Shown here: piece by piece, positions 1 through 64,000 of the stretch
Layout: each line of letters opens with the position of its first letter
Position numbering within the stretch: the first letter of the stretch is position 1
Assembly (NCBI GenBank): GCA_016342355.1
Contig: JAEINP010000006.1
Location: 1-64,000 of the forward strand
Length of the DNA: 64,000 bases
Direction of reading: 5' to 3'
Source: Desulfatibacillum sp.
GTDB lineage: Bacteria > Desulfobacterota > Desulfobacteria > Desulfobacterales > Desulfatibacillaceae
The notes under the pieces: generated by a model
What the model was told of the DNA's origin: nothing
The model's input: the letters and a program-made list of their open reading frames with translations, nothing else
The model's database searches: none
Translations under genes and position numbers: made by a program

Positions 1-329
1 TATTCAGGCCTGTCCAGTTTTAGTTTTCTAATAACTTTTTCAATGACGGGCCGCGATTTTATAAGTTTGAAATGGGTGTTGAAAGTCAGAGTCTGGGAGG
101 CAAAACTTTCAAAATCCATTCTTTCCCCTGTCAGGGGGGACGAGGTTTGTTCCTGTTCGATCACCAGGGTAGCTGTGGACTGGTAAACAGGCTCCGTGTA
201 TACTGTAAACAGTGCGGTGAGAATCATTACAGCCACAAGAACAAAAATCGTAGTCCATTTGTGTTTGACAATGACGTGGTAATAGTCGGCAAGATGAGGT
301 GCAATTTCCTGTTGCTGAGGCACTTCCAT
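1..329 (-). CDS. Wzz/GumC-type chain-length determinant (N-terminal part, cut by window edge)
   Basis: The first 109 codons of a polysaccharide co-polymerase are visible; the rest lies outside the window. The start is an ATG at 329 preceded by GGAG. Residues 12-24 (HLADYYHVIVKHK) form the short cytoplasmic leader typical of GumC/Wzc proteins, residues about 26-44 form one membrane helix, and the next stretch (EPVYQSTATLVIEQEQ) is the usual start of the periplasmic Wzz domain. Such proteins sit in the inner membrane, set polymer chain length and often end in a BY-type tyrosine kinase. Whether the kinase domain is present cannot be seen. It follows the Wza-like gene by 42 bases, so the two are probably co-transcribed, and the CpsB-type phosphatase at 3467-4183 would be the natural partner of a kinase here. 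Confidence 0.85.
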   Translation of the reverse strand, partial: MEVPQQQEIAPHLADYYHVIVKHKWTTIFVLVAVMILTALFTVYTEPVYQSTATLVIEQEQTSSPLTGERMDFESFASQTLTFNTHFKLIKSRPVIEKVIRKLKLDRPE

Positions 330-371
330 GTTTTGCTCCGCTATCAAAATTCAACAATAATAAGTAGAGGG

Positions 372-1283
372 TTAGAACCAGGTTTCAGGCACATTAATAC
401 GATCGCCCGGTTCCAACTCGGGATCGATGAGCTTTCCTTCCCGGACCGCCACAAGATTTACTTTAATGACTCTTTGCTCCCCATTGTTCACCCGGATAAT
501 GGCTGCCCGGTGGGGTGCTGCAAATTTGGAAAACCCTCCGGCCATGACGCAGGCATTAAGAGCTGTGAGGCCGGGCTGATAATCGTACACGCCGGGAGAT
601 TCCACTTGGCCGTCCACATAGATTTTGCTGGCTGCCAAATTGAGGGCCTTTTCCAGGGGTATATACACCAAGTCCCCGGGTTCCAGGGGAACGTCATTGG
701 CAAGATTCCCCCGGTCCAGAAGTTGGCGCAGGTCCACCTTGTCCGGGTCCCGGGTTTTTACAAGGGTGGATATGTCTGTACTGGCTTCCACTTCCGTGGC
801 AGCGCTTCTCAGGACATAGGCCACATTGCCGCGTTCGGGCAAGGCGCCTCCTGCCTTGGCTATAAGTTCCATCAGGCTTAAACGGGAAGTGGACTCATAG
901 CTTCCCGGATTTCTCACAGCCCCGGAAATATAATAGTGAATACTGTGGTATTCGGTCACTACGATATGCACTTGGGGATCTACATAATAATCTCTTTCCA
1001 ACGGAATGCGGATGGATTTTTCCAACTGGGGTATGGTCAGACCCATGGCCGTGACCTGTCCCACCATGGGCACGGAAACTACTCCCTGCACCGAAACGGT
1101 CAAATCCACACTCAACTGTTGTTCTCCACCTGCATAAACCTTCAAACTGATGACATCGGTGGCGCCAAGTCGGTATTCATCCCTCTGCCCGGGGGCCAAA
1201 TCAGGATAGGCCAAACAAAGAAATACGCATACCGAAAGGCAAATCGCCACGGAAACGCGAGATAGCATATTTTTTATCTTCAC
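372..1283 (-). CDS. Wza-like polysaccharide export protein (Poly_export + SLBB domains)
   Basis: A 303-residue exported protein. An N-terminal hydrophobic signal (residues about 8-27) is followed by a Poly_export domain (about 35-110, starting YRLGATDVISLKV) and two SLBB-type modules (about 115-190, ISGAVRNPGSY; about 215-290, VDGQVESPGVY). This is the architecture of Wza-family outer-membrane capsule/EPS exporters, which form the periplasm-to-surface channel. It is shorter than E. coli Wza (about 379 residues), and no C-terminal amphipathic barrel helix or obvious lipobox is seen, so it may rely on the neighbouring beta-barrel protein for the outer-membrane pore. It lies between the barrel gene and the Wzz gene in one transcriptional direction. 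Confidence 0.88.
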   Translation of the reverse strand: MKIKNMLSRVSVAICLSVCVFLCLAYPDLAPGQRDEYRLGATDVISLKVYAGGEQQLSVDLTVSVQGVVSVPMVGQVTAMGLTIPQLEKSIRIPLERDYYVDPQVHIVVTEYHSIHYYISGAVRNPGSYESTSRLSLMELIAKAGGALPERGNVAYVLRSAATEVEASTDISTLVKTRDPDKVDLRQLLDRGNLANDVPLEPGDLVYIPLEKALNLAASKIYVDGQVESPGVYDYQPGLTALNACVMAGGFSKFAAPHRAAIIRVNNGEQRVIKVNLVAVREGKLIDPELEPGDRINVPETWF

Positions 1284-1367
1284 TTTTTGTCCGATTACAC
1301 CTGAAAGGGCCGGTACGGCCCCCCAGGTGTATTAGATATTGATTGGATAAGGATGGAGCGAGCCGGA

Positions 1368-2591
1368 CTAATTTCCACTGCGCCCGAATTCCAGGGCAGT
1401 GTCTATCCGGGCCATAACGTAGGTATTGTCGTAGCTAAAGCCCACAACGTTGGAGTCACGGTTTTTGTACCCGCCTTCCAAGGAAATAACCACAGGATCA
1501 ATGATCCGGTAGCCCAGGCGGGCTCCGAAATCATAGGTATCGTCCTCACGCAATTCCCGGACGCCAGCCGAATTGTAGCCATATGTGCTTTCGTAGTCGC
1601 TCAAACGGTAGGAAGCCCACAGGTCCAGGTAGATTTTTTCCACAAACTTGTGCCCGCCTTCCAGGGAAATTTCCGGCCCCTTGTAATATTCGTCGCCAGA
1701 CCCCGCATCGTTGAAGTTACTGGAAAACGCAGCCCTGATATAGCTGCGGGGGTCTCCGTCGTCAGGCGGATTCTGTCCTTCCACGGCAAACCGGTAGGTA
1801 AGGGTATCGGCGTCTTCTAATCCCACAGCGTCGAACTCGCGGTTCTGGTAGCCTGCCCCGGCTTCCACCTGAAAATAATGGAATTGCTGGCGAAAGATCA
1901 ATTTTGCCTGCTGGGAGGTGTAATCAGAGGTATACTTGTTATAATCCCTGTTCCAAACTTGATATTCCACGTCAAAGGAGGCCTTGGAGTTGAGATTGTA
2001 TACCACATCAAAAATACCGCGATTTTCCTGGTTGTCTTCGCTCCCGCTATCATCATAGTCGGTGAGAGTGTTCCGATAGGCAGCCTGGGCGGAAAAACGT
2101 TCGCCAAAACGGTACAAAACCCGGGGAGAAAACGTGTTGATGAAGTATTTGTCCCGCCCTGTTTCGTTGCTGTAGGCATCCAACTTGTCGGGGTCCCTGG
2201 TCAGGTAGTAGCTTTCGTCCAGGCCCAGTTCAATACGGTCAGTGGGCTGGGTCATGGCGCTTAGCCTGAGGGAATGGCCCACATAATCCCCTTCGCTGGC
2301 CTTTACTTGGCCGGGCTGAAGGTCGTCCGCATCATCATAAAAAGTGGGGCTTGCCGTATAATCCAGGCTCACATTACTTTTTGGGGTAGATAAAAGCACA
2401 CTGATTCCGGGCTCCACCAAATAAGAATGTACTCCGGCAGAGTTATTTTCTGAGTTATAAAAATTGCTGTCGTATCGATAACCTATGCCTAATTTAGGGG
2501 TTATCAAAAGAGCAGGGCCGCCCCAGGCAGTTGCTGCAAATCCAAAGGCAACCAACGCACAAAGGCTCAATATTCTACGAATTTTTCCCAT
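1368..2591 (-). CDS. outer-membrane beta-barrel protein of the exopolysaccharide locus
   Basis: A 407-residue protein with a signal peptide (residues 1-25, cleavage near AWG-GPA). The remainder alternates polar and aromatic residues in many short predicted strands (for example YRYDSNFYN, DFGARLGYRI, NTYVMARIDTALEF), as expected of a large beta-barrel. The start has a good ribosome binding site (AAGGAG, about 9 bases upstream). Similar barrels occur beside wza-type genes in synthase- and Wzx/Wzy-like EPS loci, where they are proposed to help secretion; that role is inferred from position only. No enzymatic motif is seen. It is 84 bases upstream of the Wza-like gene on the same strand. Confidence 0.75.
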   Translation of the reverse strand: MGKIRRILSLCALVAFGFAATAWGGPALLITPKLGIGYRYDSNFYNSENNSAGVHSYLVEPGISVLLSTPKSNVSLDYTASPTFYDDADDLQPGQVKASEGDYVGHSLRLSAMTQPTDRIELGLDESYYLTRDPDKLDAYSNETGRDKYFINTFSPRVLYRFGERFSAQAAYRNTLTDYDDSGSEDNQENRGIFDVVYNLNSKASFDVEYQVWNRDYNKYTSDYTSQQAKLIFRQQFHYFQVEAGAGYQNREFDAVGLEDADTLTYRFAVEGQNPPDDGDPRSYIRAAFSSNFNDAGSGDEYYKGPEISLEGGHKFVEKIYLDLWASYRLSDYESTYGYNSAGVRELREDDTYDFGARLGYRIIDPVVISLEGGYKNRDSNVVGFSYDNTYVMARIDTALEFGRSGN

Positions 2592-2665
2592 GGGGAAGAA
2601 CTCCTTCTAAAAAATATACCAAGCATCAAACAGCAAAAAAGGGAAAATCCATTTTCCCTATAAAT

Positions 2666-3283
2666 CTAAGGGTTAACAGGGGACGCTGGGGAATCGCCGC
2701 CTGTTCCGCCGCCACCGCCCAAGCCGCCGCCAGGTCCGATAGTTCCCGGTCTGCCCAACGAGGTGAAGCCGCCTCCTCCAGGAGCCTGATAGGCTTCCAT
2801 GGTAGCGCCGCCGGGCAAGGTTGCCCCTGCAGCCAGCAAAGTCTGCATTGGCGCATTATTGGCAGTCACAGCAGCCAGAGCCTCTGCCTTAAGGCTATCC
2901 GCCAGTCCCACCGCCACCGGATCGGTGCTGGCGGCAGCAATTGCCTGAGCAGCATTCGTAATATTTTGCAGGCAAGATTGAACCTGGACATAGGCGTCCA
3001 TCAAAGCCTGGGCGTCTTCGCCCGTAGCGCCTTCCACCTGGCCTGCCAACAAGGCGGCAGCATCATTGGCTTTTTGCAAGGCTTCCTGCAATTTGGCAGG
3101 ATCTGCAGAAGCCTCGGCCTCCGCAATCAATGCGTTGCTTTCCGTTACCATCAAAATTGCCTCCGCCACATTGTCGCTAACAGCTGCCATGGCATTGGCA
3201 AATGGGAACAGACATGCTACCACTATTACAAAACTCATTAAAAAATAAAATCTGGCAGTGCTTTTCCTGGATATTCCGATCAT
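2666..3283 (-). CDS. secreted Ala-rich protein with Gly-rich C-terminus
   Basis: A 205-residue protein. I place the start at 3283 (MIGISRKS) because AGGAGGTG lies 5 bases upstream; an in-frame ATG further upstream lacks such a site. A signal peptide (hydrophobic MSFVIVVACLFPFANAMA) precedes an Ala-rich, probably helical domain (residues about 35-150, many AxxA repeats), ending in a low-complexity Gly/Pro tail (roughly the last 40 residues). No family was recognised. It lies between the phosphatase gene and the beta-barrel gene, so it could be a structural or matrix protein of the same export locus, but that is inference. Confidence 0.7.
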   Translation of the reverse strand: MIGISRKSTARFYFLMSFVIVVACLFPFANAMAAVSDNVAEAILMVTESNALIAEAEASADPAKLQEALQKANDAAALLAGQVEGATGEDAQALMDAYVQVQSCLQNITNAAQAIAAASTDPVAVGLADSLKAEALAAVTANNAPMQTLLAAGATLPGGATMEAYQAPGGGGFTSLGRPGTIGPGGGLGGGGGTGGDSPASPVNP

Positions 3284-3466
3284 TTCACACCTCCTGAATA
3301 TAAGAGAAAGGCAATATGGCCATTTGCCTTTGCAAAAAGGTATGTTGAAGAGTTTCAAGATGTTAATTTCGATATAATTAAAAACAACTCACTCTTCAAC
3401 TTAAATGCTTAACATGGTTTCTATCAAAATCAAAGCATAATCTTTCGTTTTTGCTGAGACAACTGG

Positions 3467-4183
3467 CTAGTTACTGGCAATAACCATTATGGGATTAATG
3501 ACGAGGAGACGATGGGCTTCCTCCCGCCCTACAAGGGCTACTATTATTTTGGAAACGTGCTTCAAACCGGGTTTCCTGCCTCGAATGTCATGGGCGTCCG
3601 AGGCCACCAAGTGCACCAAGCCTGCTTCCAGAAGGGTTTTACAGCAGCGTTTGGGGTTCCGTCCCAGGCTTCCATCCAGGCTTTGAGCGGTAATTTGGCA
3701 AAGGGCTCCCGCATGTATGAAATCCTGCATAATGGAAGGATTTTGCTGAATACCATGAGATCTTTCCCCATGAGCAATAATCGGCGTCAAATTCATGGCA
3801 TTCAATCGATTGATAAAGGCGATAACCCCCTGAGGCACAAAGGGATGGGGGAGTTCCAGAAGCACATACCGACCTTGGTCATTCAGAGTGGTGATTTCCC
3901 CGGATTCAATTTCTCCCATCAATTCGGGACACAAATGGGCTTCACACCCCGGGAGAACTCCCAGAGCAATGTTTTCCTGTTCCAAAGCCTTATTAAAAAC
4001 AACACAGGCCTCCAGAATAGCGCTGCGGGAATTGTGGTACACGCCGTTTAATGTGTGGGGGGTGGCCACCATGGTGGAAACGCCCCTATCCACCGCCATG
4101 CGGGCCATGGCCAGGGCCATGGTCAGGGTAGACGGACCGTCGTCCAGTCCGGGAAGAATGTGAGAGTGGATATCAATCATCAA
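3467..4183 (-). CDS. CpsB/YwqE-type tyrosine-protein phosphatase (PHP fold)
   Basis: A 238-residue polymerase-and-histidinol-phosphatase-type metalloenzyme. Metal-binding signatures are in order: DIHSHILPGLDDGP (residues about 4-17), ATPH (about 39-42), IAHGER (about 137-142) and SDAHD (about 195-199). This pattern is characteristic of Mn-dependent CpsB/YwqE phosphatases, which dephosphorylate BY-kinases and thereby control capsule or EPS polymerisation. Position in an EPS locus beside a Wzz-type gene supports that role. Its start overlaps the end of the upstream zinc-peptidase-like gene by 11 bases, implying translational coupling. The usual IAHPER is IAHGER here. The first two codons are both ATG, so the exact start is uncertain by one residue. 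Confidence 0.88.
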   Translation of the reverse strand: MMIDIHSHILPGLDDGPSTLTMALAMARMAVDRGVSTMVATPHTLNGVYHNSRSAILEACVVFNKALEQENIALGVLPGCEAHLCPELMGEIESGEITTLNDQGRYVLLELPHPFVPQGVIAFINRLNAMNLTPIIAHGERSHGIQQNPSIMQDFIHAGALCQITAQSLDGSLGRNPKRCCKTLLEAGLVHLVASDAHDIRGRKPGLKHVSKIIVALVGREEAHRLLVINPIMVIASN

Positions 4184-4754
4184 AAAGGTGTGCTTCCACG
4201 TACATGGACCAGACTTCGGCGCTGACTCGGGGAGGGCGAATCACCAAAAAATGGTCGGAGATAGCATGGCCCATTTCGTGGGCCAGTATGCCTTCGTGAA
4301 TATCTTGGCTATTTATATAGATGGTGTTGGCCTCATACAGGTACCAGGACCGGACATTGCAGCGGGCTTTGTAAATACTTTCATATTCCCGGGTCAAATA
4401 TTTTTTATCAGGAAGCACACGGATGCGCACCGCCGCCATTTTAGGGCGCATGTCCAGGATATCCTGGACCCGTTCGTACATGGCGTCTACTTTGTTTTTC
4501 AGGCTGCTTTCCAGTCCGGAAGACCCTTGGGACTCAATAATTCTTTTTGCGCTCCACTTGCCGGGGCCGAAGTTCAGGGAATCGTGAAAGTGTTTCAGGT
4601 CATCCTGGGAAAGGTATTGAATTTTTGTAAACTGGGTCTCCAGAGTCTTCCAGGCATCGCTTTCCACTGCCCAACAGGAATGGGTCAGGCATACGACCAG
4701 TATACTCATCCACATAAGGACCACAATTTTCCGAAAGGGTATTTTCCACCCCAT
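4173..4754 (-). CDS. exported zinc-metallopeptidase-like protein (HEMGH)
   Basis: A 193-residue protein with an N-terminal hydrophobic segment (residues about 9-29, probably a signal peptide ending SCWA). Near the C-terminus is LAHEMGHAISDHF, a textbook HExxH zinc site (H159, E160, H163), followed by a conserved helix ending VWSMYVEAHLFDD that could supply a third ligand. The small size and the preceding region (about residues 85-150) resemble gluzincin 'MA-like' peptidases, but I could not assign a named family. The plus-strand gene at 6110-6712 is a clear paralogue (shared VQxxLDM, SQDIxEGI, LVxRPxR) with a destroyed motif. Overlap with the CpsB-type gene suggests co-expression. Confidence 0.75.
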   Translation of the reverse strand: MGWKIPFRKIVVLMWMSILVVCLTHSCWAVESDAWKTLETQFTKIQYLSQDDLKHFHDSLNFGPGKWSAKRIIESQGSSGLESSLKNKVDAMYERVQDILDMRPKMAAVRIRVLPDKKYLTREYESIYKARCNVRSWYLYEANTIYINSQDIHEGILAHEMGHAISDHFLVIRPPRVSAEVWSMYVEAHLFDD

Positions 4755-4772
4755 ATGCCTTGGTTCCCGACA

Positions 4773-5336
4773 TTATAACTTGAAATGCGTGTCTATCTTC
4801 CTTTTGACATCCTCCAGTTTTCCGGCCCATTCCCCGCCTTTATCCTCATTTTCCAGGATTTGGGATAGCTGCTCCACCGAATCGCGAATGTCGGAAACCT
4901 TTGCATGCAATTGCCCTGCCATGGAATTAATGGATTGGGCGAGGACTGTTATTTGATCCTTGCTCCGTAGCTTCACTACCTTGGTGAGATCCCCCTCGGC
5001 TATATCCTCCAATTCCTTATTGAGACGAAAAAGAGGCCCGGCGATCTTGTGGGAAGCAAAAAGGGTAAGCACTATGACCGCCACGGTTACCAAGCCCAAA
5101 ATTATAAAATTGGTCATGAGAACCGAGGGCATGATGGCCTGGGAAGTGCATTTGATGATGAGCCTGGAATGGGAGAAATCCGAAGTGAGGCTGTTGCAAC
5201 TGAAATATAGGGTCAAAAGGGTGGACGCAACTGTTCCAAAAAAGACCACTAGGCAAAACTTAAAAATAAATGCCCCTTGAAAGCCCTTACTGACAAAATA
5301 CTGTCTTCGGCGGGACGGGGTAGGTTTGGCTGGCAT
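4773..5336 (-). CDS. HAMP-domain membrane protein without an output domain
   Basis: A 187-residue protein. The start is placed at 5336 (MPAKPTPSRRR) because AAGGAG lies just upstream; an ATG 33 bases earlier lacks one. Two membrane helices (residues about 20-44 and 72-95) flank a short periplasmic loop. The second helix runs into a HAMP module (about 96-150: KIAGPLFRLNKELEDIAEGD, then VLAQSINSMAGQL) and a coiled tail. Sensor kinases and chemoreceptors carry a signalling domain after HAMP; this one stops, so it has an input/transducer half only. It may signal to another protein in trans, such as the membrane-tethered receivers at 6738-7854, but that is speculation. It is 18 bases upstream of the HEMGH gene. 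Confidence 0.78.
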   Translation of the reverse strand: MPAKPTPSRRRQYFVSKGFQGAFIFKFCLVVFFGTVASTLLTLYFSCNSLTSDFSHSRLIIKCTSQAIMPSVLMTNFIILGLVTVAVIVLTLFASHKIAGPLFRLNKELEDIAEGDLTKVVKLRSKDQITVLAQSINSMAGQLHAKVSDIRDSVEQLSQILENEDKGGEWAGKLEDVKRKIDTHFKL

Positions 5337-5416
5337 TTCCCACTCCTTCTTATTGGGGAAGAGTTCCATGGCAGGGCGTTTTCCATGCTATTCACGGATC
5401 ATGCGCCTTCCGTGGC

Positions 5417-6013
5417 TCATGGTCTCATTTGCCCAGGTTGCTCGTCTTGTTGCCCGAGAAGCAAATCTTCGTCAATCTTCACTTCACATCGATTTTCCAG
5501 TTCCCGGATCCACTGGGCAAGGAGGCGGGTTTTCTTTTCCTCCATAGCCCGATCACTCAACTCCTTTTGCAGAGTGTCAAAGGCTGGAATATCAGGGTCC
5601 TCTTCCTTGAGTTGCCTGTAGAGATTCAGGACTTCCTCCTGGGTCACCTGAGTGGTTTCCCCTATCTCCCGGGCTTTCATTTCCAGGAGATCCCGAATCA
5701 ACGCGGACTCCCAGAATCGCTGGACAGACTTGACAAATTTCTCCCTGGAATCAAGTTTTAGCCTTTTGGCCTCCTGGATAAGCACCTGCCGGGTAACCAT
5801 ATCTTCCAAAAACTGCATTTGAGCTTCCCGGGTAAGTTTGTAATCCTCTTCCAGCCGCATCTCCTGAGCCAACAAATCCTGGAATTCATTCTGGTACAAG
5901 CAATAGTCATTGACCCGGACCACAACCGGGCCCGCCTCTTGCATATCTTCCGAAGAGCAGGCGATGACCAGGAGGCAAGCCGCAGCCATAAAGGTTGTCA
6001 GTACATTTTTCAT
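5417..6013 (-). CDS. SurA/PpiC-like lipoprotein lacking the rotamase domain
   Basis: A 198-residue lipoprotein. The signal peptide ends in a lipobox (LVIAC, Cys19). The mature part matches the N-terminal chaperone module of SurA/PrsA/EpsD proteins: a beta segment VVVRVNDYCLYQNEFQDLL followed by long amphipathic helices (FLEDMVTRQVLIQEAKRL; VTQEEVLNLYRQLKEE). The parvulin peptidyl-prolyl isomerase domain usually inserted after this is absent, and the C-terminus ends in a short helical coda. A periplasmic chaperone role for exported EPS-locus proteins is inferred from the fold and position. It is encoded 80 bases upstream of the HAMP-only gene on the same strand. Confidence 0.7.
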   Translation of the reverse strand: MKNVLTTFMAAACLLVIACSSEDMQEAGPVVVRVNDYCLYQNEFQDLLAQEMRLEEDYKLTREAQMQFLEDMVTRQVLIQEAKRLKLDSREKFVKSVQRFWESALIRDLLEMKAREIGETTQVTQEEVLNLYRQLKEEDPDIPAFDTLQKELSDRAMEEKKTRLLAQWIRELENRCEVKIDEDLLLGQQDEQPGQMRP

Positions 6014-6109
6014 TGATAACCCGCTCCTTTTTGCCTAAAGCTATTGCCATAGTAGCCCGATACCTTGGACAGGAAGCTCTTATGTCGAAAATTGCTATAA
6101 AGAGGATTC

Positions 6110-6712
6110 GTGAAAAACATGTTAAACGCAAAAATCAAGAAATCTTCTCCATTGTTTTGGGTGCTCTTTGGACTTATGACCATACTTGGTACAGCACAGG
6201 CCACACCACTCGGTATTTGGCATACATTGGAAACGGAGCACTTAGTAGTTTGCTATCAGAACCCCGAGGACTTGAAGGCGCTGGGGACCCGTATTAAATA
6301 CGATATAGGGAGTTGGAGCCTGTTCAGGCAATCAGGTTCCCATGTTCATCCTGACCAAATATCCCAAAAGATGGACAGCCTGTTCATCCGGGTCCAAAAT
6401 CTTTTGGACATGAAAAAGACCTACCCAAAAATCACTCTGTTCCTGTTCTCCAACACAAACCAATTTAATGCGGCCTATGCCCAAGCCCTTAATGAACGAA
6501 CTCCCGATAGCGCCAAAGCCCGGTATATCCACCAGGAACGGGCCATATATGCTGTCTCCCAAGACATTGACGAAGGAATCATGGCAAGGGAAATGGCCCA
6601 TGCCATTACCAACCAATACCTTGTAGTCCGACCGACACGCAAAGCCGCGGATATTTTAGCCAGCTATGTGGGCCAGCATCTTCTTGATTCTTCCGCCCCC
6701 CGGGTCTATTAA
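6110..6712 (+). CDS. paralogue of the zinc-peptidase-like protein with a degenerate site (REMAH)
   Basis: A 200-residue exported protein on the opposite strand to its neighbours. I use the GTG at 6110 (AGAGG upstream); an ATG three codons later is an alternative. After a hydrophobic signal (about residues 13-31) it aligns with the 4173-4754 product through the whole C-terminal half: VQNLLDM, SQDIDEGIM, LVVRPTRKA, YVGQHLLD. The zinc motif HEMGH of the paralogue is REMAH here (R160, H164), so the first ligand is lost and catalysis by the usual mechanism is not expected. It may be a pseudo-enzyme partner or regulator. It is divergent from the lipoprotein gene, with about 96 bases between them. 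Confidence 0.72.
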   Translation: MKNMLNAKIKKSSPLFWVLFGLMTILGTAQATPLGIWHTLETEHLVVCYQNPEDLKALGTRIKYDIGSWSLFRQSGSHVHPDQISQKMDSLFIRVQNLLDMKKTYPKITLFLFSNTNQFNAAYAQALNERTPDSAKARYIHQERAIYAVSQDIDEGIMAREMAHAITNQYLVVRPTRKAADILASYVGQHLLDSSAPRVY

Positions 6713-6737
6713 TTCCTTGTCCGTCTTTCGGACGATC

Positions 6738-7241
6738 TTAATTAATTACATATTTGTATAGAAAATAGCCGAAAGCTATCCATATTGGAATGCAAATGCC
6801 AAGCCCCCAGGCAAGACCGCGAAAAACGCTGAATTGCCTCCGGAGATCCTTCCGGTCCAAAGCGCGGCGGATGATCACATCCAATTCCGCCAGTTTGAAA
6901 GGCTTGGGAATAAAATCAAAGGCCCCCATCTTAATGGCCTTGACAGCGTTTTCAATGGTGCCGTATCCCGTGATCATGAGCACCGTGGCCTTGGGATCCC
7001 GGGACAGAATGGCCTCCAGGACATCCATGCCGTCCAGTCCGGGCATGGACAGGTCGGTAATAATAAGGGTGTAATCCCCATTAAAAAAGGCTTCCACACC
7101 CTGATTGCCACCATAGACGGCATGGGCTTGATACCCCAACTCAGCCAGCTGCTCAGCCAAGGTATCGGCAAATTCCTTATTGTCATCAATAATTAGGATT
7201 CTTTCAGCAATATCGACCGGCCCCACTTGTCTCTCCTCCAC
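6738..7241 (-). CDS. membrane-tethered response-regulator receiver (REC-TM)
   Basis: A 167-residue protein: a full receiver domain (residues 14-130) with all phosphorylation residues, D19/D20 (acid pocket), D63 (acceptor, LIITDLSMPG), T91 and K113 (IPKPF). There is no DNA-binding or enzymatic output. Instead the chain ends in a hydrophobic segment (about 142-163, core WGLGICIPIWIAFG), which should anchor the receiver to the inner membrane facing the cytoplasm. Stand-alone receivers are common; a C-terminal membrane anchor is unusual. A paralogue with the same tail pattern lies just upstream. No histidine kinase is encoded nearby. The pair sits between the WbpM-type gene and the EPS export genes, so control of EPS assembly is a reasonable inference. 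Confidence 0.8.
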   Translation of the reverse strand: MEERQVGPVDIAERILIIDDNKEFADTLAEQLAELGYQAHAVYGGNQGVEAFFNGDYTLIITDLSMPGLDGMDVLEAILSRDPKATVLMITGYGTIENAVKAIKMGAFDFIPKPFKLAELDVIIRRALDRKDLRRQFSVFRGLAWGLGICIPIWIAFGYFLYKYVIN

Positions 7242-7371
7242 AAAATCATGGTATGCTGAAAGAATAGCATTGTTTTAATCTTAAGGCAATACGGGTCATT
7301 ATGGCAATAGCCCGGCCAGCCCCGCAAAGGGAAGGGACTAACCGAAAAATTTTAGCATTGTGACTATGAAA

Positions 7372-7854
7372 TCAGGCTATTGCATGGGCAAGCCCCATGC
7401 CAAGACCTATCCAGATCGGGGTAGAGAATGCAATTCCCCATGTCATTCGTTTCAAACGTCTGGTCTTTGCCGCCAGGCAATGCTCGGCAAAAGCTCTTTC
7501 CAGGGTAATTTCCAGCCTGGACGACTCGCATTGCCTGGGCAGATAATCGTAAGCCCCTTTTTGGATGCACCGGATGGCAGACTCCCGGGAATCTTGGTCG
7601 CAGGTTACCAGCATGGTGGGCCGTTTCCTGCCGCGTCCCAGGCTATTCACCCCCTGTGGGCCGCCCCAGTCAGGTAATTCCGCACAGGCGATGACCACGG
7701 AATAGTCTTCTTTGCCCATGGCCAGCCTGGCTTCGTCACAGGAATGGGCCACATCGGTGCGGTACCCAAGTTGGCCAAGCCTGTCCAATAGGGAATCGGA
7801 GTGCGAGCTATCCTTCTCCATCAACAAAATTTTTCCTGCGCCTTGTTCATTCAT
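7372..7854 (-). CDS. membrane-tethered pseudo-receiver (paralogue of the REC-TM protein)
   Basis: A 160-residue protein; the start is at 7854 (MNEQGAG), where GAGGAAGGA precedes the ATG, rather than the ATG seven codons earlier. It aligns end to end with the 6738-7241 product, but the phosphorylation set is gone: the acid pocket DD is EK(D), the acceptor Asp is Cys57 (VVIACAELP), the conserved Thr is Cys and the Lys is Arg (LPRQC). The C-terminal hydrophobic segment is retained with the same signature (WGIAFSTPIWIGLG). It is therefore a pseudo-receiver that cannot be phosphorylated conventionally, and could pair with or titrate its partner at the membrane. It is 33 bases downstream of the WbpM-type gene. 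Confidence 0.78.
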   Translation of the reverse strand: MNEQGAGKILLMEKDSSHSDSLLDRLGQLGYRTDVAHSCDEARLAMGKEDYSVVIACAELPDWGGPQGVNSLGRGRKRPTMLVTCDQDSRESAIRCIQKGAYDYLPRQCESSRLEITLERAFAEHCLAAKTRRLKRMTWGIAFSTPIWIGLGMGLAHAIA

Positions 7855-7887
7855 TTTTCCTTCCTCTTGGAACATTATCTTAAAAGC

Positions 7888-9753
7888 TCAGTTTTCAGGG
7901 GTGTACTCAGGGACCATCTCCTTTAACAACTGCTTGATGGCCTGCCCCTCGCACGACAGGGCGGCTTTCACCAATGTTTTCAGGGAGGCGTCCATGTCCA
8001 CCAGTTCCCTATGATGATCCGAATTGAGTACCATGATGTCCTTGTGCTGAGTTTCCATCACGTCTTCCCCAGCAGTAATTAGTTCCTCGTACAATTTTTC
8101 TCCGGGCCGCAGGCCGATATATTTGATCTCGATATCCACGTCCGGTTTGAATCCGTGCAGGGTGATCACATCCCTGGCCATATCCGCAATGCGTATGGGA
8201 GTACCCATTTTGAGAAGAAAAATCTCCCCGCCCTCTCCCAAAGCGCCTGTCTGCAAAATGAGACTGCATGCTTCCGGTATGGTCATGAAATAACGCGTGA
8301 CTTCAGGATGGGTGACAGTCACCGGTCCTCTCCGTTCTATCTGCTTGCGAAACAGGGGGATAACGCTTCCCGCGCTCCCCACCACATTACCGAAACGCAC
8401 GGCCATGAACCGGGTTCCGTTTCGGGTGGCAAAGGCCTTCATGAGCATCTCCCCCACCCTCTTGGTCGCCCCCATCACATTGGTGGGCCGCACTGCCTTG
8501 TCTGTGGAAACCACCACGCACCGCTCCACGCTGTACTGGCTAGAAAGGTCCAGGATGTTGCGAGTACCCAGAATATTATTGAAAACCGCTTCCCAGGGGT
8601 GGAGTTCCATCATGGGCACATGCTTATAAGCCGCCGCATGAAAAACCACCTCCGGGCGGTGGAGCGCGAAAAGGCGGTCCATGAGCTCCCGATTCTGGAC
8701 CGCGCACAGGAGTTCCTGGGTTTCCAGGTGAGGATACATGTCCCTAATCTGCAGGTTGATATCGTAAAGTCCTGATTCGCTCCGATCCGCAATAAGCAGC
8801 TTGCGGGGGGCATATCCGCCAATTTGCTTGCAAAGCTCCGAACCTATGGATCCTGCCCCGCCAGTCACCAATACCCTTTTTCCCCGGATGTAGCCTTCGA
8901 TCTTTGCCAGGTCCAACTCCACAGGCTCCCTGCCCAACAAATCCTCGTAACGCACCTGGCGGATGGCCGATACGGTCAGCCTGCCTTCCAGCACCTCGCC
9001 CAGGCCTGGCATGGTCTTGAATGGAAGCCCGGCGACCTTACAGTGATTCACGATCCTCCGCATGTCCATGGCTGTGATTCGCGATATAGCGATGATGATT
9101 TCGTCCACCCCGAATTTTTCCGCCACGCGATGCATGTTGTGCAGGTCGCTCAGAATCGGGACGCCGTGGATCTTGTGGCCGCGCTTGGAAGGATCGTCAT
9201 CAATGAGGCCCACCATGTCAAAATGCAGGGACGGATTCTCGTGGATTTCCCGCACCAACTTTTCGCCCATGGCCCCGGCCCCGATGACCAGAACCTTCTT
9301 CAGGTCGCGCGGGCGCCTGCCCGGCGTCCACCGGCGCATGGGACCCTCCGTGTACATAAAAAACAGACGGATGCCCACCCGATACCCGCCCAAAAGGATC
9401 AGGGTCGCAAACAAGTCGATCAAAAAAACGCTCCGGGAAAACCCCTGGAACTTGAACACTGCCAGGATCACCAGAATAGCCGTCATCGACGAAACGGCGC
9501 ACGCTTTGACTAAATTCACCAAGTCGTATAGGCCCGTGTACCGCCACATGCCCTTGTACAGATCAAAATATGACAGGCACAGCACCTTCACCGGAACCAG
9601 CCAAGTCAGCACAAAAAAGAAGTTGGCCCACTCCTTCCGGAGAACAATCCCGTCAAACCTGGCTATGTAGGCAAGATAATGAGCCAGCACGATCAGCAGC
9701 ATATCAATGCCCAAAATCAACCACAAATTATTTCTTCGCATCAGAGACCGCAA
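7888..9753 (-). CDS. WbpM/CapD/FlaA1-family NDP-sugar 4,6-dehydratase (membrane-bound)
   Basis: A full-length 621-residue nucleoside-diphosphate-sugar dehydratase/epimerase. Four N-terminal membrane helices (within residues about 10-125) are followed by a CoA-binding-like Rossmann unit (VIGAGAMGEKL, about 155) and the catalytic SDR-type domain with TGGAGSIGSEL (about 295) and STDKAVRPTNVMGATKR (about 430), where Met replaces the usual SDR Tyr as in WbpM-type enzymes. Members convert UDP-GlcNAc or a related sugar to a 4-keto-6-deoxy intermediate for O-antigen, capsule or EPS. A DegT-type aminotransferase would use this product, and only a remnant of one survives nearby (10607-10747). The start overlaps the YdcF-like gene by 13 bases. 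Confidence 0.92.
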   Translation of the reverse strand: MRSLMRRNNLWLILGIDMLLIVLAHYLAYIARFDGIVLRKEWANFFFVLTWLVPVKVLCLSYFDLYKGMWRYTGLYDLVNLVKACAVSSMTAILVILAVFKFQGFSRSVFLIDLFATLILLGGYRVGIRLFFMYTEGPMRRWTPGRRPRDLKKVLVIGAGAMGEKLVREIHENPSLHFDMVGLIDDDPSKRGHKIHGVPILSDLHNMHRVAEKFGVDEIIIAISRITAMDMRRIVNHCKVAGLPFKTMPGLGEVLEGRLTVSAIRQVRYEDLLGREPVELDLAKIEGYIRGKRVLVTGGAGSIGSELCKQIGGYAPRKLLIADRSESGLYDINLQIRDMYPHLETQELLCAVQNRELMDRLFALHRPEVVFHAAAYKHVPMMELHPWEAVFNNILGTRNILDLSSQYSVERCVVVSTDKAVRPTNVMGATKRVGEMLMKAFATRNGTRFMAVRFGNVVGSAGSVIPLFRKQIERRGPVTVTHPEVTRYFMTIPEACSLILQTGALGEGGEIFLLKMGTPIRIADMARDVITLHGFKPDVDIEIKYIGLRPGEKLYEELITAGEDVMETQHKDIMVLNSDHHRELVDMDASLKTLVKAALSCEGQAIKQLLKEMVPEYTPEN

Positions 9754-10421
9754 GGAAGCTCCCTTTCACGGGGCCGAAATGACAGGCATGCCTCCAGCCC
9801 ATTCACATCAAATTGAATCACGCCCTTTAAAAGATTCAAAATACGCGATTCCTTATTACTTTTTTTCGGCAAATGTCCCCGCACTATATACACAGCCCAT
9901 TCCCCCAGGCTCCCCCACATGTCGATCATCTCGTTGTAATAAATTTTCATCCGGGAAAAACGGGATAGTTTCCTGCCGTTCCTTGTCCCGGGCTCCACAG
10001 TATAGCGTTTGATATCCACCCCGTGGCCCGCCAGTATAATCCGCAGAAAAAAGTACGACCGGGGCATATGATACCGGTGAGTAATAAGAATAACCTTTTC
10101 CCACCCATGGTCGATGATGATCCGACTCGTAAGCAGCGCGTTTTCGAACGTCGTCCGTGCTTTGTCCTCCACCAGGTGTTCCACCCCCTCGGGAAGCCCG
10201 AAGGCTGCATCATACCGAGCCAACTGCATGGCGCTCGCCGGCGACACCACCAAACTCTCCCCTAATCCCTGGTTCACCAATTCATATCCTGCAATCACCC
10301 GGGAACGCGATCCGTCAAAGACCACCACGGCATCCGCAGGCTTCAAATCGTCATCCGCAGAAAGGACCAACGCAAAATACAGGACCTGAGCCCCAAGAAC
10401 CGCGCCCGCAAACAACGCCAA
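9741..10421 (-). CDS. YdcF/SanA/ElyC-family (DUF218) membrane protein
   Basis: A 226-residue DUF218 protein. A hydrophobic N-terminal segment is followed by the family core: DAVVVFDGSRSRVIAGYEL, then ARTTFENALLTSRII, then VILITHRYHMPRSYFF. The family contains envelope-integrity proteins (SanA, ElyC), but the biochemical activity is poorly defined. The start is uncertain. The coordinate given is a TTG without a clear ribosome binding site; the frame stays open for about 26 further codons upstream (encoding KRLYPKRIFKWRAGRP before the helix), which would give a better positive-inside anchor but would need a non-ATG start. An ATG at the expected place (10440) is in another frame, so a small frameshift is possible. 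It overlaps the WbpM-type gene. Confidence 0.7.
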   Translation of the reverse strand: MALFAGAVLGAQVLYFALVLSADDDLKPADAVVVFDGSRSRVIAGYELVNQGLGESLVVSPASAMQLARYDAAFGLPEGVEHLVEDKARTTFENALLTSRIIIDHGWEKVILITHRYHMPRSYFFLRIILAGHGVDIKRYTVEPGTRNGRKLSRFSRMKIYYNEMIDMWGSLGEWAVYIVRGHLPKKSNKESRILNLLKGVIQFDVNGLEACLSFRPRERELPCGL

Positions 10422-10606
10422 AAGGCGCCCGGCGCGCCATTTAAAAATCCTTTTAGGATATAACCTCTTGAAAAATTTAATAATAATGAATAATTCTTAA
10501 GTGGGAAACCATTATAGCGGCCTTTCCTTCCAGAAAATATTCCCTCGCACGTTTCCGCATTATTTTCCTACGACGCTATTCTGGCTCTTCTTTGCCCGGA
10601 AGACCT

Positions 10607-10747
10607 TCAGTTTGCTTGTTTCAGCGCCCGCTCAGGCGCGTGATGGCATTCCATAATCACTTTCACAATGCGTTCCAGATCTCCTGCGTTTATGGCCGTG
10701 CCTGACGGCAAACACAGCCCTCGCTCAAAAAGATCCTCGCTTACCTC
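10607..10747 (-). pseudogene. remnant: C-terminal tail of a DegT/DnrJ/EryC1/StrS sugar aminotransferase
   Basis: Reading the minus strand into the stop at 10607 gives a 46-residue tail, EVSEDLFERGLCLPSG then TAINAGDLERIVKVI and a short end. 'LFERGLCLPSG' followed by 'DLERIVxVI' is the hallmark C-terminus of DegT/DnrJ/EryC1/StrS aminotransferases that use 4-keto sugars. The upstream 300-odd residues, including the PLP lysine, are absent: an in-frame TGA comes directly before the tail and unrelated sequence continues. This is therefore a truncated relic rather than a gene. It makes functional sense beside the WbpM-type dehydratase, whose product such enzymes aminate. Confidence 0.65.
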
Positions 10748-11085
10748 TCAGTCCACGGCCCGGGCCTGATACTCTGCCGCTTGCCCGGATTGGCGTCCGG
10801 TCCGCTGGTGGAAAACACCGGCTGGCAATGCATGGGCTTCCACACAGACCGGTATTCGATGTTCGCCGCCTCCAGGGCCAGGGGCGGGAAAATCGCCAAG
10901 GCGAACAGGCAAAAGCCGGTAATAGCCTTAAGACCCTTTGATATCGGGGAAGCCAAGTCTTTAAGCGTCATCGAAGGCTGCTGATTTACGGTTTCAGTTG
11001 CCACAAATTGCTCATGTGATTGTAGGGCGAAGGAACGTCGGGAGGAGCGGAAAATTCCGCTATATGATTTTGACAGGCAAAGCAT
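10741..11085 (-). pseudogene. short open frame resembling the start of a membrane protein; possible relic
   Basis: A 114-codon frame. From an internal Met (MTLKDLAS, near 10970) it shows one hydrophobic stretch (ITGFCLFALAIFPPLALEAA) and then unremarkable polar sequence that runs directly into the aminotransferase remnant in another frame. The hydrophobic stretch resembles the first helix of O-antigen ligase/polymerase-type proteins, but this is a weak likeness. No ribosome binding site is evident. I regard it as a possible fragment fused by deletion to the aminotransferase tail; it could also be a non-coding frame. Confidence 0.3.
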
Positions 11086-11385
11086 GTTTGAGAGGACTAA
11101 ACGGCCAACATTGCAGAAAGGAAGCGTGTTGCAAAATGTCCGTTGGTTTTTGGGATGTGTTTGGAATTTACGATTACTGCGCAGGTCAGAGAGATTCTAT
11201 TCGTTCGGCCTGTTGTGGTGCGTTGGTTTTGGTTGTCTCTGGCCATTGATTGGGAAATTGGAGCAATTTGGAAGCTCGGGGCACAGCTCCGCCTCCTCGT
11301 TTACATCTCCAGTATATGCCGGAAGACGAATCGGTATGATATTCCCGATTTAGGAAACCAATAACAAGAAGGTCAATGAGCGTCT

Positions 11386-11414
11386 CATATATATTGGGAT
11401 GGGGGCTTTGTCAA
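11386..11414 (-). promoter_or_regulatory. candidate sigma-70 promoter reading toward the polysaccharide region
   Basis: On the minus strand TTGACA (11414-11409) is followed after exactly 17 bases by TATATG (11391-11386). It would drive the minus-strand relics and perhaps the YdcF-wbpM genes through a leader of several hundred bases. A consensus -35 at ideal spacing supports it; the -10 matches 4 of 6. Confidence 0.4.
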
Positions 11415-11644
11415 GGGCTTTTGTTGGACTTCCTATGAGGCTCGACACACCTAAAAACCTTGATATTACTGGGTAGAATCCGTTTTTTCCTCTCACACCG
11501 AACCACAGGCGTCAATACAGCACCTCGTGAAGTAACATCAGTCTACTATCCAATTCCAGCAATTTCCGGTTAGGTTTTTGCTGACACGGGGCGGCCTTGG
11601 GGGCGGCCTTTTTTATCCTAACCATTGAGAAAAGCTCCATTGCA

Positions 11645-11672
11645 TTGACAAAGAGAGGGGAGAAGGCATAGT
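11645..11672 (+). promoter_or_regulatory. candidate promoter for the ZnuA-like gene
   Basis: TTGACA (11645-11650), 16 bases, CATAGT (11667-11672), ending 38 bases before the ATG of the ZnuA-like gene. The -35 is consensus; the -10 matches 4 of 6. I did not recognise a Zur-type palindrome overlapping it. Confidence 0.4.
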
Positions 11673-11710
11673 CTCACCCATTAACTTAAAACTCTGAGGG
11701 AGCGCTGTTT

Positions 11711-12658
11711 ATGAAAAATATTATTGGCATGGCGGTTGTGTTTTGCCTTCTGGCGCCTGGCATTATTATTGCCAACCCCGGGGATAAGCAGCCCCCTATC
11801 CCCGTGTATGTGAGCATTCTGCCTCAGGCGGATTTTGTGGAACGCATAGGCGGCAACCGCGTGATCGCAGAGGTACTCATACCCCCGGGAAAAAGCCCGG
11901 CCACCTATTCCCTCACCCCTGCCCAGATGTCGGCCCTGGCAAAGGCCAGGGTGTACTTTCGCATTGGGGTTCCCTTTGAAAACGCCCTTATTCCCAAGAT
12001 AAAAAACGGCGCTCCCCATACCCTGGTGGTGGATACCAGAAAAGGCGTCAGGCTGCGAACCATGGAAAGCGGGCATCATCACGAAGGGGAGGAAGAACTC
12101 CACGGGATGGAAGCGCATCATGATGAGGGGAATGATGGTCATGAGGAATCTCTGGACGAGCATGCCATGGGCAAGGACCCCCATATATGGCTGGACCCCC
12201 TGCTGGTAAAAATCCAGGCTCAAACCATATGCCAGACCCTGATTCATCTGGACCCCCCGGGAAAAGATTATTACCAAGCCAACCTGGAGGCCTTCGTTGG
12301 GGACCTGAACGCGCTCCATGGGGAAATCGCCCAGGCCCTGGCGCCGGTCAAGGGGAGCACGGTTTTCGTGTTTCATCCCTCATACGGGTATTTGTGCGAT
12401 GCATTTGGGCTCAGGCAGCTTGCCATAGAGCTGGAAGGAAAGACACCCAAGGGCAAGGATCTGGCTGCTTTTATCGCCAGGGCCAAAAAGGAAAATGTTC
12501 GGGTGATTTTTGTCCAGCCCCAGTTTGACCGAAACGCTGCGGAAAAAATTGCCAAGTCCATCAACGGCGCCGTGATTACCATGGACCCCTTGGCAGGTGA
12601 TTATTTTGTTAACATGAAAAACATGGCAAAGGCCATTTCCCGGGCACTGGAGCAATAA
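11711..12658 (+). CDS. ZnuA-like metal ABC transporter substrate-binding protein
   Basis: A 315-residue periplasmic cluster A-I binding protein. Signal peptide at residues 1-21; then PQADFVERIGG, IPPGKSPATYSLTPAQM, a His/Glu-rich loop (about residues 119-155), DPHIWLDP, VFHPSYGYLCDAFG, and a C-terminal lobe with MDPLAGDYFVNM. The His-rich loop and the later histidines point to zinc. The first-ligand motif, usually PHTYEP in ZnuA, is PATYSL, a variant I associate with a subfamily of this group. No ABC permease or ATPase gene follows; instead a UPF0718 permease and a DUF1980 protein do (12713 and 13765), presumably in one operon. Confidence 0.85.
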   Translation: MKNIIGMAVVFCLLAPGIIIANPGDKQPPIPVYVSILPQADFVERIGGNRVIAEVLIPPGKSPATYSLTPAQMSALAKARVYFRIGVPFENALIPKIKNGAPHTLVVDTRKGVRLRTMESGHHHEGEEELHGMEAHHDEGNDGHEESLDEHAMGKDPHIWLDPLLVKIQAQTICQTLIHLDPPGKDYYQANLEAFVGDLNALHGEIAQALAPVKGSTVFVFHPSYGYLCDAFGLRQLAIELEGKTPKGKDLAAFIARAKKENVRVIFVQPQFDRNAAEKIAKSINGAVITMDPLAGDYFVNMKNMAKAISRALEQ

Positions 12659-12712
12659 GGCTGTTCTGGCATGGAAGCCAAACCCTGTTCCTGAAAAGGT
12701 GTTTTGCCATTG

Positions 12713-13768
12713 ATGAAAAAGCCCGCCTTTCCCATAGCCTATTCTGAAACCTGCATGCACGGGCACAGAGCGCCCAGACCGGTAAACCGGGCCGGAGCAT
12801 GGGTCCAGAGCCTATTTCTAATTCTCGCTGTGTTGTTTTACATCCTATGGGGGCAGGAAGAGGAATTTCGCACCTTCAGCATTATATTTTCGTCCATTGT
12901 ACTGGAAGCCTTTCCGTTCATGCTGCTGGGCGCCCTCATAGGCGGTTTGATAGAAGTTTTCGTACCCCGGGAGCGGATAGCCGGAATCCTGCCCAAAAGG
13001 CCTTTGCTCACAGTGTTTTTGGCGGCGGCATTGGGATTGGTTTTCCCGGTATGCGAATGCGCCATTGTTCCCGTGGTGAGAAGACTGATAAAAAAAGGAC
13101 TGCCCTTAGGAGCGGCTATCGCCTATTTGCTGGGTGGGCCTATTGTGAACCCCCTGGTGGCGGCTTCCACTCTGGTGGCATATGCCATGACGTGGCAGGC
13201 GGCGTTCACCAGGCTTGCCATTGGATACGCCATTGCCGCCTCCGCAGGCCTGTTGATGGACATGTTTTTCACCCGGGAACAGGCTATCCTGCCGGAAAAT
13301 CGTGCAGACCATGGGGGGTGCGATTGCCGCAATGGATGTGAGGCTTCCGGGACATTTCTTCAACGCCTTTATGCGGGTCTGGTCCATGGGGCCAGGGATT
13401 TTTTTGATATTGGACGATTCCTGATCATGGGCGCTTTTGTGGCGGCCTTGTTGCAGACCATGGTATCGCGCGATATTTTTGCTTCAGCCATGGGAATTCC
13501 CCTGCTATCCATCCTTTTAATGATGGTTTTAGCTGTTGTTTTAAGCCTGTGCAGCGAAGCAGACGCCTTTGTGGCGGCCTCGTTCCGTTTTTCGGGCATG
13601 CCATTTTCCGCCCAGATGGGTTTCATGGTTTTGGGGCCCATGCTGGACATCAAACTGGTGCTCATGTACTTGAGCCTGTTCAGGAAAAGAGCCATCATCG
13701 CCCTGAGTTCCCTCACTGTGCTATTGGTGTTTTTAAGCATGCTGGTGATGGAGTATTGCAGCCCATGA
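12713..13768 (+). CDS. UPF0718/YraQ-family permease (DUF318)
   Basis: A 351-residue polytopic membrane protein with about eight hydrophobic helices in two homologous halves. Family signatures include AFPFMLLGALIGGLIE, FPVCECAIVPVVRRL with the conserved Cys pair, GGPIVNPL, and in the second half LCSEADAFVAASF and GPMLDIKLVLM. A metal-binding-like HGGCDCRNGC segment lies in the central loop (about residues 201-210). Members such as B. subtilis YcgR and ArsP-like proteins are predicted permeases; the substrate here is unknown. I start at the ATG at 12713 (AAAAGGTG upstream). The stop overlaps the start of the next gene (ATGA), showing coupling. Confidence 0.82.
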   Translation: MKKPAFPIAYSETCMHGHRAPRPVNRAGAWVQSLFLILAVLFYILWGQEEEFRTFSIIFSSIVLEAFPFMLLGALIGGLIEVFVPRERIAGILPKRPLLTVFLAAALGLVFPVCECAIVPVVRRLIKKGLPLGAAIAYLLGGPIVNPLVAASTLVAYAMTWQAAFTRLAIGYAIAASAGLLMDMFFTREQAILPENRADHGGCDCRNGCEASGTFLQRLYAGLVHGARDFFDIGRFLIMGAFVAALLQTMVSRDIFASAMGIPLLSILLMMVLAVVLSLCSEADAFVAASFRFSGMPFSAQMGFMVLGPMLDIKLVLMYLSLFRKRAIIALSSLTVLLVFLSMLVMEYCSP

Positions 13769-14538
13769 CCCCCACGATCCGCACCATGGAGCAATGGTTC
13801 TCCAAGCGTTTGTTGTCCCTGGTGTTTATCGCCTGGGTGCTGGCTTATGCCTGGCTCTTAAATCAGGACCGATACATGGCCTTTCTCCAACCCCGGTTTC
13901 GCGGTCTCATGTACATGGGACTTTTTATATCAGGGGTTTTCGCCCTGGTGAGTGTCCTGGCCCATTCCTCCGGGCAGGATGGAGAGGAGACTTCTGGCGC
14001 CTGGATACGGGGCGGTTTTCTGATATTGCCCATATTGTTTTTGGTAGGCGCCCACAACACTACTCTGGGGGGATATGCCCTGTCCAAAAGGCCTTTGGGG
14101 ACCTCGGTTCCCGGGCTTACCCTTGAGGAAAAAATCCTGCGTGACGACCCTTCCTTATGGACCATGGATATCCGGGACCTTCCCCCTGTGCATGAGCCGG
14201 AAAAGCCTGTCCTGTTAAGCAAGCTGTTGCGCAACTGGAAGGACTACGAAGGAAAGGAAGTATTGACCGAAGGAATGTATCACGCCCCGAAGGATAGCCC
14301 GGAAGGCTACGGCATGGTGTTCCGGTTTTATGTCACTTGCTGCGCTGCCGATGCCGTGCCAGTGGGCATTTTTGCCAGGGGCAAGGGCCTGGATTCCCTG
14401 AAAAATGACCAATGGGTGCGCGTGCGGGGTATTGTTCGTCTGGAACCTATTCTGGGCCAAGAGCTTCCTTCCATGGAAGTTTCCCAGGTGGAAAAGTTGC
14501 CGCCCCCGGCTACCGGGGAACAGTATCTCTATTTTTAA
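13765..14538 (+). CDS. TIGR03943/DUF1980 (YcgQ-like) putative permease subunit
   Basis: A 257-residue protein starting in an ATGA overlap with the UPF0718 gene; the frame is open upstream but the overlap marks the natural start. Two to three N-terminal membrane helices (about residues 16-32, 48-66 and 85-100) precede an extracytoplasmic domain (about 160-257) containing EGKEVLTEGMYHAP, FVTCCAADAVPVGIFA with a CC pair (FYVTCCAADA) and WVRVRGIVRLE, an OB-like fold. This pairing of UPF0718 with DUF1980 is the YcgR-YcgQ arrangement known from Bacillus. With a ZnuA-like protein in front, a role in metal transport or allocation is likely but unproven. Confidence 0.8.
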   Translation: MTPTIRTMEQWFSKRLLSLVFIAWVLAYAWLLNQDRYMAFLQPRFRGLMYMGLFISGVFALVSVLAHSSGQDGEETSGAWIRGGFLILPILFLVGAHNTTLGGYALSKRPLGTSVPGLTLEEKILRDDPSLWTMDIRDLPPVHEPEKPVLLSKLLRNWKDYEGKEVLTEGMYHAPKDSPEGYGMVFRFYVTCCAADAVPVGIFARGKGLDSLKNDQWVRVRGIVRLEPILGQELPSMEVSQVEKLPPPATGEQYLYF

Positions 14539-14684
14539 TAGTATCTTTTTTGTTTTGACGATGGCTTGCTTGCTTGCTAAGATGGTTGGTTCTAAAATAA
14601 TGGGAAAGAACGCCCTCCATTCGGACTATGAAGCGACGGCCAAAACGGCATGGATTATCTTTATTCGTTTTTCCAGGATTTAGC

Positions 14685-15491
14685 GTGACGTCATATAGCA
14701 GCACCATAGAAACAATCAGCGAGACTTTGGCCGGTATTCCCTTGGCCTATGAAGAAGAAAAGGCTTTTGTGAGCGAACAATCGCGGCGAGGAATTACCTG
14801 GCAGGAGGCTGGAGTTCTGGTGCTCATAACCCGGGGCGAAAAGGGTCTTTCGTTTATATTGAACAAACGGTCCCAGGAGGTTTCCCAGCCCGGGGACCTA
14901 TGCTGGCCAGGCGGGCATCCCATGCCGCTGGCGGACCGATTTATGGCGAATTGGGTGATCCCCCACCTACTGCCCATGCGCAAGGGTCAGGGGTTTGCAG
15001 CGGCGAAAAATCGCAGGCCTAAAACTTTTGAGGTGATTTCGTTTTACCTTGCCAATGCTTTAAGGGAATGCTGGGAGGAAATGCGGGTAGGCCCCAGGAA
15101 GGTGGATTTTTTAGGCGCCCTGCCCTGCTACAGGCTGGTTGGCAGGAGAAAAATTGTTTATCCTATGGTGGGTTGTCTGACCCAAACAGTAAAGTTTAAA
15201 ACAAGCTATGAAATTGAACGGAACGTATGCCTGCCCCTGGAGGATTTGTGGGACACTCAGCGTTACGGAACCTATTCCCTGATTCTCACCGGAAAGTATA
15301 GGGAACTGGCGGGCACGGACACCTGGGATCTTCCATGTTACGCCGTGGCCAGAAGGGACGGCCCCGATGACATTTTATGGGGGGCCACCTATATTATTCT
15401 TATGAACCTGTTGGACAAGGTTTTTGGATTCCGGCCTCCTGCAAACGGGCCTGTTCGTGCGGCTGCGGACCTGTATCCGCTTAGGTCATAA
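14685..15491 (+). CDS. Nudix hydrolase, NudL/CoA-pyrophosphatase-like
   Basis: A 268-residue protein. I place the start at the GTG at 14685 (AGGA about 10 bases upstream); an in-frame ATG at 14628 lacks a ribosome binding site. The Nudix signature is split by an insertion: RSQEVSQPGDLCWPGGHP (residues about 66-83) supplies the NudL-type region before the box, and NALRECWEEMRVG (about 126-138) supplies the REXXEE metal site. About 45 residues lie between the GG and the REXXEE, more than usual. NudL-type enzymes hydrolyse CoA derivatives to phosphopantetheine and ADP. Substrate is not certain here. It appears to be a single-gene unit. Confidence 0.72.
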   Translation: MTSYSSTIETISETLAGIPLAYEEEKAFVSEQSRRGITWQEAGVLVLITRGEKGLSFILNKRSQEVSQPGDLCWPGGHPMPLADRFMANWVIPHLLPMRKGQGFAAAKNRRPKTFEVISFYLANALRECWEEMRVGPRKVDFLGALPCYRLVGRRKIVYPMVGCLTQTVKFKTSYEIERNVCLPLEDLWDTQRYGTYSLILTGKYRELAGTDTWDLPCYAVARRDGPDDILWGATYIILMNLLDKVFGFRPPANGPVRAAADLYPLRS

Positions 15492-15661
15492 ATACCTGCG
15501 GATGATTTCGGGTCTTCGCCAAGTCAGGGAAATGTATTGTGTTTTGTTGACAGGCATGTGTTTTTATGTTTCTTGAGGTCCAGTTTCATGTGGGTTGTTT
15601 TCCCCCGCCGATTGACGGCGAAAACAAAACGCGCCAGAGGCGCTACAAGGAGAAATCTTAG

Positions 15662-16117
15662 ATGAAATACAGATATGTCCTTTCACGGGATGATGCAAAG
15701 AACAAGCTCACCATCAGTGAATTCACCCGGGGAGTGGACGAGAACCTGACCAATATGGGTTCCCGGGAAGTGGATGGAGAGGCCATTGAGGCAGCCCTGG
15801 CTCAGGGAGGCATGGCTGTGGTGGATGTTGTCAGATCTCACGGGATGTACCCGCCTGAAAACGTCGCCATGGACATGGCCCGCCTAGTTGCGGATCTTTT
15901 CGGGTCCATGAGGGAAGAAATCAAGGAAGGGTATATAGACGAAGTGGACGTTATCACGGCGGAAGTCATTAAGCCGGAAGTGGTCGATGCCGCAGATGAC
16001 GATGATGATATCGTAGATGATGACCTGCCAGATGAGGATATTTTGGAAAGTGATGATCTGGAACTGGGCGACACGGATGATATAGTTGAAGACGAAGAGG
16101 ACGATGTCCTGGACTGA
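15662..16117 (+). CDS. hypothetical protein with a poly-acidic C-terminal tail
   Basis: A 151-residue cytoplasmic protein with no signal. Residues 1-100 form a compact, ordinary domain (MKYRYVLSRDDAKNKLTISE; ENVAMDMARLVADLFGSM). The last ~42 residues are almost only Asp and Glu with scattered hydrophobics (DDDDDIVDDD, EDEEDDVLD). AAGGAG lies about 9 bases before the ATG. I recognise no family. Tails of this kind occur in proteins that mimic nucleic acid, bind basic partners or bind calcium; nothing decides between these. It is followed 25 bases later by moaB, so the two may be co-transcribed. Confidence 0.75.
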   Translation: MKYRYVLSRDDAKNKLTISEFTRGVDENLTNMGSREVDGEAIEAALAQGGMAVVDVVRSHGMYPPENVAMDMARLVADLFGSMREEIKEGYIDEVDVITAEVIKPEVVDAADDDDDIVDDDLPDEDILESDDLELGDTDDIVEDEEDDVLD

Positions 16118-16142
16118 TTCGTTTTACCATGAGGATTGATCC

Positions 16143-16652
16143 ATGGGCGTCCATGAGCATAAAAGCCAGGCCCCTGTTTCCGTAAAAGCAGCCATTGTAA
16201 CTGTTTCCACAAGCCGATCTTTGGAACAGGATAAAAGCGGCGCTTGGATTGCGGAGCAGTTGAGGGAACAGGGGCACACGCTGGAGGAACACCTTGTGGT
16301 GCCGGATTCCGCCCCGGAAATCAGAACCACGGTGGAGAGGCTGGCCCGATCGGGGAACCTTGCCGTGGTGCTGGTGAACGGGGGAACAGGCATTACTGCT
16401 TCGGATGTCACCATCGAGGCGGTCCGGCCCTTGTTTGACAAGGAACTCACCGCCTATGGGGTTCTTTTCGCCCAACTGAGTTACGGGGAGATAGGCTCTC
16501 CGGCCCTGCTTTCCCGGGCAACGGCCGGAGTAATAGGCCGTACGGCTGTTTTTTGCATGCCAGGCAGCCAGGGGGCCTGCAAACTGGCTTGTCAGGCCCT
16601 GATTTTCCCCGAAATGGGGCACATAGCCAAACATCTGTTCCAGGACTCCTGA
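16143..16652 (+). CDS. moaB: MoaB/MogA-family molybdopterin biosynthesis protein
   Basis: A 169-residue MoCF-domain protein. Core motifs are VPDSAPEIRTTVERL, LVNGGTGITASDVTIEAV (the GGTG phosphate-binding loop, about residues 79-83) and SRATAGVIGRTAVFCMPGS near the C-terminus. Enzymes of this fold adenylylate molybdopterin before molybdate or tungstate insertion in the cytoplasm. In an anaerobic sulfate reducer this would serve formate dehydrogenases and other Mo/W enzymes. The length fits MoaB. The acidic-tail gene precedes it by 25 bases; no other cofactor genes are nearby. Confidence 0.88.
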   Translation: MGVHEHKSQAPVSVKAAIVTVSTSRSLEQDKSGAWIAEQLREQGHTLEEHLVVPDSAPEIRTTVERLARSGNLAVVLVNGGTGITASDVTIEAVRPLFDKELTAYGVLFAQLSYGEIGSPALLSRATAGVIGRTAVFCMPGSQGACKLACQALIFPEMGHIAKHLFQDS

Positions 16653-16877
16653 TCCCGGAAGCCTTCCCTGCTCCAGTTCTGATCCGCCATCACCCATTCT
16701 AAAAAAATGTTATTCGCTCCTTGCAGCATGCCATGTTTTAAAAACGCATCACAAATCATATCCATCTGTAATCATGTATTATTTTCATATTTAACATGCA
16801 TTTTTTCATGGGTTCTGTCTTGTTGCGGCCTGCTTAAGGTTGTTAAATTTTGCTTGCAATTATTTTTGTCCGAGTGT

Positions 16878-16899
16878 ACAGAATGACAAGTCATTCTGT
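16878..16899. promoter_or_regulatory. perfect palindromic operator, probably for the adjacent TetR regulator
   Basis: ACAGAATGAC-AA-GTCATTCTGT: two perfectly inverted 10-base arms with a 2-base spacer, 65 bases before the TetR-family start. The GAATGA...TCATTC core resembles operators of TetR-type fatty-acid regulators (FadR/PsrA type). Autoregulation is the likely function; direct binding is inferred. Confidence 0.7.
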
Positions 16900-16964
16900 T
16901 TTTCACCCCATGGACTCCCAGCCAATAAACCCTGGCCCGGGATGCCTTGAACAAGGAACCCGCT

Positions 16965-17591
16965 ATGCCCACAATCAAAGAACAAGCATCCGCAGGCAGT
17001 GACCGAGCCGAGCAGAAACGGGCTGAAATCCTGGCGGCGGCCATGGATGCCTTTGCGGAAAACGGATACCACGCCACAAAGATTTCCGACATTGCCGGGC
17101 GTCTGGGCATGGGGCATGGGACCTTCTATCGGTATTTTGAAAACAAGCTGGATATATTTGTTTCGGTGATCGATTTGATCATTGAAAAAATCACATCCAT
17201 TGTGGAGACGGATTATCCGACAGCCACCAACTCCGCTGCGGAGTATCATCAGCAAATCATCCGGTTGGGGGAAAGGATTTTTCAGGTATTCCGGGCGGAC
17301 ATGCGGTTTGGAACTATCCTTTTTTACGAAGCCCTGGGGGTGGATCAGGCCCTCAATAGCAAGTTGGAAACCATGTTGGACATGATCGCCATGGTGACGG
17401 AGCTTTATTTTAAGAACGGGGTGGAAAAGGGTTTTTTAAGACAGGATTTGGACACTCTGGTTTTGTCCAAGGCCATTACAGGGGTATTGGTCGCCGGAGT
17501 ACGAGACGTTTTGGCGGCCAAAGACCCGGAAGCCACAACCAAACGGTGGTCAAAGGCCATAGCAGGCCTGATGATAGGGGGGATGGGATGA
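16965..17591 (+). CDS. TetR-family transcriptional regulator
   Basis: A 208-residue regulator. The start is at 16965 (MPTIKE) with AAGGAA upstream. Residues about 14-62 form the classic N-terminal helix-turn-helix: RAEILAAAMDAFAENGYHAT, then KISDIAGRLGMGHGTFYRYF. The C-terminal ligand domain (about 70-208) has no diagnostic ligand residues. A perfect palindrome (16878-16899) sits just upstream and suggests autoregulation. The next gene downstream codes for an unrecognised polytopic membrane protein and may be a target. The operator resembles those of acyl-CoA-responsive TetR proteins, so a lipid ligand is a possibility only. Confidence 0.85.
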   Translation: MPTIKEQASAGSDRAEQKRAEILAAAMDAFAENGYHATKISDIAGRLGMGHGTFYRYFENKLDIFVSVIDLIIEKITSIVETDYPTATNSAAEYHQQIIRLGERIFQVFRADMRFGTILFYEALGVDQALNSKLETMLDMIAMVTELYFKNGVEKGFLRQDLDTLVLSKAITGVLVAGVRDVLAAKDPEATTKRWSKAIAGLMIGGMG

Positions 17592-17631
17592 CCCGGTCCT
17601 GGCCTTGGGGCCGGTGTCATCTTATAGCCTG

Positions 17632-17659
17632 ATCCGGTAGAACCGGCTTTATTGGTTTT
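17632..17659 (+). terminator. weak terminator-like hairpin after the TetR gene
   Basis: CCGGT-AGA-ACCGG followed by CTTTATTGGTTTT. The stem is only five pairs and the T-run is interrupted. Confidence 0.3.
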
Positions 17660-17737
17660 GAGACAGACCCCATAGGCAGGGGGTGTTTCCTGTTTGGGCT
17701 GAAGTTGGTCAACCACAAACAACTTGGGAGGGAAATC

Positions 17738-18577
17738 ATGGTACAGGTTGATGTTTTTTGGGCGTATGCCTTGGGTGCGGGTTTTGCCTCGGCGGCAGCC
17801 AGGCAATTGAAAGACGAAGACAAACCTTTTACATCAGGCTATTTTGTGTACACGCTGCTTTTTCTTTCGTGTATTTTCGCTCCTTCGGGGATTTATCTAT
17901 TATGGAACTTTCCGGACTGGGAGACCATGCAGGTGGCCAGGTTCCATGGGGATCTGCCTGCCTGGCTTGTGGTGATTTTTTGCGTGACCAACATAACCCA
18001 GGGGATTTTGGGTTTTTGGGTGTCCTATAAGTTTATTCGCATGGGAAAATTCTTTGCCGCCCATATGCAATGGTTTTTGGGGTATTTTTTCATGTTTTTC
18101 ATCCTGCTTCATGGTTGGGACGGAACAGGGTGGCAGCGGTTCTTGTACGATTCCACAGTGAACAATGGGGTGCACTGGTCCCCCGGCGTGCACATGGGTT
18201 GGGGATTTCTCACATCCAATGTTTTCTATACTCTGTTGGGTATGGGACTTTTTGTAGTGCCGGGTCTTGGAATCCCTTGCATCATGTGGATAGCCCAGGG
18301 CGCAGCCCATGATTCCTCTTTGTCCAAGGAGAATGCAAAACAAAGCCCCGTGATGCTGGGCATATGGTTCCTCACGGCCATCTTTGTGGTGAGCCTTTGG
18401 TCGGCAGGCGGCGCCGGTCTTCTTGTTCATTATATAGGAAAGGCTGTCGGCAGCCCGGGCGGCTTCGTGCTTGGCCTGAGTGTTTTTGCGGCAGGTTCCT
18501 ACTTCCTTCTTTTCCGTCCCAACATGCCCGGCTACAAAGTCTTTCAGCATTTATTCATCCAGGAACCCGCTGCATAG
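17738..18577 (+). CDS. polytopic membrane protein of unknown function
   Basis: A 279-residue integral membrane protein, start at 17738 (MVQVDVF) after GGGAGGG. About seven to eight hydrophobic helices: residues about 5-20, 34-56, 73-96, 112-130, 158-185, 212-232 and 250-268. Conserved-looking polar features within or near helices include FAPSGIYLLWNFPDWE, FILLHGWDGTGWQR and HMGWGFLTSNVF, with histidines and tryptophans that could bind a cofactor, but no family was recognised. It follows the TetR gene by 146 bases and ends at a strong hairpin, so it forms its own unit or one with the regulator. Confidence 0.72.
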   Translation: MVQVDVFWAYALGAGFASAAARQLKDEDKPFTSGYFVYTLLFLSCIFAPSGIYLLWNFPDWETMQVARFHGDLPAWLVVIFCVTNITQGILGFWVSYKFIRMGKFFAAHMQWFLGYFFMFFILLHGWDGTGWQRFLYDSTVNNGVHWSPGVHMGWGFLTSNVFYTLLGMGLFVVPGLGIPCIMWIAQGAAHDSSLSKENAKQSPVMLGIWFLTAIFVVSLWSAGGAGLLVHYIGKAVGSPGGFVLGLSVFAAGSYFLLFRPNMPGYKVFQHLFIQEPAA

Positions 18578-18605
18578 CTCCATACCTTTTTGAATGATTT
18601 ACCTT

Positions 18606-18638
18606 AAACCCGGGCCGCTGAGATTGTGGCCCGGGTTT
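18606..18638 (+). terminator. strong hairpin after the membrane-protein gene
   Basis: AAACCCGGGCC / GGCCCGGGTTT, 11 perfect base pairs with an 11-base loop, 28 bases after the stop. The T-run is short (TTT), but the A-rich 5' arm makes it fit either direction. Confidence 0.6.
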
Positions 18639-18746
18639 GATCGTGGCCTTTGAAGCAGTGCACACAAAGCGCCCCCATACTCCTCATTTTAAACCCTTTC
18701 GAATAATGGCTGTCTTTTGCATTCGCCACAGGATCCGGAGACTGGC

Positions 18747-20273
18747 ATGACCGAGAAAAACAACATCGTAGCCGCTTTGACCGATCATGAAACCGACAAA
18801 TACACTCTTTTGGAAAGGGTCCTGGATTTGTCGGAGTTTTTTCAAACCATTGATCAGGCATGGAAGAATTCAGGCAAGGCCAAAGAAAATTTTTCCGTGG
18901 CCATCAAACCCAATATTTCCATGATGCTGCGACGCAATGATGTGGGGACCTATACGGACCCCTTTTTGGTAGTGCACTTATGCAGACTTCTTTTAAAAAG
19001 GGACTACACCAACCTGTGCGTAGTGGAAAGCCAGAATTTGTATGGCAACTGGTTTAAAAACAGAAGCGTGGTTCAGGTTGCAGCCAGAGCAGGATACTTT
19101 GGGGATGTGGACCCGTTGAGTTTGGAGGATGAAGGCTGGTATGATATTCCAGTCCAAGGAGACGGGATAGACGCCAGGGTTCCCTTAATCGATTTGACCC
19201 TGGACACGGTGGAAGGAGATTTGGGAGAGGGAATTGGGACCATTTTATTGCCAAAAACATGGATTGAAGCGGATTTTCGTATCAATTTCGCAAAAATGAA
19301 AACCCATTTTTACTCCTACTACACCCTTGCCATCAAAAACATATACGGTTGTCTGCCGCTCCAGGACAAGGTCAAAAGCTACCATTGCAAACGAGCCGTT
19401 GGGCCATGGACAGCCCGTCTCATAGAAAAATTCCCGGTGCATTTCTCCATCATTGACGGGTTCCAGGCCGCCGACGGATGGTTGGGGGTCAAGATGAAGG
19501 CCATCGCCCGGAAAACCCATACCTTTATTGCCGGGAAAGATATCCAGGCTGCGGACCATTTCGGGGCGACCCTCATGGGTCTTGATCCGGAAAAAAGCAT
19601 CATGTACACCCATTTGGCTAAACGTATTCCGCCTAAACCTTATAGCGAGGCGGGCAATGCCAAGCCGTTCAATCCTTGGAGCAATACCCTGGGTTTGTTA
19701 GTATGGTTATGCGTACTGATTGAATCCAACGCCGATTTTATGGACTGGTGCGGGTCCCTGGCCACGGGCGGCTATGATCCTTGTTTTCCGCACAAGAGCA
19801 GTAATGTCGGGTTATTAAAAAAGATTCTCTTCCTGATCACACTGCCGGTTAACATCTGCATTGACATAGGTTTCTTCCGTCTCAAAGCCCGAATCCTACG
19901 TTTTACAGGCCGATTAAAATCCCGAAAGGAAAAGGCCCCTACCCTCATAAATACGCCTTATCTCCTGTCCCGCCTGCCCCTTTTGTCCACCCGGGACCTA
20001 ATGGCGTTTCAATCTCTCCTGGAAAACTGGCCTCAAAGCGGAGGGGCATTGACAAAACCCAATTTTTCAGGGCATTATTTCATTTTGGATGAAAATCCCA
20101 TCCCCTTTCCGGCTCGATTGACTCCTGCCAACCTGGCATTGGCTGAAATCTGCCATTTTATCAGGGAAAAGGGCCTGGACCCCATAAGCGTGTCCCGGGA
20201 ATTGGGCGCCCTGGCCACTTTCCATGGGGATCTTTTTGCACCGGACACCCAATACGCTCGCTGTTTCCAGTGA
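18747..20273 (+). CDS. DUF362-domain protein
   Basis: A 508-residue cytoplasmic protein; start at 18747 (MTEKNN) with GGAG upstream. The first 320 residues match the DUF362 pattern: VAIKPNISMM, an NLCVVESQNLYGNW segment, FRINFAKMKTHFYSYYTLAIKNIYG and FSIIDGFQAADG, ending HLAKRIPPKP. DUF362 proteins are widespread in anaerobes, often fused to ferredoxin domains; none is present here. The C-terminal 170 residues include a hydrophobic stretch (about residues 355-375) and match nothing I know. Function unknown. The stop overlaps or closely precedes the lnt gene, suggesting co-transcription. Confidence 0.75.
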   Translation: MTEKNNIVAALTDHETDKYTLLERVLDLSEFFQTIDQAWKNSGKAKENFSVAIKPNISMMLRRNDVGTYTDPFLVVHLCRLLLKRDYTNLCVVESQNLYGNWFKNRSVVQVAARAGYFGDVDPLSLEDEGWYDIPVQGDGIDARVPLIDLTLDTVEGDLGEGIGTILLPKTWIEADFRINFAKMKTHFYSYYTLAIKNIYGCLPLQDKVKSYHCKRAVGPWTARLIEKFPVHFSIIDGFQAADGWLGVKMKAIARKTHTFIAGKDIQAADHFGATLMGLDPEKSIMYTHLAKRIPPKPYSEAGNAKPFNPWSNTLGLLVWLCVLIESNADFMDWCGSLATGGYDPCFPHKSSNVGLLKKILFLITLPVNICIDIGFFRLKARILRFTGRLKSRKEKAPTLINTPYLLSRLPLLSTRDLMAFQSLLENWPQSGGALTKPNFSGHYFILDENPIPFPARLTPANLALAEICHFIREKGLDPISVSRELGALATFHGDLFAPDTQYARCFQ

Positions 20274-20323
20274 CCCGGCCCGCCAGCCCTTTTGACGGCC
20301 AAGCCGGAGAGAGGGGTTTTACC

Positions 20324-21904
20324 GTGGCAGTCTTTTTCAAGGAAAGCATCAAGGGTCCCGTGATCCGCGTGTTGGCGGCCATTTGTTCCGGTATCCTCCT
20401 TACAGCAGCCTTTCCCAAGGCCGGCTGGTCCTGGCTGGCTTGGTTCGCATTCCTGCCGTTATTTTTTGCAGTGCGCAACAAGTCATGGTGGCAGGCGTTC
20501 AAACTGGGTTTGATAATGGGCATGGTCCATTATCTGGGGCTGGTTTACTGGGTGGACGGGGTCATGCGCCAGTACGGAGGGCTTTCCTGGTACGCCTCTG
20601 TTCCTTTGCTGTTTTTGCTATCTTTTTATCTTTCCATATACGTGGCTGTTTTTACTGCTTTTACACGCAAGGGACCGATCCAGCCGATGACGCATCTGGC
20701 ACTGGCTCCCGCCTTGTGGGTGGCCCTGGAGTACGCCCGCACTTATTTTTTCACCGGATTTCCATGGGGTTTGTTGGGTCACACCCAATATCAGAATCTT
20801 GAAATAATCCAGATTTCCGACGCAACCGGAGCCTATGGGGTGTCCGCCCTGATTATCCTGGTCAATTATGGACTATATCTCCTTGGGGCATCTTTGTATT
20901 CCGGGACTCTTTTTGGCCCAACCCTGCCCCGCAAGAAAGGCCTGCTTGCCGTGGTGGCGGCTGGCTTGGCCCTGGGAGGGGCCTGGTATTACGGCCAGGT
21001 CAGCGTTCAGGGGTTACAGAATTCTTTCAAGGATTCCCCTTCCCTGGAGGTTGTGATTGTCCAGGGAAATATCGACCAGAATCTCAAGTGGAACCCTGCC
21101 TATCAGGAACACACGGTTAACACTTACGTTCGCCTTACCAAAGGTGCCCTGACTAAAAACACAGAGCTGGTTGTATGGCCGGAAAGCGCCATGCCTTTTT
21201 ATTTTTCCGCCACCGAACCTTTTCTGACGGCGAGGGTTTTGACGGCGGCCCGGGAGAACCATACGTTTTTACTGACAGGCAGCATGTCCTTTGAAAGAAC
21301 GGACGGAGACCCCCTTTTTTATAACAGCGCCTTTTTGATTGGACAAAATGGCAAAATTTTGGGGAAGTATGATAAGGCCCATTTGGTGCCGTGGGGGGAA
21401 TATGTGCCTCTCAAAAAGTACATGCCCTTTATAAACAATTTGGTAGAGCAGGTGAGTGATTTCAGCGCAGGCCGGGAGGGCCAGGCGATTTCCGCCAATG
21501 GCGCCCGTTTGGGGGTGCTCATTTGTTATGAGATAATTTTTCCAGCCCTTGCCCGGCATCAGGTTCTGGAAGGCGCCAATCTGCTTGTGACCATCACCAA
21601 CGATGCGTGGTTTGGCCGTTCCAGCGCACCGTATCAGCATTTTTCCACGGCGGTTTTCCGGGCGGTTGAAAACCACCGTTCTGTTGCCAGGGCCGCCAAC
21701 TCAGGGATCAGCGGTTTTGTGGACCCCACGGGAAAGATCCTGGAACCCACGGAACTGTTTGAGGAGGCGGCCCGCAATGCAGTCTTGCCCATATTAAACC
21801 AGACCACGATCTACACCAGGTACGGGGATGTGTTTTGCTTTATCTGCATGGGACTTGCCCTGATGCTTTTGATTTTTGCACGCAAAAACATGCCTTCCCT
21901 TTAG
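20324..21904 (+). CDS. lnt: apolipoprotein N-acyltransferase
   Basis: A 526-residue inner-membrane enzyme adding the third acyl chain to lipoproteins. About six N-terminal helices are followed by a periplasmic nitrilase-like domain with the catalytic triad: Glu in VVWPESAMPF, Lys in YDKAHLVPWGEYVPL and Cys in GVLICYEIIFP. A C-terminal helix ends the chain. I prefer the GTG at 20324 (GAGAGGGG upstream); a GTG at 20270 overlapping the DUF362 stop would add 18 residues. The window has several lipoproteins (for example 5417-6013 and 26226-27140) that would be substrates. Confidence 0.92.
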   Translation: MAVFFKESIKGPVIRVLAAICSGILLTAAFPKAGWSWLAWFAFLPLFFAVRNKSWWQAFKLGLIMGMVHYLGLVYWVDGVMRQYGGLSWYASVPLLFLLSFYLSIYVAVFTAFTRKGPIQPMTHLALAPALWVALEYARTYFFTGFPWGLLGHTQYQNLEIIQISDATGAYGVSALIILVNYGLYLLGASLYSGTLFGPTLPRKKGLLAVVAAGLALGGAWYYGQVSVQGLQNSFKDSPSLEVVIVQGNIDQNLKWNPAYQEHTVNTYVRLTKGALTKNTELVVWPESAMPFYFSATEPFLTARVLTAARENHTFLLTGSMSFERTDGDPLFYNSAFLIGQNGKILGKYDKAHLVPWGEYVPLKKYMPFINNLVEQVSDFSAGREGQAISANGARLGVLICYEIIFPALARHQVLEGANLLVTITNDAWFGRSSAPYQHFSTAVFRAVENHRSVARAANSGISGFVDPTGKILEPTELFEEAARNAVLPILNQTTIYTRYGDVFCFICMGLALMLLIFARKNMPSL

Positions 21905-21989
21905 AAAACCAGCATCCTGCTTTCAGGCCATGGGAGAGTGCCTGAAAACGGGTTAGACATTTGTTTCCAATACTGCGGGAGGATGATCC

Positions 21990-23483
21990 ATGAACCAAAA
22001 CAAGTTTTATGCTCTGTCTCTGTTTACCCTGTTTGTGTTTCTGCTGATCGCGCCTTGCACTGGCCTTGCTGCGGAGACATTTTCCCGTGCGTTAATGCTA
22101 TCGGAAAGCCGTCAATATTCCTCCGATTGGTATTCTTTTCCAAACGGACATCCCTTTAGCAATGACAACCCGGTCTGGTTCATGACGGCTTATGGCGCGA
22201 CCCTTGGCGATGCGCCTTTTCCCGTGACCCTCAACTCCACTCAAACAGGCCCTGTAACCCTATCCTATCTGGGTCCATGGGGTACGGCATTAAACTTGTC
22301 TGCAACCCCATTTATGCCATCCCCCATTGGAAGTTATAAAGCGCCCGGCGGCGATTGGGAAAATGTGACCTATACCTTCACTGTTGGGGATGCGACAGCA
22401 ACATGGAACTTTCCTGCGGGCTCGCTCCAGCAACTGCCCGCCATAGCCCCTGTTACCGCAACGGCAGGAGAGCACCCTACTTTCACATGGAACGCAGTGG
22501 CAGGAGCAGACGCGTACGATTTTGTCATCCTGGACATAGACTACACGCGCACGCCCCAATTCGCCCGTCCCCTTTTCGTTAGCGCCCCTTTTGCAGATGA
22601 TGGGTCCCCCACCTTTTCCTATACGTACACGGGAGACTTGTTTGCACAGGGAATTGACTATCCGGTTTGGATACGGGCTCTCCAGTTTCATCCCCTTTCC
22701 GGCTCGGACGCCCGTTATCACGAAGAGGTGCTCAACCGCTCCACCCATGTGATGAAGCACAGAGGCCATGCCACGGAAGACCTTTCAACCTGGACACTGG
22801 AAGAAAATGTCGGAGCCAATTTTTATATAGATGACCAGGACAGCGCCCGCTTCTTTTTCAACTGCACGTCCACGGACGGGGCCAATAGCGATGGCTATCT
22901 TCACAAATCACTTCCTCCTGATGCCATTGGAATGATAGCGGATGTCACCGTATTAACCACCACAACCACTGGGAATAGTGAATGGGGCGCTATGGGCCTG
23001 CGCGCAAACCTTGCGGATACGCCGCAAGGCACCATGATATCGGCCCAGATACGGGCAGAGTGGTCAGGCGGAAGCCAGCGCATTCAATGCCGACTAAGGG
23101 AGCACAAGGCCGATGGAAGCGTTTACAGGGACCTTATGAGGGTAAACCAGCATTATGGCTGGACCCACTACCAAACCGTTCCCATGGGCGTCGCTGTGGT
23201 GAACAAATCCGTGGTTTTCTGGGCGGAAGGCCGGGGATTGTTTGCGGTTCCCCTGCCCGATGACGTTATCATGCGAAGCGATGACCCGGCTATTTTTATG
23301 AGCATTGACCCGGGAGCCATGGAAATGTCCGGCATGGTGGACAATGTCCGTGTTGTCACGAAGGATAATCCTATGGTCTTTGGAGCTTTTGACAATGTCT
23401 GCGACATCAACGGCGATGGAAAGATTGGACTGGAAGAAGCCATAGGGGCTTTGCAAGCTGTTTCCGCCGTGGGTCAGCCATAA
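21990..23483 (+). CDS. secreted protein with a C-terminal dockerin-like/EF-hand motif
   Basis: A 497-residue exported protein. Signal peptide at residues 1-27 (cleavage near LAA-ETF). The central region is beta-rich: YSFPNGHPFSNDNPVWF, a fibronectin-like TFTWNAVAGADAYDFVIL segment (about 165-185) and a late jelly-roll-like region. The chain ends with a single calcium-loop unit, DINGDGKIGLEEAIGALQ, 17 residues before the end. This matches one half of a dockerin duplicate (DxNxDGxIxxxE). One copy alone cannot make a canonical dockerin. No enzymatic motif was found. GGGAGGATG lies upstream of the start and a strong terminator follows. Confidence 0.72.
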   Translation: MNQNKFYALSLFTLFVFLLIAPCTGLAAETFSRALMLSESRQYSSDWYSFPNGHPFSNDNPVWFMTAYGATLGDAPFPVTLNSTQTGPVTLSYLGPWGTALNLSATPFMPSPIGSYKAPGGDWENVTYTFTVGDATATWNFPAGSLQQLPAIAPVTATAGEHPTFTWNAVAGADAYDFVILDIDYTRTPQFARPLFVSAPFADDGSPTFSYTYTGDLFAQGIDYPVWIRALQFHPLSGSDARYHEEVLNRSTHVMKHRGHATEDLSTWTLEENVGANFYIDDQDSARFFFNCTSTDGANSDGYLHKSLPPDAIGMIADVTVLTTTTTGNSEWGAMGLRANLADTPQGTMISAQIRAEWSGGSQRIQCRLREHKADGSVYRDLMRVNQHYGWTHYQTVPMGVAVVNKSVVFWAEGRGLFAVPLPDDVIMRSDDPAIFMSIDPGAMEMSGMVDNVRVVTKDNPMVFGAFDNVCDINGDGKIGLEEAIGALQAVSAVGQP

Positions 23484-23507
23484 GATACCACCCCCGGGAT
23501 TATCAAG

Positions 23508-23545
23508 CCATGGAGGGCAATCATGCCCCTCCATGGCTTTTTTTT
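23508..23545 (+). terminator. rho-independent terminator after the dockerin-like gene
   Basis: CCATGGAGGG / CCCTCCATGG, 10 perfect pairs with a 9-base loop, followed by CTTTTTTTT, 24 bases after the stop codon. Confidence 0.9.
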
Positions 23546-23708
23546 AGGTTTTGTTTCCATTCAGGCGGTTTGCTGCTCCCTCAACCTTCTCCCCAGCCTT
23601 GTTGATATCCTTTAATTGATCTTTACAATGCCCTATAAATACGGCATTATGAACCTTTAGTTATCAGGATAAAAAATCTCGGAAACGAGTCTTATATGGG
23701 AGGTTATT

Positions 23709-24807
23709 ATGAGCAGCGAACTGAAACAACATATCAAGGAACTCCACACCAAACTGGGCCAGCTCAAGGAGTATCTTTGACCTGGATAGCAAAAAGCAAC
23801 GCCTTGCCGAAATCGAGTCCATCATGGCCCAGGATGGGTTTTGGGACTCTCCCGAAAAGACCACTGCCATATTGAAGGAACGCACCAGCATCACCACCCT
23901 GTTGGATGGCTGGGACAAACTCTCCGACGACCTTTCCGAAACGGAAGTGCTTTTGGAATTGGGCATGGAGGAAGAGGACAAGCAAACCCTGGAAGAAGTG
24001 CGCCAGCATTTGGCCGCTGCTGAAAAGGGCATAGCCAAACTCTCCTTAAGCCGGATGTTGAACGGCGAGAACGATTCACGCAACGCCATTGTGGCTATCA
24101 ATGCAGGCGCAGGCGGCACAGACGCCCAGGATTGGGCGGAAATGGTGCTGCGCATGTATCTCAGATGGGTGGAACAAAAAGGTTTTACCTATTCCATGAT
24201 AGATTACCAGCCCGGGGATGAAGCGGGACTGAAAGGCGTCACCTTTACCGTGACCGGGGAATACGCCTACGGCTATTTAAAAACCGAGGAAGGAATCCAC
24301 CGGCTTGTAAGGATTTCTCCATTCAACTCCAACGGCAAACGCCAGACCTCCTTTGCTTCAGTATCGGTATATCCTGAAATCGATCAGGAAATTGTAGTGG
24401 AAGTGGAAGAAAAGGACCTGCGCATTGATGTGTTCCGCGCCAGCGGCGCGGGCGGGCAACACGTTAACAAAACCAGTTCTGCCGTGCGAATCCTGCACAT
24501 TCCCTCCGGTATTGTGGTCCAGTGCCAGCAGGAGAAATCCCAGCATCGCAACAAGGATCTGGCCATGAAGGTTCTGAAGGCCCGCCTGTATCAGGCAGAG
24601 CAGGAGCAGCAGAAGAAGATAGTGCAGGATGAATACGAGGCCAAAGGGGACATTGGTTTTGGCAACCAGATCCGATCCTACGTGATCCATCCCTACCAGA
24701 TGGTGAAGGATCACCGCATCAACATGGACGTGGGCAATGTGAACGCCGTGTTGGATGGCGACATTGACCCCTTTATAGAGGCAGTGCTCCTTTCCGGGCA
24801 CAAATAG
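23709..24807 (+). CDS. prfB: peptide chain release factor 2, expressed by programmed +1 frameshift
   Basis: RF2 of 365 residues read in two frames. The ATG at 23709 (GGGAGG upstream) opens a 23-codon frame that stops at an in-frame TGA (23778-23780). The slippery site is the classic one: an internal Shine-Dalgarno AAGGAG, then TAT CTT TGA C. Ribosomes skip one base and continue in the second frame (GAC CTG GAT) to 24807. The product has the RF2 stop-codon recognition tripeptide SPF (RISPFNSN) and the peptidyl-tRNA hydrolysis motif GAGGQHVNKTSS. The frameshift is autoregulatory: scarce RF2 favours slippage at its own UGA. Confidence 0.95.
23766..23781 (+). promoter_or_regulatory. prfB programmed +1 frameshift site
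   Basis: AAGGAG (23766-23771) lies immediately before TAT CTT TGA C. The SD-like spacing, CTT slippery codon and following C match the conserved bacterial prfB signal. Confidence 0.93.
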
Positions 24808-24809
24808 GC

Positions 24810-25639
24810 ATGATTGTTTCTCTGCATCCGCATTTCAAGGGCGATTTCGGGCTGAATTTGTCCCTGAAAGGCCTTTTTGAAGCCCAGACCGCAAGCATCG
24901 TTAAAAACGCCACCGCCATTGTGGTTCCCCAGAGTATAAAAAAAGGGAATATGCTTTTTGCCGGGAGCAGACCAATAATGTTTTTCCGGACTATACCCAC
25001 CGATTTGGGTTTGAAGGCAAGGCGGGAAACTTCCTGCTCCTGAAAAAACTCGCCCTGCCCTGCCCCGGGACCGTCCTATACGACTCGGTGAAAGACTGGT
25101 ACGCAAAGCATGGGGACGATTCGAATCTTCCATTGCCTTATCCCTTTGTGCTAAAAAACGACCAGGGAGGATGCGGATTCGGAATTTTTCTGGTGGCGAA
25201 CAACCAGGATCTTCAACACGCGCTTTGCTTTCTCAAAAAGCAGGGCGGTCGTTTTGTGATTCAGCAATATGTGGACCATGGGGGAAAAGACCTGCGTGTA
25301 GTGATGGTGGGAGACCAGGTTCACACCTACTGGCGTTGCCAGGAGACACCCGGGGAGTTCCGCAATAACGTAGGCCGGGGGGCCTCTATTGATCCGAAGG
25401 GAGATCCCGCACTTACGACTGCCGGGGTTGATTGCGTGTTGAAACTCAAAAGGCTTTCGGGCATCAACCTGGCTGCCGTGGATATCATGTTTGATAAAAA
25501 AGAAAAAAAACCGCTTATCAGTGAAATAAATTTTGTTTTTGGCCGAAAAGGAGTAGGAGGCACACCAGCCTTTCGCAAGTTATTTGAAACGGCAGCCAGG
25601 GACTGGTTGAAAAGCCTGGGGCTGAACCAACCTATTTGA
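24810..25639 (+). pseudogene. RimK-like ATP-grasp gene interrupted by a single-base frameshift
   Basis: Two frames encode one ATP-grasp protein. The first (from the ATG at 24810, 2 bases after prfB) gives a pre-ATP-grasp segment ending SIKKGNMLF. The second, open from about 24955 to 25639, continues CREQTNNVFPDYTHRFGFEG, then FVLKNDQGGCGFGIFL (ATP-binding lysine and Gly-rich loop), LRVVMVGDQVHTYWR, and the metal-binding DIMFDKKEKK...ISEINFVFG. Adding one T to the T5 run at 24953-24957 restores a single ~276-residue frame. The gene is either a recent pseudogene, a sequencing error, or expressed by slippage. RimK-like enzymes ligate amino acids or other acids; the substrate is unknown. Confidence 0.7.
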
Positions 25640-25651
25640 GCATATGTTAAT

Positions 25652-26200
25652 ATGGAACCATTACAAATTATTCAAAAACATTATGACACCCAAAGCAAGG
25701 CGTACTCGCTTTTAGTGAACCATTCCACCTGGGTGGCGGAAAAGGCGGTAGAACTGGCCAAGAGGATTGATCCTTCCGGCCTGGATCTGGAATTCATCCA
25801 TCAGGCCGCCATGCTCCATGACATCGGTATTTTCCGGGTAAACGCCCCTGGCTTGGACTGCCATGGCGACTTGCATTACCTGCTCCATGGGATTCAGGGC
25901 AGGGAGATTCTGGATGCTGAAAACATGCCCCTCCACGGCTTGGTTTGCGAACGCCATGTGGGTGTTGGAATCCCCCGCCGGGAAGCTAATAGCCTGGGCA
26001 TGGGGCTCCCTGATCGGGACATGCGGCCCCAGAGCACGGAAGAAAAAATCATCTGTTACGTGGACAAATTCCATTCCAAGAATGGCCATGCCCAAGGGGT
26101 TGTGAAATCCGTGGAGGATATCATCCAGGGGCTGACGGCCTTAGGCCTGGACAAATGTCAGGTATTCACCCAATGGATGGAGGAATTCGGCCTGCCTTGA
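25652..26200 (+). CDS. HD-domain phosphohydrolase
   Basis: A 182-residue HD-superfamily protein. The first metal ligand is in LVNHSTWVAEKAVELA (about residue 24), the HD pair in AAMLHDIGIFRV (about 53-61), and later histidines in GLVCERHVGVGIP and a YVDKFHS segment supply the final Asp. Proteins of this size typically hydrolyse nucleotides or (p)ppGpp-like compounds; the substrate cannot be assigned. It starts 12 bases after the ATP-grasp gene, so the two probably share an mRNA from prfB. A hairpin with a T-run follows. Confidence 0.82.
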   Translation: MEPLQIIQKHYDTQSKAYSLLVNHSTWVAEKAVELAKRIDPSGLDLEFIHQAAMLHDIGIFRVNAPGLDCHGDLHYLLHGIQGREILDAENMPLHGLVCERHVGVGIPRREANSLGMGLPDRDMRPQSTEEKIICYVDKFHSKNGHAQGVVKSVEDIIQGLTALGLDKCQVFTQWMEEFGLP

Positions 26201-26215
26201 TGGTCTGTCGTTAAG

Positions 26216-26243
26216 ATTCAGCTCCCTAAGAAGCTGAATTTTT
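26216..26243 (+). terminator. terminator after the HD gene, overlapping the hydrolase stop
   Basis: ATTCAGCT / AGCTGAAT, 8 pairs, 8-base loop, followed by TTTT. It ends the plus-strand unit and overlaps the last codons of the minus-strand hydrolase. Confidence 0.6.
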
Positions 26244-27140
26244 AAAGAAGTTAACTATCAAGGGTGAAACAACTTCATGTTTTTCGTAATGGGGAATGTG
26301 GGCTGCTTTATCTATGGGATGGAATTCGGTCCCCGGAATGAAAGCAATCACCTTCTGGCTGTGCTCAAAGGGTACGGTCACGTCTTCCCTGCCCCAGATT
26401 AAAAGCGTGGGTTTACCAAGCTGGCCCACCTTTTCGTATGCCGCCGCCTGATCATTAAGATTAAAATTCCTGAGGGTGCTTAATATGGCGCGTTTGTAGC
26501 CTTCATACTGCATCTGTTTTTCAAATTTTGCTATAAACGGCTCCACCTGACTTTGGTCATAAAAGGACTTTCCAGCGCTTTTTATGATAATCCCGTCTCC
26601 CAACGCGCTCATCAGCACATTACCCAAAAGTGGAACCCTAACCAGTTTGGCTGCAAAGGGAATTTTGACCGGAAAGCCTGCAGGAGCAATAAGCCCCAAC
26701 CGGCGCACTTTCTCTGGGTGGCGTGCGGTAAAGATAGTCACTATGGCCCCGCCCATGGAAAGGCCCATGAGGTTCACCGGCTCTTTAATATCAAGGGTGT
26801 CCAGCAATTCCAGTAATTGGTTATCAAAAAGGTCTTCGTTATAAGCCACGTCCGGTCTGTCTGAATATCCACGCCCGTAGAGGTCAAAGGCCAGCACCCG
26901 AAATCCAGCCTGAGTCAAGGACGGGATGGTCCGTTCCCAAATGAACAGAGGGGTGGAAAAGCCATGGACCAGGACCACTGTTTGGCCGTCTTCAGGTCCA
27001 TCCAGTGTGTAATGTACGACTCCTTGGGAAAGCTGCACAAAAGAGCCCGGCATGGTTGAACGGGCCGCGCTGTCCAGAGGTATCCCTGATGAACAACCCA
27101 CGCACAAAACCGCAACAGCAAGGAGCAAAAGTCTACGCAT
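26226..27140 (-). CDS. alpha/beta-hydrolase lipoprotein
   Basis: A 304-residue hydrolase. The signal ends in a lipobox-like LCVGC (Cys16), so the protein is probably anchored in an envelope membrane. The alpha/beta-hydrolase core has VVLVHGFSTPLFIW (oxyanion loop), the nucleophile elbow GLSMGG (Ser in about residues 126-131), the acid in LIWGREDVTVP and the catalytic His in KAAHIPHYE. Such enzymes hydrolyse esters, lactones or thioesters; the substrate is unknown. It lies convergent with the HD gene and 200 bases from qmoC, separated by a bidirectional hairpin. Confidence 0.85.
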   Translation of the reverse strand: MRRLLLLAVAVLCVGCSSGIPLDSAARSTMPGSFVQLSQGVVHYTLDGPEDGQTVVLVHGFSTPLFIWERTIPSLTQAGFRVLAFDLYGRGYSDRPDVAYNEDLFDNQLLELLDTLDIKEPVNLMGLSMGGAIVTIFTARHPEKVRRLGLIAPAGFPVKIPFAAKLVRVPLLGNVLMSALGDGIIIKSAGKSFYDQSQVEPFIAKFEKQMQYEGYKRAILSTLRNFNLNDQAAAYEKVGQLGKPTLLIWGREDVTVPFEHSQKVIAFIPGTEFHPIDKAAHIPHYEKHEVVSPLIVNFFKNSAS

Positions 27141-27266
27141 GGCAATCCCCCTCCATAAAAAAAGGTTATCAACGATATGGAGTCAGTGTGCCATTTTTAT
27201 TGGAAAAGGTCATCAAAAAAATGGGGAGGTGCAGGGAGGAAAGGAGCTACGCTGTCCCAAAAAATA

Positions 27267-27289
27267 AAAGCCGGGGGAGGCTTTTTTCG
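27267..27289. terminator. bidirectional terminator between qmoC and the hydrolase gene
   Basis: AAAAGCC / GGCTTTTTT around a short G-rich loop. On the minus strand the order is AAAAAAGCC, TCCCCC, GGCTTTTATTTTTT, a convincing terminator for the qmo operon. Confidence 0.7.
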
Positions 27290-27343
27290 GATATGAAAAA
27301 AGACCTGCCCCCGACAGTGGTAACAACTAAAACAGCCTGAATC

Positions 27344-28585
27344 CTATTTGCTGTCCCGACCTGCATATTCGGCATAGGCGAGAGCAGTGGTCCTGTACAC
27401 CAAGTGAGCCAGTTTGGAGAAAGGCACATAGGCAAAGAGGCACCATACAAAAACCAGATGCAGGAAGTAGGTCAGGTAAGTCACGAACTCGGCGCCAGCA
27501 AGGCGGGTGACTTCCGCGCCCAGACCCGTCACAGCCAGTCCAAGCACCAGTCCCAGCAGGCTCCAATCAGGATAGCTGCTTTTGACATGCTGTTCGTTCC
27601 TGCCCAAACGGTTTTTGATCATGGCCAGGGAGCCCACCAGCAGGGAGATACCGGCAAAGTTGGCCAGCCATTTTGCAGGATTCAACTGGCCATAAGGGCC
27701 GTGCCAAGCATGTTCATAACCCACGATGAGAGCCGAGCCATACAGGTAGACAAGGCAAATGTTTGTTACGACGAACAGGCCGATGAATCCGAACAGCACC
27801 ATCATATGGGAGGTACCGCGGGATTTATTTTCGGAGCATTCATTGAACTTGTCGTGACGAAGGATGGTAACCAGGACCGTAGGCAGGGCCTTTGCCAAGC
27901 CCACCCACGAAAACTCGGTCTCCTTGACCTTGCCTTCCCGCACGGCGGAGTTATGCATGTCCACCACAAACCTTTTAAGTCCCAGGGCGAAGCATACGAC
28001 AGCAAAGATGGCAGTGGGAATGAAGATCATGTCCACTAACCATGTGCTGAAAAACTGCCCGTGGGCGATTTCACCATGAAACAGCTCCGGGGAAAAATTA
28101 AGGAACGTGGATGTGGAAGGATCAAAACGAAAAATCCAACCAAAAATTGGGCCGATGATGGCCCATAGCATAGGAGCGATGAGTTTGCCCATGACCAGGA
28201 AGAGGATGACCGGGATCAAAAGCAGCACAGGCAGCTTTTTGGGATCGTTCACAGCCTTGGCCAGCCACGGAATAGGTGAATACTCTTCTATGGCGTAATT
28301 CCGGATAGCGCCCAGCACATCGCCGGGGCGTGCGCCGCGTGGGCACATCACCGAGCAATCGCCGCAATTGTGACACAACCAGATATCCAAATCGCTCACA
28401 AGCCGTTCCTTAAGTCCCCAGGACGCAGCAATCATTTCCTTACGAGGAAAAGGCTTATTATCCGGGGAAATAGGACACGCTACAGAGCAGGTAGCGCACT
28501 GAAAGCATTTTTTCAGGGTATCGCCGCCCCGCTCATTGAGCACTTTGATAAAACTAACATCAGGTTCCAACAGTAGTTGACCCAT
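27344..28585 (-). CDS. qmoC: quinone-interacting membrane-bound oxidoreductase subunit QmoC
   Basis: A 413-residue fusion of an HdrC-like iron-sulfur domain and an HdrE/NarI-like membrane domain. The N-terminus has two cluster motifs, KCFQCATCSVACP (about residues 26-38) and LCHNCGDCSVMCP (about 70-82). About six membrane helices follow, with histidines placed for heme b (for example in AWHGPYG and FLHLVFVW). In sulfate reducers QmoC takes electrons from menaquinol and passes them through QmoAB to adenylylsulfate reductase. It starts with AGGAGG and lies 17 bases after qmoB, closing the operon. Confidence 0.95.
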   Translation of the reverse strand: MGQLLLEPDVSFIKVLNERGGDTLKKCFQCATCSVACPISPDNKPFPRKEMIAASWGLKERLVSDLDIWLCHNCGDCSVMCPRGARPGDVLGAIRNYAIEEYSPIPWLAKAVNDPKKLPVLLLIPVILFLVMGKLIAPMLWAIIGPIFGWIFRFDPSTSTFLNFSPELFHGEIAHGQFFSTWLVDMIFIPTAIFAVVCFALGLKRFVVDMHNSAVREGKVKETEFSWVGLAKALPTVLVTILRHDKFNECSENKSRGTSHMMVLFGFIGLFVVTNICLVYLYGSALIVGYEHAWHGPYGQLNPAKWLANFAGISLLVGSLAMIKNRLGRNEQHVKSSYPDWSLLGLVLGLAVTGLGAEVTRLAGAEFVTYLTYFLHLVFVWCLFAYVPFSKLAHLVYRTTALAYAEYAGRDSK

Positions 28586-28602
28586 TGTTTATTCCTCCTA
28601 AA

Positions 28603-30927
28603 TCAGAATCCCTTGAACGGGTTGGGTCCAAGATCTTCGACTTCCTCACAGAACTTGTTGATGATCCCTGGGAGCTTGTCGTATTCGTCTATAGCGATCT
28701 GGACCTGGGCCACGCGTTCAGGCTCAAGTGCGAGGCTGGCAAGGGCGTCACCGATTTTCTGCATGCGGATTTCCGCCAGTTCGCTACCTTTGACAAAGTG
28801 GCACTGGTAGTCGTCGCCGTGCTTGCAGCCGATGAGGATGGCGCCGTCCATGCCCTGAGACAATGCGTCCTTGATCCAAATCACGTTCACTGAACCCAGG
28901 CAACGCACAGGAATGAAGCGGATCTGATGGTTGTATGTCAGACCGTTCATGGCTGCAATATCCAGGGCCGGGTATGCGTCGTTTTCGCAAATAAGGGCCA
29001 GGATGCGCAGGGGCGGTTCATCAAAATCGTCTTCCGACGGGACCTTGATGCACTTGACCTGGGATCCAATGGAGTCGACATTGTAATCTGCGAACCCGAT
29101 GATGCGCTCCGGGCAGGCGCCCATGCAGGTACCGCAACGGCGACACCGCGTGGGGTTGGGCTTGGGTGTGCCTCTTTCATCATCATCCAGTGCGCCGAAG
29201 GGGCATTCTTCCGTGCAACGCTTGCATTGGGTGCAGCGTTGGAAAAAGAAATCCGGGAAGGTCATGTCGCCGGAACGGGGATGCACGGCCACGCCGCGGT
29301 CTGTAGATTCCAGACACTGGATCGCCTTGAGGGCGGCGCCGGTAGCGTCTTCCACTGACTCCGCCATGGTAAGGCTGCGCCTTACGCCGCCGGCTGCGTA
29401 GATGCCGGTGCGCTGGGTTTCATAGGGGAAGCAGATGAAGTTGGAGTCACAGTAGCCATTGAACAGGCCGATGTCACGGAAAGCAGGCCCCTGGCGGTAG
29501 GCCAGGTTCACAACGGGATCAAGTTTGGTGGCGGGCACCATACCGGTAGCCAGAACCACCAAGTCGGCCTTTACCTGGATTTTTTCGCCCAGGAGTGTGT
29601 TGTCCGCTTCCACGATCATGCCGGAACCGTTTTTGGTCACGCTAACCACCTCACCCTTGGTGAGGAAGATGCCGGGTTCCTGCTGCATGCTTTTGTAGAA
29701 GTTTTCAGACAGGCCGGGGGTGCGCATGTGCTGATAGAACACAAAGGCTTTGCCGTCTTCATAATCTTCGGTCACGTACTTGGCTTGCTTGAGGGCAACC
29801 AGGCTGGTGACGGAGGAAGCATAGGGGAAGTCGGAGTCATCGCCCTGTCCCGGGCTTTGGATAAAGACAACGCTCTTGGCGGGCTGGCCGTCAGCGGTGA
29901 CGATCTTGCCTTTGGCTGCCATTTCTTCAAACTGAGCGTTGGTGATGACATCTTTTTCCACGCCAAACCCCAGATGGGCGTATTCGCCCGCTTCGGGTTT
30001 GTAAGGCGTCCAACCGGCAGCCAGGACAACGGCGCCGAATTTTTCTCCGTCGGGGTCTACCTTCAGGATGTCGAATTTGCCTTCGTTATATTCCTTGTAC
30101 TTGACTGCCAAAGCGTCGTTATCCAGTTCCTTACCGTTTTCATCGACTTTCATTTCATCCGGCAATGGATAGGGCACGTCAAAGGGAATTTTTTCACCGG
30201 GTTTCTTAAAGGTCACCGTAAAATCGCCAGGTTGTCCTGCGATACGAGCGACCACAGTTCCGGTTTTGATGGAAATTTTGGGATTGGCCTGGGCCTTGGC
30301 GATGAGATCGCCGATAACCGGGGCCTGGAGTTGTTCGAAAGGATAAGCCATGGGAAGCTGCTTGCGGACCTTGGCAGCCCAGCCGCCCAGTTCCTCTGCC
30401 TTTTCCACGATGGTGACATCGTAGCCGGTGGCTGCAGCGTCCAGGGCAGCAGAGATACCAGTGATACCGCCGCCGATGACCATGATTTTCCGGGTCAGGC
30501 CTTCTTCCAGCTTATAGGGCTCGGGCAGTTTGATCTTTTCTGCGTTGACCATGCCCATGCGGAGGTAGTCTTCCGCCATCATCTGGATGTGGTTGGGTTC
30601 GTCTTCTTCGGGTTTTTCTCCCGTGATGAGGTCAGAGTGACACCATACCACCCCCTCACGCAGGTTCACGCGTTGGACGATACAGTTATCAAACTTGAAA
30701 ACATCCCAGTTGACCCTGCGGGAGCAGGCGCCGATCACGATGGTGTTAACCCCGTCCGCCACGTCTTTTTTGATGAGGTTCACGCCGTCCTGGCTGCAGA
30801 GAAAAGGATGGGTCTTACAATTGGAATAGCCCTCTTCTTCGGGGACTTCCTCGATCAGACCTTTAATGTCAAGGGCGTCTCCGATTCCGCATCCAGAACA
30901 GATATAAAAACCGAACTTCTTGTCCAT
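28603..30927 (-). CDS. qmoB: Qmo complex subunit QmoB (HdrA/MvhD-like flavoprotein)
   Basis: A 774-residue cytoplasmic flavo-iron-sulfur protein. It has an HdrA-like FAD domain (VIGGGITGISAAL, about residues 150-162), two ferredoxin-type clusters (RCTQCKRCTEECPFG and RCRRCGTCMGACPE, about 588-635) and a C-terminal MvhD-like domain (LALICENDAYPAL; GCKHGDDYQCHF). Length and order fit QmoB. With QmoA and QmoC it links the menaquinone pool to AprBA in dissimilatory sulfate reduction. It is preceded by AGGAGG and follows qmoA by 10 bases. Confidence 0.95.
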   Translation of the reverse strand: MDKKFGFYICSGCGIGDALDIKGLIEEVPEEEGYSNCKTHPFLCSQDGVNLIKKDVADGVNTIVIGACSRRVNWDVFKFDNCIVQRVNLREGVVWCHSDLITGEKPEEDEPNHIQMMAEDYLRMGMVNAEKIKLPEPYKLEEGLTRKIMVIGGGITGISAALDAAATGYDVTIVEKAEELGGWAAKVRKQLPMAYPFEQLQAPVIGDLIAKAQANPKISIKTGTVVARIAGQPGDFTVTFKKPGEKIPFDVPYPLPDEMKVDENGKELDNDALAVKYKEYNEGKFDILKVDPDGEKFGAVVLAAGWTPYKPEAGEYAHLGFGVEKDVITNAQFEEMAAKGKIVTADGQPAKSVVFIQSPGQGDDSDFPYASSVTSLVALKQAKYVTEDYEDGKAFVFYQHMRTPGLSENFYKSMQQEPGIFLTKGEVVSVTKNGSGMIVEADNTLLGEKIQVKADLVVLATGMVPATKLDPVVNLAYRQGPAFRDIGLFNGYCDSNFICFPYETQRTGIYAAGGVRRSLTMAESVEDATGAALKAIQCLESTDRGVAVHPRSGDMTFPDFFFQRCTQCKRCTEECPFGALDDDERGTPKPNPTRCRRCGTCMGACPERIIGFADYNVDSIGSQVKCIKVPSEDDFDEPPLRILALICENDAYPALDIAAMNGLTYNHQIRFIPVRCLGSVNVIWIKDALSQGMDGAILIGCKHGDDYQCHFVKGSELAEIRMQKIGDALASLALEPERVAQVQIAIDEYDKLPGIINKFCEEVEDLGPNPFKGF

Positions 30928-30937
30928 GGATTACCTC

Positions 30938-32212
30938 CTACCTTTTCATCAAGGTTTGAATGGCCTTCAAAGCCATGCCAGTTGCATTCTGGTTTGAAGA
31001 CACCACGTCAGCCGGTTGGGCGGCGCATCCACAAGCAAACATTCCACCAGCCTCATAGTCGTTGATGATAAAACCTTCATCAGTGTACTTGAGGTTTGCC
31101 GGGAGCTTGGCCATGGCAGCGGTCGGTTGCATGCCAGTGGCCAGGACCGCCATATTCACGGTTTGTGAGATCTTTTCCCCGGTGACTGCGTTTTCCGCCG
31201 TCACGGTGATATCGCCAGAGGCATCTGCGGAAACCTGCGCCACTTTGCCCTTGATGAAAAATACGTTTTCATCTTCCTTGACCTTTTTATAGAACTTTTC
31301 GTACCTGTCGCCCGGAGCGCGGAGATCGATATAGAAGATGTAAATCTTGGCGTTGGGGTATTGCTCTCTGATGTAGCAGGCGTGTTTCAGGGACGCCATG
31401 CAGCAGATATAGGAGCAATAGGGCAGGTGATTTTCGTCCCTGGAGCCTGCGCACTGCACAAAGGCGATGCTTTCGGGGGCGGTGTTGTCGGAAGGCCGGG
31501 TGATGACGCCCTTTGTGGGTCCATTGGGGGCGGCCAGGCGTTCCAGCATCATGTTGGTGATTATATTGTCGTACTGTCCGAAACCGAGGTTATCGATTTT
31601 GGTAGCATCGTAAGGTTCCCATCCCGTCGCCCACACGATGGCGCCCACCTTCAAGTTGAATGTTCTGGGCTCCATTTCGAGGTCAACGGCGTTATATTTA
31701 CAAGCTTCCAAACAGCGTTTGGCATCCTCGGTACCCACGATCTTGGGTGAGATCATGTAGCGCGCCGGAAAGGCCATTTCATGGGGCAGGAATGCGCCCT
31801 TGGTCTTGTCCATGCCGAAGTTGAAGTCGTTATCCACTTCAATCTGGCACGCTTTCGCACACTCGCCGCAGCAGGTGCAGTTTTCATTAACATACCGGGG
31901 ATTCAGCTTTATTTCCACGTCATAGTCGCCAGGAGTTCCCGAAACCTTGACCACCTCGGCCAGGGTGTATGTTTTAATTCTGGGATTGTCCTTGATACGG
32001 CGAAAGTTGATCTCGAGTCCGCATGTGGGAGGACATAGCTTGGGAAAATACTGATTCAGCTGAGATACTCTCCCGCCTAGATACGGGTTCCTTTCAACCA
32101 AAAAGACCTCGTACCCCACTTCGGCGGCTTCGAGGGTCGTGGTCAATCCGCTGATACCCCCTCCCACCACTAAAATGCTTCCACTGGCACGAGCCGCAGT
32201 GTCTGTTGTCAT
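30938..32212 (-). CDS. qmoA: Qmo complex subunit QmoA (HdrA-like flavoprotein)
   Basis: A 424-residue HdrA-like protein. An FAD/NAD fold opens with VVGGGISGLTTTL (about residues 15-27), followed by CPPTCGLEINFRR and a cysteine cluster NCTCCGECAKACQIE (about 110-124), and a second FAD half ending AGGMFACGCAAQPADV. These match QmoA. It probably receives electrons from QmoC/QmoB and hands them to AprB. GGAGGG precedes the ATG. It is separated from aprA by a 117-base gap holding a strong hairpin terminator, so apr and qmo transcripts may be partly uncoupled. Confidence 0.95.
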   Translation of the reverse strand: MTTDTAARASGSILVVGGGISGLTTTLEAAEVGYEVFLVERNPYLGGRVSQLNQYFPKLCPPTCGLEINFRRIKDNPRIKTYTLAEVVKVSGTPGDYDVEIKLNPRYVNENCTCCGECAKACQIEVDNDFNFGMDKTKGAFLPHEMAFPARYMISPKIVGTEDAKRCLEACKYNAVDLEMEPRTFNLKVGAIVWATGWEPYDATKIDNLGFGQYDNIITNMMLERLAAPNGPTKGVITRPSDNTAPESIAFVQCAGSRDENHLPYCSYICCMASLKHACYIREQYPNAKIYIFYIDLRAPGDRYEKFYKKVKEDENVFFIKGKVAQVSADASGDITVTAENAVTGEKISQTVNMAVLATGMQPTAAMAKLPANLKYTDEGFIINDYEAGGMFACGCAAQPADVVSSNQNATGMALKAIQTLMKR

Positions 32213-32263
32213 GCTATCCCTCCGTGCACAAAAAACATATGCGCTAAAATTCTGGGGTATACT

Positions 32264-32302
32264 TAATAAAAACCTCCAGGCGTCGCAAAGGGCGCCTGGA
32301 GG
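32264..32302 (-). terminator. hairpin terminator between aprA and qmoA
   Basis: CCTCCAGGCG / CGCCTGGAGG, 10 perfect pairs; on the minus strand it is followed by TTTTTATT. It lies 27 bases after the aprA stop and 52 bases before the qmoA start, so it could set a higher apr than qmo mRNA level. Confidence 0.8.
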
Positions 32303-32328
32303 TGTATGTCAGTCAAACAGCATGGGTA

Positions 32329-34299
32329 CTAGCTGATGATCTTGATGTAATCTTCTTTCTTGCATTCCCAGGTGCCGGCTTTGGGATCGTACTTTGAATT
32401 CACAAAGCAGAACCAGTTGGCATCATCCTGGCCCGGGTAGTCGGCTTGGTAGTAGAAGCCGGGATAGCGGGTTTCTTTACGGAACTGGATGTGACGCAGA
32501 TGGGATTCCACCGTCCAAATGCGGTGATAGATTTCCCAGGCGCGCATAAGTTCATGCAAGTCGCCGGCAGCCAGTTTTTCGCAGTCTTCGCGCATGGTTT
32601 CCAGAAGATCCATCACCACTTCCAGAGACTTGGAGGAGGTCTGGTAGTAAGTGGCGGTTCCTGCACCATACTCATGGGTGGCTTTCATGAGACGGAGAGC
32701 CATTCCTGCGGGTTTGATGTAGTTGGGGTTGATGTCCACGGCGGTGGTGTAGCCGGAGAACTCATGGTAGATCTTGACGGGCTTCCATACCAAGTCCACC
32801 AGTTCTTCAGTGGACTTGTTCAGAACAGGCTTGAAGCCAGCATTGTTCTTCACCCAGCGAGCCATGGACTTGGCGACCATACGGCCTTCAGCATGGGAAC
32901 CGGAGGAGAACTTGTGACCGGAGCAGCCCACGCCGTCACCAGCAGTGAACAGACCGTTGACGGTGGTCATACGGTTGTAGACAACGCCGTTGTAATCCCA
33001 CTTGTAAGAAGCGGGGACCCAGTCTTCTGCGGGGCCGGAGCACCACAGGCCGCAGCAGCCGGAGTGAGAACCCAACAGGTAAGGTTCTGTGGGCATTACT
33101 TCGGAGTTTTTCTTCTCGGGCTCGGTGTTGGTGGCGCACCACAGGTTGGCCTGTCCACATGTCATGTCCAGGAAGTCTTCCCAAGCTTCAGATTCCAGAT
33201 GCTTGAGTTCTTTCTTGTCCATGGTTTTGCCCAAAGTTGCCAAAGCGGTGACGGTGTCCATGATGATGGGGCCGCGGCCGGATTTCATCTCGAACAGCAT
33301 CAGGTGGTTACGCAGGCAGGTGGGGGTGATGGCGGCAGTTCCGTAAGGAGCGTATTTCTCCAGTTCGGCCTTGGCAGCATCGCTTCCGGCATAGGCTTCG
33401 CCCAGGCCGTTGAGGGTCTTGGCTTTGAACAGCAGGAACCAAGCGCCAACAGGGCCGTAACCGTCTTTGAAACGAGCCGGGGTGAAACGGTTTTCCATCA
33501 TGGAAAGTTCCGCACCGACCTTCATGCACATGGTGTAGGTGGAGCCGGCATTCCATACGGGATACCAGGCGCGGCCTTTTCCTTCACCAACGGAGCGGGG
33601 CTGATAAATGTTAACAGCACCACCACAAGCCACCATCATGGTGTTGCATTTGATGATATAGATTTTGTTTTCGCGGACAGAGAAGCCCACGGCGCCGGCA
33701 ATACGGTTTTCTTCGTTGGCGTCCAGGACGAGTTCAACGATGAACACGCGCTCGAGGATGTTTTCTTCGCCCAGAGCAAGTTTGGCAGCTTCAGCAACGA
33801 TTCTTTTGTAAGATTCGCCGTTGATCATGATCTGCCATTTACCGGTACGGACAGGCTGTGCGCCGCTCTTGAGGGAACCTTGCTTCAGGCCCTTCTTGCC
33901 GTCCAGGTTCTTTCCGTCGTCTGTTTTCTTCCAAACGGGCAGTCCCCATTCTTCGAACAGATGGACAGAATCATCCACATGACGGCCAAGGTCATAGATC
34001 AAGTCTTCGCGGACCAGACCCATAAGGTCGTTACGGACCATGCGGACATAATCTTCTTTGGAGTTGGCGCCAATGTAAGTATTGATGGCGGAAAGGCCCT
34101 GAGCCACAGCGCCGGAACGCTCCATAGCAGCTTTGTCGCAAAGCAGGATCTTCTTGTCGCCAGCCCATTTTTTGACTTCAAAAGCGGTTCCGCAGGCAGC
34201 CATGCCGCCACCGACGATCAGAATGTCTACTTCCCGCTCTTCGACTTGGGGATTAAGATCCGCCTTGAGTTCTCCCAGAGGTTTGTTCGGTAAAGCCAT
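32329..34299 (-). CDS. aprA: adenylylsulfate reductase alpha subunit
   Basis: A 656-residue FAD enzyme that reduces adenosine 5'-phosphosulfate to sulfite and AMP in the cytoplasm. An FAD-binding site is near the N-terminus (ILIVGGGMAACGTAFEV, about residues 25-41), with characteristic stretches KAAMERSGAVAQGLSAINTY, GRAWYPVWNAGSTYTM, SHSGCCGLWCSGPAEDW and FSSGSHAEGRMVAKSM. Full length and highly conserved. A strong AGGAGG precedes the ATG. aprB lies 73 bases upstream, giving the usual aprB-aprA order, with qmoABC downstream as in most sulfate reducers. Confidence 0.97.
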   Translation of the reverse strand: MALPNKPLGELKADLNPQVEEREVDILIVGGGMAACGTAFEVKKWAGDKKILLCDKAAMERSGAVAQGLSAINTYIGANSKEDYVRMVRNDLMGLVREDLIYDLGRHVDDSVHLFEEWGLPVWKKTDDGKNLDGKKGLKQGSLKSGAQPVRTGKWQIMINGESYKRIVAEAAKLALGEENILERVFIVELVLDANEENRIAGAVGFSVRENKIYIIKCNTMMVACGGAVNIYQPRSVGEGKGRAWYPVWNAGSTYTMCMKVGAELSMMENRFTPARFKDGYGPVGAWFLLFKAKTLNGLGEAYAGSDAAKAELEKYAPYGTAAITPTCLRNHLMLFEMKSGRGPIIMDTVTALATLGKTMDKKELKHLESEAWEDFLDMTCGQANLWCATNTEPEKKNSEVMPTEPYLLGSHSGCCGLWCSGPAEDWVPASYKWDYNGVVYNRMTTVNGLFTAGDGVGCSGHKFSSGSHAEGRMVAKSMARWVKNNAGFKPVLNKSTEELVDLVWKPVKIYHEFSGYTTAVDINPNYIKPAGMALRLMKATHEYGAGTATYYQTSSKSLEVVMDLLETMREDCEKLAAGDLHELMRAWEIYHRIWTVESHLRHIQFRKETRYPGFYYQADYPGQDDANWFCFVNSKYDPKAGTWECKKEDYIKIIS

Positions 34300-34372
34300 A
34301 TTGTTCCTCCTTTTAAAAAGGGTAGAATAATCAAATTACTACATGTTAAGAATCACTGCGTCCCCGCCTGGA

Positions 34373-34810
34373 TTATGCCAGTTCGGTAGGGCCAGCAATA
34401 ACCAAGCCGTCAACTTCTTCCGTGGAGAGAAGTTCGGAGTCCAGATCCTTGCCCTGCAGATCCAGGTAAGCGTTGGCCGCTCCTTCAGCAGTGGTACGGA
34501 TGGGGAACTTAAAGCGTTTGACGGTTCCGTTACGGAACTTGCAGGTCCACATCACGTCTTCGGTACCCATCATGGGCATGATGGAGCTTCCCAGAGGCAC
34601 AAAGTCGGAGTAACCGCGCACTTCAATAGCCTGGGTCGGGCAGATCTTGACGCAGGAAAAGCATTCCCAGCATTGATCGGGCTCTTGGTTGTAAGCCTTC
34701 ATCGCGTTGGGGTCCAAGACCATCAGGTCATTGGGGCAGATGTACATACATGCGGTCTTCTCGCCACCCTTGCAACCGTCACATTTTTCTTGAATTACGA
34801 AACTCGGCAT
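34373..34810 (-). CDS. aprB: adenylylsulfate reductase beta subunit (iron-sulfur)
   Basis: A 145-residue ferredoxin-type protein that carries electrons to the FAD of AprA. Cluster motifs: CDGCKGG...CMYICP (about residues 10-25) and CWECFSCVKICPTQAIEV (about 47-64), two [4Fe-4S] centres. The C-terminal tail (KFPIRTTAEGAANAYLD) wraps around AprA in known structures. AGGAGG lies upstream. It is the first gene of the apr-qmo locus, with a long leader of about 370 bases if the promoter at 35194-35222 is used. Confidence 0.97.
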   Translation of the reverse strand: MPSFVIQEKCDGCKGGEKTACMYICPNDLMVLDPNAMKAYNQEPDQCWECFSCVKICPTQAIEVRGYSDFVPLGSSIMPMMGTEDVMWTCKFRNGTVKRFKFPIRTTAEGAANAYLDLQGKDLDSELLSTEEVDGLVIAGPTELA

Positions 34811-35193
34811 AAACTATACCTCCTAAAGTTCACGTTGTCAGCAGATTCACTCAACTAATTGCCAAGGCAGGGGCCAAGCCGTTCTGCTTTCCTGAAACCC
34901 TGCCGTAAAATCCCAAGACTTGTCAGCACCTCCCTTCCTTCATGCTTCTATATTTCGTATGTTTCGATTTCGTGTGATTAACAGCACCGGATTTCAGCAT
35001 CCGGGCTATCTTTGTCTCCCTGGGGATTCCTAAATAAAAGGCCTATGTGGCTCATTTGCTTTAAGAATCGGCTTGTACTTCTTGTTTTACAGCCTGGGCC
35101 GTTTCCTGTCCAAACAACAAAGGCTGTCCTTTTTTTAATTATTCAAATTGGTTAAGAAACCCATTGGGCTCCTCCCAAAAAACAAACATACCG
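34811..35193 (-). other. long 5' leader and intergenic region upstream of aprB
   Basis: No gene is seen. If transcription starts near 35187 this is a leader of about 375 bases. It contains a small hairpin CCGGAT-TTCAGC-ATCCGG (about 34990-35007) but no riboswitch class I can name. Such a leader could host post-transcriptional control of this highly expressed operon. Confidence 0.4.
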
Positions 35194-35222
35194 GTTTAAG
35201 CACCTGCATTTTATTTTGTCAA
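35194..35222 (-). promoter_or_regulatory. candidate promoter of the apr-qmo operon
   Basis: On the minus strand TTGACA (35222-35217), 17 bases, TTAAAC (35199-35194). The -35 is consensus; the -10 is weak (3 of 6), as expected for an activated promoter. Four TTGTGA repeats lie immediately upstream. Confidence 0.45.
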
Positions 35223-35229
35223 GAAAAGT

Positions 35230-35299
35230 TTGTGAGGGCTTGTGAAAATATTCATCAATGCTTGTGAAAAATTTCTTTACCCTCACGGCAAGTTTGTGA
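35230..35299. repeat. four direct TTGTGA half-sites in helical phase upstream of the apr promoter
   Basis: Plus-strand TTGTGA occurs at 35230, 35240, 35262 and 35294. The steps are 10, 22 and 32 bases, near one, two and three turns of B-DNA, so all sites face the same side. They sit directly upstream of the candidate -35. The half-site resembles Rex/CRP/FNR-type half-sites (TTGTGA). The third flank TTGTGAAAATATTCATCAA at 35240 is nearly a dyad. A regulator binding here is inferred, not shown. Confidence 0.5.
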
Positions 35300-35366
35300 A
35301 AAAATGCGCAAATACCTCCGAAACAGCAGATGTGTGCATTTTTCCCCTTTCCACCCCCAAGCCAAA

Positions 35367-35444
35367 GGCCGGAACAGGCGCGGCACTTTTTCACGCCGGG
35401 CCTGTTCCCGGCCGACCAGGGCCTGGGCCCTGGGCTGTCTGGTC
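35367..35444. other. tandem long hairpins in the apr/ykgJ divergent region
   Basis: GGCCGGAACAGGC (35367-35379) pairs with 35400-35413 (one bulged base). Directly after, GACCAG (35414) pairs with CTGGTC (35439), enclosing the palindrome CAGGGCC-TG-GGCCCTG (35417-35432). No T-run follows on either side, so these are not simple terminators. Confidence 0.5.
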
Positions 35445-35568
35445 CAACAATCAAGACAAGCTTAATCATTGACTTTCATGAGTCCTTGTCGGAATCTATT
35501 TCCGTCGGCAATGCCAGCCTGTTGGTTTGGCCGCCGTGATGCTTACAAAAATTATCAAGGAGCCACAA

Positions 35569-36330
35569 ATGACTCAACCAGACGCCACCGCCCTGGTCCC
35601 TTTGGGGCCAGGAGACGCCTTTGTATTTGCCTGCCATGCGCAGGCGCCTTGTTTTAACCAATGCTGCCGGGATCTCAACCAGTTTCTCACGCCTTACGAC
35701 ATCCTGAGACTGAAAAACCACCTGGGCCTGAGTTCCCGGGACTTCCTGGACCAATACACCACCGGCCACACCGGACCCCAGACAGGACTGCCCGTGGTGA
35801 CCCTCAGGACCGAAGGGGCCAAAAACTTTGTGTGCCCCTTTGTTTCTCCCGAGGGTTGCACAGTGTATGAGAACCGTCCAGGTTCCTGCCGGACCTATCC
35901 TTTGGTGCGTCTTGCCTCACGGGACAGAAACACCGGCAAAAAAACGGAACGGTATTTTGTATTGACCGAATCCCATTGCCAGGGATTTGATAGTGATAAG
36001 GAATGGACCGCCAATGATTGGGTCCGTAATCAGGGCCTTGAACCGTTCAATCAATTCAACGATATCTTCATGGAATTGATCGGGTTAAAAGCCGCTGCCG
36101 GACCGGGTCCCTTAGACCTTAAAAGCCAGCAGGTGTTCCGTCTGGCTTGCTACGACCTGGACCGCTTCAAGGAGCGCTTGGAACAAGGGACCCTGGCCGC
36201 GTGTGAAGGCATGGGGGAAAAGGTTCTCAGCAAGGTCCTGGCTGATGAGACACAATTGCTGCACTTGGCCATCCGGTGGGTGGCCCATGTGCTTTTTAAT
36301 GCGCCCTTGGTACTTGATCCAAAAGGGTAG
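35569..36330 (+). CDS. YkgJ-family cysteine-cluster protein
   Basis: A 253-residue protein of the CxxxCxxCC...C zinc/iron-chelatase-like group. I start at 35569 (MTQPDA) with AAGGAG upstream. The cysteine set is FACHAQAPCFNQCCRDLN (about residues 23-40), FVCPF (about 87) and GCTVYENRPGSCRTYPLV (about 96-113). YkgJ/FliB-like proteins bind a metal cluster, but their role is unclear. This one carries an added C-terminal helical domain (about 160-253). It is divergent from aprB across a 0.76 kb control region. Confidence 0.8.
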   Translation: MTQPDATALVPLGPGDAFVFACHAQAPCFNQCCRDLNQFLTPYDILRLKNHLGLSSRDFLDQYTTGHTGPQTGLPVVTLRTEGAKNFVCPFVSPEGCTVYENRPGSCRTYPLVRLASRDRNTGKKTERYFVLTESHCQGFDSDKEWTANDWVRNQGLEPFNQFNDIFMELIGLKAAAGPGPLDLKSQQVFRLACYDLDRFKERLEQGTLAACEGMGEKVLSKVLADETQLLHLAIRWVAHVLFNAPLVLDPKG

Positions 36331-36477
36331 CACCCTGGTTTTTGTTGTGGCAAGCAAATGTGACGCAGCCAGGACACCCCTCAACATGTGGGGGGATAGG
36401 GAAAATGCCCCTGGACATGTAGTATATCACCCGGGCGATTAGGCCAACTGATTGCGAATAAAAACAAGGAGCAACCC

Positions 36478-37320
36478 ATGAATACACCCCGGCAAACCGC
36501 CCTGGTTTTGGGAGGAATCAAAGGCATAGGCAAGGCCCTGGCTTTGGACTTGGCAACCCGGGGAATGGCCGTGGCTGTCAATTATTTTGACTGGGAGGAC
36601 TCCCTGCCGGACCTGGAAAGGGACCTGAAAGCCGCAGGCGCTCCGTATCTGATTCTCAAGAACAATCTGCAGGAAAGCGAAACCATCCCGACCATGGTCC
36701 GGGAGGTGACGGAGCATTTTGGCCGCCTGGATATATTGGTGAACAACATTGAGCGAGGCGGGTGGCCTGTCGTCCACGGCCAGTATACCGAGGACCAATG
36801 GGACCTGGAAATGGCCACCACCCTGCGGGCCAAGCGATGGGCCTTTGAAGCGGCCCTGCCACACCTGAAGGAATCGGGGAACGGGCTGGTGATAAACATT
36901 TCTTCTATAGCGGGCATAGTGGGCCGAAGCGGTCCGGCAGGGCTGGTATTCAACGATGGCTACGCCGCCGCCAACCGGGCGGTTTCCTCCCTGACGGAAA
37001 CCTGGGCCAGGATGGGCGCGCCAAAAGTTCGGGTGAATGAAATCATGCTGGGATTGTTTGAAACCCGCCACGGCCCCGGCGCCCGGGGGTGGGAGATCCT
37101 AGGCCAGGACCAAAGGCAGGCTATCCTGGACCACACGCTTCTTGGCCGTACAGGGACCATGGACGATGTGGTGAAAGCCCTGCGTTTTCTCATCCACGAC
37201 GCCCCATTCATGACCGGCAGCGTCATCCGTCTGGATGGGGGCTATGTGCTGGGGGGCGATCCTGTCCCTGACCTGCCCCAAGGGGTGGTGGAACCCGGGG
37301 AAAGCGTGTTCGGCAAGTGA
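36478..37320 (+). CDS. short-chain dehydrogenase/reductase family, catalytic Lys missing
   Basis: A 280-residue SDR-fold protein. The cofactor loop is VLGGIKGIGKAL (usual TGxxxGIG), LDILVNNIERGG replaces LVNNAG, and ISSIAG carries the catalytic Ser. The active-site pair normally YxxxK is YAAANR (about residues 161-166): Tyr is present but Lys is Asn. The C-terminus keeps GSVIRLDGGYVLGG. Without Lys, normal proton relay is unlikely, so it may be a non-catalytic or altered SDR. AAGGAG precedes the ATG. It is transcribed alone, 147 bases after the YkgJ-family gene. Confidence 0.82.
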   Translation: MNTPRQTALVLGGIKGIGKALALDLATRGMAVAVNYFDWEDSLPDLERDLKAAGAPYLILKNNLQESETIPTMVREVTEHFGRLDILVNNIERGGWPVVHGQYTEDQWDLEMATTLRAKRWAFEAALPHLKESGNGLVINISSIAGIVGRSGPAGLVFNDGYAAANRAVSSLTETWARMGAPKVRVNEIMLGLFETRHGPGARGWEILGQDQRQAILDHTLLGRTGTMDDVVKALRFLIHDAPFMTGSVIRLDGGYVLGGDPVPDLPQGVVEPGESVFGK

Positions 37321-37373
37321 CGCTCCCTTCCAAGGGGATCAGCGGCGACTTTCAATATGATAGCCATTTGCTA

Positions 37374-38909
37374 TCAGTCCACCTTGAACTTTTCGGCCAA
37401 ATCCTTGAGGTTCTGACCCAATTCATGTAGCTGGGCGGTGGCCTGTTCCAACTGCTGGGCGCCATCGGCATTCTGGGCGCTGGCCAGTTTGATGCTTTCC
37501 ATTGCCGAGGTGAGTTGGTCCAGCCCTATGAGTTGTTGCTGGCTGGATGCGGAAATCTGGGTGGCGGACTGGGATGATTCCTCCACTCTTTTTGTCAATA
37601 CCCTGATGGCGTTTCCCGAACTGGCGGAAAGGCTTTCTCCCGATTCCACAGCCTTTGTGCCCCGCTCCATGGCCATGACCGCCTTACTGGTGGAAGCCTG
37701 GATGTCACTGAGAATGGCCTTGACCTGGGTCGTGGCCTGTTTGGACTGGTCGGACAGGGACTTGACCTCCTGGGCCACCACGCCAAAGCCCTTGCCAAAA
37801 TCCCCGGCCTTGGCCGCCTCGATGGATGCGTTTACAGACAGCAGATTGGATTCATTGGCCAAGTCGTTTACAGCACCGATGATATCGCCTATGCTTTGGG
37901 AATGCTCCGAAAGTTTGACGATGCTCTCGGCAATGTATTGCATTTCCTCTTTGATGCGCTGCATCCCCCCTATGGCCTCCTGGGTGGCGTTTTCACCCTC
38001 CTTGGAAATCCTGGCCGCCTCTTCCGCCTTTTGGGCCACCCCTTCCGCCTTTTGATTGGAAACCAGGCTTGTTTGCCTGATTTCTTCCGCGGTGGTAGTC
38101 ACTTGGCTCAAGGTGCTGGAGGTTTCCACGGAACTGGCCGAGAGTTGGGAAGCAGTGGCGGATATCTGGCTGGTGAAAGTGGAAAGCGTGTGGGCCATTT
38201 CCTTGACCTGGCTCACCACGACTTGGATTTTTTGCGTAAAGATATTGAAATTATTGGCCAGATCGGCGATCTCGTCTTTGGTGTCCATATGTATCCTTGC
38301 TGTCAAATCCCCTGCTCCCCGGGCGATGTTCTCCATGCCCAAAGAGATCTTTTTTAAGGGACGGACGACCACCCTGCGGAAACTCAGGAACAGGCTCAAT
38401 ACCAGAATGCCTGTCAAACCCAGGGCCAGGCCAATAACCACAATCAGTATAAAACGGAGTTTCTCGGCCCTGGCCCTCAAGGTAATACAATAGTCCACCG
38501 AGCCCAAGACCTCCCCATCATCCTCTATGACCTTGGTTTCCCTGACAAATTCTTCAACAAGGGCGCTCTCGTTTGTGATGGGACTCCATTGCTTGTCATC
38601 CACGCCCCTCACAACCCCGGCGAATATATCCTGGCTGCCGGTTTTCTTCAGGACAATAGCGTAAACACGCGGTTCTATGGTTTCGGCGCCCATAAGCTGG
38701 AGGATTCTGTCCCTATCCTGATTTTTAAGCGGAGCGGCCAGAATGATGGCCATTCTGTCTGCACTGGACTGGGCCAATTCCGTCAGAAACTTACTAATCA
38801 CGCCGCTGGTCGTGAAATATACACCACCGACAAAAACAATCATGACAATGCCAAGGAGGACCAACATGTTAAGAATGAGCTTTGTCTGGATAGAACGCTT
38901 CATTACCAA
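37374..38909 (-). CDS. methyl-accepting chemotaxis protein
   Basis: A 511-residue chemoreceptor. TM1 (about residues 13-34), a short periplasmic sensing domain of about 115 residues (single-Cache-like size), TM2 (about 155-178), HAMP (about 180-235, VVRPLKKISLGMENIARGAG) and a long signalling coiled coil with the conserved tip IGAVNDLANESNLLSVNASIE and EAAKAGDFGKGFGVVAQEV. No C-terminal CheR/CheB pentapeptide is present (ends AEKFKVD). The ligand is unknown. It signals to CheA/CheW, which are not in the window. Confidence 0.92.
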   Translation of the reverse strand: MVMKRSIQTKLILNMLVLLGIVMIVFVGGVYFTTSGVISKFLTELAQSSADRMAIILAAPLKNQDRDRILQLMGAETIEPRVYAIVLKKTGSQDIFAGVVRGVDDKQWSPITNESALVEEFVRETKVIEDDGEVLGSVDYCITLRARAEKLRFILIVVIGLALGLTGILVLSLFLSFRRVVVRPLKKISLGMENIARGAGDLTARIHMDTKDEIADLANNFNIFTQKIQVVVSQVKEMAHTLSTFTSQISATASQLSASSVETSSTLSQVTTTAEEIRQTSLVSNQKAEGVAQKAEEAARISKEGENATQEAIGGMQRIKEEMQYIAESIVKLSEHSQSIGDIIGAVNDLANESNLLSVNASIEAAKAGDFGKGFGVVAQEVKSLSDQSKQATTQVKAILSDIQASTSKAVMAMERGTKAVESGESLSASSGNAIRVLTKRVEESSQSATQISASSQQQLIGLDQLTSAMESIKLASAQNADGAQQLEQATAQLHELGQNLKDLAEKFKVD

Positions 38910-39625
38910 TCTCCAAAATTAGGTAGGTCTGACCGAAAACATGGGCAAAGCCTGTTCCAGGCCCATGGTTCTGCATTTTCTTTAGGCATGTCCCGCATTT
39001 GGAAGGCATGCCAGGATAACCGAGGTGGAGAGGTACATATTCAGCAGCGGCAAGGATGAAGCCCGTTACACCAGTCATGCTAACCATTTAACAAAATTCA
39101 TATGTCGGTTAACAGAATTCAAATGCCAAGCTGAATATATACTTAGTGTCCTTCTGATGTCGAGGACAAATATACTGGATGGTTTTATTGGACACGAACT
39201 ATCCAGCCAAATCCGACTGATGGGAAGGCCGCTCAATGCCGTATGAACAATGACTGCTGAAGGCCTGGACATGGCTCCGTAAATCTGGATATAGTGTGCA
39301 CTCGATTTCCAGGGCAATCCGGCGCCCGTGATCCACGGCTCTCGCTATACACTATCTTGACATTGACAGATCCCGGGCCAGTTCAATCGGTGAAATTCCC
39401 ATTTTTCCAGCCGCCCAAAATTCTGTGTTTTTCACGGGGGTAAAAGGCCGCCTGACTATCATCTTCGGGTGTCCGCGCCCCCACCATGCCGGGGTCGGCT
39501 TATAGGCTGGGGGGTTCAATGTTTCTCTGTCCGCCCGCCGAGCATTCCTGGAGTAGTCCATTTTGGCTATTGATGATGATCCCGGATTCTGCAGGCCTCC
39601 GGATGGCCTGCAGCCGGGAATTTCT
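38910..39625. other. 716-base intergenic region, no recognisable gene
   Basis: Open frames here are short and lack ribosome sites or family likeness. The most notable element is a hairpin near the end (39581-39618). A partial inverted repeat GATATAGTGT (near 39288) and ACACTATC (near 39348) was also seen. It could be a relic, but nothing identifiable remains. Confidence 0.5.
39581..39618 (-). terminator. hairpin downstream of the RhlG-like SDR gene
   Basis: CTGCAGGCC / GGCCTGCAG (9 pairs, 7-base loop) inside CCCGG...CCGGG arms, 8 bases past the SDR stop on the minus strand. No T-run follows, so it may stabilise the mRNA end or act with Rho. Confidence 0.4.
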
Positions 39626-40408
39626 CTAACTTCCCAGGGAACTGCCGCCATCTATGGGAATGATCTGGCCGGTCATGTATGCCCCGGCCCTGCTGCAGAG
39701 CATGATGGCAACCCCGGCGATATCTTCGGCTTTTCCCCAGCGGTGAAGCGGAATCACCTTGCATTCTTCGTCGTACGCCGCTTTATCTTTACTGACATAC
39801 TCGGTCATTTTCGAGAAAAACCGGCCCGGTGCAATGGCGTTAACCCGGATATGATCATCCGCCAGATCCTTTGCCAGATTCCGTGTCATCTGGTGGATGG
39901 CGGCTTTGCTCGGGCCGTAACTGTAACTGGAAAGGCTGGTGGCTACAATCCCGGCAATGGAGCCGATATTGATGATACTTGCGGTATTGTCCGGGCTTTT
40001 TCCTTTTCTGAGCAGTTCCAAACAGGCCTGCGTCAGGAAGAAAGGCGACTTAACATTCAGGTCCATCACCTTATCCCATCCGTTTTCCGGGAACGCATCA
40101 ATGGGAGCGCCCCAGCCTGCGCCCGCATTATTGACCAGCACATCCAGGCGGTCTTCTTTTTCAGATATTTTGGCAGCCAGATCCCGGATGCCCTCCAGGA
40201 CGCTGACATCTCCGGGGATGGCAATGCACTCACCGGACTTTGAGAGCATCTCTGCCGCCTGCAGGCAGGCTTCCGCTTTTCTTGCCGTGATATATACGCG
40301 GGCGGCTCCGGCCTCCAGAAATCCCCGGGCCATGTAATAGCCAAGCCCCCTGGATCCGCCGGTGACCAAGCAGATTTTGCCTTTCATCGAAAACAACGTA
40401 TCAATCAT
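39626..40408 (-). CDS. short-chain dehydrogenase/reductase (RhlG/FabG-like)
   Basis: A 260-residue classical SDR. TGGSRGLGYYMARG (about residues 16-29) binds NADP(H), NNAGAGWG is the structural NNAG, INIGSIAGIV carries the catalytic Ser, and SYSYGPSKAAIHQMTRNLA holds Tyr and Lys (YGPSK). The C-terminus is MTGQIIPIDGGSS. Residue pattern resembles RhlG/3-oxoacyl-ACP reductase-like members, but the substrate is not assigned. It appears monocistronic, in contrast to the Lys-less SDR at 36478-37320. Confidence 0.88.
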   Translation of the reverse strand: MIDTLFSMKGKICLVTGGSRGLGYYMARGFLEAGAARVYITARKAEACLQAAEMLSKSGECIAIPGDVSVLEGIRDLAAKISEKEDRLDVLVNNAGAGWGAPIDAFPENGWDKVMDLNVKSPFFLTQACLELLRKGKSPDNTASIINIGSIAGIVATSLSSYSYGPSKAAIHQMTRNLAKDLADDHIRVNAIAPGRFFSKMTEYVSKDKAAYDEECKVIPLHRWGKAEDIAGVAIMLCSRAGAYMTGQIIPIDGGSSLGS

Positions 40409-40546
40409 CTTTTCCTCCTCGTTTGATCGGCATAGAAATTTTTGCCAATTTATAGGGATATCCCATGTTTAATCCGCCAACTGTCAAATACCAGGGACCA
40501 AAGCGTGTTCAATATATCGGAGTAACGGAATATTTTTGCCCTGGCT

Positions 40547-42154
40547 TTACAGGATTGGGGGCAGGGAGATGGCAAAGCTGGCGCCCTGCGCCTCCTGATC
40601 CAATGCAATGGTTCCACCATGGCTTTTCACCAGGGACGCCACAATGGAAAGCCCCATGCCCGAGCCGCCGTTCTCGGCGGCTGTAGTGAAAAAGGGGGTG
40701 AATATCTTGGAAGCGTTTCCCCGGGAAATTCCCGGACCGTCGTCCGATAGCCTAATGACCACCCTTTCTTCCTCATCCGCCAATTGCAAACTGGTGGACA
40801 CCCTAACCTGCACGTCTTCCTGTCCGTGAAACCATGCGTTTTCCAACAAGTTAATCAATATTGACTCGAGGGATTCCTGCGCCATGGCCACTTTATAGGA
40901 ATCCCCCCCATGGGTGACGGAAATATCCCTGCCCTGATTCTGATATTTTTCCGCCAAAGAGTCCAAAACCTGCTGGACGTCTACGCTGCCTCCCCGCGGT
41001 TCGATGGCGTCCGCCTTTGCCAACTCCATGAGCCGTTTGACCAGACGGTCCAGACGGATGATGTCGGACTCCATCATTTCCAAAAAACGCTCCCGCTCCT
41101 GGTCGCTCATGTCCATGTCCGGGTCTTGGAGGAGTTCCACGGTGGCTGACAAGGAGGTGAGGGGAGTTTTAAAGCCGTGGGACACATTATTGGCGAAGGC
41201 GCGGGTTTGTTCCGCCCGTTCCGACAGGGTGCGGGCCATGCGGGATAGGGCCTCGGAAAGTTGGGCCACCTCCCTGGTTCCCGGCCTTTCCAAAGGACTT
41301 GCGCCTTTTCCGCCGGAGACCACTTGTTCCGCCTGCCGGATAAGGGCCTTGACCGGCCTGCTAATGGCCAGGGTGGTGAGGGCGCTCACCAGGAGCACCA
41401 CGCCCAGCAATATTCCTCCGGCCTTAATCAGGTGCCAACGGATGAGGTACAGGCCCTTGTTCAAATCCAAGGGAGTCCGGGAGAGGACCACAGCGCCCCA
41501 CACCCGGTTTCCATAAATCACGGGAATGGCCACAAATACCCGGACCCTGCTTTGGCGGCCAATTTCCGGGGTTTCTTCCCGCTCTCTTAAAAGGCTGACA
41601 TGCTCCCCTTTCAAGGCCCTGGGGACTTCCTCCCTGGCAAGCAGGGACAGGCCAGTTTCCGTGCCTGAAGAGACCACCACGGTTCCCAGGTAATCCACTA
41701 CCCGCGTTCCGGTGAGCGTGGTGTTTTTGGAAGACAGGATCACGGGCAGAATGGCTTCTCCGGCGGCTGCGGAAAAAATATCGGGAGGGAGGCTCACCCT
41801 GACTGCGTCCTTGCCGGGCGGCAGGACAGGTTCTGTGGCGATATCCAATTTGGGGGGGATGGTATCGTAAACATCTTTTTCCCTGGGAGCGAATCGGGGG
41901 TCCAGGGCGTTGCCGTAGGCCAGATCAAAGGGCTCCCCCTGGTCCAGGGCCAAGTCGAACTGCCGGGCCATTTCGCACCGGAACATGGAGGCCACCAGGG
42001 TTCCCTGGCCGATGAGGCTGGCTTCGGTCTGCTTGACAAGTTCGGTCTCATACAGGCGGAACACGGCGATGCCCCCCAGTGGCAATAGGAGAACCACCAG
42101 ATTGACCAGCAGCAGGATGGAACGAAGGCGGGGGCGCCATTTTTTCATTGGCAT
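40547..42154 (-). CDS. membrane sensor histidine kinase (CreC/ChvG-like)
   Basis: A 535-residue kinase: TM1 (about residues 13-33), a periplasmic sensor of about 200 residues, TM2 (about 245-268), HAMP, HisKA with NVSHGFKTPLTSL (phospho-His; the usual Glu after His is Gly), and HATPase with NLLENAWFHG, SDDGPGIS and GGSGMGLSI. It overlaps the response-regulator gene by 10 bases and lies divergent from creD, so a CreBC-like envelope-stress role is inferred. The E-to-G change next to His is unusual, since that acid normally assists autophosphorylation. Confidence 0.88.
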   Translation of the reverse strand: MPMKKWRPRLRSILLLVNLVVLLLPLGGIAVFRLYETELVKQTEASLIGQGTLVASMFRCEMARQFDLALDQGEPFDLAYGNALDPRFAPREKDVYDTIPPKLDIATEPVLPPGKDAVRVSLPPDIFSAAAGEAILPVILSSKNTTLTGTRVVDYLGTVVVSSGTETGLSLLAREEVPRALKGEHVSLLREREETPEIGRQSRVRVFVAIPVIYGNRVWGAVVLSRTPLDLNKGLYLIRWHLIKAGGILLGVVLLVSALTTLAISRPVKALIRQAEQVVSGGKGASPLERPGTREVAQLSEALSRMARTLSERAEQTRAFANNVSHGFKTPLTSLSATVELLQDPDMDMSDQERERFLEMMESDIIRLDRLVKRLMELAKADAIEPRGGSVDVQQVLDSLAEKYQNQGRDISVTHGGDSYKVAMAQESLESILINLLENAWFHGQEDVQVRVSTSLQLADEEERVVIRLSDDGPGISRGNASKIFTPFFTTAAENGGSGMGLSIVASLVKSHGGTIALDQEAQGASFAISLPPIL

Positions 42155-42855
42155 TCCCCCAACTGGTATCCCACGCCGTGGGCGGTGCGGATGGCCTCTC
42201 CTCCGGCGGCGGCCATTTTTTTCCGGACCGACTTGATGTGGCTATCAATGGTCCTGTCGCTCACACAGTGGTCCCGGCCATAGGCTCCGTCAATAAGCTC
42301 CTCCCGGGTGAAAATCTTGGCCGGGTACCCCATGAGGGTTTGGAGAATTCTGAATTCCCGGTGCGTCAGTTCCACCCAGGTCTGGCCCCAGAAAACCCGG
42401 CGGGTTTCCGTGTCCAGGCGCAAAAGGCCATGCTCCAGGATGCTTGACGGGTTGTCAGGCGCAGTCTCGTGCCCGGCATTTCCCGCCATTCTTCGACGCA
42501 GCCTGGCCTTGATTCTGGCGATGAGTTCCCGAGGGCTGAAGGGTTTGGTCACGTAGTCGTCCCCGCCCAGTTCCAGGCCTATAATGCGATCGATTTCGTC
42601 GTCTTTGGAGGAAAGAAAGATAATGGGCACTTCGGATGCGGCCCTGATTTTTTTGCACACTTCGGTACCGTCCATTTCGGGCATGAGAATGTCCAGGACA
42701 ATGAGGTCCGGGTTGACTTGCTGCATCATGGCGATGGCCTGCAATCCATCCTTGGCTTCCGCAGTCAGAAATCCTTCTTTTTTGAGGGCAAAGCCCACCA
42801 CTTCCCTGATATGGGCGTCGTCATCCACCACCAAAATGGTTGGGGCCTTGGCCAT
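42145..42855 (-). CDS. OmpR/CreB-family response regulator
   Basis: A 236-residue regulator. I start at 42855 (MAKAPTIL), where AAGGGAG lies at good distance; an in-frame ATG two codons earlier is too close to it. The receiver has the acidic pair in VVDDDAHIRE, acceptor Asp in VLDILMPEMDG and Lys in TKPFSPREL. The C-terminal winged helix ends SDRTIDSHIKSVRKKM and RTAHGVGYQL. It is upstream of and overlaps the kinase gene, so they form one operon. The divergent neighbour is creD, as in creBCD regulons; that CreB-like function is inferred. Confidence 0.9.
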   Translation of the reverse strand: MAKAPTILVVDDDAHIREVVGFALKKEGFLTAEAKDGLQAIAMMQQVNPDLIVLDILMPEMDGTEVCKKIRAASEVPIIFLSSKDDEIDRIIGLELGGDDYVTKPFSPRELIARIKARLRRRMAGNAGHETAPDNPSSILEHGLLRLDTETRRVFWGQTWVELTHREFRILQTLMGYPAKIFTREELIDGAYGRDHCVSDRTIDSHIKSVRKKMAAAGGEAIRTAHGVGYQLGECQ

Positions 42856-42861
42856 GGTCAT

Positions 42862-43281
42862 CTCCCTTAATTCCTGGATTCTTGAAGGATAATGGCTTGT
42901 TTCGAGCTTATCATAAGGCAAAGGGTCTGTTTTTACAAGCCCGTCCGGGGACGGACTTGAACGAATAACATATAATAAAAACAGATAGCTAAATAAAAAT
43001 TCATAAATTCTGCACATATTTTTCATGCTTCTTCACAGGGGTTCCATCATGCCTGCACATCATTCCGGTAAACCTCCCGAAAACAAGGGAGGCGCACATG
43101 CACACCACAAGCCATGCAATACACAAGCCGGGATTAACCCATGTGTTGAGAAAAATTGTCCTCACTTTACTAGTCCATGCAAGAAACCGGCGGATGCTTT
43201 TGGGACAATCCGGACCAGGGGGATTGTTCCGTGCTGTGCCTTATATGGAAAACGGCGTTCATACTAAATTGGGGAGGCAAT
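42862..43281. other. 420-base divergent region between the response regulator and creD
   Basis: AT-rich in its first 170 bases. It should hold promoters for both directions, but I see no consensus -35/-10 pair with confidence. A TTCACAGGGGTTCCA at about 43032 recalls the CreB tag (TTCAC-N6-TTCAC) but has the wrong spacing and one mismatch. Confidence 0.4.
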
Positions 43282-44613
43282 ATGGAAGGACTATATGAAA
43301 ATTCGGTAAATCGAAAACGGCGCATAAGCCCGGCAACTGTCAAGATGATTACAATCGTGATTCTTATTCTGTTGCTTTTGATTCCCACAGGAATGATTTC
43401 CGGGCTCATAAACGAAAGATCCGATCGCCGATGGGAGGCGGTGGCCGAAATGTCCTACAAATGGGGAAACGAGCAAGTAGTGTGCGGACCGTTCATCACT
43501 CTCCCGTATTCGGTCGTTCAAAAAGAACTCACTTCTAAAGGCGAGCCAAAAGAATATGTTACGCACCACAGAGCACATTATCTACCGAACGAATTAAACT
43601 TCAACGGGGAGGCCAAGCCCATGAACCTATCCAGAGGCATCTATGAAGCGGTGGTCTATAACTCCACCTTGGAAGTTACCGGAACTTTCAAAAAATTCCA
43701 CCTGGAGAAACTGGGAATCGACCCCCAAACCGTGGATTGGGACAAAGCGACTTTGGAGATAGGCATATCCGACATGCGCGGATTGACCAAACGTGTTTCA
43801 GGAAAATTCAACAAGGCGGATCTGCAAATGGAGCCCTGCCTATCCTCTGGGGATGTGTTTCAAACAGGAATTTCATCACATATTGAGACGAATGCAAACC
43901 AGGAAAGATATACCTTTTCCTTTACAATCAACATCAATGGAAGCCATTCTTTGCAATTCATTCCGTTAGGGAAAACCACCTCGGTCCACATGAAGTCCGA
44001 CTGGTCCAGCCCCAGCTTTTTTGGAGCGTATCTTCCGGGAGAACGTACCGTGACGGAAGGATTTACAGCCAGTTGGAACATTCTTGATTTAAACAGGGAA
44101 TATCCCCAATTCTGGATTGGCAAGGGATACAGCGTTCTCTCCTCCTGTTTTGGCGTGAAATTCCTCAATACCGCGGACGCTTATCTGCAATCCGAACGGG
44201 CCTTAAAATACGCATTATTGTTCATCGTCATCACCTTTGTGGGATTCTTTTTGGTGGAGGTCATCTCCAAAGTGAAAATCCATCCCATCCAGTACACCCT
44301 GGTAGGCATGGCCATTGTCATTTTTTATCTTTTGCTTGTTTCCGTTTCCGAGCACGTCGCGTTTGGGTGGGCGTATCTGGTTTCCAGCATGGCGGTCCTG
44401 ATTCTGGTGACAGGATACTCGTCCAGCGTGCTGAAAAGCAGGAGGTTCGCCCTGATTGTAGCCGCAGTGTACTCCACCTTATACGGATACCTGTATGTAC
44501 TGTTGCAACTGGAAGACTACTCCCTGGTTTCGGGGGTGGCGGGACTGGCGGTTTTGGTTGGCCTGACCATGTATTTAACCCGCAACATAGACTGGTATGC
44601 GGTGGAATTGTAA
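43282..44613 (+). CDS. creD: CreD-family inner membrane protein
   Basis: A 443-residue protein; start at 43282 (MEGLYEN) after GGGGAGG. One N-terminal helix (about residues 18-40), a large periplasmic domain (about 45-300, including RWEAVAEMSYKWG) and a C-terminal block of about five helices with the family motif LVGMAIVIFYLLLVSVSEH and GFAWAYL-like FGWAYLVSS. CreD is linked to envelope stress, colicin tolerance and, in some species, beta-lactam response; it is induced by CreBC. Here the CreBC-like pair is divergent and an amidase follows 12 bases later. Confidence 0.88.
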   Translation: MEGLYENSVNRKRRISPATVKMITIVILILLLLIPTGMISGLINERSDRRWEAVAEMSYKWGNEQVVCGPFITLPYSVVQKELTSKGEPKEYVTHHRAHYLPNELNFNGEAKPMNLSRGIYEAVVYNSTLEVTGTFKKFHLEKLGIDPQTVDWDKATLEIGISDMRGLTKRVSGKFNKADLQMEPCLSSGDVFQTGISSHIETNANQERYTFSFTININGSHSLQFIPLGKTTSVHMKSDWSSPSFFGAYLPGERTVTEGFTASWNILDLNREYPQFWIGKGYSVLSSCFGVKFLNTADAYLQSERALKYALLFIVITFVGFFLVEVISKVKIHPIQYTLVGMAIVIFYLLLVSVSEHVAFGWAYLVSSMAVLILVTGYSSSVLKSRRFALIVAAVYSTLYGYLYVLLQLEDYSLVSGVAGLAVLVGLTMYLTRNIDWYAVEL

Positions 44614-44625
44614 GGAGGTGTTATC

Positions 44626-45513
44626 ATGGATAGATGCATGAGTATCGGGGCTTATCACCGGAAACTGCTGGAGGAAAAAAAGCCAAACTCTTGCCCGGTG
44701 AAAAAATACAAACTCTTATGGTTGTTGGTGGCTCTGGTGGTCTTGTCCGCCCTTGCCCTGACGTGGTTTCCCAAAACCCGTTTTGATTCCATCATCATCC
44801 ACCATTCGGCGTCAAACACGGACAATTATGAATCCATCCGCCGTTATCACGCCAAAAAGGGCATGGGGGACGCAGCCTATCACCTGTTGCTTTCCAATGG
44901 CAGCACCGAGGTTCCGTTGGGAAGCCTGGAGGCTACAGGAAGATACGCCACCCTGTCCCATGCCCTGGGCGCCCGGAGCATCAGGCATAACCTCACTGGA
45001 CTGCACATTTGCATCGTGGGAAATTATGAAACCGGACAAGTGCCGGACAACATAAAACCTGCCATCGCCCATGCTATCCGGGGGTTGCAGAAAAAATTCG
45101 GGATACCGGACAGTAAACTCCTTTTCCACCGGGACATAGGCCAGACCAAATGTCCGGGAAAATATTTCGGCAAAAAGGAATTCCTATATTGGCTCAGGAC
45201 CCTGGCCGGGGAATGCCCTCCCTCCATCGCCGCGCAGCAGGACAAGGTGATTGAGTCCGCCGGGTTTTCCATAGGCACGGCCCCTGTCAGACAGGTGGTG
45301 GTGCTAATGGCTGTGTTGGTTTTTTTCTCCCTGGGGTGGATCGCTGTGTTCCATGCCCTGTCTGTCCGCAGACATGGCAAGGCCCTGAGCCGGAACCGGA
45401 AAGCAGAAAGAAACCGCCACCCTCTTTTGGTGGGTCTGGTAAGGGTTTCCTGCGTTTCAGTGGGTGGCGCGTCCGCATCCCCGGAACATTTTAGCGGGCA
45501 AAGGTATGTATGA
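44626..45513 (+). CDS. membrane-anchored N-acetylmuramoyl-L-alanine amidase (Amidase_2)
   Basis: A 295-residue protein with an excellent ribosome site (AAGGAGGTG). An N-terminal helix (about residues 30-46) anchors an AmpD/PGRP-type amidase domain (about 50-195): IIIHHSAS (first zinc His), YHLLLSNG, ICIVGNYE and the second His/Cys pair in FHRDIGQTKCPGKYF. A second hydrophobic helix lies near residues 225-245, leaving a basic tail. This peptidoglycan amidase follows creD by 12 bases, supporting a cell-wall stress role for the operon. Its end overlaps the HD-GYP gene by 23 bases, tail to tail. Confidence 0.85.
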   Translation: MDRCMSIGAYHRKLLEEKKPNSCPVKKYKLLWLLVALVVLSALALTWFPKTRFDSIIIHHSASNTDNYESIRRYHAKKGMGDAAYHLLLSNGSTEVPLGSLEATGRYATLSHALGARSIRHNLTGLHICIVGNYETGQVPDNIKPAIAHAIRGLQKKFGIPDSKLLFHRDIGQTKCPGKYFGKKEFLYWLRTLAGECPPSIAAQQDKVIESAGFSIGTAPVRQVVVLMAVLVFFSLGWIAVFHALSVRRHGKALSRNRKAERNRHPLLVGLVRVSCVSVGGASASPEHFSGQRYV

Positions 45514-46747
45514 CCTTGGAAAAAATATTGACGAGGTAAGGATCAAACTGGGTGCCGGAGCGCTTTTTCAACAGGTCCAGGACAAATTCTATGGTCCTGG
45601 CCGGGCGGTAGGGTTTTTCCGTCAGGGCAGCGTCGTAAAAATCCGCCAGGGTGACCATCTGGCTCACGGCCATGGGGGTTTTCACCCTGGTGGACCGGGG
45701 GTATCCGGCCTTGCCCGAATAGTGCAGGTGGTGTTCGTACGCGGCAATGGCGGCAATTCGGGGGAGTTGGGGATTGTTTGCCAAAATGCGTGCTCCGGAA
45801 AGGCAGTGCTGGGCGATCATGGTTTTTTCCTGGGCGGAAAGTGGCGTTGCCTTGTTAAGGACCTTTGCCGGAATACGCAGTTTTCCAAAATCGTGATACA
45901 GGCCCGCCAGGGCGATATCCCGGAAGACTTCGGGCGTGGTCTCCATGAATCTGGCCTGGGCAGCACACAGGACGGAAACATTGATGGAATGGCTGAAGGT
46001 TAGGGGATCGTGCTCCTTTAAGGCCTGCAAGGGAAAAATGGTGTCCGCGTATTTGAGAAAATAGTGGATAAAGCTCATGACGGAATTGCGAACCTTGGCC
46101 TTATGAAGGCCAGTGCCGTCGCAAATCTGGCCAATGGCGTCCCGGGCCTGATCCAGGAGGCCGGAGTCCAGTTCCTGCAACTCTTCGCCCGGGGTATGTT
46201 GGCCCGAGGCTTCCAGTTGGGCCATTTCCTCCCGGGACAAGGTTCCCTGAACCATGAGGTTCAACAGGGCCTTGTGGGAAATTCTGGGGCGGCCCCCTGC
46301 CATAGCCTCGGTGACCAGCCGCCCTACCCTCACGCACCGTGTGCTATTGAGATCAAGAGGCGCTTCGTCCTCGCCTTCCGGAGGAGGCGCCGTGGCATTG
46401 TGGACGAACTCCCGGATTTCCTCGGCGCTGAGACCCGGGAGGAAAACCAGGCGCTGGACGCCCACGGTTTGCATGAACTCGGCCAGTTTAATAAAGTGCA
46501 ATCCCTTTTTGTTCATGGGTTTGCCCGAAAACAGGATTTCCTTTTCTATGCAGACAAAGACCATTTCAGGCAGGCTTTGAAAAATCTGAGCGGCTTTTTC
46601 CTGGGCCTGGGAAATGGAAAACTGCACCTGGGAGTGATTGGGATCGTAGATAAGGGAATTTCTGAGAGAAGCCACCACACTGGAAATAAAGGAGGACACT
46701 ATCTGGTCCAATTGACTGGCTTGGGATCCTGTGTAGTTTGTATTCAT
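45491..46747 (-). CDS. HD-GYP domain protein (c-di-GMP phosphodiesterase family)
   Basis: A 418-residue protein. The N-terminal half (about residues 1-200) is helical and unassigned, with an ALLNLMVQGTLSREEMAQLE segment. The C-terminal HD-GYP domain (about 215-418) has FSHSINVSVL, AGLYHDFGKLRIP (HD), a YEHHLHYSGKAGYPR stretch (GYP present) and ADFYDAALTEKPYRP. Such enzymes hydrolyse c-di-GMP, often controlling EPS and motility. It overlaps the HEAT-repeat gene by 4 bases (ATGA), showing translational coupling and a probable shared function. Confidence 0.88.
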   Translation of the reverse strand: MNTNYTGSQASQLDQIVSSFISSVVASLRNSLIYDPNHSQVQFSISQAQEKAAQIFQSLPEMVFVCIEKEILFSGKPMNKKGLHFIKLAEFMQTVGVQRLVFLPGLSAEEIREFVHNATAPPPEGEDEAPLDLNSTRCVRVGRLVTEAMAGGRPRISHKALLNLMVQGTLSREEMAQLEASGQHTPGEELQELDSGLLDQARDAIGQICDGTGLHKAKVRNSVMSFIHYFLKYADTIFPLQALKEHDPLTFSHSINVSVLCAAQARFMETTPEVFRDIALAGLYHDFGKLRIPAKVLNKATPLSAQEKTMIAQHCLSGARILANNPQLPRIAAIAAYEHHLHYSGKAGYPRSTRVKTPMAVSQMVTLADFYDAALTEKPYRPARTIEFVLDLLKKRSGTQFDPYLVNIFSKVIHTFAR

Positions 46748-48921
46748 CTGGATGCCTGAACCTTTTTCATTCTCGATAATAGTCGTTTGGAAATATCCAC
46801 CACTTCCACATTGGAATCCTGAAGTCCCGCCTTAATAAGACCGTCCAATTTATAAAGGGGATAATGTTCCAGGGAGCGGTATATTTCCAGTTTGATCCGG
46901 TCGTAGGCGGGACCGGCGAAAAGCACTTTGGTAGTCACCACATAGTGCAATTCTTCCAGGACGTCGGGGTCCTTGATTTCCGCCAAGGCCTTAATGGCGC
47001 GGATTCGCATGGCCAGGGTCTGAGGATCCTTGGCTTTGTGATCCTTAACCTTCTCCACCAGTTTCTCCGTGACAAAAGAGTCGAAAATAAGGCCGGCCAC
47101 GGAGATGCCGCCCATGACGACTTCATGATCCGGGTCGTCTATGGCGGCCAGGATCAGGGAACGCATGCGGGGGGTCCCCACCCTGGCCAGGGCGCGCAAT
47201 GCTTCCACACGCACCTTGGGGTGCCCTTCCAGGGCCAGTTCCTCCATCCTGTCCACGGCTGTAACATCACCCACGGTTTTTATAATGCCGAGCATATTGC
47301 GTACCACAAACCAGCGGTCATCCTCCAGTTTTTCCAGCACAAAGGGCATAGCCGGACGGGAGGCGTGGGAGATGAGCTTAAGGAGGATTCCCCGCACGGA
47401 TTTATTATCCTCCTGGATAAGGGCTTCCACAAGGCTTTTTCCAGCCAGGGGACCTGTGCGGTCCAGGATGTCCATGAGGGGTCCTGCTTCCTCCATGCCG
47501 TGCTGGAGCAGGGCGGTGGCCAGAAAGGAAATGTTCTCGGTATCCCAGAACCGGCCTGAAACCCGCGCCCGGACTTCCTCCAGGAAGGGCTTGTCGTATT
47601 CGTGGTCTGCGGCGATCGCCTCCATAAGGGACCATATGTAGCCTAGGACATCCCACCTTGCTATGGTCAGGTTTTCCCAGGCCAGGCTCATGAGTGTTTC
47701 GGCGTAAGTTTGGGCTTCATTGTCGTCGGTGGCTTTTTCAAACAGGTCCAAAACCATTTCGGCAAAGCGGAAACTGGTGTGGAGAGGGTCTTCCAGTTCT
47801 TCCCTTTCCCACCGGCCCGCCCCGGGGGTATCCTCCACCTGTTTGGCTGTGTAGGCTTGAAGATGGCGGACGCCGGCCTGGGTGGGGGTTTGTTGCTGGC
47901 TGGAAACCCCGGCCATGGACAAAAAAGCCTGGGCGTTTTCCTCCAGTTCCTTGCGTTGGTCCGGAGAAAGCTCTGGCAGGGCGTCATTAATTTCCTGTTC
48001 CTCGCTTTTGGCGGCCAGTTGGTCCACCAGGGCGAGGATGGCCGGATTGATTTGAAAGCTGGATTCCTTGACCTTTGCAATGGCTTTTAAAAGAATAGCG
48101 GCAGGGACCTGCCGGAGGATTTCCGCGGCAATGTGGGGGGCGCGGGACGAAAAGTTAAAAACCTCTTTGAGAAAATCCAGCCGGGGCTCCGGGGCCAGGG
48201 TTTTGATGAGATCCACAAAACTCTTTTTGACCACGGAGTCGGAAGACTCGCCATTTTGCGTGCTGGCCATTTCCTCCAGGAATTTCGCCGCCACCTTGCC
48301 GTAAGACATCCTGGAGTCTGCGTTCTCTTCCATTTGGTTTAGCAGCTTTGCTATTTCCTCCCCGTTTACGTTTAGCAGGGAAACGCTTTCCCTGTCGTAC
48401 ATGGCCACCTGCCCCAAAAGGCCCCGCACATAGCCCTGCCACCCGCCGTCATCGGATTCATTGCCTGCGTCTTCGGTTTCCGTGGCGTTCAGGTCTTCGG
48501 TAAACCGGAGGTTTTCGTAATCCAGCTGGGATACGGTAACATGGACCACGCCCAGGCTTTCCAGGACCTTGGCAAGGTCTGTCCGTCCGGTTCCTGGAAG
48601 GGGATCTTCCCCCAGCACCCTGCCCACGGTGACCAGTTCATCGCTGGTGAGCCCCTTTTTAATGGTGAGGGACAGCACGGATTTATCGTGGAGAAACGCC
48701 GCGAATTCGGCAAGAGCGGCATTGGGCGCCAGTTCCAATTGTCCGGCGATAAGGGACTCCCCCACCACCCCCAGGACAAGGTCCTGGCCCTGAGCTTCAT
48801 GAAAATATTTCCGCAGGACCGTGGAGACCCGGGCCATGGCCATTTTCAGTTGAGGATGGCCGTCGGGATACAAAGCGGAGTTTTTCCGCACAATATTCAG
48901 TTGCATCACTACGTCTGACAC
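46744..48921 (-). CDS. HEAT-repeat protein coupled to an HD-GYP protein
   Basis: A 725-residue cytoplasmic protein. The C-terminal part (about residues 440-720) is a run of HEAT-like repeats, for example AMPFVLEKLEDDRWFVVRNM, DRMEELALEGHPKVRVEALR and DPDVLEELHYVV, forming a solenoid scaffold. The N-terminal 350 residues are helical and start with SDVVMQLNIVRKNSALYPDG, a stretch similar in style to the HD-GYP partner's N-terminus. No enzymatic motif. Together with the overlapping HD-GYP gene it looks like a scaffold-phosphodiesterase pair. Confidence 0.78.
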   Translation of the reverse strand: MSDVVMQLNIVRKNSALYPDGHPQLKMAMARVSTVLRKYFHEAQGQDLVLGVVGESLIAGQLELAPNAALAEFAAFLHDKSVLSLTIKKGLTSDELVTVGRVLGEDPLPGTGRTDLAKVLESLGVVHVTVSQLDYENLRFTEDLNATETEDAGNESDDGGWQGYVRGLLGQVAMYDRESVSLLNVNGEEIAKLLNQMEENADSRMSYGKVAAKFLEEMASTQNGESSDSVVKKSFVDLIKTLAPEPRLDFLKEVFNFSSRAPHIAAEILRQVPAAILLKAIAKVKESSFQINPAILALVDQLAAKSEEQEINDALPELSPDQRKELEENAQAFLSMAGVSSQQQTPTQAGVRHLQAYTAKQVEDTPGAGRWEREELEDPLHTSFRFAEMVLDLFEKATDDNEAQTYAETLMSLAWENLTIARWDVLGYIWSLMEAIAADHEYDKPFLEEVRARVSGRFWDTENISFLATALLQHGMEEAGPLMDILDRTGPLAGKSLVEALIQEDNKSVRGILLKLISHASRPAMPFVLEKLEDDRWFVVRNMLGIIKTVGDVTAVDRMEELALEGHPKVRVEALRALARVGTPRMRSLILAAIDDPDHEVVMGGISVAGLIFDSFVTEKLVEKVKDHKAKDPQTLAMRIRAIKALAEIKDPDVLEELHYVVTTKVLFAGPAYDRIKLEIYRSLEHYPLYKLDGLIKAGLQDSNVEVVDISKRLLSRMKKVQASR

Positions 48922-49047
48922 AAGTTTTGGATCGATTTCCGTAATTTCAACCCCCTGCCTGACAGGCGTATAATCATCGTGATCGATGGATTAAATGGTT
49001 ATCGGCATTGGTGGATTTTCCTGAAGTTATTTCCTGTCCTGGCGCAT

Positions 49048-49872
49048 TCAGGATGCTGCTTCCCGGACAATTCTTACCTCCCGCTTGGGATAGGGAATTT
49101 CCATGCCAGCTTCCTTCAAGGCCTTATAAACCGCAAGATTCACCTTGTATTGGAGTTCAAAAAATTGCCGGGTGGGCACCCAGTATCGGATGCCGATCTT
49201 GATGGCGGAGTCGGCAAAGGCCTCTATGCCCACCTGGCTGGAGGGTTCCCGGGGGATTTCCTCGAAGCCTTCCAGTACGGCGTTGATGGCCTCAATGGCT
49301 TTTTCGGGATCGCCGCCGTAGGAAATTCCCACGCTGGTTTCCACCACGGAATTGGCAAAGGAGTTGGTCAGGATTTCCCCCACAATATGCTTGTTGGGGA
49401 TCATGATTTTTTCGCCGTCTTCAGTCATCAAAATGGTGGATGCCAGGGAAATATCCTCCACCACGCCCCGGACTCCGGCCATGGTCACGGTATGGCCCAG
49501 GGTGAACGGCCGTGTCATGATAATGGTAAGGCCCGCCCCGTAATTGGATACCACGCCCTGAACCGCAAAGCTGGCGCCCAAGGTCAGGGCGCCCAGGGCC
49601 GCCACAAAGGGTCCCAGGGAAATCCCGAATTTGTCCAGGGCCAGAATCACCACAAAAACCAGGACAAGAATTTTGGACACGCTGCCCAGAAATCGACTGA
49701 GCATGGGATCCATGTTGCGGGCGTCGCATAAACGGGTGACGGATTTGGCCAGCCAACTGGCCAGGAGCCATCCAACAATCAGAATAATGAGCGCGCCCAA
49801 AATCTGGAAAGAATAATTCACCACAAAATCCGTCACCAGGCCCAGAACCTTTGTCAATTCCACATCTTCCAA
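49048..49872 (-). CDS. mscS: MscS-family small-conductance mechanosensitive channel
   Basis: A 274-residue MscS channel. Three helices: about residues 20-42, 62-84 and the pore helix about 92-120 (GALTLGASFAVQGVVSN, the Gly/Ala-rich TM3). The beta domain follows (GHTVTMAGVRGVVEDISL; MIPNKHIVGEILTN), then an alpha-beta C-terminal domain. Length fits canonical MscS (about 286). It releases osmolytes on hypo-osmotic shock. It is transcribed alone and divergent from the alpha-2-macroglobulin gene. Confidence 0.92.
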   Translation of the reverse strand: MEDVELTKVLGLVTDFVVNYSFQILGALIILIVGWLLASWLAKSVTRLCDARNMDPMLSRFLGSVSKILVLVFVVILALDKFGISLGPFVAALGALTLGASFAVQGVVSNYGAGLTIIMTRPFTLGHTVTMAGVRGVVEDISLASTILMTEDGEKIMIPNKHIVGEILTNSFANSVVETSVGISYGGDPEKAIEAINAVLEGFEEIPREPSSQVGIEAFADSAIKIGIRYWVPTRQFFELQYKVNLAVYKALKEAGMEIPYPKREVRIVREAAS

Positions 49873-50141
49873 GGCTATGTCTCCCTATTAGTATTTGGAG
49901 TTAGGAAAAAAATTATTGCGGTCAAAAATTTGTTCCCATTCAAATTACCTGGAAATCAAATGAAATAGGCTTCTAATAAGAATAAATATCACACTTGGGT
50001 AGATTATGCCAAATTTATTGAAACCCGCCGGGCCGCGGGATTCCCCCTAAATTTTGCATTTGTTTTGCTTTTTCTCCGGGCATTACTCATGTATCATGGA
50101 TACAAAGAAAATTTTCAAACCCGAAAACCAGGAGAACCCCC

Positions 50142-53100
50142 ATGAAAATCCGGCCTATTCTAATAGTCGCATCTTTGCTCCTAATGGTTGCATCCCCGGC
50201 CCTGGCTGGCGCGGGCAATCAGGAGTCCATACGGAAAGAAGCCAACAGCCTGCGGCAGGAAGGCAACTATAAGGACGCTTATGAGCTGTATGTGCGCCTG
50301 ATGGACGACGAAATGACGGACCCCATGAAGGTGGAATCCGACCTGAATCAGGCCGTGGGTTGTATACGCAAGTTGGGGAGGGTCCAGGATTCGGACGCCC
50401 TGGTGGAAAAGGCTGTCCGTCTTCACGGGAACAACTGGAGGCTTTTGCATCGGGCCGCCGAAATATATTTTTCCCAGGACCATCGGGGCTTCCTGATTTC
50501 CGGGGAATTTGAACGGGGAGGCCACAGGGGAGGCGGCCAGTATGTGAACGCCTTAGCCCGGGACCGGGTGCGGGCCCTGCAATTGATGAAGCAGGCTTTG
50601 GACATCCTCCCTGCGGACGAAAACAAGGACGATGTTTCCAGCTTTTGCTTTCGTTTTGCGGCCATGATTTTCGAATACCAGAGCCCGGGCGAGCACTGGA
50701 GGCTTCAGTACACCACGGATTTGAGCGTTTTGCCGGATTATGAGGAAGGGTTTAAATACTTTATTAATAATAAATATATGCCCCCCCCTGTGGATGAAAA
50801 GGGAAATCCTATTTTTTATTACCCGCCACCGAGTTTTGAACAAGCTGCCAACGACGGAGAAAGATACCGCTGGCTACTGGATTATGCGGCCAAGATAAAT
50901 CCCAAAGCAAAAAATGAGGCCATGTGGAACCAGGCCATGTTTCTGTATTGGCAGTTCGGGGTTCAGACCATGGCGGATAGTTTTGTTATTCACGGTCCTG
51001 CACATGAAGATGAAGTCGGCGAGGGACCTTTCTCTGTACAGACCCTGTCGGAAGACGAAACCATGGCTTCCCTGGCCACGGGCATCAAGCGATTTGCCCT
51101 GCCTGAGGGCCAGAACCACATCACCCTGTTTAAACGGATTGCCGAAACTGGCGGCAATTATAGCAAAAATGCCCTGGAAATGCTGGCTCATGTATTTAAA
51201 GATCGCCGCCAGTACCCCAAGGCGGTTCAGTACACCAAGGAATTAATCAAGCGGTTTCCCGACATCCGAGAAAGACAAGAGAATGAGCTGGAACAACTCA
51301 CCGGCGCCATGGGCCGCTTTTATTCCACTCCCGCCCAGCCGGCCGGTAAGGAAGTGGAAGTGGGATTTGTCTTCCGCAACGGGAAAACGGTTCATTTCAA
51401 GGCTGAAAAAATCAAGCTGCAACAATACCTTGAAAATGAAAAGGATTTCTTCCGCAAAACAAAGGACCGCGCCGACTGGTACAGATCCAACAGCCACGAA
51501 CTCTTGGCGAACCTGACCAACACAGAAAAATCGCCATACCTGAGTGGAACCGTTGCGGAATGGGACCTGGCCCTGGAACCGCTGCCGGATCATTTCGACA
51601 AGAGGATCATGGTCAAAACACCCCTGATAAGGACAGGTGTTTATCTTCTTACCGCCGAAATGGAGAAAGGATACTCGTTCAGCACCCTCATTTGGATAAT
51701 GGACACGGCCCTGGCAAAGAAATCCATGGATGGCAGAGAGATGTTTTTTGCTGCCGACGCCGCTACCGGCGAGCCATTAGAAGGAATGAAGGTTGATCTA
51801 TTCGGGTACAGATGGGACAGCCGCCAACACCGCTACGATATCATGCAATTGGAAAAAATGACGGATCGAAACGGGTTGGCTTTCCATACGGACTCTATAA
51901 ATGAAGATCAATATCAATGGATCGTTTCAGCCTCCGACGGAGACGGTCGTTTCGCCTATTTCACTCCCAACATTAATTGGAATTCCAACGCCAATCAGGA
52001 AGATTTGAATAGAACCCGGGCATTTGGCATTACGGATAGACCGGTATACCGCCCGGGCCAGACAGTGCATTATAAGTTTTGGGTGCGTCAGGCCAGATAC
52101 GACCTGGGCGAGAAGTCCATGGCCGCAGGCAAATCCTTTATGATCAAAGGGGCTGATCCCCAGAGCGCAGATATTATCAACGAAACAAAAGTCGCAGATG
52201 AATACGGCGGCGTGGAAGGAACATACACCTTGCCCGAAGATGCGCCTCTGGGCATGTATTCCATCCGGGTGGACTCCCGCGAGCAAGTCTTGTTTCGTGT
52301 TGAAGAATATAAAAAGCCTGAATTTGAAGTGACCGTGAAAGCCCCGGAAGAACCTATTGCCCTGGGCGACAAAATCCCGGTGGAAATCCAGGCATCCTAT
52401 TATTTTGGTGGGCCGGTTACCGGGGCCAAGGTCTCCTATAAAGTTCTGCGTTCCGAGTATAGCCGGGATTGGTTTCCCCGGGGCGCCTGGGACTGGCTGT
52501 ATGGTGCGGGATACTGGTGGTTCGCCTATGACTATGACTGGTATCCCGGCTGGGTCAAATGGGGCTGTCCCCGGCCTCATTGGTCCTGGTGGTGGCACGG
52601 TAGCAATTTGCCACCCGAGGTGGTTGCCCAAGGGCAAGGGCTGACAGATGAAAACGGTGTTTTAAAATTGTCCATTGATACGGCTCTGGCCAAGGAATTG
52701 CGCGGCAATAGTGATCACCGGTATGAGATTACCATGGAAGTGACTGACCAATCCCGCCGCACCATTGTGGGTAAGGGGTCCGTGATTGCGGCCCGGGAGC
52801 CTTTCAAGGTGTATGCCTGGGTGAACAAAGGGCACTATCAGGTCGGCGATGTGGTTTCCGCCAATTTTTCCACCCAGACACCGGACGGCAAGCCCGTACC
52901 GGGCAAAGGCAAGGTGGTTTTGTACAAAGTCACCCGGGCAAACGGCAAACCTGTGGAAACGGCTGTCAAAGAATGGGATGTGCTCCTGAGGCAGGATGGC
53001 CGGGCCGCATTGAAAATGGACGCCTCCCAGGCCGGGCAGTATCGCCTTTCCCTGAGCGTGACCGACTCCAAGGGACGCACCCAAGAAGGGGGTTATCTAT

Positions 53101-56100
53101 TTTGTGTCATGGGGGACAAGGACACGGGCCGGGATTTTGTTTTTGATCATCTGGAACTGGTGCCGGATTTGAGGGAATATGCGCCGGGCGACAAGGTTCG
53201 GCTGCGCATCAACACCCGGGCCAAGGATTCCACGGTGTTGCTGTTTGTTCGTCCTCAAAACGGCGTCTATCCCCGTCCGCAAATTCTGCGCATTAACGGT
53301 AACAGCACAATCCAGGACATTGAAGTAAGCAAAAAGGATATGCCCAATTTCTTTGTGGAAGCCATGACCATCCACGATGGCAAGGTGTATTCCGAAGTCC
53401 GGCAAATTGTGGTTCCTCCGGAAAAGCGGGTTTTCAACGTGGAAGTTCTGCCTTCTTCCGAAAAATACAAGCCGGGAGAAAAGGCCATAGTCGACCTGAG
53501 TCTGACGGATGTAGAAGGGAAGCCTTATAAGGGGACAACGGTGCTTACCGTTTATGACAAAGCGGTGGAGTATATTTCCGGCGGCTCCAATGTGCCGGAT
53601 ATCCGCGACTTTTTCTGGAAATGGGTCCGGCGGCATTATCCTGAAACAGTCCACAGTCTTGAAAAGGGCGGGGCCAATATCGTTCATTTGAAATTTATGT
53701 CCATGCAGCCGCTGGGCGTTTTCGGAAACCTTCCTTCCCCTGAAGAGGACGGCGCCCTGACAAACGCCCCGAAGGGCGGCGGGACCAGGGCAGTAGCTTT
53801 TAAACTGGCCCCTGTCCGCTATTCCTCCGCAGACCCCGAGCCCATTAAGTCCAAAACAACCGGCGTGGCCATGATGGCCGAAGCCTCCAGCGCATCGGCC
53901 GCCGAACCCCAGGAAGAAAACGTGCATGTACGCACGGAGTTCGCGGACACGGCTTTTTGGGCCGGGTCTTTGGAGACCGATGCAAACGGCCACGCCCAGG
54001 TGGAATTTACCATGCCCGAAAACCTGACCGCCTGGAAAATCAAGGCCTGGGCCATGGGCCATGGCACCCGGGTGGGACAAGGCGAGGCCGAGGTGGCGAC
54101 CTCCAAGGACCTCCTGCTTCGGCTCCAGGCCCCCCGTTTTTTTGTGGAAGGGGACGAGGTGGTGCTTTCGGCCAATATCCATAATTACCTGGATGACCGA
54201 GTGATGGTGCGGGCGGTGTTGGAACTGGACGGCGAATGCCTGGATTTTGCAGGCAGCGGCGCGAGCAAGCTCCTGCCCGTTGACGCCAAGGGTGAAGAAC
54301 GGGTGGACTGGCGGGTGAAGGTCGTGAAGGAGGGCGAAGCCATCGTCCGCATGAAAGCCCTTACCGGCGAGGAATCAGACGCCATGGAAATGCGTTTTCC
54401 CGTGTATGTCCATGGCATGGAGAAGACTGAAACCTATAGCGGAGTGATCCGGCCCAGCCAAAACACGGCATCCTTTACGGTGGATGTGCCGGAAAAAAGA
54501 AGGCCGGAAGCCACCCGTCTGGAAGTAAGGTATTCGCCTTCCCTGGCCGGGGCCATGGTGGACGCCCTGCCCTATCTATCGGATTATCCATACGGCTGCA
54601 CCGAGCAGACCCTCAACCGGTTTTTGCCCACGGTGATTACCCTGAACCTGTTGCAAAGCCAGGGGATCGACCTTGGCAAGCTCAAGGAAAAGCACACCAA
54701 CCTCAACGCCCAGGAAATGGGAGATGCGGCCAACCGGGCGGCCCAATGGAAGCACTGGGACGAAAACCCGGTATATGATCCCGCCAAGGTTCGCGACATG
54801 GCCCGGGAAGGCATCAAAAAACTGGCTTCCATGCAAAATTCCGATGGCGGCTGGGGCTGGTTTTCCGGCAGGGGGGAATACTCCTATCCCCATACCACTG
54901 CCACGGTGGTCCGAGGACTTTTGAAAGCCCGGGAAGCCGGGGCCGATGTTCCGGCAGAAATGATCAACCAGGGCATAACTTGGCTGAATGCCTATGAAGA
55001 TCAGCAACTCCTTCGCCTGAAAAACGCCGAAATAAAAGCCAATCCCTACAAAACCCGGGCCGACAACGTGGACGCCTATGTGTTCATGATCCTGGCCCAG
55101 GCCGGACAGGGCGATGCGGACATGGAGGCTTTTCTTGTCCGGGATAAAAATGATCTTTCCGTGTATGGGCTGACCTTGTTGGGCATGGGGCTCCATGCCA
55201 TGGAGCACACGGAGGATCTTGCCCGGGTTTTGAAAAACATTGAGCAATACCTCCGCTGCGACGACGAAAACCAGACCTGTTACCTGGACATGGGCAACCA
55301 GGGCTATTGGTGGACCTGGTACGGGGATGAAATGGAAGCCCATGCCTGGTATCTCAAGCTATTGGCGTTGACGGGCTTTGAAGGGCGGTCCAATGACCCG
55401 GAACCCATGAAAGACCGGGCTGCGGGATTGGTCAAGTATATCCTCAACAACCGCAAGCACGCCGCACGTTGGAATTCCACGCGAGACACGGCCCTGTGCA
55501 TTGAGGCCCTGGCCGATTACTTGAACGCCTCGGGCGAGGATACTCCAGACATGAAGATCGCGGTGTTCGTGGACGGGAAGTTGGAAAAGGAAGTTGCTGT
55601 CAACCAAAGCAATATGTTCGATTTCGACAACGTGTTTGTGATGGAAGGCCATGGAATTACAGCGGGTAAGCATGAAATTCGGCTGGAGCGCAAAGGCAAA
55701 GGCCCGGTGTATTTCAATGGATGGATGACCAACTTCACCCTGGAGGACGACATCAAGGCGGCGGGGCTGGAAATCAAGGTGGACCGCAAGGTTTTCAGAT
55801 TGACGCCCGTGGACAAAACCATCAAAGACGCCGGGGCCCACGGTCAGGTGCTGGACCGGAAAGTAGAAAAATACGCCCGGACCGAGTTGCACAACATGGA
55901 CATGCTCCAAAGCGGGGATCTGGTGGAGGTGGAATTGACCATTCAGAGCAAGAACGATTATGAGTACGTGGTGTTCGAGGACTTCAAGCCCGCCGGATTC
56001 GAACCCGTGGAAATAAGAAGCGGTTATGGAGGCAACAGCATGGGAGCCTATACGGAATACCGGGACGAGCGGGTGGCCTTTTTCTGCCAGTCTTTAGCGC

Positions 56101-56240
56101 GGGGGACCCACAGCCTTGCCTACCGGATGCGTGCGGAAATCCCTGGCAGATTTTCGTCCCTGCCCACCAAGGCCCACGCCATGTACGCGCCGGAGCTTAG
56201 GGCCAATTCCGATGAGATCAAATTGCAGGTGGAGGACTAA
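50142..56240 (+). CDS. bacterial alpha-2-macroglobulin with intact thioester (YfaS/YfhM-like)
   Basis: A 2032-residue protein with a signal peptide (residues 1-22, ending PALA-GAG; no lipobox). An N-terminal helical TPR-like region (about 25-380) is followed by macroglobulin beta domains (for example RPVYRPGQTVHYKFWVR, about 638, an MG2-type start), a bait-like loop region and the thioester domain. The thioester motif is YGCTEQTLN (Cys1486, Gln1489). A striking Trp-rich segment lies near 780-827. Such periplasmic proteins trap proteases and usually accompany PBP1C; here no pbpC follows. The start has GGAG upstream; AGAGA-type sequence and a 270-base gap separate it from mscS. Confidence 0.9.
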   Translation: MKIRPILIVASLLLMVASPALAGAGNQESIRKEANSLRQEGNYKDAYELYVRLMDDEMTDPMKVESDLNQAVGCIRKLGRVQDSDALVEKAVRLHGNNWRLLHRAAEIYFSQDHRGFLISGEFERGGHRGGGQYVNALARDRVRALQLMKQALDILPADENKDDVSSFCFRFAAMIFEYQSPGEHWRLQYTTDLSVLPDYEEGFKYFINNKYMPPPVDEKGNPIFYYPPPSFEQAANDGERYRWLLDYAAKINPKAKNEAMWNQAMFLYWQFGVQTMADSFVIHGPAHEDEVGEGPFSVQTLSEDETMASLATGIKRFALPEGQNHITLFKRIAETGGNYSKNALEMLAHVFKDRRQYPKAVQYTKELIKRFPDIRERQENELEQLTGAMGRFYSTPAQPAGKEVEVGFVFRNGKTVHFKAEKIKLQQYLENEKDFFRKTKDRADWYRSNSHELLANLTNTEKSPYLSGTVAEWDLALEPLPDHFDKRIMVKTPLIRTGVYLLTAEMEKGYSFSTLIWIMDTALAKKSMDGREMFFAADAATGEPLEGMKVDLFGYRWDSRQHRYDIMQLEKMTDRNGLAFHTDSINEDQYQWIVSASDGDGRFAYFTPNINWNSNANQEDLNRTRAFGITDRPVYRPGQTVHYKFWVRQARYDLGEKSMAAGKSFMIKGADPQSADIINETKVADEYGGVEGTYTLPEDAPLGMYSIRVDSREQVLFRVEEYKKPEFEVTVKAPEEPIALGDKIPVEIQASYYFGGPVTGAKVSYKVLRSEYSRDWFPRGAWDWLYGAGYWWFAYDYDWYPGWVKWGCPRPHWSWWWHGSNLPPEVVAQGQGLTDENGVLKLSIDTALAKELRGNSDHRYEITMEVTDQSRRTIVGKGSVIAAREPFKVYAWVNKGHYQVGDVVSANFSTQTPDGKPVPGKGKVVLYKVTRANGKPVETAVKEWDVLLRQDGRAALKMDASQAGQYRLSLSVTDSKGRTQEGGYLFCVMGDKDTGRDFVFDHLELVPDLREYAPGDKVRLRINTRAKDSTVLLFVRPQNGVYPRPQILRINGNSTIQDIEVSKKDMPNFFVEAMTIHDGKVYSEVRQIVVPPEKRVFNVEVLPSSEKYKPGEKAIVDLSLTDVEGKPYKGTTVLTVYDKAVEYISGGSNVPDIRDFFWKWVRRHYPETVHSLEKGGANIVHLKFMSMQPLGVFGNLPSPEEDGALTNAPKGGGTRAVAFKLAPVRYSSADPEPIKSKTTGVAMMAEASSASAAEPQEENVHVRTEFADTAFWAGSLETDANGHAQVEFTMPENLTAWKIKAWAMGHGTRVGQGEAEVATSKDLLLRLQAPRFFVEGDEVVLSANIHNYLDDRVMVRAVLELDGECLDFAGSGASKLLPVDAKGEERVDWRVKVVKEGEAIVRMKALTGEESDAMEMRFPVYVHGMEKTETYSGVIRPSQNTASFTVDVPEKRRPEATRLEVRYSPSLAGAMVDALPYLSDYPYGCTEQTLNRFLPTVITLNLLQSQGIDLGKLKEKHTNLNAQEMGDAANRAAQWKHWDENPVYDPAKVRDMAREGIKKLASMQNSDGGWGWFSGRGEYSYPHTTATVVRGLLKAREAGADVPAEMINQGITWLNAYEDQQLLRLKNAEIKANPYKTRADNVDAYVFMILAQAGQGDADMEAFLVRDKNDLSVYGLTLLGMGLHAMEHTEDLARVLKNIEQYLRCDDENQTCYLDMGNQGYWWTWYGDEMEAHAWYLKLLALTGFEGRSNDPEPMKDRAAGLVKYILNNRKHAARWNSTRDTALCIEALADYLNASGEDTPDMKIAVFVDGKLEKEVAVNQSNMFDFDNVFVMEGHGITAGKHEIRLERKGKGPVYFNGWMTNFTLEDDIKAAGLEIKVDRKVFRLTPVDKTIKDAGAHGQVLDRKVEKYARTELHNMDMLQSGDLVEVELTIQSKNDYEYVVFEDFKPAGFEPVEIRSGYGGNSMGAYTEYRDERVAFFCQSLARGTHSLAYRMRAEIPGRFSSLPTKAHAMYAPELRANSDEIKLQVED

Positions 56241-56264
56241 GTTTGATCAAAATTGGCAAGCATG

Positions 56265-56292
56265 TTGACAACCATGGTCCGCCCTGTATAAA
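56265..56292 (+). promoter_or_regulatory. strong sigma-70 promoter for the ybjQ-M48 genes
   Basis: TTGACA (56265-56270), 16 bases, TATAAA (56287-56292), about 200 bases before the first YbjQ-family gene and just after the macroglobulin stop. Both hexamers are near consensus. Confidence 0.65.
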
Positions 56293-56494
56293 TTGCCCAT
56301 CTTTCCAAGGTAATCTGGCAATTTGTTTTATACAGAACCATGTTTTACAGGCAGGCTATGCAATATCCCTCTAACCGTTTCCCGACAGGAATCGGATAAC
56401 CGAAGAATGGGGGGATGAGGGCAATGCTCCCTGCCCAAACACATTTTCCGTTTTGCGGAACACCACTTTCTCATTCAGACTTCGGAGGCTGACA

Positions 56495-56809
56495 ATGCAA
56501 CTGACAAATCTGCAAACCATTCCGGGAAAAGACATTGTGGAACATTTTGGGCTGGTATCCGGGAGCACGGTCCGGGCCAAGCATGTTGGCAAGGACATCA
56601 TGGCCGGTTTTAAAAACATGGTGGGCGGGGAACTCAAGGGTTATACGGAACTGCTCAACGAGGCCCGTGACGAGGCCACGGCGAGGATGATTCAGGCTGC
56701 CTCGGCCATGGGCGCCAATGCCGTGGTGAACGTGCGTTTTTCCACGTCTTCCGTGGCGCAGGGCGCTTCCGAAATCTATGTTTACGGCACCGCTGTCAGG
56801 GTAGAATAA
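56495..56809 (+). CDS. YbjQ-family protein (UPF0145, putative heavy-metal binding)
   Basis: A 104-residue protein; the start is at 56495 (MQLTNLQTIPG) with GGAGG 7 bases upstream. It shows the full YbjQ pattern: GLVSGSTVRAKHVGKD, GGELKGYTELLNEARDEA and GANAVVNVRF...SEIYVYGTAV. Proteins of this fold form pentameric rings; the metal-binding label comes from family naming rather than proven function. It precedes a second, membrane-anchored YbjQ-like gene by 11 bases. Confidence 0.88.
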   Translation: MQLTNLQTIPGKDIVEHFGLVSGSTVRAKHVGKDIMAGFKNMVGGELKGYTELLNEARDEATARMIQAASAMGANAVVNVRFSTSSVAQGASEIYVYGTAVRVE

Positions 56810-56820
56810 GGGAGGCGGCC

Positions 56821-57276
56821 ATGGAATACGCCAATATTATATTATTCTTCGCCTTCCTGGCTCTGGGTTACGGCGTGGGAACTTATCTGGAAAAACGCCA
56901 CTACCGGGATATTGAAGCCAGGGAAAAAGCCTATCTCAACATCCCCATAGTCACCATGGAGGAAACCGTGGGCTATGAACAGGAAGTGGCTTCCGCAAAC
57001 CTGGTTTCGGGGAGCGTTGTCATCTCCATTGATTACTTCAAACGCATTCTATCGGGCCTGCAAATGTTTGTGGGAGGCCGGGTGACCGCCTATGAAACTT
57101 TGGTGGACAGGGCTCGCAGGGAAGCGATTTTAAGAATGATAGAGAACTCCCATGGCGCGGACATCATAGAAAATGTCCGTGTGGAAACCTCGGCCATCGG
57201 CCAGTCCGCCAACCGGAAACAAGCCGTGGGCTCGGTGGAGGCCCTGGCATACGGGACCGCCATTAAGCTGCGTTAA
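56821..57276 (+). CDS. membrane-anchored YbjQ-like protein
   Basis: A 151-residue protein: an N-terminal membrane helix (about residues 4-22), a short linker (EKRHYRDIEAREKAYLN) and a YbjQ-like domain (about 40-151; NLVSGSVVISIDYFKR, GGRVTAYETLVDRARREA, VEALAYGTAIKLR). It is a paralogue of the preceding gene with an added anchor. The pair may assemble a membrane-bound ring. GGAGG precedes the ATG and an M48 peptidase gene follows 21 bases later. Confidence 0.82.
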   Translation: MEYANIILFFAFLALGYGVGTYLEKRHYRDIEAREKAYLNIPIVTMEETVGYEQEVASANLVSGSVVISIDYFKRILSGLQMFVGGRVTAYETLVDRARREAILRMIENSHGADIIENVRVETSAIGQSANRKQAVGSVEALAYGTAIKLR

Positions 57277-57297
57277 TCCTATCCCGGAGACCGTGCC

Positions 57298-58083
57298 TTG
57301 CCAAAAATTAAATACATTCCCCGGTATTCGGAGACAAACTACAACATTAGCAAGACCTCGCCCCTCAAGAGCTATTTTATCCTTTCGTTTGGGATAACCG
57401 CCTTCTGCCTGCTGGTATACCTGTTGTTGGGGGTCACGGTTTCCTTTCTGGCCCCCCACATACCTGTTTCCCTGGAAGCCAAAATAGGGTCCATGTACGA
57501 ATCGTTTGGAGAGGGCGACAGAATGGAAGACGAAAGCGCCCGGTTGCAGGCGTTGCTGGATAGCCTGGTCCCTCTTCTGGAACCGGAGGATAGGGAACTG
57601 GACTATCGGGTCGTGGTAAGCGAGTCTCCGGTTGTCAATGCCCTGGCCCTGCCCGGCGGGAGGATTGTGGTTTATTCAGGCCTGCTTAAGGAAATAGACG
57701 ACGAACAGGAGCTCACTTTTGTTTTAGGGCATGAACTGGGGCATTTCCACCACAGGGACCATCTCAAACGCTTGGGCAGAGGGCTTGCGGGAATGACTCT
57801 GGTTGTCACGCTGTTGGGTGCGGATAGCGGCGCCAGTGATTTTGTCCTTCAACGGGTTCAAAACCTGGAAAGCAAGTTCTCCCGGGCCCAGGAAAAGGAT
57901 GCGGACATGTTTGGCGTGGAGCTATTGCACAAAAAATACGGAAACGCCAAAGGAGCCGTGGAGTTCATGGACAAACTGGCACAGGAAGAACGATTCGGCA
58001 AGCCGGCCTATTATTTCGCCTCCCATCCCCATCCCCAATCCCGCAAAGATTATTTGAAAGATAAATTGGAAGATATGAAATAA
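57298..58083 (+). CDS. M48-family metallopeptidase (membrane-anchored)
   Basis: A 261-residue protease starting at a TTG (GGAG 8 bases upstream). One membrane helix (about residues 28-50) is followed by a peptidase domain: LPGGRIVVYSGLL, VLGHELGHFHHRDH (HExxH zinc site, about residues 144-148) and SRAQEKDADMFGVELL (Glu third ligand). The C-terminal YYFASHPHPQSR is typical of M48 enzymes such as BepA and HtpX relatives. It probably works at the inner membrane face or in the periplasm on envelope proteins. The YbjQ pair precedes it in the operon; the next gene is convergent, 2 bases away. Confidence 0.9.
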   Translation: MPKIKYIPRYSETNYNISKTSPLKSYFILSFGITAFCLLVYLLLGVTVSFLAPHIPVSLEAKIGSMYESFGEGDRMEDESARLQALLDSLVPLLEPEDRELDYRVVVSESPVVNALALPGGRIVVYSGLLKEIDDEQELTFVLGHELGHFHHRDHLKRLGRGLAGMTLVVTLLGADSGASDFVLQRVQNLESKFSRAQEKDADMFGVELLHKKYGNAKGAVEFMDKLAQEERFGKPAYYFASHPHPQSRKDYLKDKLEDMK

Positions 58084-58085
58084 AA

Positions 58086-58655
58086 TCAGGAAGGCTCCCG
58101 CCTGATTTGGGAGAGTTTTTTATACATTTCCTTCGCCCAGGTATTGTATTGGTCCGGGGGAGTGGGAAGTGTGATGATCTGCCGTAAGGTACTCTTGGCG
58201 TCTTCCAGGGCTTCGAAGCCGTCCCACAGTATTTCCGCCTTTAAAAACAGGGCTTCCGGCCACTTGGGCGCTTTTTTTAGTACCTGGTTCACCTTGGTGA
58301 GGGCCTCGCCATAGCGTTCGTTGGCTTTGGCGTAGCGGATTTGTTGGAGGTCGGATTGCAGGCCTTCGTGGAGGGTCCAGTTGGCCTTTTTGCCGATAAA
58401 AACGATACGGCCCACGTTGTCGGAAATGCCTTCTATCAGGAACTGGAATACATATACCGCCAGGAAGCTGAGAATTAATCCTGCCGCAAATCCCAACAAG
58501 GCTCCCAGGGCGCCTTCCAGGTAAAACCCTATAAATAAGCCTCCAGTGCAAATAAACAGGGCCAAACCGACCAGAACAGACAAGGAATAGCCCCGCCTTA
58601 GGGCATTGGCGTCCTTGATTTGTTTTTTTCCGTTGAAATTAACCGGTTCTACCAT
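58086..58655 (-). CDS. membrane protein with a TPR-like C-terminal domain
   Basis: A 189-residue protein; the start is at 58655 (MVEPVNF), with GGAAGG upstream, rather than an ATG 21 codons earlier. Two adjacent membrane helices (about residues 25-46 and 48-75, GGLFIGFYLEGALGALLGF) are followed by a cytoplasmic helical region (about 100-189) with one or two TPR-like units (YGEALTKVNQVLKKAPKWPEA). Function unknown. It ends 2 bases from the convergent M48 gene. Confidence 0.7.
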   Translation of the reverse strand: MVEPVNFNGKKQIKDANALRRGYSLSVLVGLALFICTGGLFIGFYLEGALGALLGFAAGLILSFLAVYVFQFLIEGISDNVGRIVFIGKKANWTLHEGLQSDLQQIRYAKANERYGEALTKVNQVLKKAPKWPEALFLKAEILWDGFEALEDAKSTLRQIITLPTPPDQYNTWAKEMYKKLSQIRREPS

Positions 58656-58729
58656 GACAGACCTTCCGGGCATTCGAAGATTTTCTAACACAAAATGACA
58701 TGGATAAAGGAGCGCCACAAGGATTCATA

Positions 58730-59068
58730 TCAGGAGACTTGGGCGCATTTTACGCAGGTGGTGGCTTCGGGCATGAGCATGATCCGTCCCATGGGAATTT
58801 CCCCATCACAAATCCGGCACAGGCCGAAATCCGGGTCGTCCAGGTTGTCCAGGGCGCGTTCCAGCCCGGATCTCCTGTCTCTTGCGTTGGCCAGGGCTTT
58901 TTCATTGATGCTTTTGGCGCCGATGGCTTCCATGCGGGATATCCTGCCGATGGCGTTATCCGGGGATATGGGTTTGGTGGCCTGGACCAGGGAGGATATG
59001 TCTTATTTAAGGGTTTCCAGCTGGGCTATTATCTTGTTTCTAAGTTCAGTTTTCTGGTGAGAATCCAT
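58730..59068 (-). pseudogene. DksA/TraR-type zinc-finger protein interrupted by an in-frame TAA
   Basis: A frame from the ATG at 59068 encodes MDSHQKTELRNKIIAQLETLK, then TAA at codon 22 (59005-59003), then continues in the same frame with DISSLVQATKPISPDNAIGR, a MEAIGAKSINEKALANARDR helix, DPDFGLCRICDGEIPMGR and a final CVKCAQVS. The four-cysteine finger (CRIC...CVKC) and the layout match small DksA/TraR-family proteins. The frame is otherwise clean: a single GAA-to-TAA change would explain it. A shortened product from the internal ATG at 58933 would keep the finger but lose the N-terminal helix. Confidence 0.75.
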
Positions 59069-59094
59069 GATTCCTGCTTTGTATAAAGGAGAGA

Positions 59095-59129
59095 CCCCGG
59101 TCCGGCAGAATTAGGCTGCCGGACCGGGG
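59095..59129 (-). terminator. strong hairpin terminator after fadD
   Basis: CCCCGGTCCGGCAG / CTGCCGGACCGGGG, 14 perfect pairs with a 7-base loop, 10 bases past the fadD stop on the minus strand; it is followed by a mildly T-rich TCTCTCCTTT. It separates fadD from the zinc-finger gene. Confidence 0.75.
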
Positions 59130-59139
59130 AGATTTGATT

Positions 59140-60798
59140 TTATTGCCTGAGATCCTTTCTCAGGATTTTACCCACGTTGCTTTTGGGCAGTTCATCCCTG
59201 AACTCAAAGAACTTGGGAACCTTGTATCCTGTAAAGTTTTCCTTACAGAAGGCCTTGAGCTCTGCTTCGGTGAGGGAGGGGTCTTTTTTGACCACGAAAA
59301 GTTTGACCAGTTCCCCGCTCTTGGGGTCAGGCACGCCCACGGCCGCGCATTCCAGTACCTTGGGATGGCCAGCCACCACTTCCTCAATTTCGTTGGGGTA
59401 TACATTAAACCCGGAAACCAGAATCATGTCCTTTTTCCGGTCCACCAGTTTCACGTAGCCCTCTTGGGTCATGAAGCCCATGTCGCCGGTCTTGAAAAAG
59501 CCGTCCCCGTAAAAGGCTTTGGCGGTTTCTTCAGGCCGGTTATAGTAGCCCCTGGTGACCTGGGGACCAAAGATGCAGATTTCCCCCACTTCGCCCAAGG
59601 GAACGTCCTCGCCGTCCTCGCCCCGGATGGCGAATATGGTAGATGAAATAGGCAGGCCAATATAGCCGTTGAATGCCTTAAGGTCCATACGGTTCATGGA
59701 AGCGGCCGGGGAGGTTTCGGTAAGCCCGTAGGCTTCCACCAGGGGTCTTCCGGTGATTTCCTTCCATTTCATGGCCACGGGTTCCTGGACCGCCATGCCG
59801 CCGCCCAGGGACAGCTTGAAGCTGGAAAAATCCACCTTGGAGAATTCCGGTTCATTGATGAGGGCATTGAACAGGGTGTTGACGCCGGTCATGGCGGTGA
59901 ACTTCCATTTGTTCAATTCCTTTACGAAGCCTGGTATATCCCTGGGGTTGGTGATGAGGACGTTCAGGGCGCCGATGGAAGAGAACACCAGGCAGTTGGC
60001 TGTGAGGGAAAAGATATGATACAGGGGCAAAGGCGTGATCATGATTTCCTTGCCGAGTTCGGCCGAGTCGCCGATCCAGGCTCTGGCCTGGAGTACGTTG
60101 GCCACAATATTTTTGTGGGTCAGTTCAGCGCCCTTGGAAACCCCGGTTGTTCCTCCGGTGTATTGCAGGAAGGCCAGGTCGTCCAGGACGATTTTAACGG
60201 GTTTGAAAGTGGCGGAATTGCCCTTTGCCAGGGCGGCCTTAAACTTGATGGCGCCGGGAAGGCTGAACGCAGGCACCATTTTTTTGACGTGCTTGATGAC
60301 CGTGTTGACCAACAGGCTTTTGGGGAAGCCCAAAAGATCGCCGATTTCCGTGACTATCACATGCTTGACGGGGGTATCGCCCAGAATCTTTTCCAGGACG
60401 CTGGCAGAATTGGCAAAGATGATGATGGCTTCAGCCCCGGAATCTTTCAACTGGTGCTGCAGTTCCCTGGCTGTGTACAGGGGGTTGACATTGACAGCCA
60501 CCATGCCGGCCCGCAGGATTCCAAAAAGGGCGATGGGGTATTGAAGGACGTTGGGCATCATAAGGGCAACCCGGGCGCCCTGTTTGAGGCCCAGGTCGTT
60601 CTGGAGAAAGCTGGCGAATTTCTTGCTCTGCTCGTTTAACTCATCATAGGTGATGCTCTTGCCCATTTGGTGAAAAGCGGGTTTGGGACCGAATTTTGCG
60701 TACGCTTGGTCCATGATATCAGGAATGGAGGTGTATTCGTTCAGGTCAATTTCCTCAGGAACTCCGTCCTGATAACTCTTTAGCCAGATTTTTTCCAT
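59140..60798 (-). CDS. fadD: long-chain fatty-acid-CoA ligase
   Basis: A 552-residue AMP-forming acyl-CoA synthetase. The P-loop-like motif is LQYTGGTTGVSKGAELTH (about residues 212-229), followed by EAYGLTETSPA (about 352), FFKTGDMGFM (about 430) and the hinge/lysine region LVDRKKDMILVSGFNVYPNE, with the C-terminal LPKSNVGKILRKDL lysine. These define FadD-type enzymes that activate fatty acids with ATP and CoA for degradation or lipid synthesis. It is a single-gene unit ended by a strong hairpin. The substrate chain length cannot be fixed from sequence alone. Confidence 0.93.
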   Translation of the reverse strand: MEKIWLKSYQDGVPEEIDLNEYTSIPDIMDQAYAKFGPKPAFHQMGKSITYDELNEQSKKFASFLQNDLGLKQGARVALMMPNVLQYPIALFGILRAGMVAVNVNPLYTARELQHQLKDSGAEAIIIFANSASVLEKILGDTPVKHVIVTEIGDLLGFPKSLLVNTVIKHVKKMVPAFSLPGAIKFKAALAKGNSATFKPVKIVLDDLAFLQYTGGTTGVSKGAELTHKNIVANVLQARAWIGDSAELGKEIMITPLPLYHIFSLTANCLVFSSIGALNVLITNPRDIPGFVKELNKWKFTAMTGVNTLFNALINEPEFSKVDFSSFKLSLGGGMAVQEPVAMKWKEITGRPLVEAYGLTETSPAASMNRMDLKAFNGYIGLPISSTIFAIRGEDGEDVPLGEVGEICIFGPQVTRGYYNRPEETAKAFYGDGFFKTGDMGFMTQEGYVKLVDRKKDMILVSGFNVYPNEIEEVVAGHPKVLECAAVGVPDPKSGELVKLFVVKKDPSLTEAELKAFCKENFTGYKVPKFFEFRDELPKSNVGKILRKDLRQ

Positions 60799-61027
60799 GG
60801 TTCTTCTCCCCCTTAAACAGATGGTAAGTGGTTGGTTGAACGGCTTTGCCGCCGGTTGGATAAAGCAGAATTTAATAAAAAATTATTCTACCATAATTGT
60901 ATTAAATATGGAATATATTCTATTGATATTTTAATGTAAACGCCCGTTTCTTGAAATGCCATCCCCCCTTGGGCCAAAAAATTATCGGTTTCTTTGGTTG
61001 CAATCCCAGGAAGAATTGGAAAGAAAT

Positions 61028-61056
61028 ATTACAGGCAGCCGAGGAGGCCCCGGCTG
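61028..61056 (-). terminator. hairpin after the 61067-61849 gene
   Basis: GGCAGCCG / CGGCTGCC, about 8 pairs around an 8-10 base loop, 11 bases past the stop. The following minus-strand sequence (TGTAATATTTCTTTCC) is AT-rich but not a clean T-run. Confidence 0.5.
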
Positions 61057-61066
61057 CCGTTTCAGA

Positions 61067-61849
61067 TTAAAGATTGATGACCTTATAGGCAGCCGTTATG
61101 TTGGTAACTCCTCTGGAAAGAAATATGGTCACCTTGTACACGTCAAATCCTTCGCGGAGAGTTGCGCTTTGCGTAAACTGACTATGGGGCCGAATTCTCA
61201 CCCCATAGCCGCCTGCTGGCGAAAATTCCACTGTGTTGTCCGCTTGCTTGACTCCCCCATAGAACTGAACGGTAAGCCCTCCGTTAGAATCAATATCATA
61301 ATCGGAGTTGTTCTTCACTGTGGCGTAAATCTTGCCGTCACGAATTTCCACGTTAGTAATTTCTAACTCCGGCGTGGGCATTTCGACCACCTTAACAGTC
61401 TTGGAGGTCCATACCTTGTCATTCGTTTTAATGGAAGCCTTAAGAGAAACAACAGATCCTTTTCGTAAACACTGACCCCGAAACACTTTTTCCTCCCCTG
61501 GGGCCAGAGGCGCTATCTCCTGTACCGGAGCCCCTTCCTCCCAAATAATCTGCTGACCAGAAACAACATGTTTCACATCCAGCGCCAATTTGGCGTGCCC
61601 TGAATAGGGTGAGGAGGTCTCGTTCTTAATTTTCACCTCATACTGTACTTGGGACAGAGTTTGAGTGTTCCTGGTTTGAATGCCCATAATGGAAAGATTT
61701 GGATCGACTAAGGGGATTTGTTTTGCGAATTCTTTCTTTACTAAAGGGGGAGCCGCCTGCAATTTGAGCGGAGGTCCCGCGTACGCAAATTGCCCCAGGA
61801 GAAAAACCATCAATAGCGCGAAGAAGAGCAAACCTCTACGTGACTTCAT
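61067..61849 (-). CDS. secreted protein with a beta-rich (CARDB-like) domain
   Basis: A 260-residue exported protein. Signal peptide at residues 1-24 (ends FAYA-GPP). Two beta-sandwich-like regions follow: about 65-160 (QVQYEVKIKNETSSPYSGHA) and about 170-245 (ELEITNVEIRDGKIYATVKN), both reminiscent of CARDB/FxLYD-type adhesion-like folds that bind no substrate. No catalytic motif. Function unknown; likely periplasmic or surface-exposed. It is transcribed alone on the minus strand. Confidence 0.72.
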   Translation of the reverse strand: MKSRRGLLFFALLMVFLLGQFAYAGPPLKLQAAPPLVKKEFAKQIPLVDPNLSIMGIQTRNTQTLSQVQYEVKIKNETSSPYSGHAKLALDVKHVVSGQQIIWEEGAPVQEIAPLAPGEEKVFRGQCLRKGSVVSLKASIKTNDKVWTSKTVKVVEMPTPELEITNVEIRDGKIYATVKNNSDYDIDSNGGLTVQFYGGVKQADNTVEFSPAGGYGVRIRPHSQFTQSATLREGFDVYKVTIFLSRGVTNITAAYKVINL

Positions 61850-62090
61850 ATTAAACTTCCTCCTTGTTGGAAACTATGATCCGGTGGGTGTGCGGCAAAT
61901 CCGCATAACACCCAAACTATTACCTTGTCTTCATTGAATTTTCAAGCATTTTAGGACGCCAAATACAAAAAGTGGCCGAAGGGATCTTCCAAGCAGGAGT
62001 TTTGCCTTCCCATGGGGAATGGGGGGGCCTGGCAGTATGCCTCAACGCCCTGGCGCCATATTGAGCGGAAAGGTATGAAAAAGGCTCACT

Positions 62091-64000
62091 TTAGGTTTTA
62101 TCCAGGACTTTTCGAAGGATACTGGCTATTTGCGCCATGACCACGGGTTTCATGAGGTAGGCGGAAATGCCGATACCCCTTGCCTGTTCCCTGGATAGTT
62201 TTTCTGAAAAACCAGTACATAGAATGATGGGTATGTGGGGCCGAATAGCAAGGATCTGCCTGGCCAGGGAATCTCCGGTCATGCGGGGCATGGTCATGTC
62301 CGTGATGACAACGTCAAAGGCGTCGGGATTGGCCTGGAATAGATTTAGAGCGTCCGTGCTGCTGTTGCTGGAAGTGACGTGGTAACCCAAACGCTCCAGT
62401 AGCTGCCGGGTCATTTGGATGATTTGTTCTTCATCATCCACTATGAGCACGTTTTCATTGCCCCCGGGAAGGTCATGGGTCAAGGGCTGGTCCGGCTCAT
62501 CGCCCTGAACAGGCAGGTAAACATAAAAGGAGGCGCCCAAGCCCGGCTCACTATAAACCTTTATTTCCCCGCCGTTTTTTTCCACCAGGGCGTGGGCTTC
62601 CGACAACCCCATACCGGACCCCTGCCCCACGGGTTTGGTAGTGAAATACGGATCAAATATGCGTTCCATAACGTCCCTGTCCATACCCGGTCCATTGTCG
62701 CTGATGGCAAGTTTTATGTATCTGCCCGGTGCAATTTTGCGTGCAGGTCCCAGGTCGTATTCGGCAATATCCTGGACAGAAAGCATCAGTTCCATAACAC
62801 CTCCGGTATCCTTCATGGCATGGGCGGCATTGGAACAGATATTCATGATAACTCTCTGAATTTCTATGGGATCAGCATAAATCATCCAGCCGGTGCTGAC
62901 GATATCCTTCCTGATTTCAATGGTTGAAGGCAAAGAAGCCCTGATTATGATGAGGACATCCTCCACAATGTTTTCCATGAAAACCAATTTGGGATCTTCC
63001 ACACCATGGCTGCTGAAAGCCATTATCTGCCTGACCAGTTTTTTGGCCCGTTCCGCTGCTGCCAGAACATCCTTAAGACTCTCCTGCGCCTGGCTCTCTT
63101 TAGGAATCTCCATCATGGCCAATTCTGTAAACCCCATAATGGGGAACAGGACATTGTTAAAGTTATGGGCGATACCTCCGGCAAGGGTTCCGATGGCCTC
63201 CATTTTGTGGGCCTGCTGCAATTTGGCCTCCAGGCGGGCCTTTTCCTCCTCCACCTTTTTTCGGGGAGAGATATCCCTAATCACGCATTGAAGGGACAGC
63301 AGCTTTCCGTTTTCCATAATGGGCTTGGCACTGGATTCCACAGGAAAAGGCTTGCCGTTTTTGGAAAGCATCACAAATTCCGCGGACTGGCTATGGCCTG
63401 ACCTAACAATAGCTTCTACCTGTTGAACCAGTTTTCTCCTTTCTCTCTCATCCGCCAAAAAAGCATGGACGTGCATGCCAACCACTTCTTCCGGCGAATG
63501 TCCGCTGAATTCAAAAATCGCCGGGCTACAGTATTGTACAACCCCATCCGGAGAAATGGCCACCACCACGTCCTTGAGGTTTTCGGCCAGGAGTTTGTAC
63601 TTTTGCATGCTTTCCCCAAGCTGTTGGGCAATTTCCTCTCGGAAGACCAATTCCGCTTCCAGTTCCCTGGATTGACGGGCAATGGTTTCAAGCAGCCGGT
63701 CAAATTCCTGCTCCATCATACCGATTTCATCGGCCCTGCCACTATGGCATCTGGCGGAATAATCCCCTGATTTGCGTATAGTAAGGACGTGTCCGGTAAG
63801 GCGTGTGATGGGCTGGACAATAGTGACCGCCAAAAGCCACAGCAATAGCACCAAGAGGATAAGGGCAATAAGGATGGTGACATTTCTTATTGTATGCATG
63901 GTGGCGTATCCCTGCAGCATGATATCGCGGGGCAGGCTTGCTTCCAACAAGATACATGGGTTGCCAGCAATATCTTCCATGAGGATGCTGGCCATGAGCA
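62091..64000 (-). CDS. hybrid sensor histidine kinase (CHASE-like/HAMP/PAS/HisKA/REC), cut by window edge
   Basis: About 636 residues are visible; the true N-terminus lies beyond the window. It opens in the tail of an extracytoplasmic sensor, perhaps CHASE4 (DIAGNPCILLEASLPRDIML), then a membrane helix, HAMP (VQPITRLTGHVLTI), PAS (VVVAISPDGVVQYCSPAIFE), HisKA with IGTLAGGIAHNFNNVLF, HATPase (SDNGPGMD; GSGMGLSEA) and a C-terminal receiver (VLIVDDEEQ; VVITDMTMP; LMKPV). It is a typical complex hybrid kinase; its output partner is not in view. Confidence 0.9.
   Translation of the reverse strand, partial: LMASILMEDIAGNPCILLEASLPRDIMLQGYATMHTIRNVTILIALILLVLLLWLLAVTIVQPITRLTGHVLTIRKSGDYSARCHSGRADEIGMMEQEFDRLLETIARQSRELEAELVFREEIAQQLGESMQKYKLLAENLKDVVVAISPDGVVQYCSPAIFEFSGHSPEEVVGMHVHAFLADERERRKLVQQVEAIVRSGHSQSAEFVMLSKNGKPFPVESSAKPIMENGKLLSLQCVIRDISPRKKVEEEKARLEAKLQQAHKMEAIGTLAGGIAHNFNNVLFPIMGFTELAMMEIPKESQAQESLKDVLAAAERAKKLVRQIMAFSSHGVEDPKLVFMENIVEDVLIIIRASLPSTIEIRKDIVSTGWMIYADPIEIQRVIMNICSNAAHAMKDTGGVMELMLSVQDIAEYDLGPARKIAPGRYIKLAISDNGPGMDRDVMERIFDPYFTTKPVGQGSGMGLSEAHALVEKNGGEIKVYSEPGLGASFYVYLPVQGDEPDQPLTHDLPGGNENVLIVDDEEQIIQMTRQLLERLGYHVTSSNSSTDALNLFQANPDAFDVVITDMTMPRMTGDSLARQILAIRPHIPIILCTGFSEKLSREQARGIGISAYLMKPVVMAQIASILRKVLDKT

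Follow-up and report, generated by a model that had tools for sequence, protein, structure and literature searches.

The window, a 64,000-nucleotide stretch that forms the start of its contig (JAEINP010000006.1) in the 5.26-Mb genome of Desulfatibacillum sp. (GCA_016342355.1), carries a locus in which genes for polysaccharide export, a small zinc-peptidase-like protein (pepH), an inactive paralogue of that protein (pepR) and two receiver proteins lie side by side (Table 1). Calls of export, of the lipobox and of membrane-spanning stretches were made by eye throughout, with the exception of the receiver tails, for which a hydropathy check was used. The start of the CpsB-type phosphatase gene overlaps the 3' end of pepH, and the same frame overlap is found in Desulfatibacillum alkenivorans, in keeping with the coupling of pepH to this phosphatase proposed in the first-pass annotation.

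Table 1. Features of the pepH/pepR locus (positions in the window)
Feature	Position	Strand	Matches and remarks
Wza-type polysaccharide export protein	372..1283	-	PF02563, 3.7e-16
Outer-membrane beta-barrel, BBP2/EpsL type	1368..2591	-	PF10082, 7.8e-12; TIGR03014, 1.2e-10, under cut-off
Exported divergent protein	2666..3283	-	C-terminal ..DSPASPVNP; slot between CpsB and outer-membrane protein
CpsB/CapC-type phosphatase	3467..4183	-	PF19567, 4.7e-52
pepH, exported zinc-peptidase-like protein	4173..4754	-	193 aa; HEMGH (H159, E160, H163); candidate third ligand E180
HAMP membrane protein	4773..5369	-	PF00672, 1.3e-9; two hydrophobic stretches (by eye); no output domain
SurA_N-like protein	5417..6013	-	PF13623, 9.3e-6, under cut-off; lipobox-like LVIAC (by eye)
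pepR, inactive paralogue	6110..6712	+	200 aa; REMAH (R160, E161, H164); Asp at E180 equivalent
RR1	6738..7241	-	Receiver PF00072, 3.1e-26; C-terminal hydrophobic helix; phospho-acceptor Asp present
RR2, paralogue of RR1	7372..7875	-	Phospho-acceptor position Cys; other receiver residues altered

The contrast between HEMGH in pepH and REMAH in pepR was the starting observation, and frames, strands and residues all proved to be as first described, with the H159 codon of pepH at 4278-4280 and the R160 codon (agg) of pepR at 6587-6589 by codon count. The two products had also been said to align through their C-terminal halves; the similarity itself holds up (29% identity, 101 bits, E 6e-32), but the alignment spans 187 residues and is not confined to those halves. 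The core motifs SQDIxEGI and LVxRPxR are indeed present in both proteins. A search of the host genome for a third copy returned none with a credible score (best other match, E 0.738). By eye, pepR begins with a GTG start codon that has GAGG upstream.

Neither protein matched a Pfam or NCBIfam entry at cut-off. The best Pfam score of pepH was to M48, at 13.1 bits under a cut-off of 20.3, and membership of M48 was not supported by that score; pepR gave no Pfam match. Among 56 family members scanned with Pfam, matches were scattered and weak, with few to peptidase families (the best again to M48, 0.0077), and a search of the family profile against PDB sequences gave nothing credible (best E 0.77). 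The earlier description of an unnamed, exported family thus stands, export having been judged by eye. Profile comparison with Peptidase_MA_2 (PF13485), represented by eight sequences from related genomes, gave a probability of 82% and an E-value of 1.1e-5 over 80 columns of the catalytic half; M78, considered as the nearest branch, compared less well (58% vs 82%) and was set aside. The HExxH of the family aligns with the HE..H of Peptidase_MA_2, and E180 aligns with the Glu of its NEG motif, which supports E180 as the likely third zinc ligand of pepH. The zinc-ligand roles of these residues are established for gluzincins, and the family shares with them an HExxH motif and, 17 residues past its second His, a conserved Glu. 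It differs in that no counterpart of its N-terminal half was found, and in that pepR lacks two of the three ligand candidates. AlphaFold models of pepH and pepR, built from 4-row alignments, were poor (mean pLDDT 49.7 and 42.3). Overall, pepH is best regarded as a candidate exported, gluzincin-like metallopeptidase, presumably active, zinc-binding and periplasmic.

How unusual the pepR site is can be seen from a family alignment of 103 copies, drawn from 100 fetched loci and the window (101 sources in all). The first His of HExxH is retained in 101 of the 103, and the two exceptions, both Arg, are the pepR proteins of the window and D. alkenivorans. When these two and one defective copy (L117, from genome G101, in which E160, H163 and E180 are all lost) are set aside, H159, E160 and H163 are each found in 100/100 copies and E180 in 98/99. 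Relative to their active relatives, the pepR twins of both species have thus lost the same ligand residues (H159 to Arg, E180 to Asp), and both have additionally lost P175 and F56. Eighteen columns are conserved at ≥85%, of which the twins keep 14, pepH 16 and L117 11; the four columns changed in pepR include both of the zinc-ligand candidates just named and, situated between them, P175. Further changes common to both twins alone are W/F137 to Arg, N/S148 to Val and D/E187 to Gly. Among 19 weak or partial extra matches, 16 extend to the motif, and all 16 have HExxH. Intact HExxH is therefore present in pepH and in every family copy covering the region, barring L117 and the two pepR proteins. 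It had been suggested that an H/R pair might recur beside wza/wzz genes, and this was not borne out: the R form is confined to two Desulfatibacillum genomes among the 103 aligned copies, and recurrent H/R pairing was rejected for all copies inspected, the 16 remote or partial ones included.

The same columns bear on the idea that pepR retains enzymatic activity through an altered-metal or metal-free site comprising R160, E161, H164 and, at the E180 position, Asp. Such a site would draw on the E160 and H163 equivalents, which both twins retain, and position 180 is also Asp in L178, another family copy, whose HExxH is intact. However, H159 is otherwise never replaced in the 103 copies and the gluzincin clan is not known to use Arg as a zinc ligand, and we consider residual catalysis by pepR very unlikely. 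One guess is that the Arg-Asp pair, standing where two ligands were, could form a salt bridge and so keep the fold together in the absence of metal.

Only one further genome is assigned to the genus of the window, that of D. alkenivorans DSM 16219 (contig NZ_FQZU01000030.1), and there pepH and pepR flank the same two genes in the same divergent layout. Its pepR likewise reads REMAH, which excludes chance or sequencing error as the source of the motif, and is about 52-54% identical to that of the window (~48% of residues differ). Homologues of the REMAH protein in close relatives with an intact HExxH, and with no conserved pairing, had been named as an outcome that would speak against a maintained pair; the D. 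alkenivorans orthologue instead keeps both REMAH and the pairing. The active/inactive pair is nonetheless known from one genus and two genomes only.

In the comparison of the two species, pepR gives a dN/dS (NG86) of 0.19-0.21 and pepH one of 0.195, relative to 0.244 for RR2, 0.169 for the HAMP protein, 0.147 for the SurA-like protein and 0.06-0.25 for the neighbours overall, although dS is near saturation (1.0-2.6 across genes; 1.9-2.0 for pepR) and the ratios are therefore approximate. Within that approximation, pepR is retained under purifying selection comparable to that on pepH, and the earlier claim that the inactive copy is maintained and not decaying is upheld by this ratio and by REMAH in two species. 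That pepR might be a decaying duplicate heading for loss gains something from its faster evolution, as its branches in a quick tree are longer than those of pepH (stem 1.55 vs 0.91, tips 1.15 vs 0.77), so constraint on it is somewhat looser, and from L117, which demonstrates that loss does occur in the family. Even so, decay is most improbable given the selection just described, a frame that stays open in two species despite their divergence, and the identical change of both zinc-ligand positions in each. With the four Desulfatibacillum proteins constrained to one clade, the tree is not rejected (p-AU 0.744) and scores above the free quick tree; a single clade fits duplication within the lineage, without proving that duplication.

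Across the family, what recurs is not the active/inactive pair but a three-gene unit. In 81 of the 103 copies, a SurA_N-like lipoprotein, a HAMP membrane protein and the peptidase are found in that order on one strand, with the SurA-like protein upstream of the HAMP protein and the HAMP protein upstream of the peptidase. Counted between stop codons, the HAMP frames beside these 81 copies span 121-284 codons, with a median of 209, leaving no room for a large output domain. Among 53 full-length loci, 43 have a SurA-like match and 47 a HAMP match, compared with 0/40 and 1/40 control stretches, respectively. The closest NCBIfam entry for the SurA_N-like protein of the window is TIGR02925 (EpsD peptidyl-prolyl isomerase; 1.2e-7), at 31.6 bits under a cut-off of 108.9. 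The peptidase family was found in 10/59 relatives, in 78/389 genomes of an order sample and 81/389 of a class sample (largely overlapping sets), and in 27/395 of a phylum sample; it was not found in the seven genomes searched of other Desulfatibacillaceae genera. The pepR gene is divergent from the three-gene unit and lies outside it, and no promoter-like site was found between the two.

The proposed link between the family and exopolysaccharide genes was also supported. At least one of the polysaccharide markers Wza, CpsB, barrel and Wzy-TPR lies near 25 of the 53 full-length loci and 0 of the 40 control stretches (Fisher p 3.4e-8), and near 48/100 when all loci, short ones too, are counted. 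Matches among the proteins encoded next door (n = 88) include O-antigen ligase (11), CpsB (7) and the G-rich domain of tyrosine-kinase-type chain-length proteins (3). The association is genuine, yet it does not extend to the whole family, as about half of the loci are without a polysaccharide marker. At the window's own locus, the protein ending in ..DSPASPVNP was considered as a dedicated client of the peptidase, which was not supported, since the same ASP-type C-terminus also occurs in genomes without the peptidase. The Wza-type exporter, EpsL-type barrel and EpsD-like neighbours resemble the EpsD/EpsE/EpsL exosortase loci (TIGR02925, TIGR03028, TIGR03014), whereas all matches here fall under the curated cut-offs and the host genome has no exosortase match (PF09721, at a threshold of E 0.001), for which reason an exosortase/PEP-CTERM-type EPS locus was rejected.

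Two known systems offer comparisons. In Sinorhizobium meliloti, the metalloprotease JspA and the small lipoprotein LppA jointly influence exopolysaccharide production (PMC10659215), and, as proposed for the pepH unit, they set an extracytoplasmic HExxH protease alongside a small lipoprotein in exopolysaccharide control. JspA differs in being a lipoprotein of 497 residues that carries M48 and LysM domains, and the available excerpt of its description includes no HAMP protein or inactive twin (PMC10659215). It is also an M48 protease, whereas pepH scores under the M48 cut-off. JspA/LppA appears to be the nearest documented parallel for a protease and a lipoprotein acting on exopolysaccharide. 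For the lost ligand, the comparison is with FtsH, a membrane AAA protease that differs from pepR in fold and compartment. In FtsHi4, the first His of HExxH is replaced by Arg to give REAAV, and this protein and other inactive metallopeptidases resemble pepR in being non-catalytic relatives of an active enzyme that have been kept, as far as the excerpted review describes them (PMC11266112). FtsHi4 would seem to be the nearest parallel among pseudoproteases with a first-His-to-Arg change.

The metal-binding residues of pepR have been lost, yet the protein is kept by selection; it therefore probably steers and does not cut. In the reading that we favor, at a probability of about one in two, pepR would be a kept non-catalytic partner that limits or directs cleavage by pepH in exopolysaccharide assembly, with pepH working within the three-gene unit. 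The gene order of that unit suggests three parts that serve a single periplasmic client: the chaperone-like SurA_N-like lipoprotein would hold or present it, the HAMP membrane protein would sense or relay, and pepH, as the periplasmic, gluzincin-like third member, would be the protease that cuts it. The pepR gene would have arisen as a duplicate of the peptidase gene in the Desulfatibacillum lineage, apparently before the two sampled species split, and would then have lost its zinc site while keeping most of the conserved core. Its product would most likely occupy the same client, or the same HAMP and lipoprotein partners, and thereby limit or direct pepH. The partnership is suggested by adjacency and conservation, whereas its sign is presumed. 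Alternatively, pepR may be an independent binding protein for a client, glycan or peptide, built on an old peptidase fold and with no part in regulating pepH. Its position on the opposite strand and outside the unit would suit such a role, as would its longer stem and the twin-only changes beyond the zinc ligands, such as that at position 137; direct adjacency to the peptidase unit in both species and the 14 core columns kept argue against it, making an independent function rather unlikely.

Next to pepR, RR1 and RR2 constitute a second active/degenerate pair at the same locus, both tail-anchored by the hydropathy check. It is tempting to suggest that SurA_N, HAMP and peptidase form an undescribed envelope proteolysis-signaling system of the Desulfobacterota, to which Desulfatibacillum would have added brakes, a zinc-less peptidase and an Asp-less receiver, such that the balance of active and inactive forms sets polysaccharide output, but this wider scheme is distinctly doubtful.

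Searches of the literature on pseudopeptidases, EPS loci, HAMP/SurA/metallopeptidase combinations and receivers found no paper on the peptidase family or the three-gene unit. To our knowledge, few pseudo-metallopeptidases are known in bacteria. The cases in a review of inactive metallopeptidases, in the part available, are mostly eukaryotic (PMC11266112). The pepR gene provides a small, clean case of a probable pseudo-metallopeptidase adjacent to the active form, and the two species in which it occurs allow a natural comparison. Beyond this locus, the analysis brings out a small peptidase family, so far unnamed, that is accompanied across the Desulfobacterota by a fixed pair of partner genes. 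The resulting set of three proteins is now defined and is a candidate for helping to build or control the surface polysaccharide of sulfate-reducing bacteria.

Beside pepR, the REMAH twin of pepH, the family copy in L117, a locus of another genome, is by its sequence a second, independent, putatively inactive member of the exported peptidase family. Its motif reads HVLAY, with Lys at position 180 (the candidate third zinc ligand, Glu in pepH), and the SurA-like and HAMP genes are absent upstream of it on its short contig. In L178, a further family copy keeps an intact HEMAH with Asp at the third-ligand position.

The paralogous receivers of the window occur as a tandem pair in D. alkenivorans as well. 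RR1 possesses the acidic pair, the phospho-Asp and the Lys; in RR2 all of these are gone in both species, with Cys at the Asp position. Among ten similar tail-anchored receivers from eight other genomes, the Asp is retained in all but one (L301, with Glu). The FlaA1-type product of the window comprises 621 aa; in the retrieved locus of D. alkenivorans the gene is represented by an open frame of only 157 codons.

The exported protein immediately before the BBP2/EpsL-type outer-membrane barrel ends in ASPVNP in the window. Across barrel loci, [AG]SP plus one residue forms the extreme C-terminus of this pre-barrel protein in 9/18, relative to 0/2242 control frames, and this ending is possibly a C-terminal tag. 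A separate search with the barrel as query yielded 30 loci (L344-L373), in 19 of which the frame upstream of the barrel carried ASP among its final seven residues. Many of the genomes represented in those 19 are peptidase-free, and the putative tag is therefore tied to the barrel rather than to the peptidase.

Coordinates of the features discussed
Feature	Sequence	Position	Strand	Remark
Divergent exported protein	window	2666-3283	minus	immediately before barrel
Pre-barrel exported protein	L084, L088, L089, L091, L116, L118, L121, L123, L141			loci entered
RR1	window	6738-7241	minus	receiver + C-terminal hydrophobic helix
RR2	window	7372-7875	minus	receiver + C-terminal hydrophobic helix
Tandem receiver pair	L084 (D. 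alkenivorans)	5884-7031		
FlaA1-type gene	L084 (D. alkenivorans)	5397-5867		
Family copy	L117	836-1534	minus	genome G101
Family copy	L178	6981-7538

Follow-up and report, generated by a model that had tools for sequence, protein, structure and literature searches.

Lone receiver domains with a predicted C-terminal membrane helix form a family linked in part to polysaccharide genes

Two adjacent genes of a Desulfatibacillum genome, REC1 and REC2, encode lone receiver domains that end in matching C-terminal tails of the membrane-helix type, and the same tail marks a family of proteins, here termed REC-TM, in which almost every tail is attached to a single receiver and to nothing else. The genes lie in a stretch of 64,000 nucleotides, which was analysed as a whole and is referred to below as the window (Table 1). 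The original prediction described the two genes as a pair of an active and an inactive receiver. Both minus-strand open reading frames were confirmed; the REC-TM family, more than the active/inactive pair, proved to be the unit of interest.

Table 1. Coordinates of REC1, REC2, their tails and the neighbouring genes in the window
Feature	Position	Strand	Remarks
REC1	6738..7241	-	Putative tail-anchored single-domain response regulator; DD/D/T/K site intact; Response_reg E 3e-26
REC1 C-terminal hydrophobic helix GLAWGLGICIPIWIAFGYFLY	6756..6818	-	Residues 142-162; 21-residue charge-free run; tail-model match E 9e-26
REC2	7372..7854	-	Cys-rich pseudo-receiver; tail type as REC1; Response_reg E 2e-8
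REC2 C-terminal hydrophobic helix MTWGIAFSTPIWIGLGMGLA	7387..7446	-	20-residue charge-free run; tail-model match E 1.7e-5
CapD/FlaA1-like nucleotide-sugar epimerase	7888..9753	-	Upstream of REC2, same strand; order CapD then REC-TM, overlapping, in G751 (L099)
Linked polysaccharide block	372..6013	-	Pfam and NCBIfam matches; counterparts of all seven genes in G001
Export protein	372..1283	-	Polysaccharide block
Beta-barrel	1368..2591	-	Polysaccharide block
Ala/Gly-rich predicted exported protein	2666..3358	-	Between CpsB and beta-barrel; kept in G001; no family match
CpsB phosphatase	3467..4183	-	Counterpart also in G751
HExxH-like protein (HEMGH motif)	4173..4754	-	Counterpart also in G751; no Pfam/NCBIfam match
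HAMP-only protein, short, membrane	4773..5369	-	Also in G001 and G751
SurA/EpsD-like lipoprotein	5417..6013	-	Counterpart also in G751
Paralogue of 4173..4754 with REMAH for HEMGH	6110..6712	+	Convergent to REC1; no Pfam/NCBIfam match

Response_reg was the sole Pfam domain matched in either protein, in agreement with the proposed lack of an output domain. The family alignment shows that REC1 keeps all the residues assigned to its active site, D19, D20, D63, T91 and K113 (numbering of the original prediction). REC1 combines a receiver fold carrying the DD, D, T/S and K residues with the absence of an output domain, as is characteristic of single-domain response regulators, and its phosphorylation is plausible. 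REC2 has lost the site, as described, with E, K, C, C and R at the corresponding positions of both REC2 orthologues (DD to EK, D to C, T to C and K to R). Lacking the conserved phosphorylation site of single-domain response regulators, REC2 has the make-up of a pseudo-receiver, a receiver fold minus the phospho-aspartate. The two proteins are 24% identical over 150 residues, aligned without gaps. Translation of REC1 probably starts at an internal GTG at position 7223, giving about 161 amino acids; this codon is preceded by GGAGGAG and also matches the start of the orthologue.

AlphaFold2 models of REC1 and REC2 were built from alignments of 30 and 34 sequences, respectively. The REC1 model (mean pLDDT 93) contains a single 50-residue helix, 117–166, in which alpha5 runs unbroken into the tail, and the REC2 model (mean pLDDT 87) has the receiver fold and one unbroken terminal helix, 111–159. 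In a Foldseek search against the PDB, both models matched receivers only, including the DctD and NtrC1 receiver structures.

Charge-free runs reach 21 and 20 residues in the tails of REC1 and REC2 and at most 12 elsewhere in the two proteins; in 16 ordinary receiver-only proteins, the last 45 residues contain runs of 2–11, while the REC-TM family median is 24. The 19-residue Kyte–Doolittle maximum is 1.85 for the REC1 tail and 1.44 for the REC2 tail of the window's genome, as compared to a family mean of 2.58, and this REC2 tail is weakly hydrophobic, below a typical membrane helix. Across the family, the 20 residues preceding the tail helix have a median net charge of +4, and about 4 residues follow the helix; the basic flank and the short trailing segment fit a cytoplasmic receiver that is tail-anchored in an N-in, C-out topology. 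REC1 and REC2 resemble tail-anchored proteins, with a cytoplasmic N-terminal domain and a single hydrophobic helix near the chain end, judging by the charge-free runs, their position, the basic flank and the helix seen in the models, and it is plausible that their tails insert into the inner membrane. At the level of sequence and models, the charge-free runs and the tail search model bear out the proposal that both receivers carry matching C-terminal tails of the membrane-helix type. The signature WG....PIWI..G, given for both tails in the original prediction, is a local version of the family core S-I-P-x-W-L-I-L-G.

The family was searched for with a model of the last 41 residues only, the receiver being left out. 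Since this model recovers the family in other genomes, the tail is not a chance feature. The tail was matched in 9 of the 395 genomes from the phylum and in 25 of the 389 from the class, so that the description of such receivers as uncommon is a fair one. Nearly all of the matches fell at the end of open reading frames of 155–213 amino acids carrying a single receiver, and one weak match (G044, E 6e-4) was located in a 403-residue frame. A scan of GTDB species genomes yielded 43 loci, mostly from Desulfobacterota and Calditrichota MAGs; KSB1, Schekmanbacteria and other labels were each represented by one record. In total, 69 distinct REC-TM proteins of about 155–165 residues were collected, 44 of which remain at <80% mutual identity. 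One genome, G551 (L083), contains two active REC-TM genes (961–1449 and 5095–5583) in the same direction and about 3.6 kb apart.

REC1 and REC2 both have the features that define the family, a receiver followed by the tail core S/C-I/V/T-P-x-W with P152, W154 and G158; these three residues are invariant in 69 of 69 members, REC1 and REC2 included, part of the set having been picked with a pattern containing the P and W. Leaving aside the two REC2 proteins, all 67 members retain the phospho-Asp, the Lys and a Thr/Ser (67/67 for each), and the family as a whole therefore looks built for phosphorylation. No description of the REC-TM family was found in open-licence papers, an earlier description elsewhere being possible. 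Lone receivers are already known; a tail-anchored lone receiver with a conserved packing helix appears to be new, as far as the open-licence literature shows.

Loci L100–L142 were gathered with a pattern that biases tail conservation, the first sequence of the query (A4) being a made-up consensus for search use only. Therefore, the tail statistics were also computed on 14 model-found members that were neither seeds nor selected by the pattern. In these members, the membrane helix has a mean column entropy of 0.77 bits, compared with 1.30 in the receiver and 1.75 in the linker, and the fraction of Gly, Ala or Ser at tail positions 142, 146, 150, 158 and 162, which share one helical phase, is 0.93–1.00. 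Over the 44 loci, the small-residue fraction averages 0.79 in this phase and 0.00–0.06 in the other three, with all five positions small in 36 loci. By our own arithmetic, the chance of five such columns sharing one phase of four is about 5e-4 (14 of 26,334 choices). These positions appear to form a one-sided helix-packing stripe; on membrane helices, small-xxx-small faces are known to pack tightly against another helix. Exceptions in this genus are C150 and Y162 in REC1 (two of five not small) and R/K142 in REC2 (one), and at these positions REC1 is small where REC2 is not, and vice versa. Such complementary exceptions are compatible with mixed pairs of REC1 and REC2, while not being evidence of them.

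The active/inactive pair is real here, with one site intact and the other lost, but it is not general: the pseudo-receiver with this tail is present only in the two examined species of this genus, represented by the window's genome and genome G001. A single active member is the norm across the REC-TM family, and the pair is ruled out as a general family feature. The original prediction had let its case depend on conservation of the pair in other genomes; outside the genus the pair is absent, and within the genus it is kept, with REC2 under purifying selection. The dN/dS values relative to G001 were about 0.22 for REC2, 0.14 for REC1 and 0.06–0.20 for other genes of the locus, and these ratios are rough because dS is at least 1.1. 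The value for REC2 indicates that this gene is maintained. Its branch is very long (3.2 changes per site), and five Cys are common to both REC2 orthologues (aligned positions 45, 63, 91, 102 and 115). In G751, a genome from another family of the same order, REC2 is absent at its position, and the single REC-TM gene is overlapped by CapD; this genome is 67% complete, but the CapD/REC-TM junction lies intact within the contig. Parsimony places the origin of REC2 within this genus, in the interval separating CapD from REC1, and the protein is most likely a phosphorylation-blind partner.

In the window, REC2 and then REC1 end an operon with CapD, the paralogue of the HExxH-like gene converges on REC1, and the polysaccharide block lies beyond. 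The proposed location near EPS export genes was upheld by Pfam and NCBIfam matches, with CapD beside the receivers and the export protein and CpsB in the block. G001 (L030) keeps the arrangement with both receivers intact, while CapD is represented by a 152-aa remnant with an internal deletion (L030 9711..10169), which rules out CapD as an obligate partner. In G751, the overlapping CapD and REC-TM genes are followed by convergent lipoprotein, HExxH-like and HAMP genes, the HAMP-only protein being present in two copies (L099 3299–3955 and 3969–4544). As a candidate partner, the HAMP-only protein is a weak lead, since it accompanies REC-TM in just two further genomes (G001 and G751), which is too few. 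The two HExxH-like paralogues of the window form a second active/degenerate-looking pair, whose HEMGH and REMAH states are both kept in G001, and G751 carries a HEMAH member of this protein group.

No PF02397 initiating sugar transferase was found in the window's genome despite its polysaccharide export locus. Exosortase (PF09721) was absent from this genome and from G001 at E 1e-10, and neither has the make-up of an XrtA/PEP-CTERM system. Since the window's genome has neither PF02397 nor exosortase, an enzyme of another type must initiate its polymer. No histidine kinase gene is located within 30 kb of REC1, the closest HATPase_c match in the contig being at 40.6 kb, and 117 HATPase_c matches were found in the genome.

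The genome-wide search for proteins with this tail and their neighbours, which had been suggested as a check, revealed that the polysaccharide association recurs: polysaccharide markers were present within 6 kb in 19 of 44 dereplicated REC-TM loci versus 0 of 20 ordinary receiver-only loci (Fisher p 2e-4). Because some of the marker models derive from the REC-TM neighbours themselves, the density of PF02397 (Bac_transf), with 53 matches over 20 genomes totalling about 82 Mb, served as the independent check. Bac_transf lies within 6 kb in 6 of the 25 REC-TM loci of these 20 genomes, versus about 0.2 expected from the density, these loci not being phylogenetically independent. Among 132 neighbouring proteins, the commonest family was that of polyprenyl-phosphate sugar transferases (EPS initiation), followed by XrtA-type polysaccharide deacetylase, RecO and tyrosine autokinase; neighbours beyond the window were defined by their longest open frames, and the 132 are likely to include some antisense ones. 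At several loci, a sugar transferase gene directly precedes REC-TM on the same strand. About half of the REC-TM loci lack a polysaccharide marker within 6 kb, and housekeeping genes (RecO, AspS, MutL, AroB) surround some of them; therefore, polysaccharide control may not be the general job of the family. No one membrane partner gene is common to all REC-TM loci. A link to exosortase was dropped, since exosortase occurs in 10 of 25 REC-TM genomes versus 156 of 389 genomes of the class, though some loci have XrtA-type neighbours.

The reading that we favour, with slightly less than even confidence, is that REC1 is an orphan, tail-anchored response regulator: its phosphorylation would alter how helices pair at the inner membrane and thereby tune polysaccharide assembly, and REC2 would be a partner blind to phosphorylation. 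The receiver would reside in the cytoplasm, and alpha5 would pass through a basic segment next to the membrane and become the single C-terminal inner-membrane helix, which bears the small-xxx-small face. Because no kinase gene lies within 30 kb, REC1 probably receives its phosphoryl group from a histidine kinase whose gene lies elsewhere. Phosphorylation could alter pairing through the alpha4-beta5-alpha5 face, a mode of pairing found in many receivers, and the rigid helix could transmit the change to the membrane helix and alter how it packs, either on another copy of itself or on an inner-membrane polysaccharide-assembly protein, so that polysaccharide assembly would be turned up or down without transcription. 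REC2, a genus-specific phosphorylation-dead paralogue, would most likely pair with REC1 via the common tail and bias or cap the switch. Against this reading stand the non-small stripe residues of REC1 and REC2, the weak hydrophobicity of the REC2 tail and the many loci away from polysaccharide markers. A membrane-localised switch acting by protein interaction, as originally suggested, is plausible. The family, its anatomy, the stripe, the gene linkage and the selection on REC2 rest on sequence, which supports the anatomy well, or on prediction; the mechanism, with its kinase, pairing, target and direction of effect, is what we infer. Rather unlikely, in our opinion, is the wider proposal that the family represents an undescribed two-component output, in which phosphorylation would drive association or rotation of membrane helices via the continuous alpha5 and control polysaccharide assembly, and which a phosphorylation-dead copy would tune by mixed pairs in one genus.

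Alternatively, the tail could be a mere membrane address, and REC1 a membrane-held phosphate sink or shuttle for membrane kinases, similar to CheY or Spo0F, with the polysaccharide neighbours being incidental. The full phosphorylation site of REC1, its lack of an output domain and the location of about half of the REC-TM loci away from polysaccharide genes agree with such a role, which we nevertheless consider rather unlikely, since a helix more conserved than the receiver and a one-sided stripe of small residues are more than a passive anchor needs. It is also conceivable, but distinctly unlikely, that the stripe packs on a specific membrane protein of polysaccharide assembly (initiating sugar transferase, polymerase or flippase), so that REC1 would be its phosphorylation-dependent regulatory subunit, and not a self-pairing switch. 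Although initiating sugar transferases are the commonest neighbours, several of them immediately upstream on the same strand, and CapD overlaps REC-TM in G751, the window's own genome is devoid of Bac_transf genes, CapD is a remnant in G001 where REC1 and REC2 are intact, and a membrane partner common to all loci is missing.

As for REC2, the replacement of the phospho-Asp and Thr by conserved Cys, with another Cys two residues past the former Lys, could mean that the old active site binds metal or forms a disulfide, making REC2 a redox or metal switch and a second input to REC1. Three of the five Cys shared by the REC2 orthologues are at or beside active-site positions; however, only two sequences are compared, and at 59% identity five common Cys are near expectation (0.59^5, about 0.07), and such a switch appears quite improbable. 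Still less can be said for REC2 being a decaying, functionless duplicate, which is very improbable: its long branch, the loss of every catalytic residue and the weakly hydrophobic tail would suit decay, but an open frame with the same substitutions is found at the same place in two species, dN/dS is about 0.22, and the receiver fold and the tail are retained. The role that we prefer for REC2 is that of a phosphorylation-blind partner of REC1.

Output domains are the usual basis for sorting response regulators, and a protein that is only a receiver is taken for a soluble, CheY-like shuttle. In the REC-TM family, spread across several phyla, the receiver is followed by nothing but a predicted membrane helix, whose conservation exceeds that of the receiver; should this helix be the output, the effect of phosphorylation would be exerted directly within the membrane. 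The polysaccharide linkage provides a concrete, testable target in organisms where little is known of how polysaccharides are controlled.

Single-domain response regulators of the CheY/Spo0F/DivK type are, like REC1, lone receivers with a complete phosphorylation site and no output domain; however, they are soluble, while alpha5 of REC-TM proteins continues into a conserved, putative C-terminal membrane helix. Receivers of the NtrC/DctD type with an extended alpha5 linker (PDB 1qkk, 1l5y, 1zy2) are among the closest receiver folds, and the DctD structure spans the receiver and the linker. Their linker leads to an AAA+ and a DNA-binding domain, whereas that of REC-TM is predicted to enter the membrane, with nothing after it. 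In the XrtA/PEP-CTERM polysaccharide loci, the two-component system is PrsK/PrsR, and PrsR is a sigma-54-interacting DNA-binding regulator (PMC1569441). The likeness is that of a two-component protein encoded near exopolysaccharide genes, and some REC-TM loci contain an XrtA-type deacetylase and a tyrosine autokinase. Unlike PrsR, REC-TM proteins have no sigma-54 interaction or DNA-binding domains, only Response_reg being found, and the family shows no exosortase association, in contrast to XrtA/PEP-CTERM systems. Finally, REC2 shares with pseudo-receivers lacking the phospho-aspartate a receiver fold without the site, and it differs from them in having Cys at two catalytic positions and a putative membrane tail of its own.
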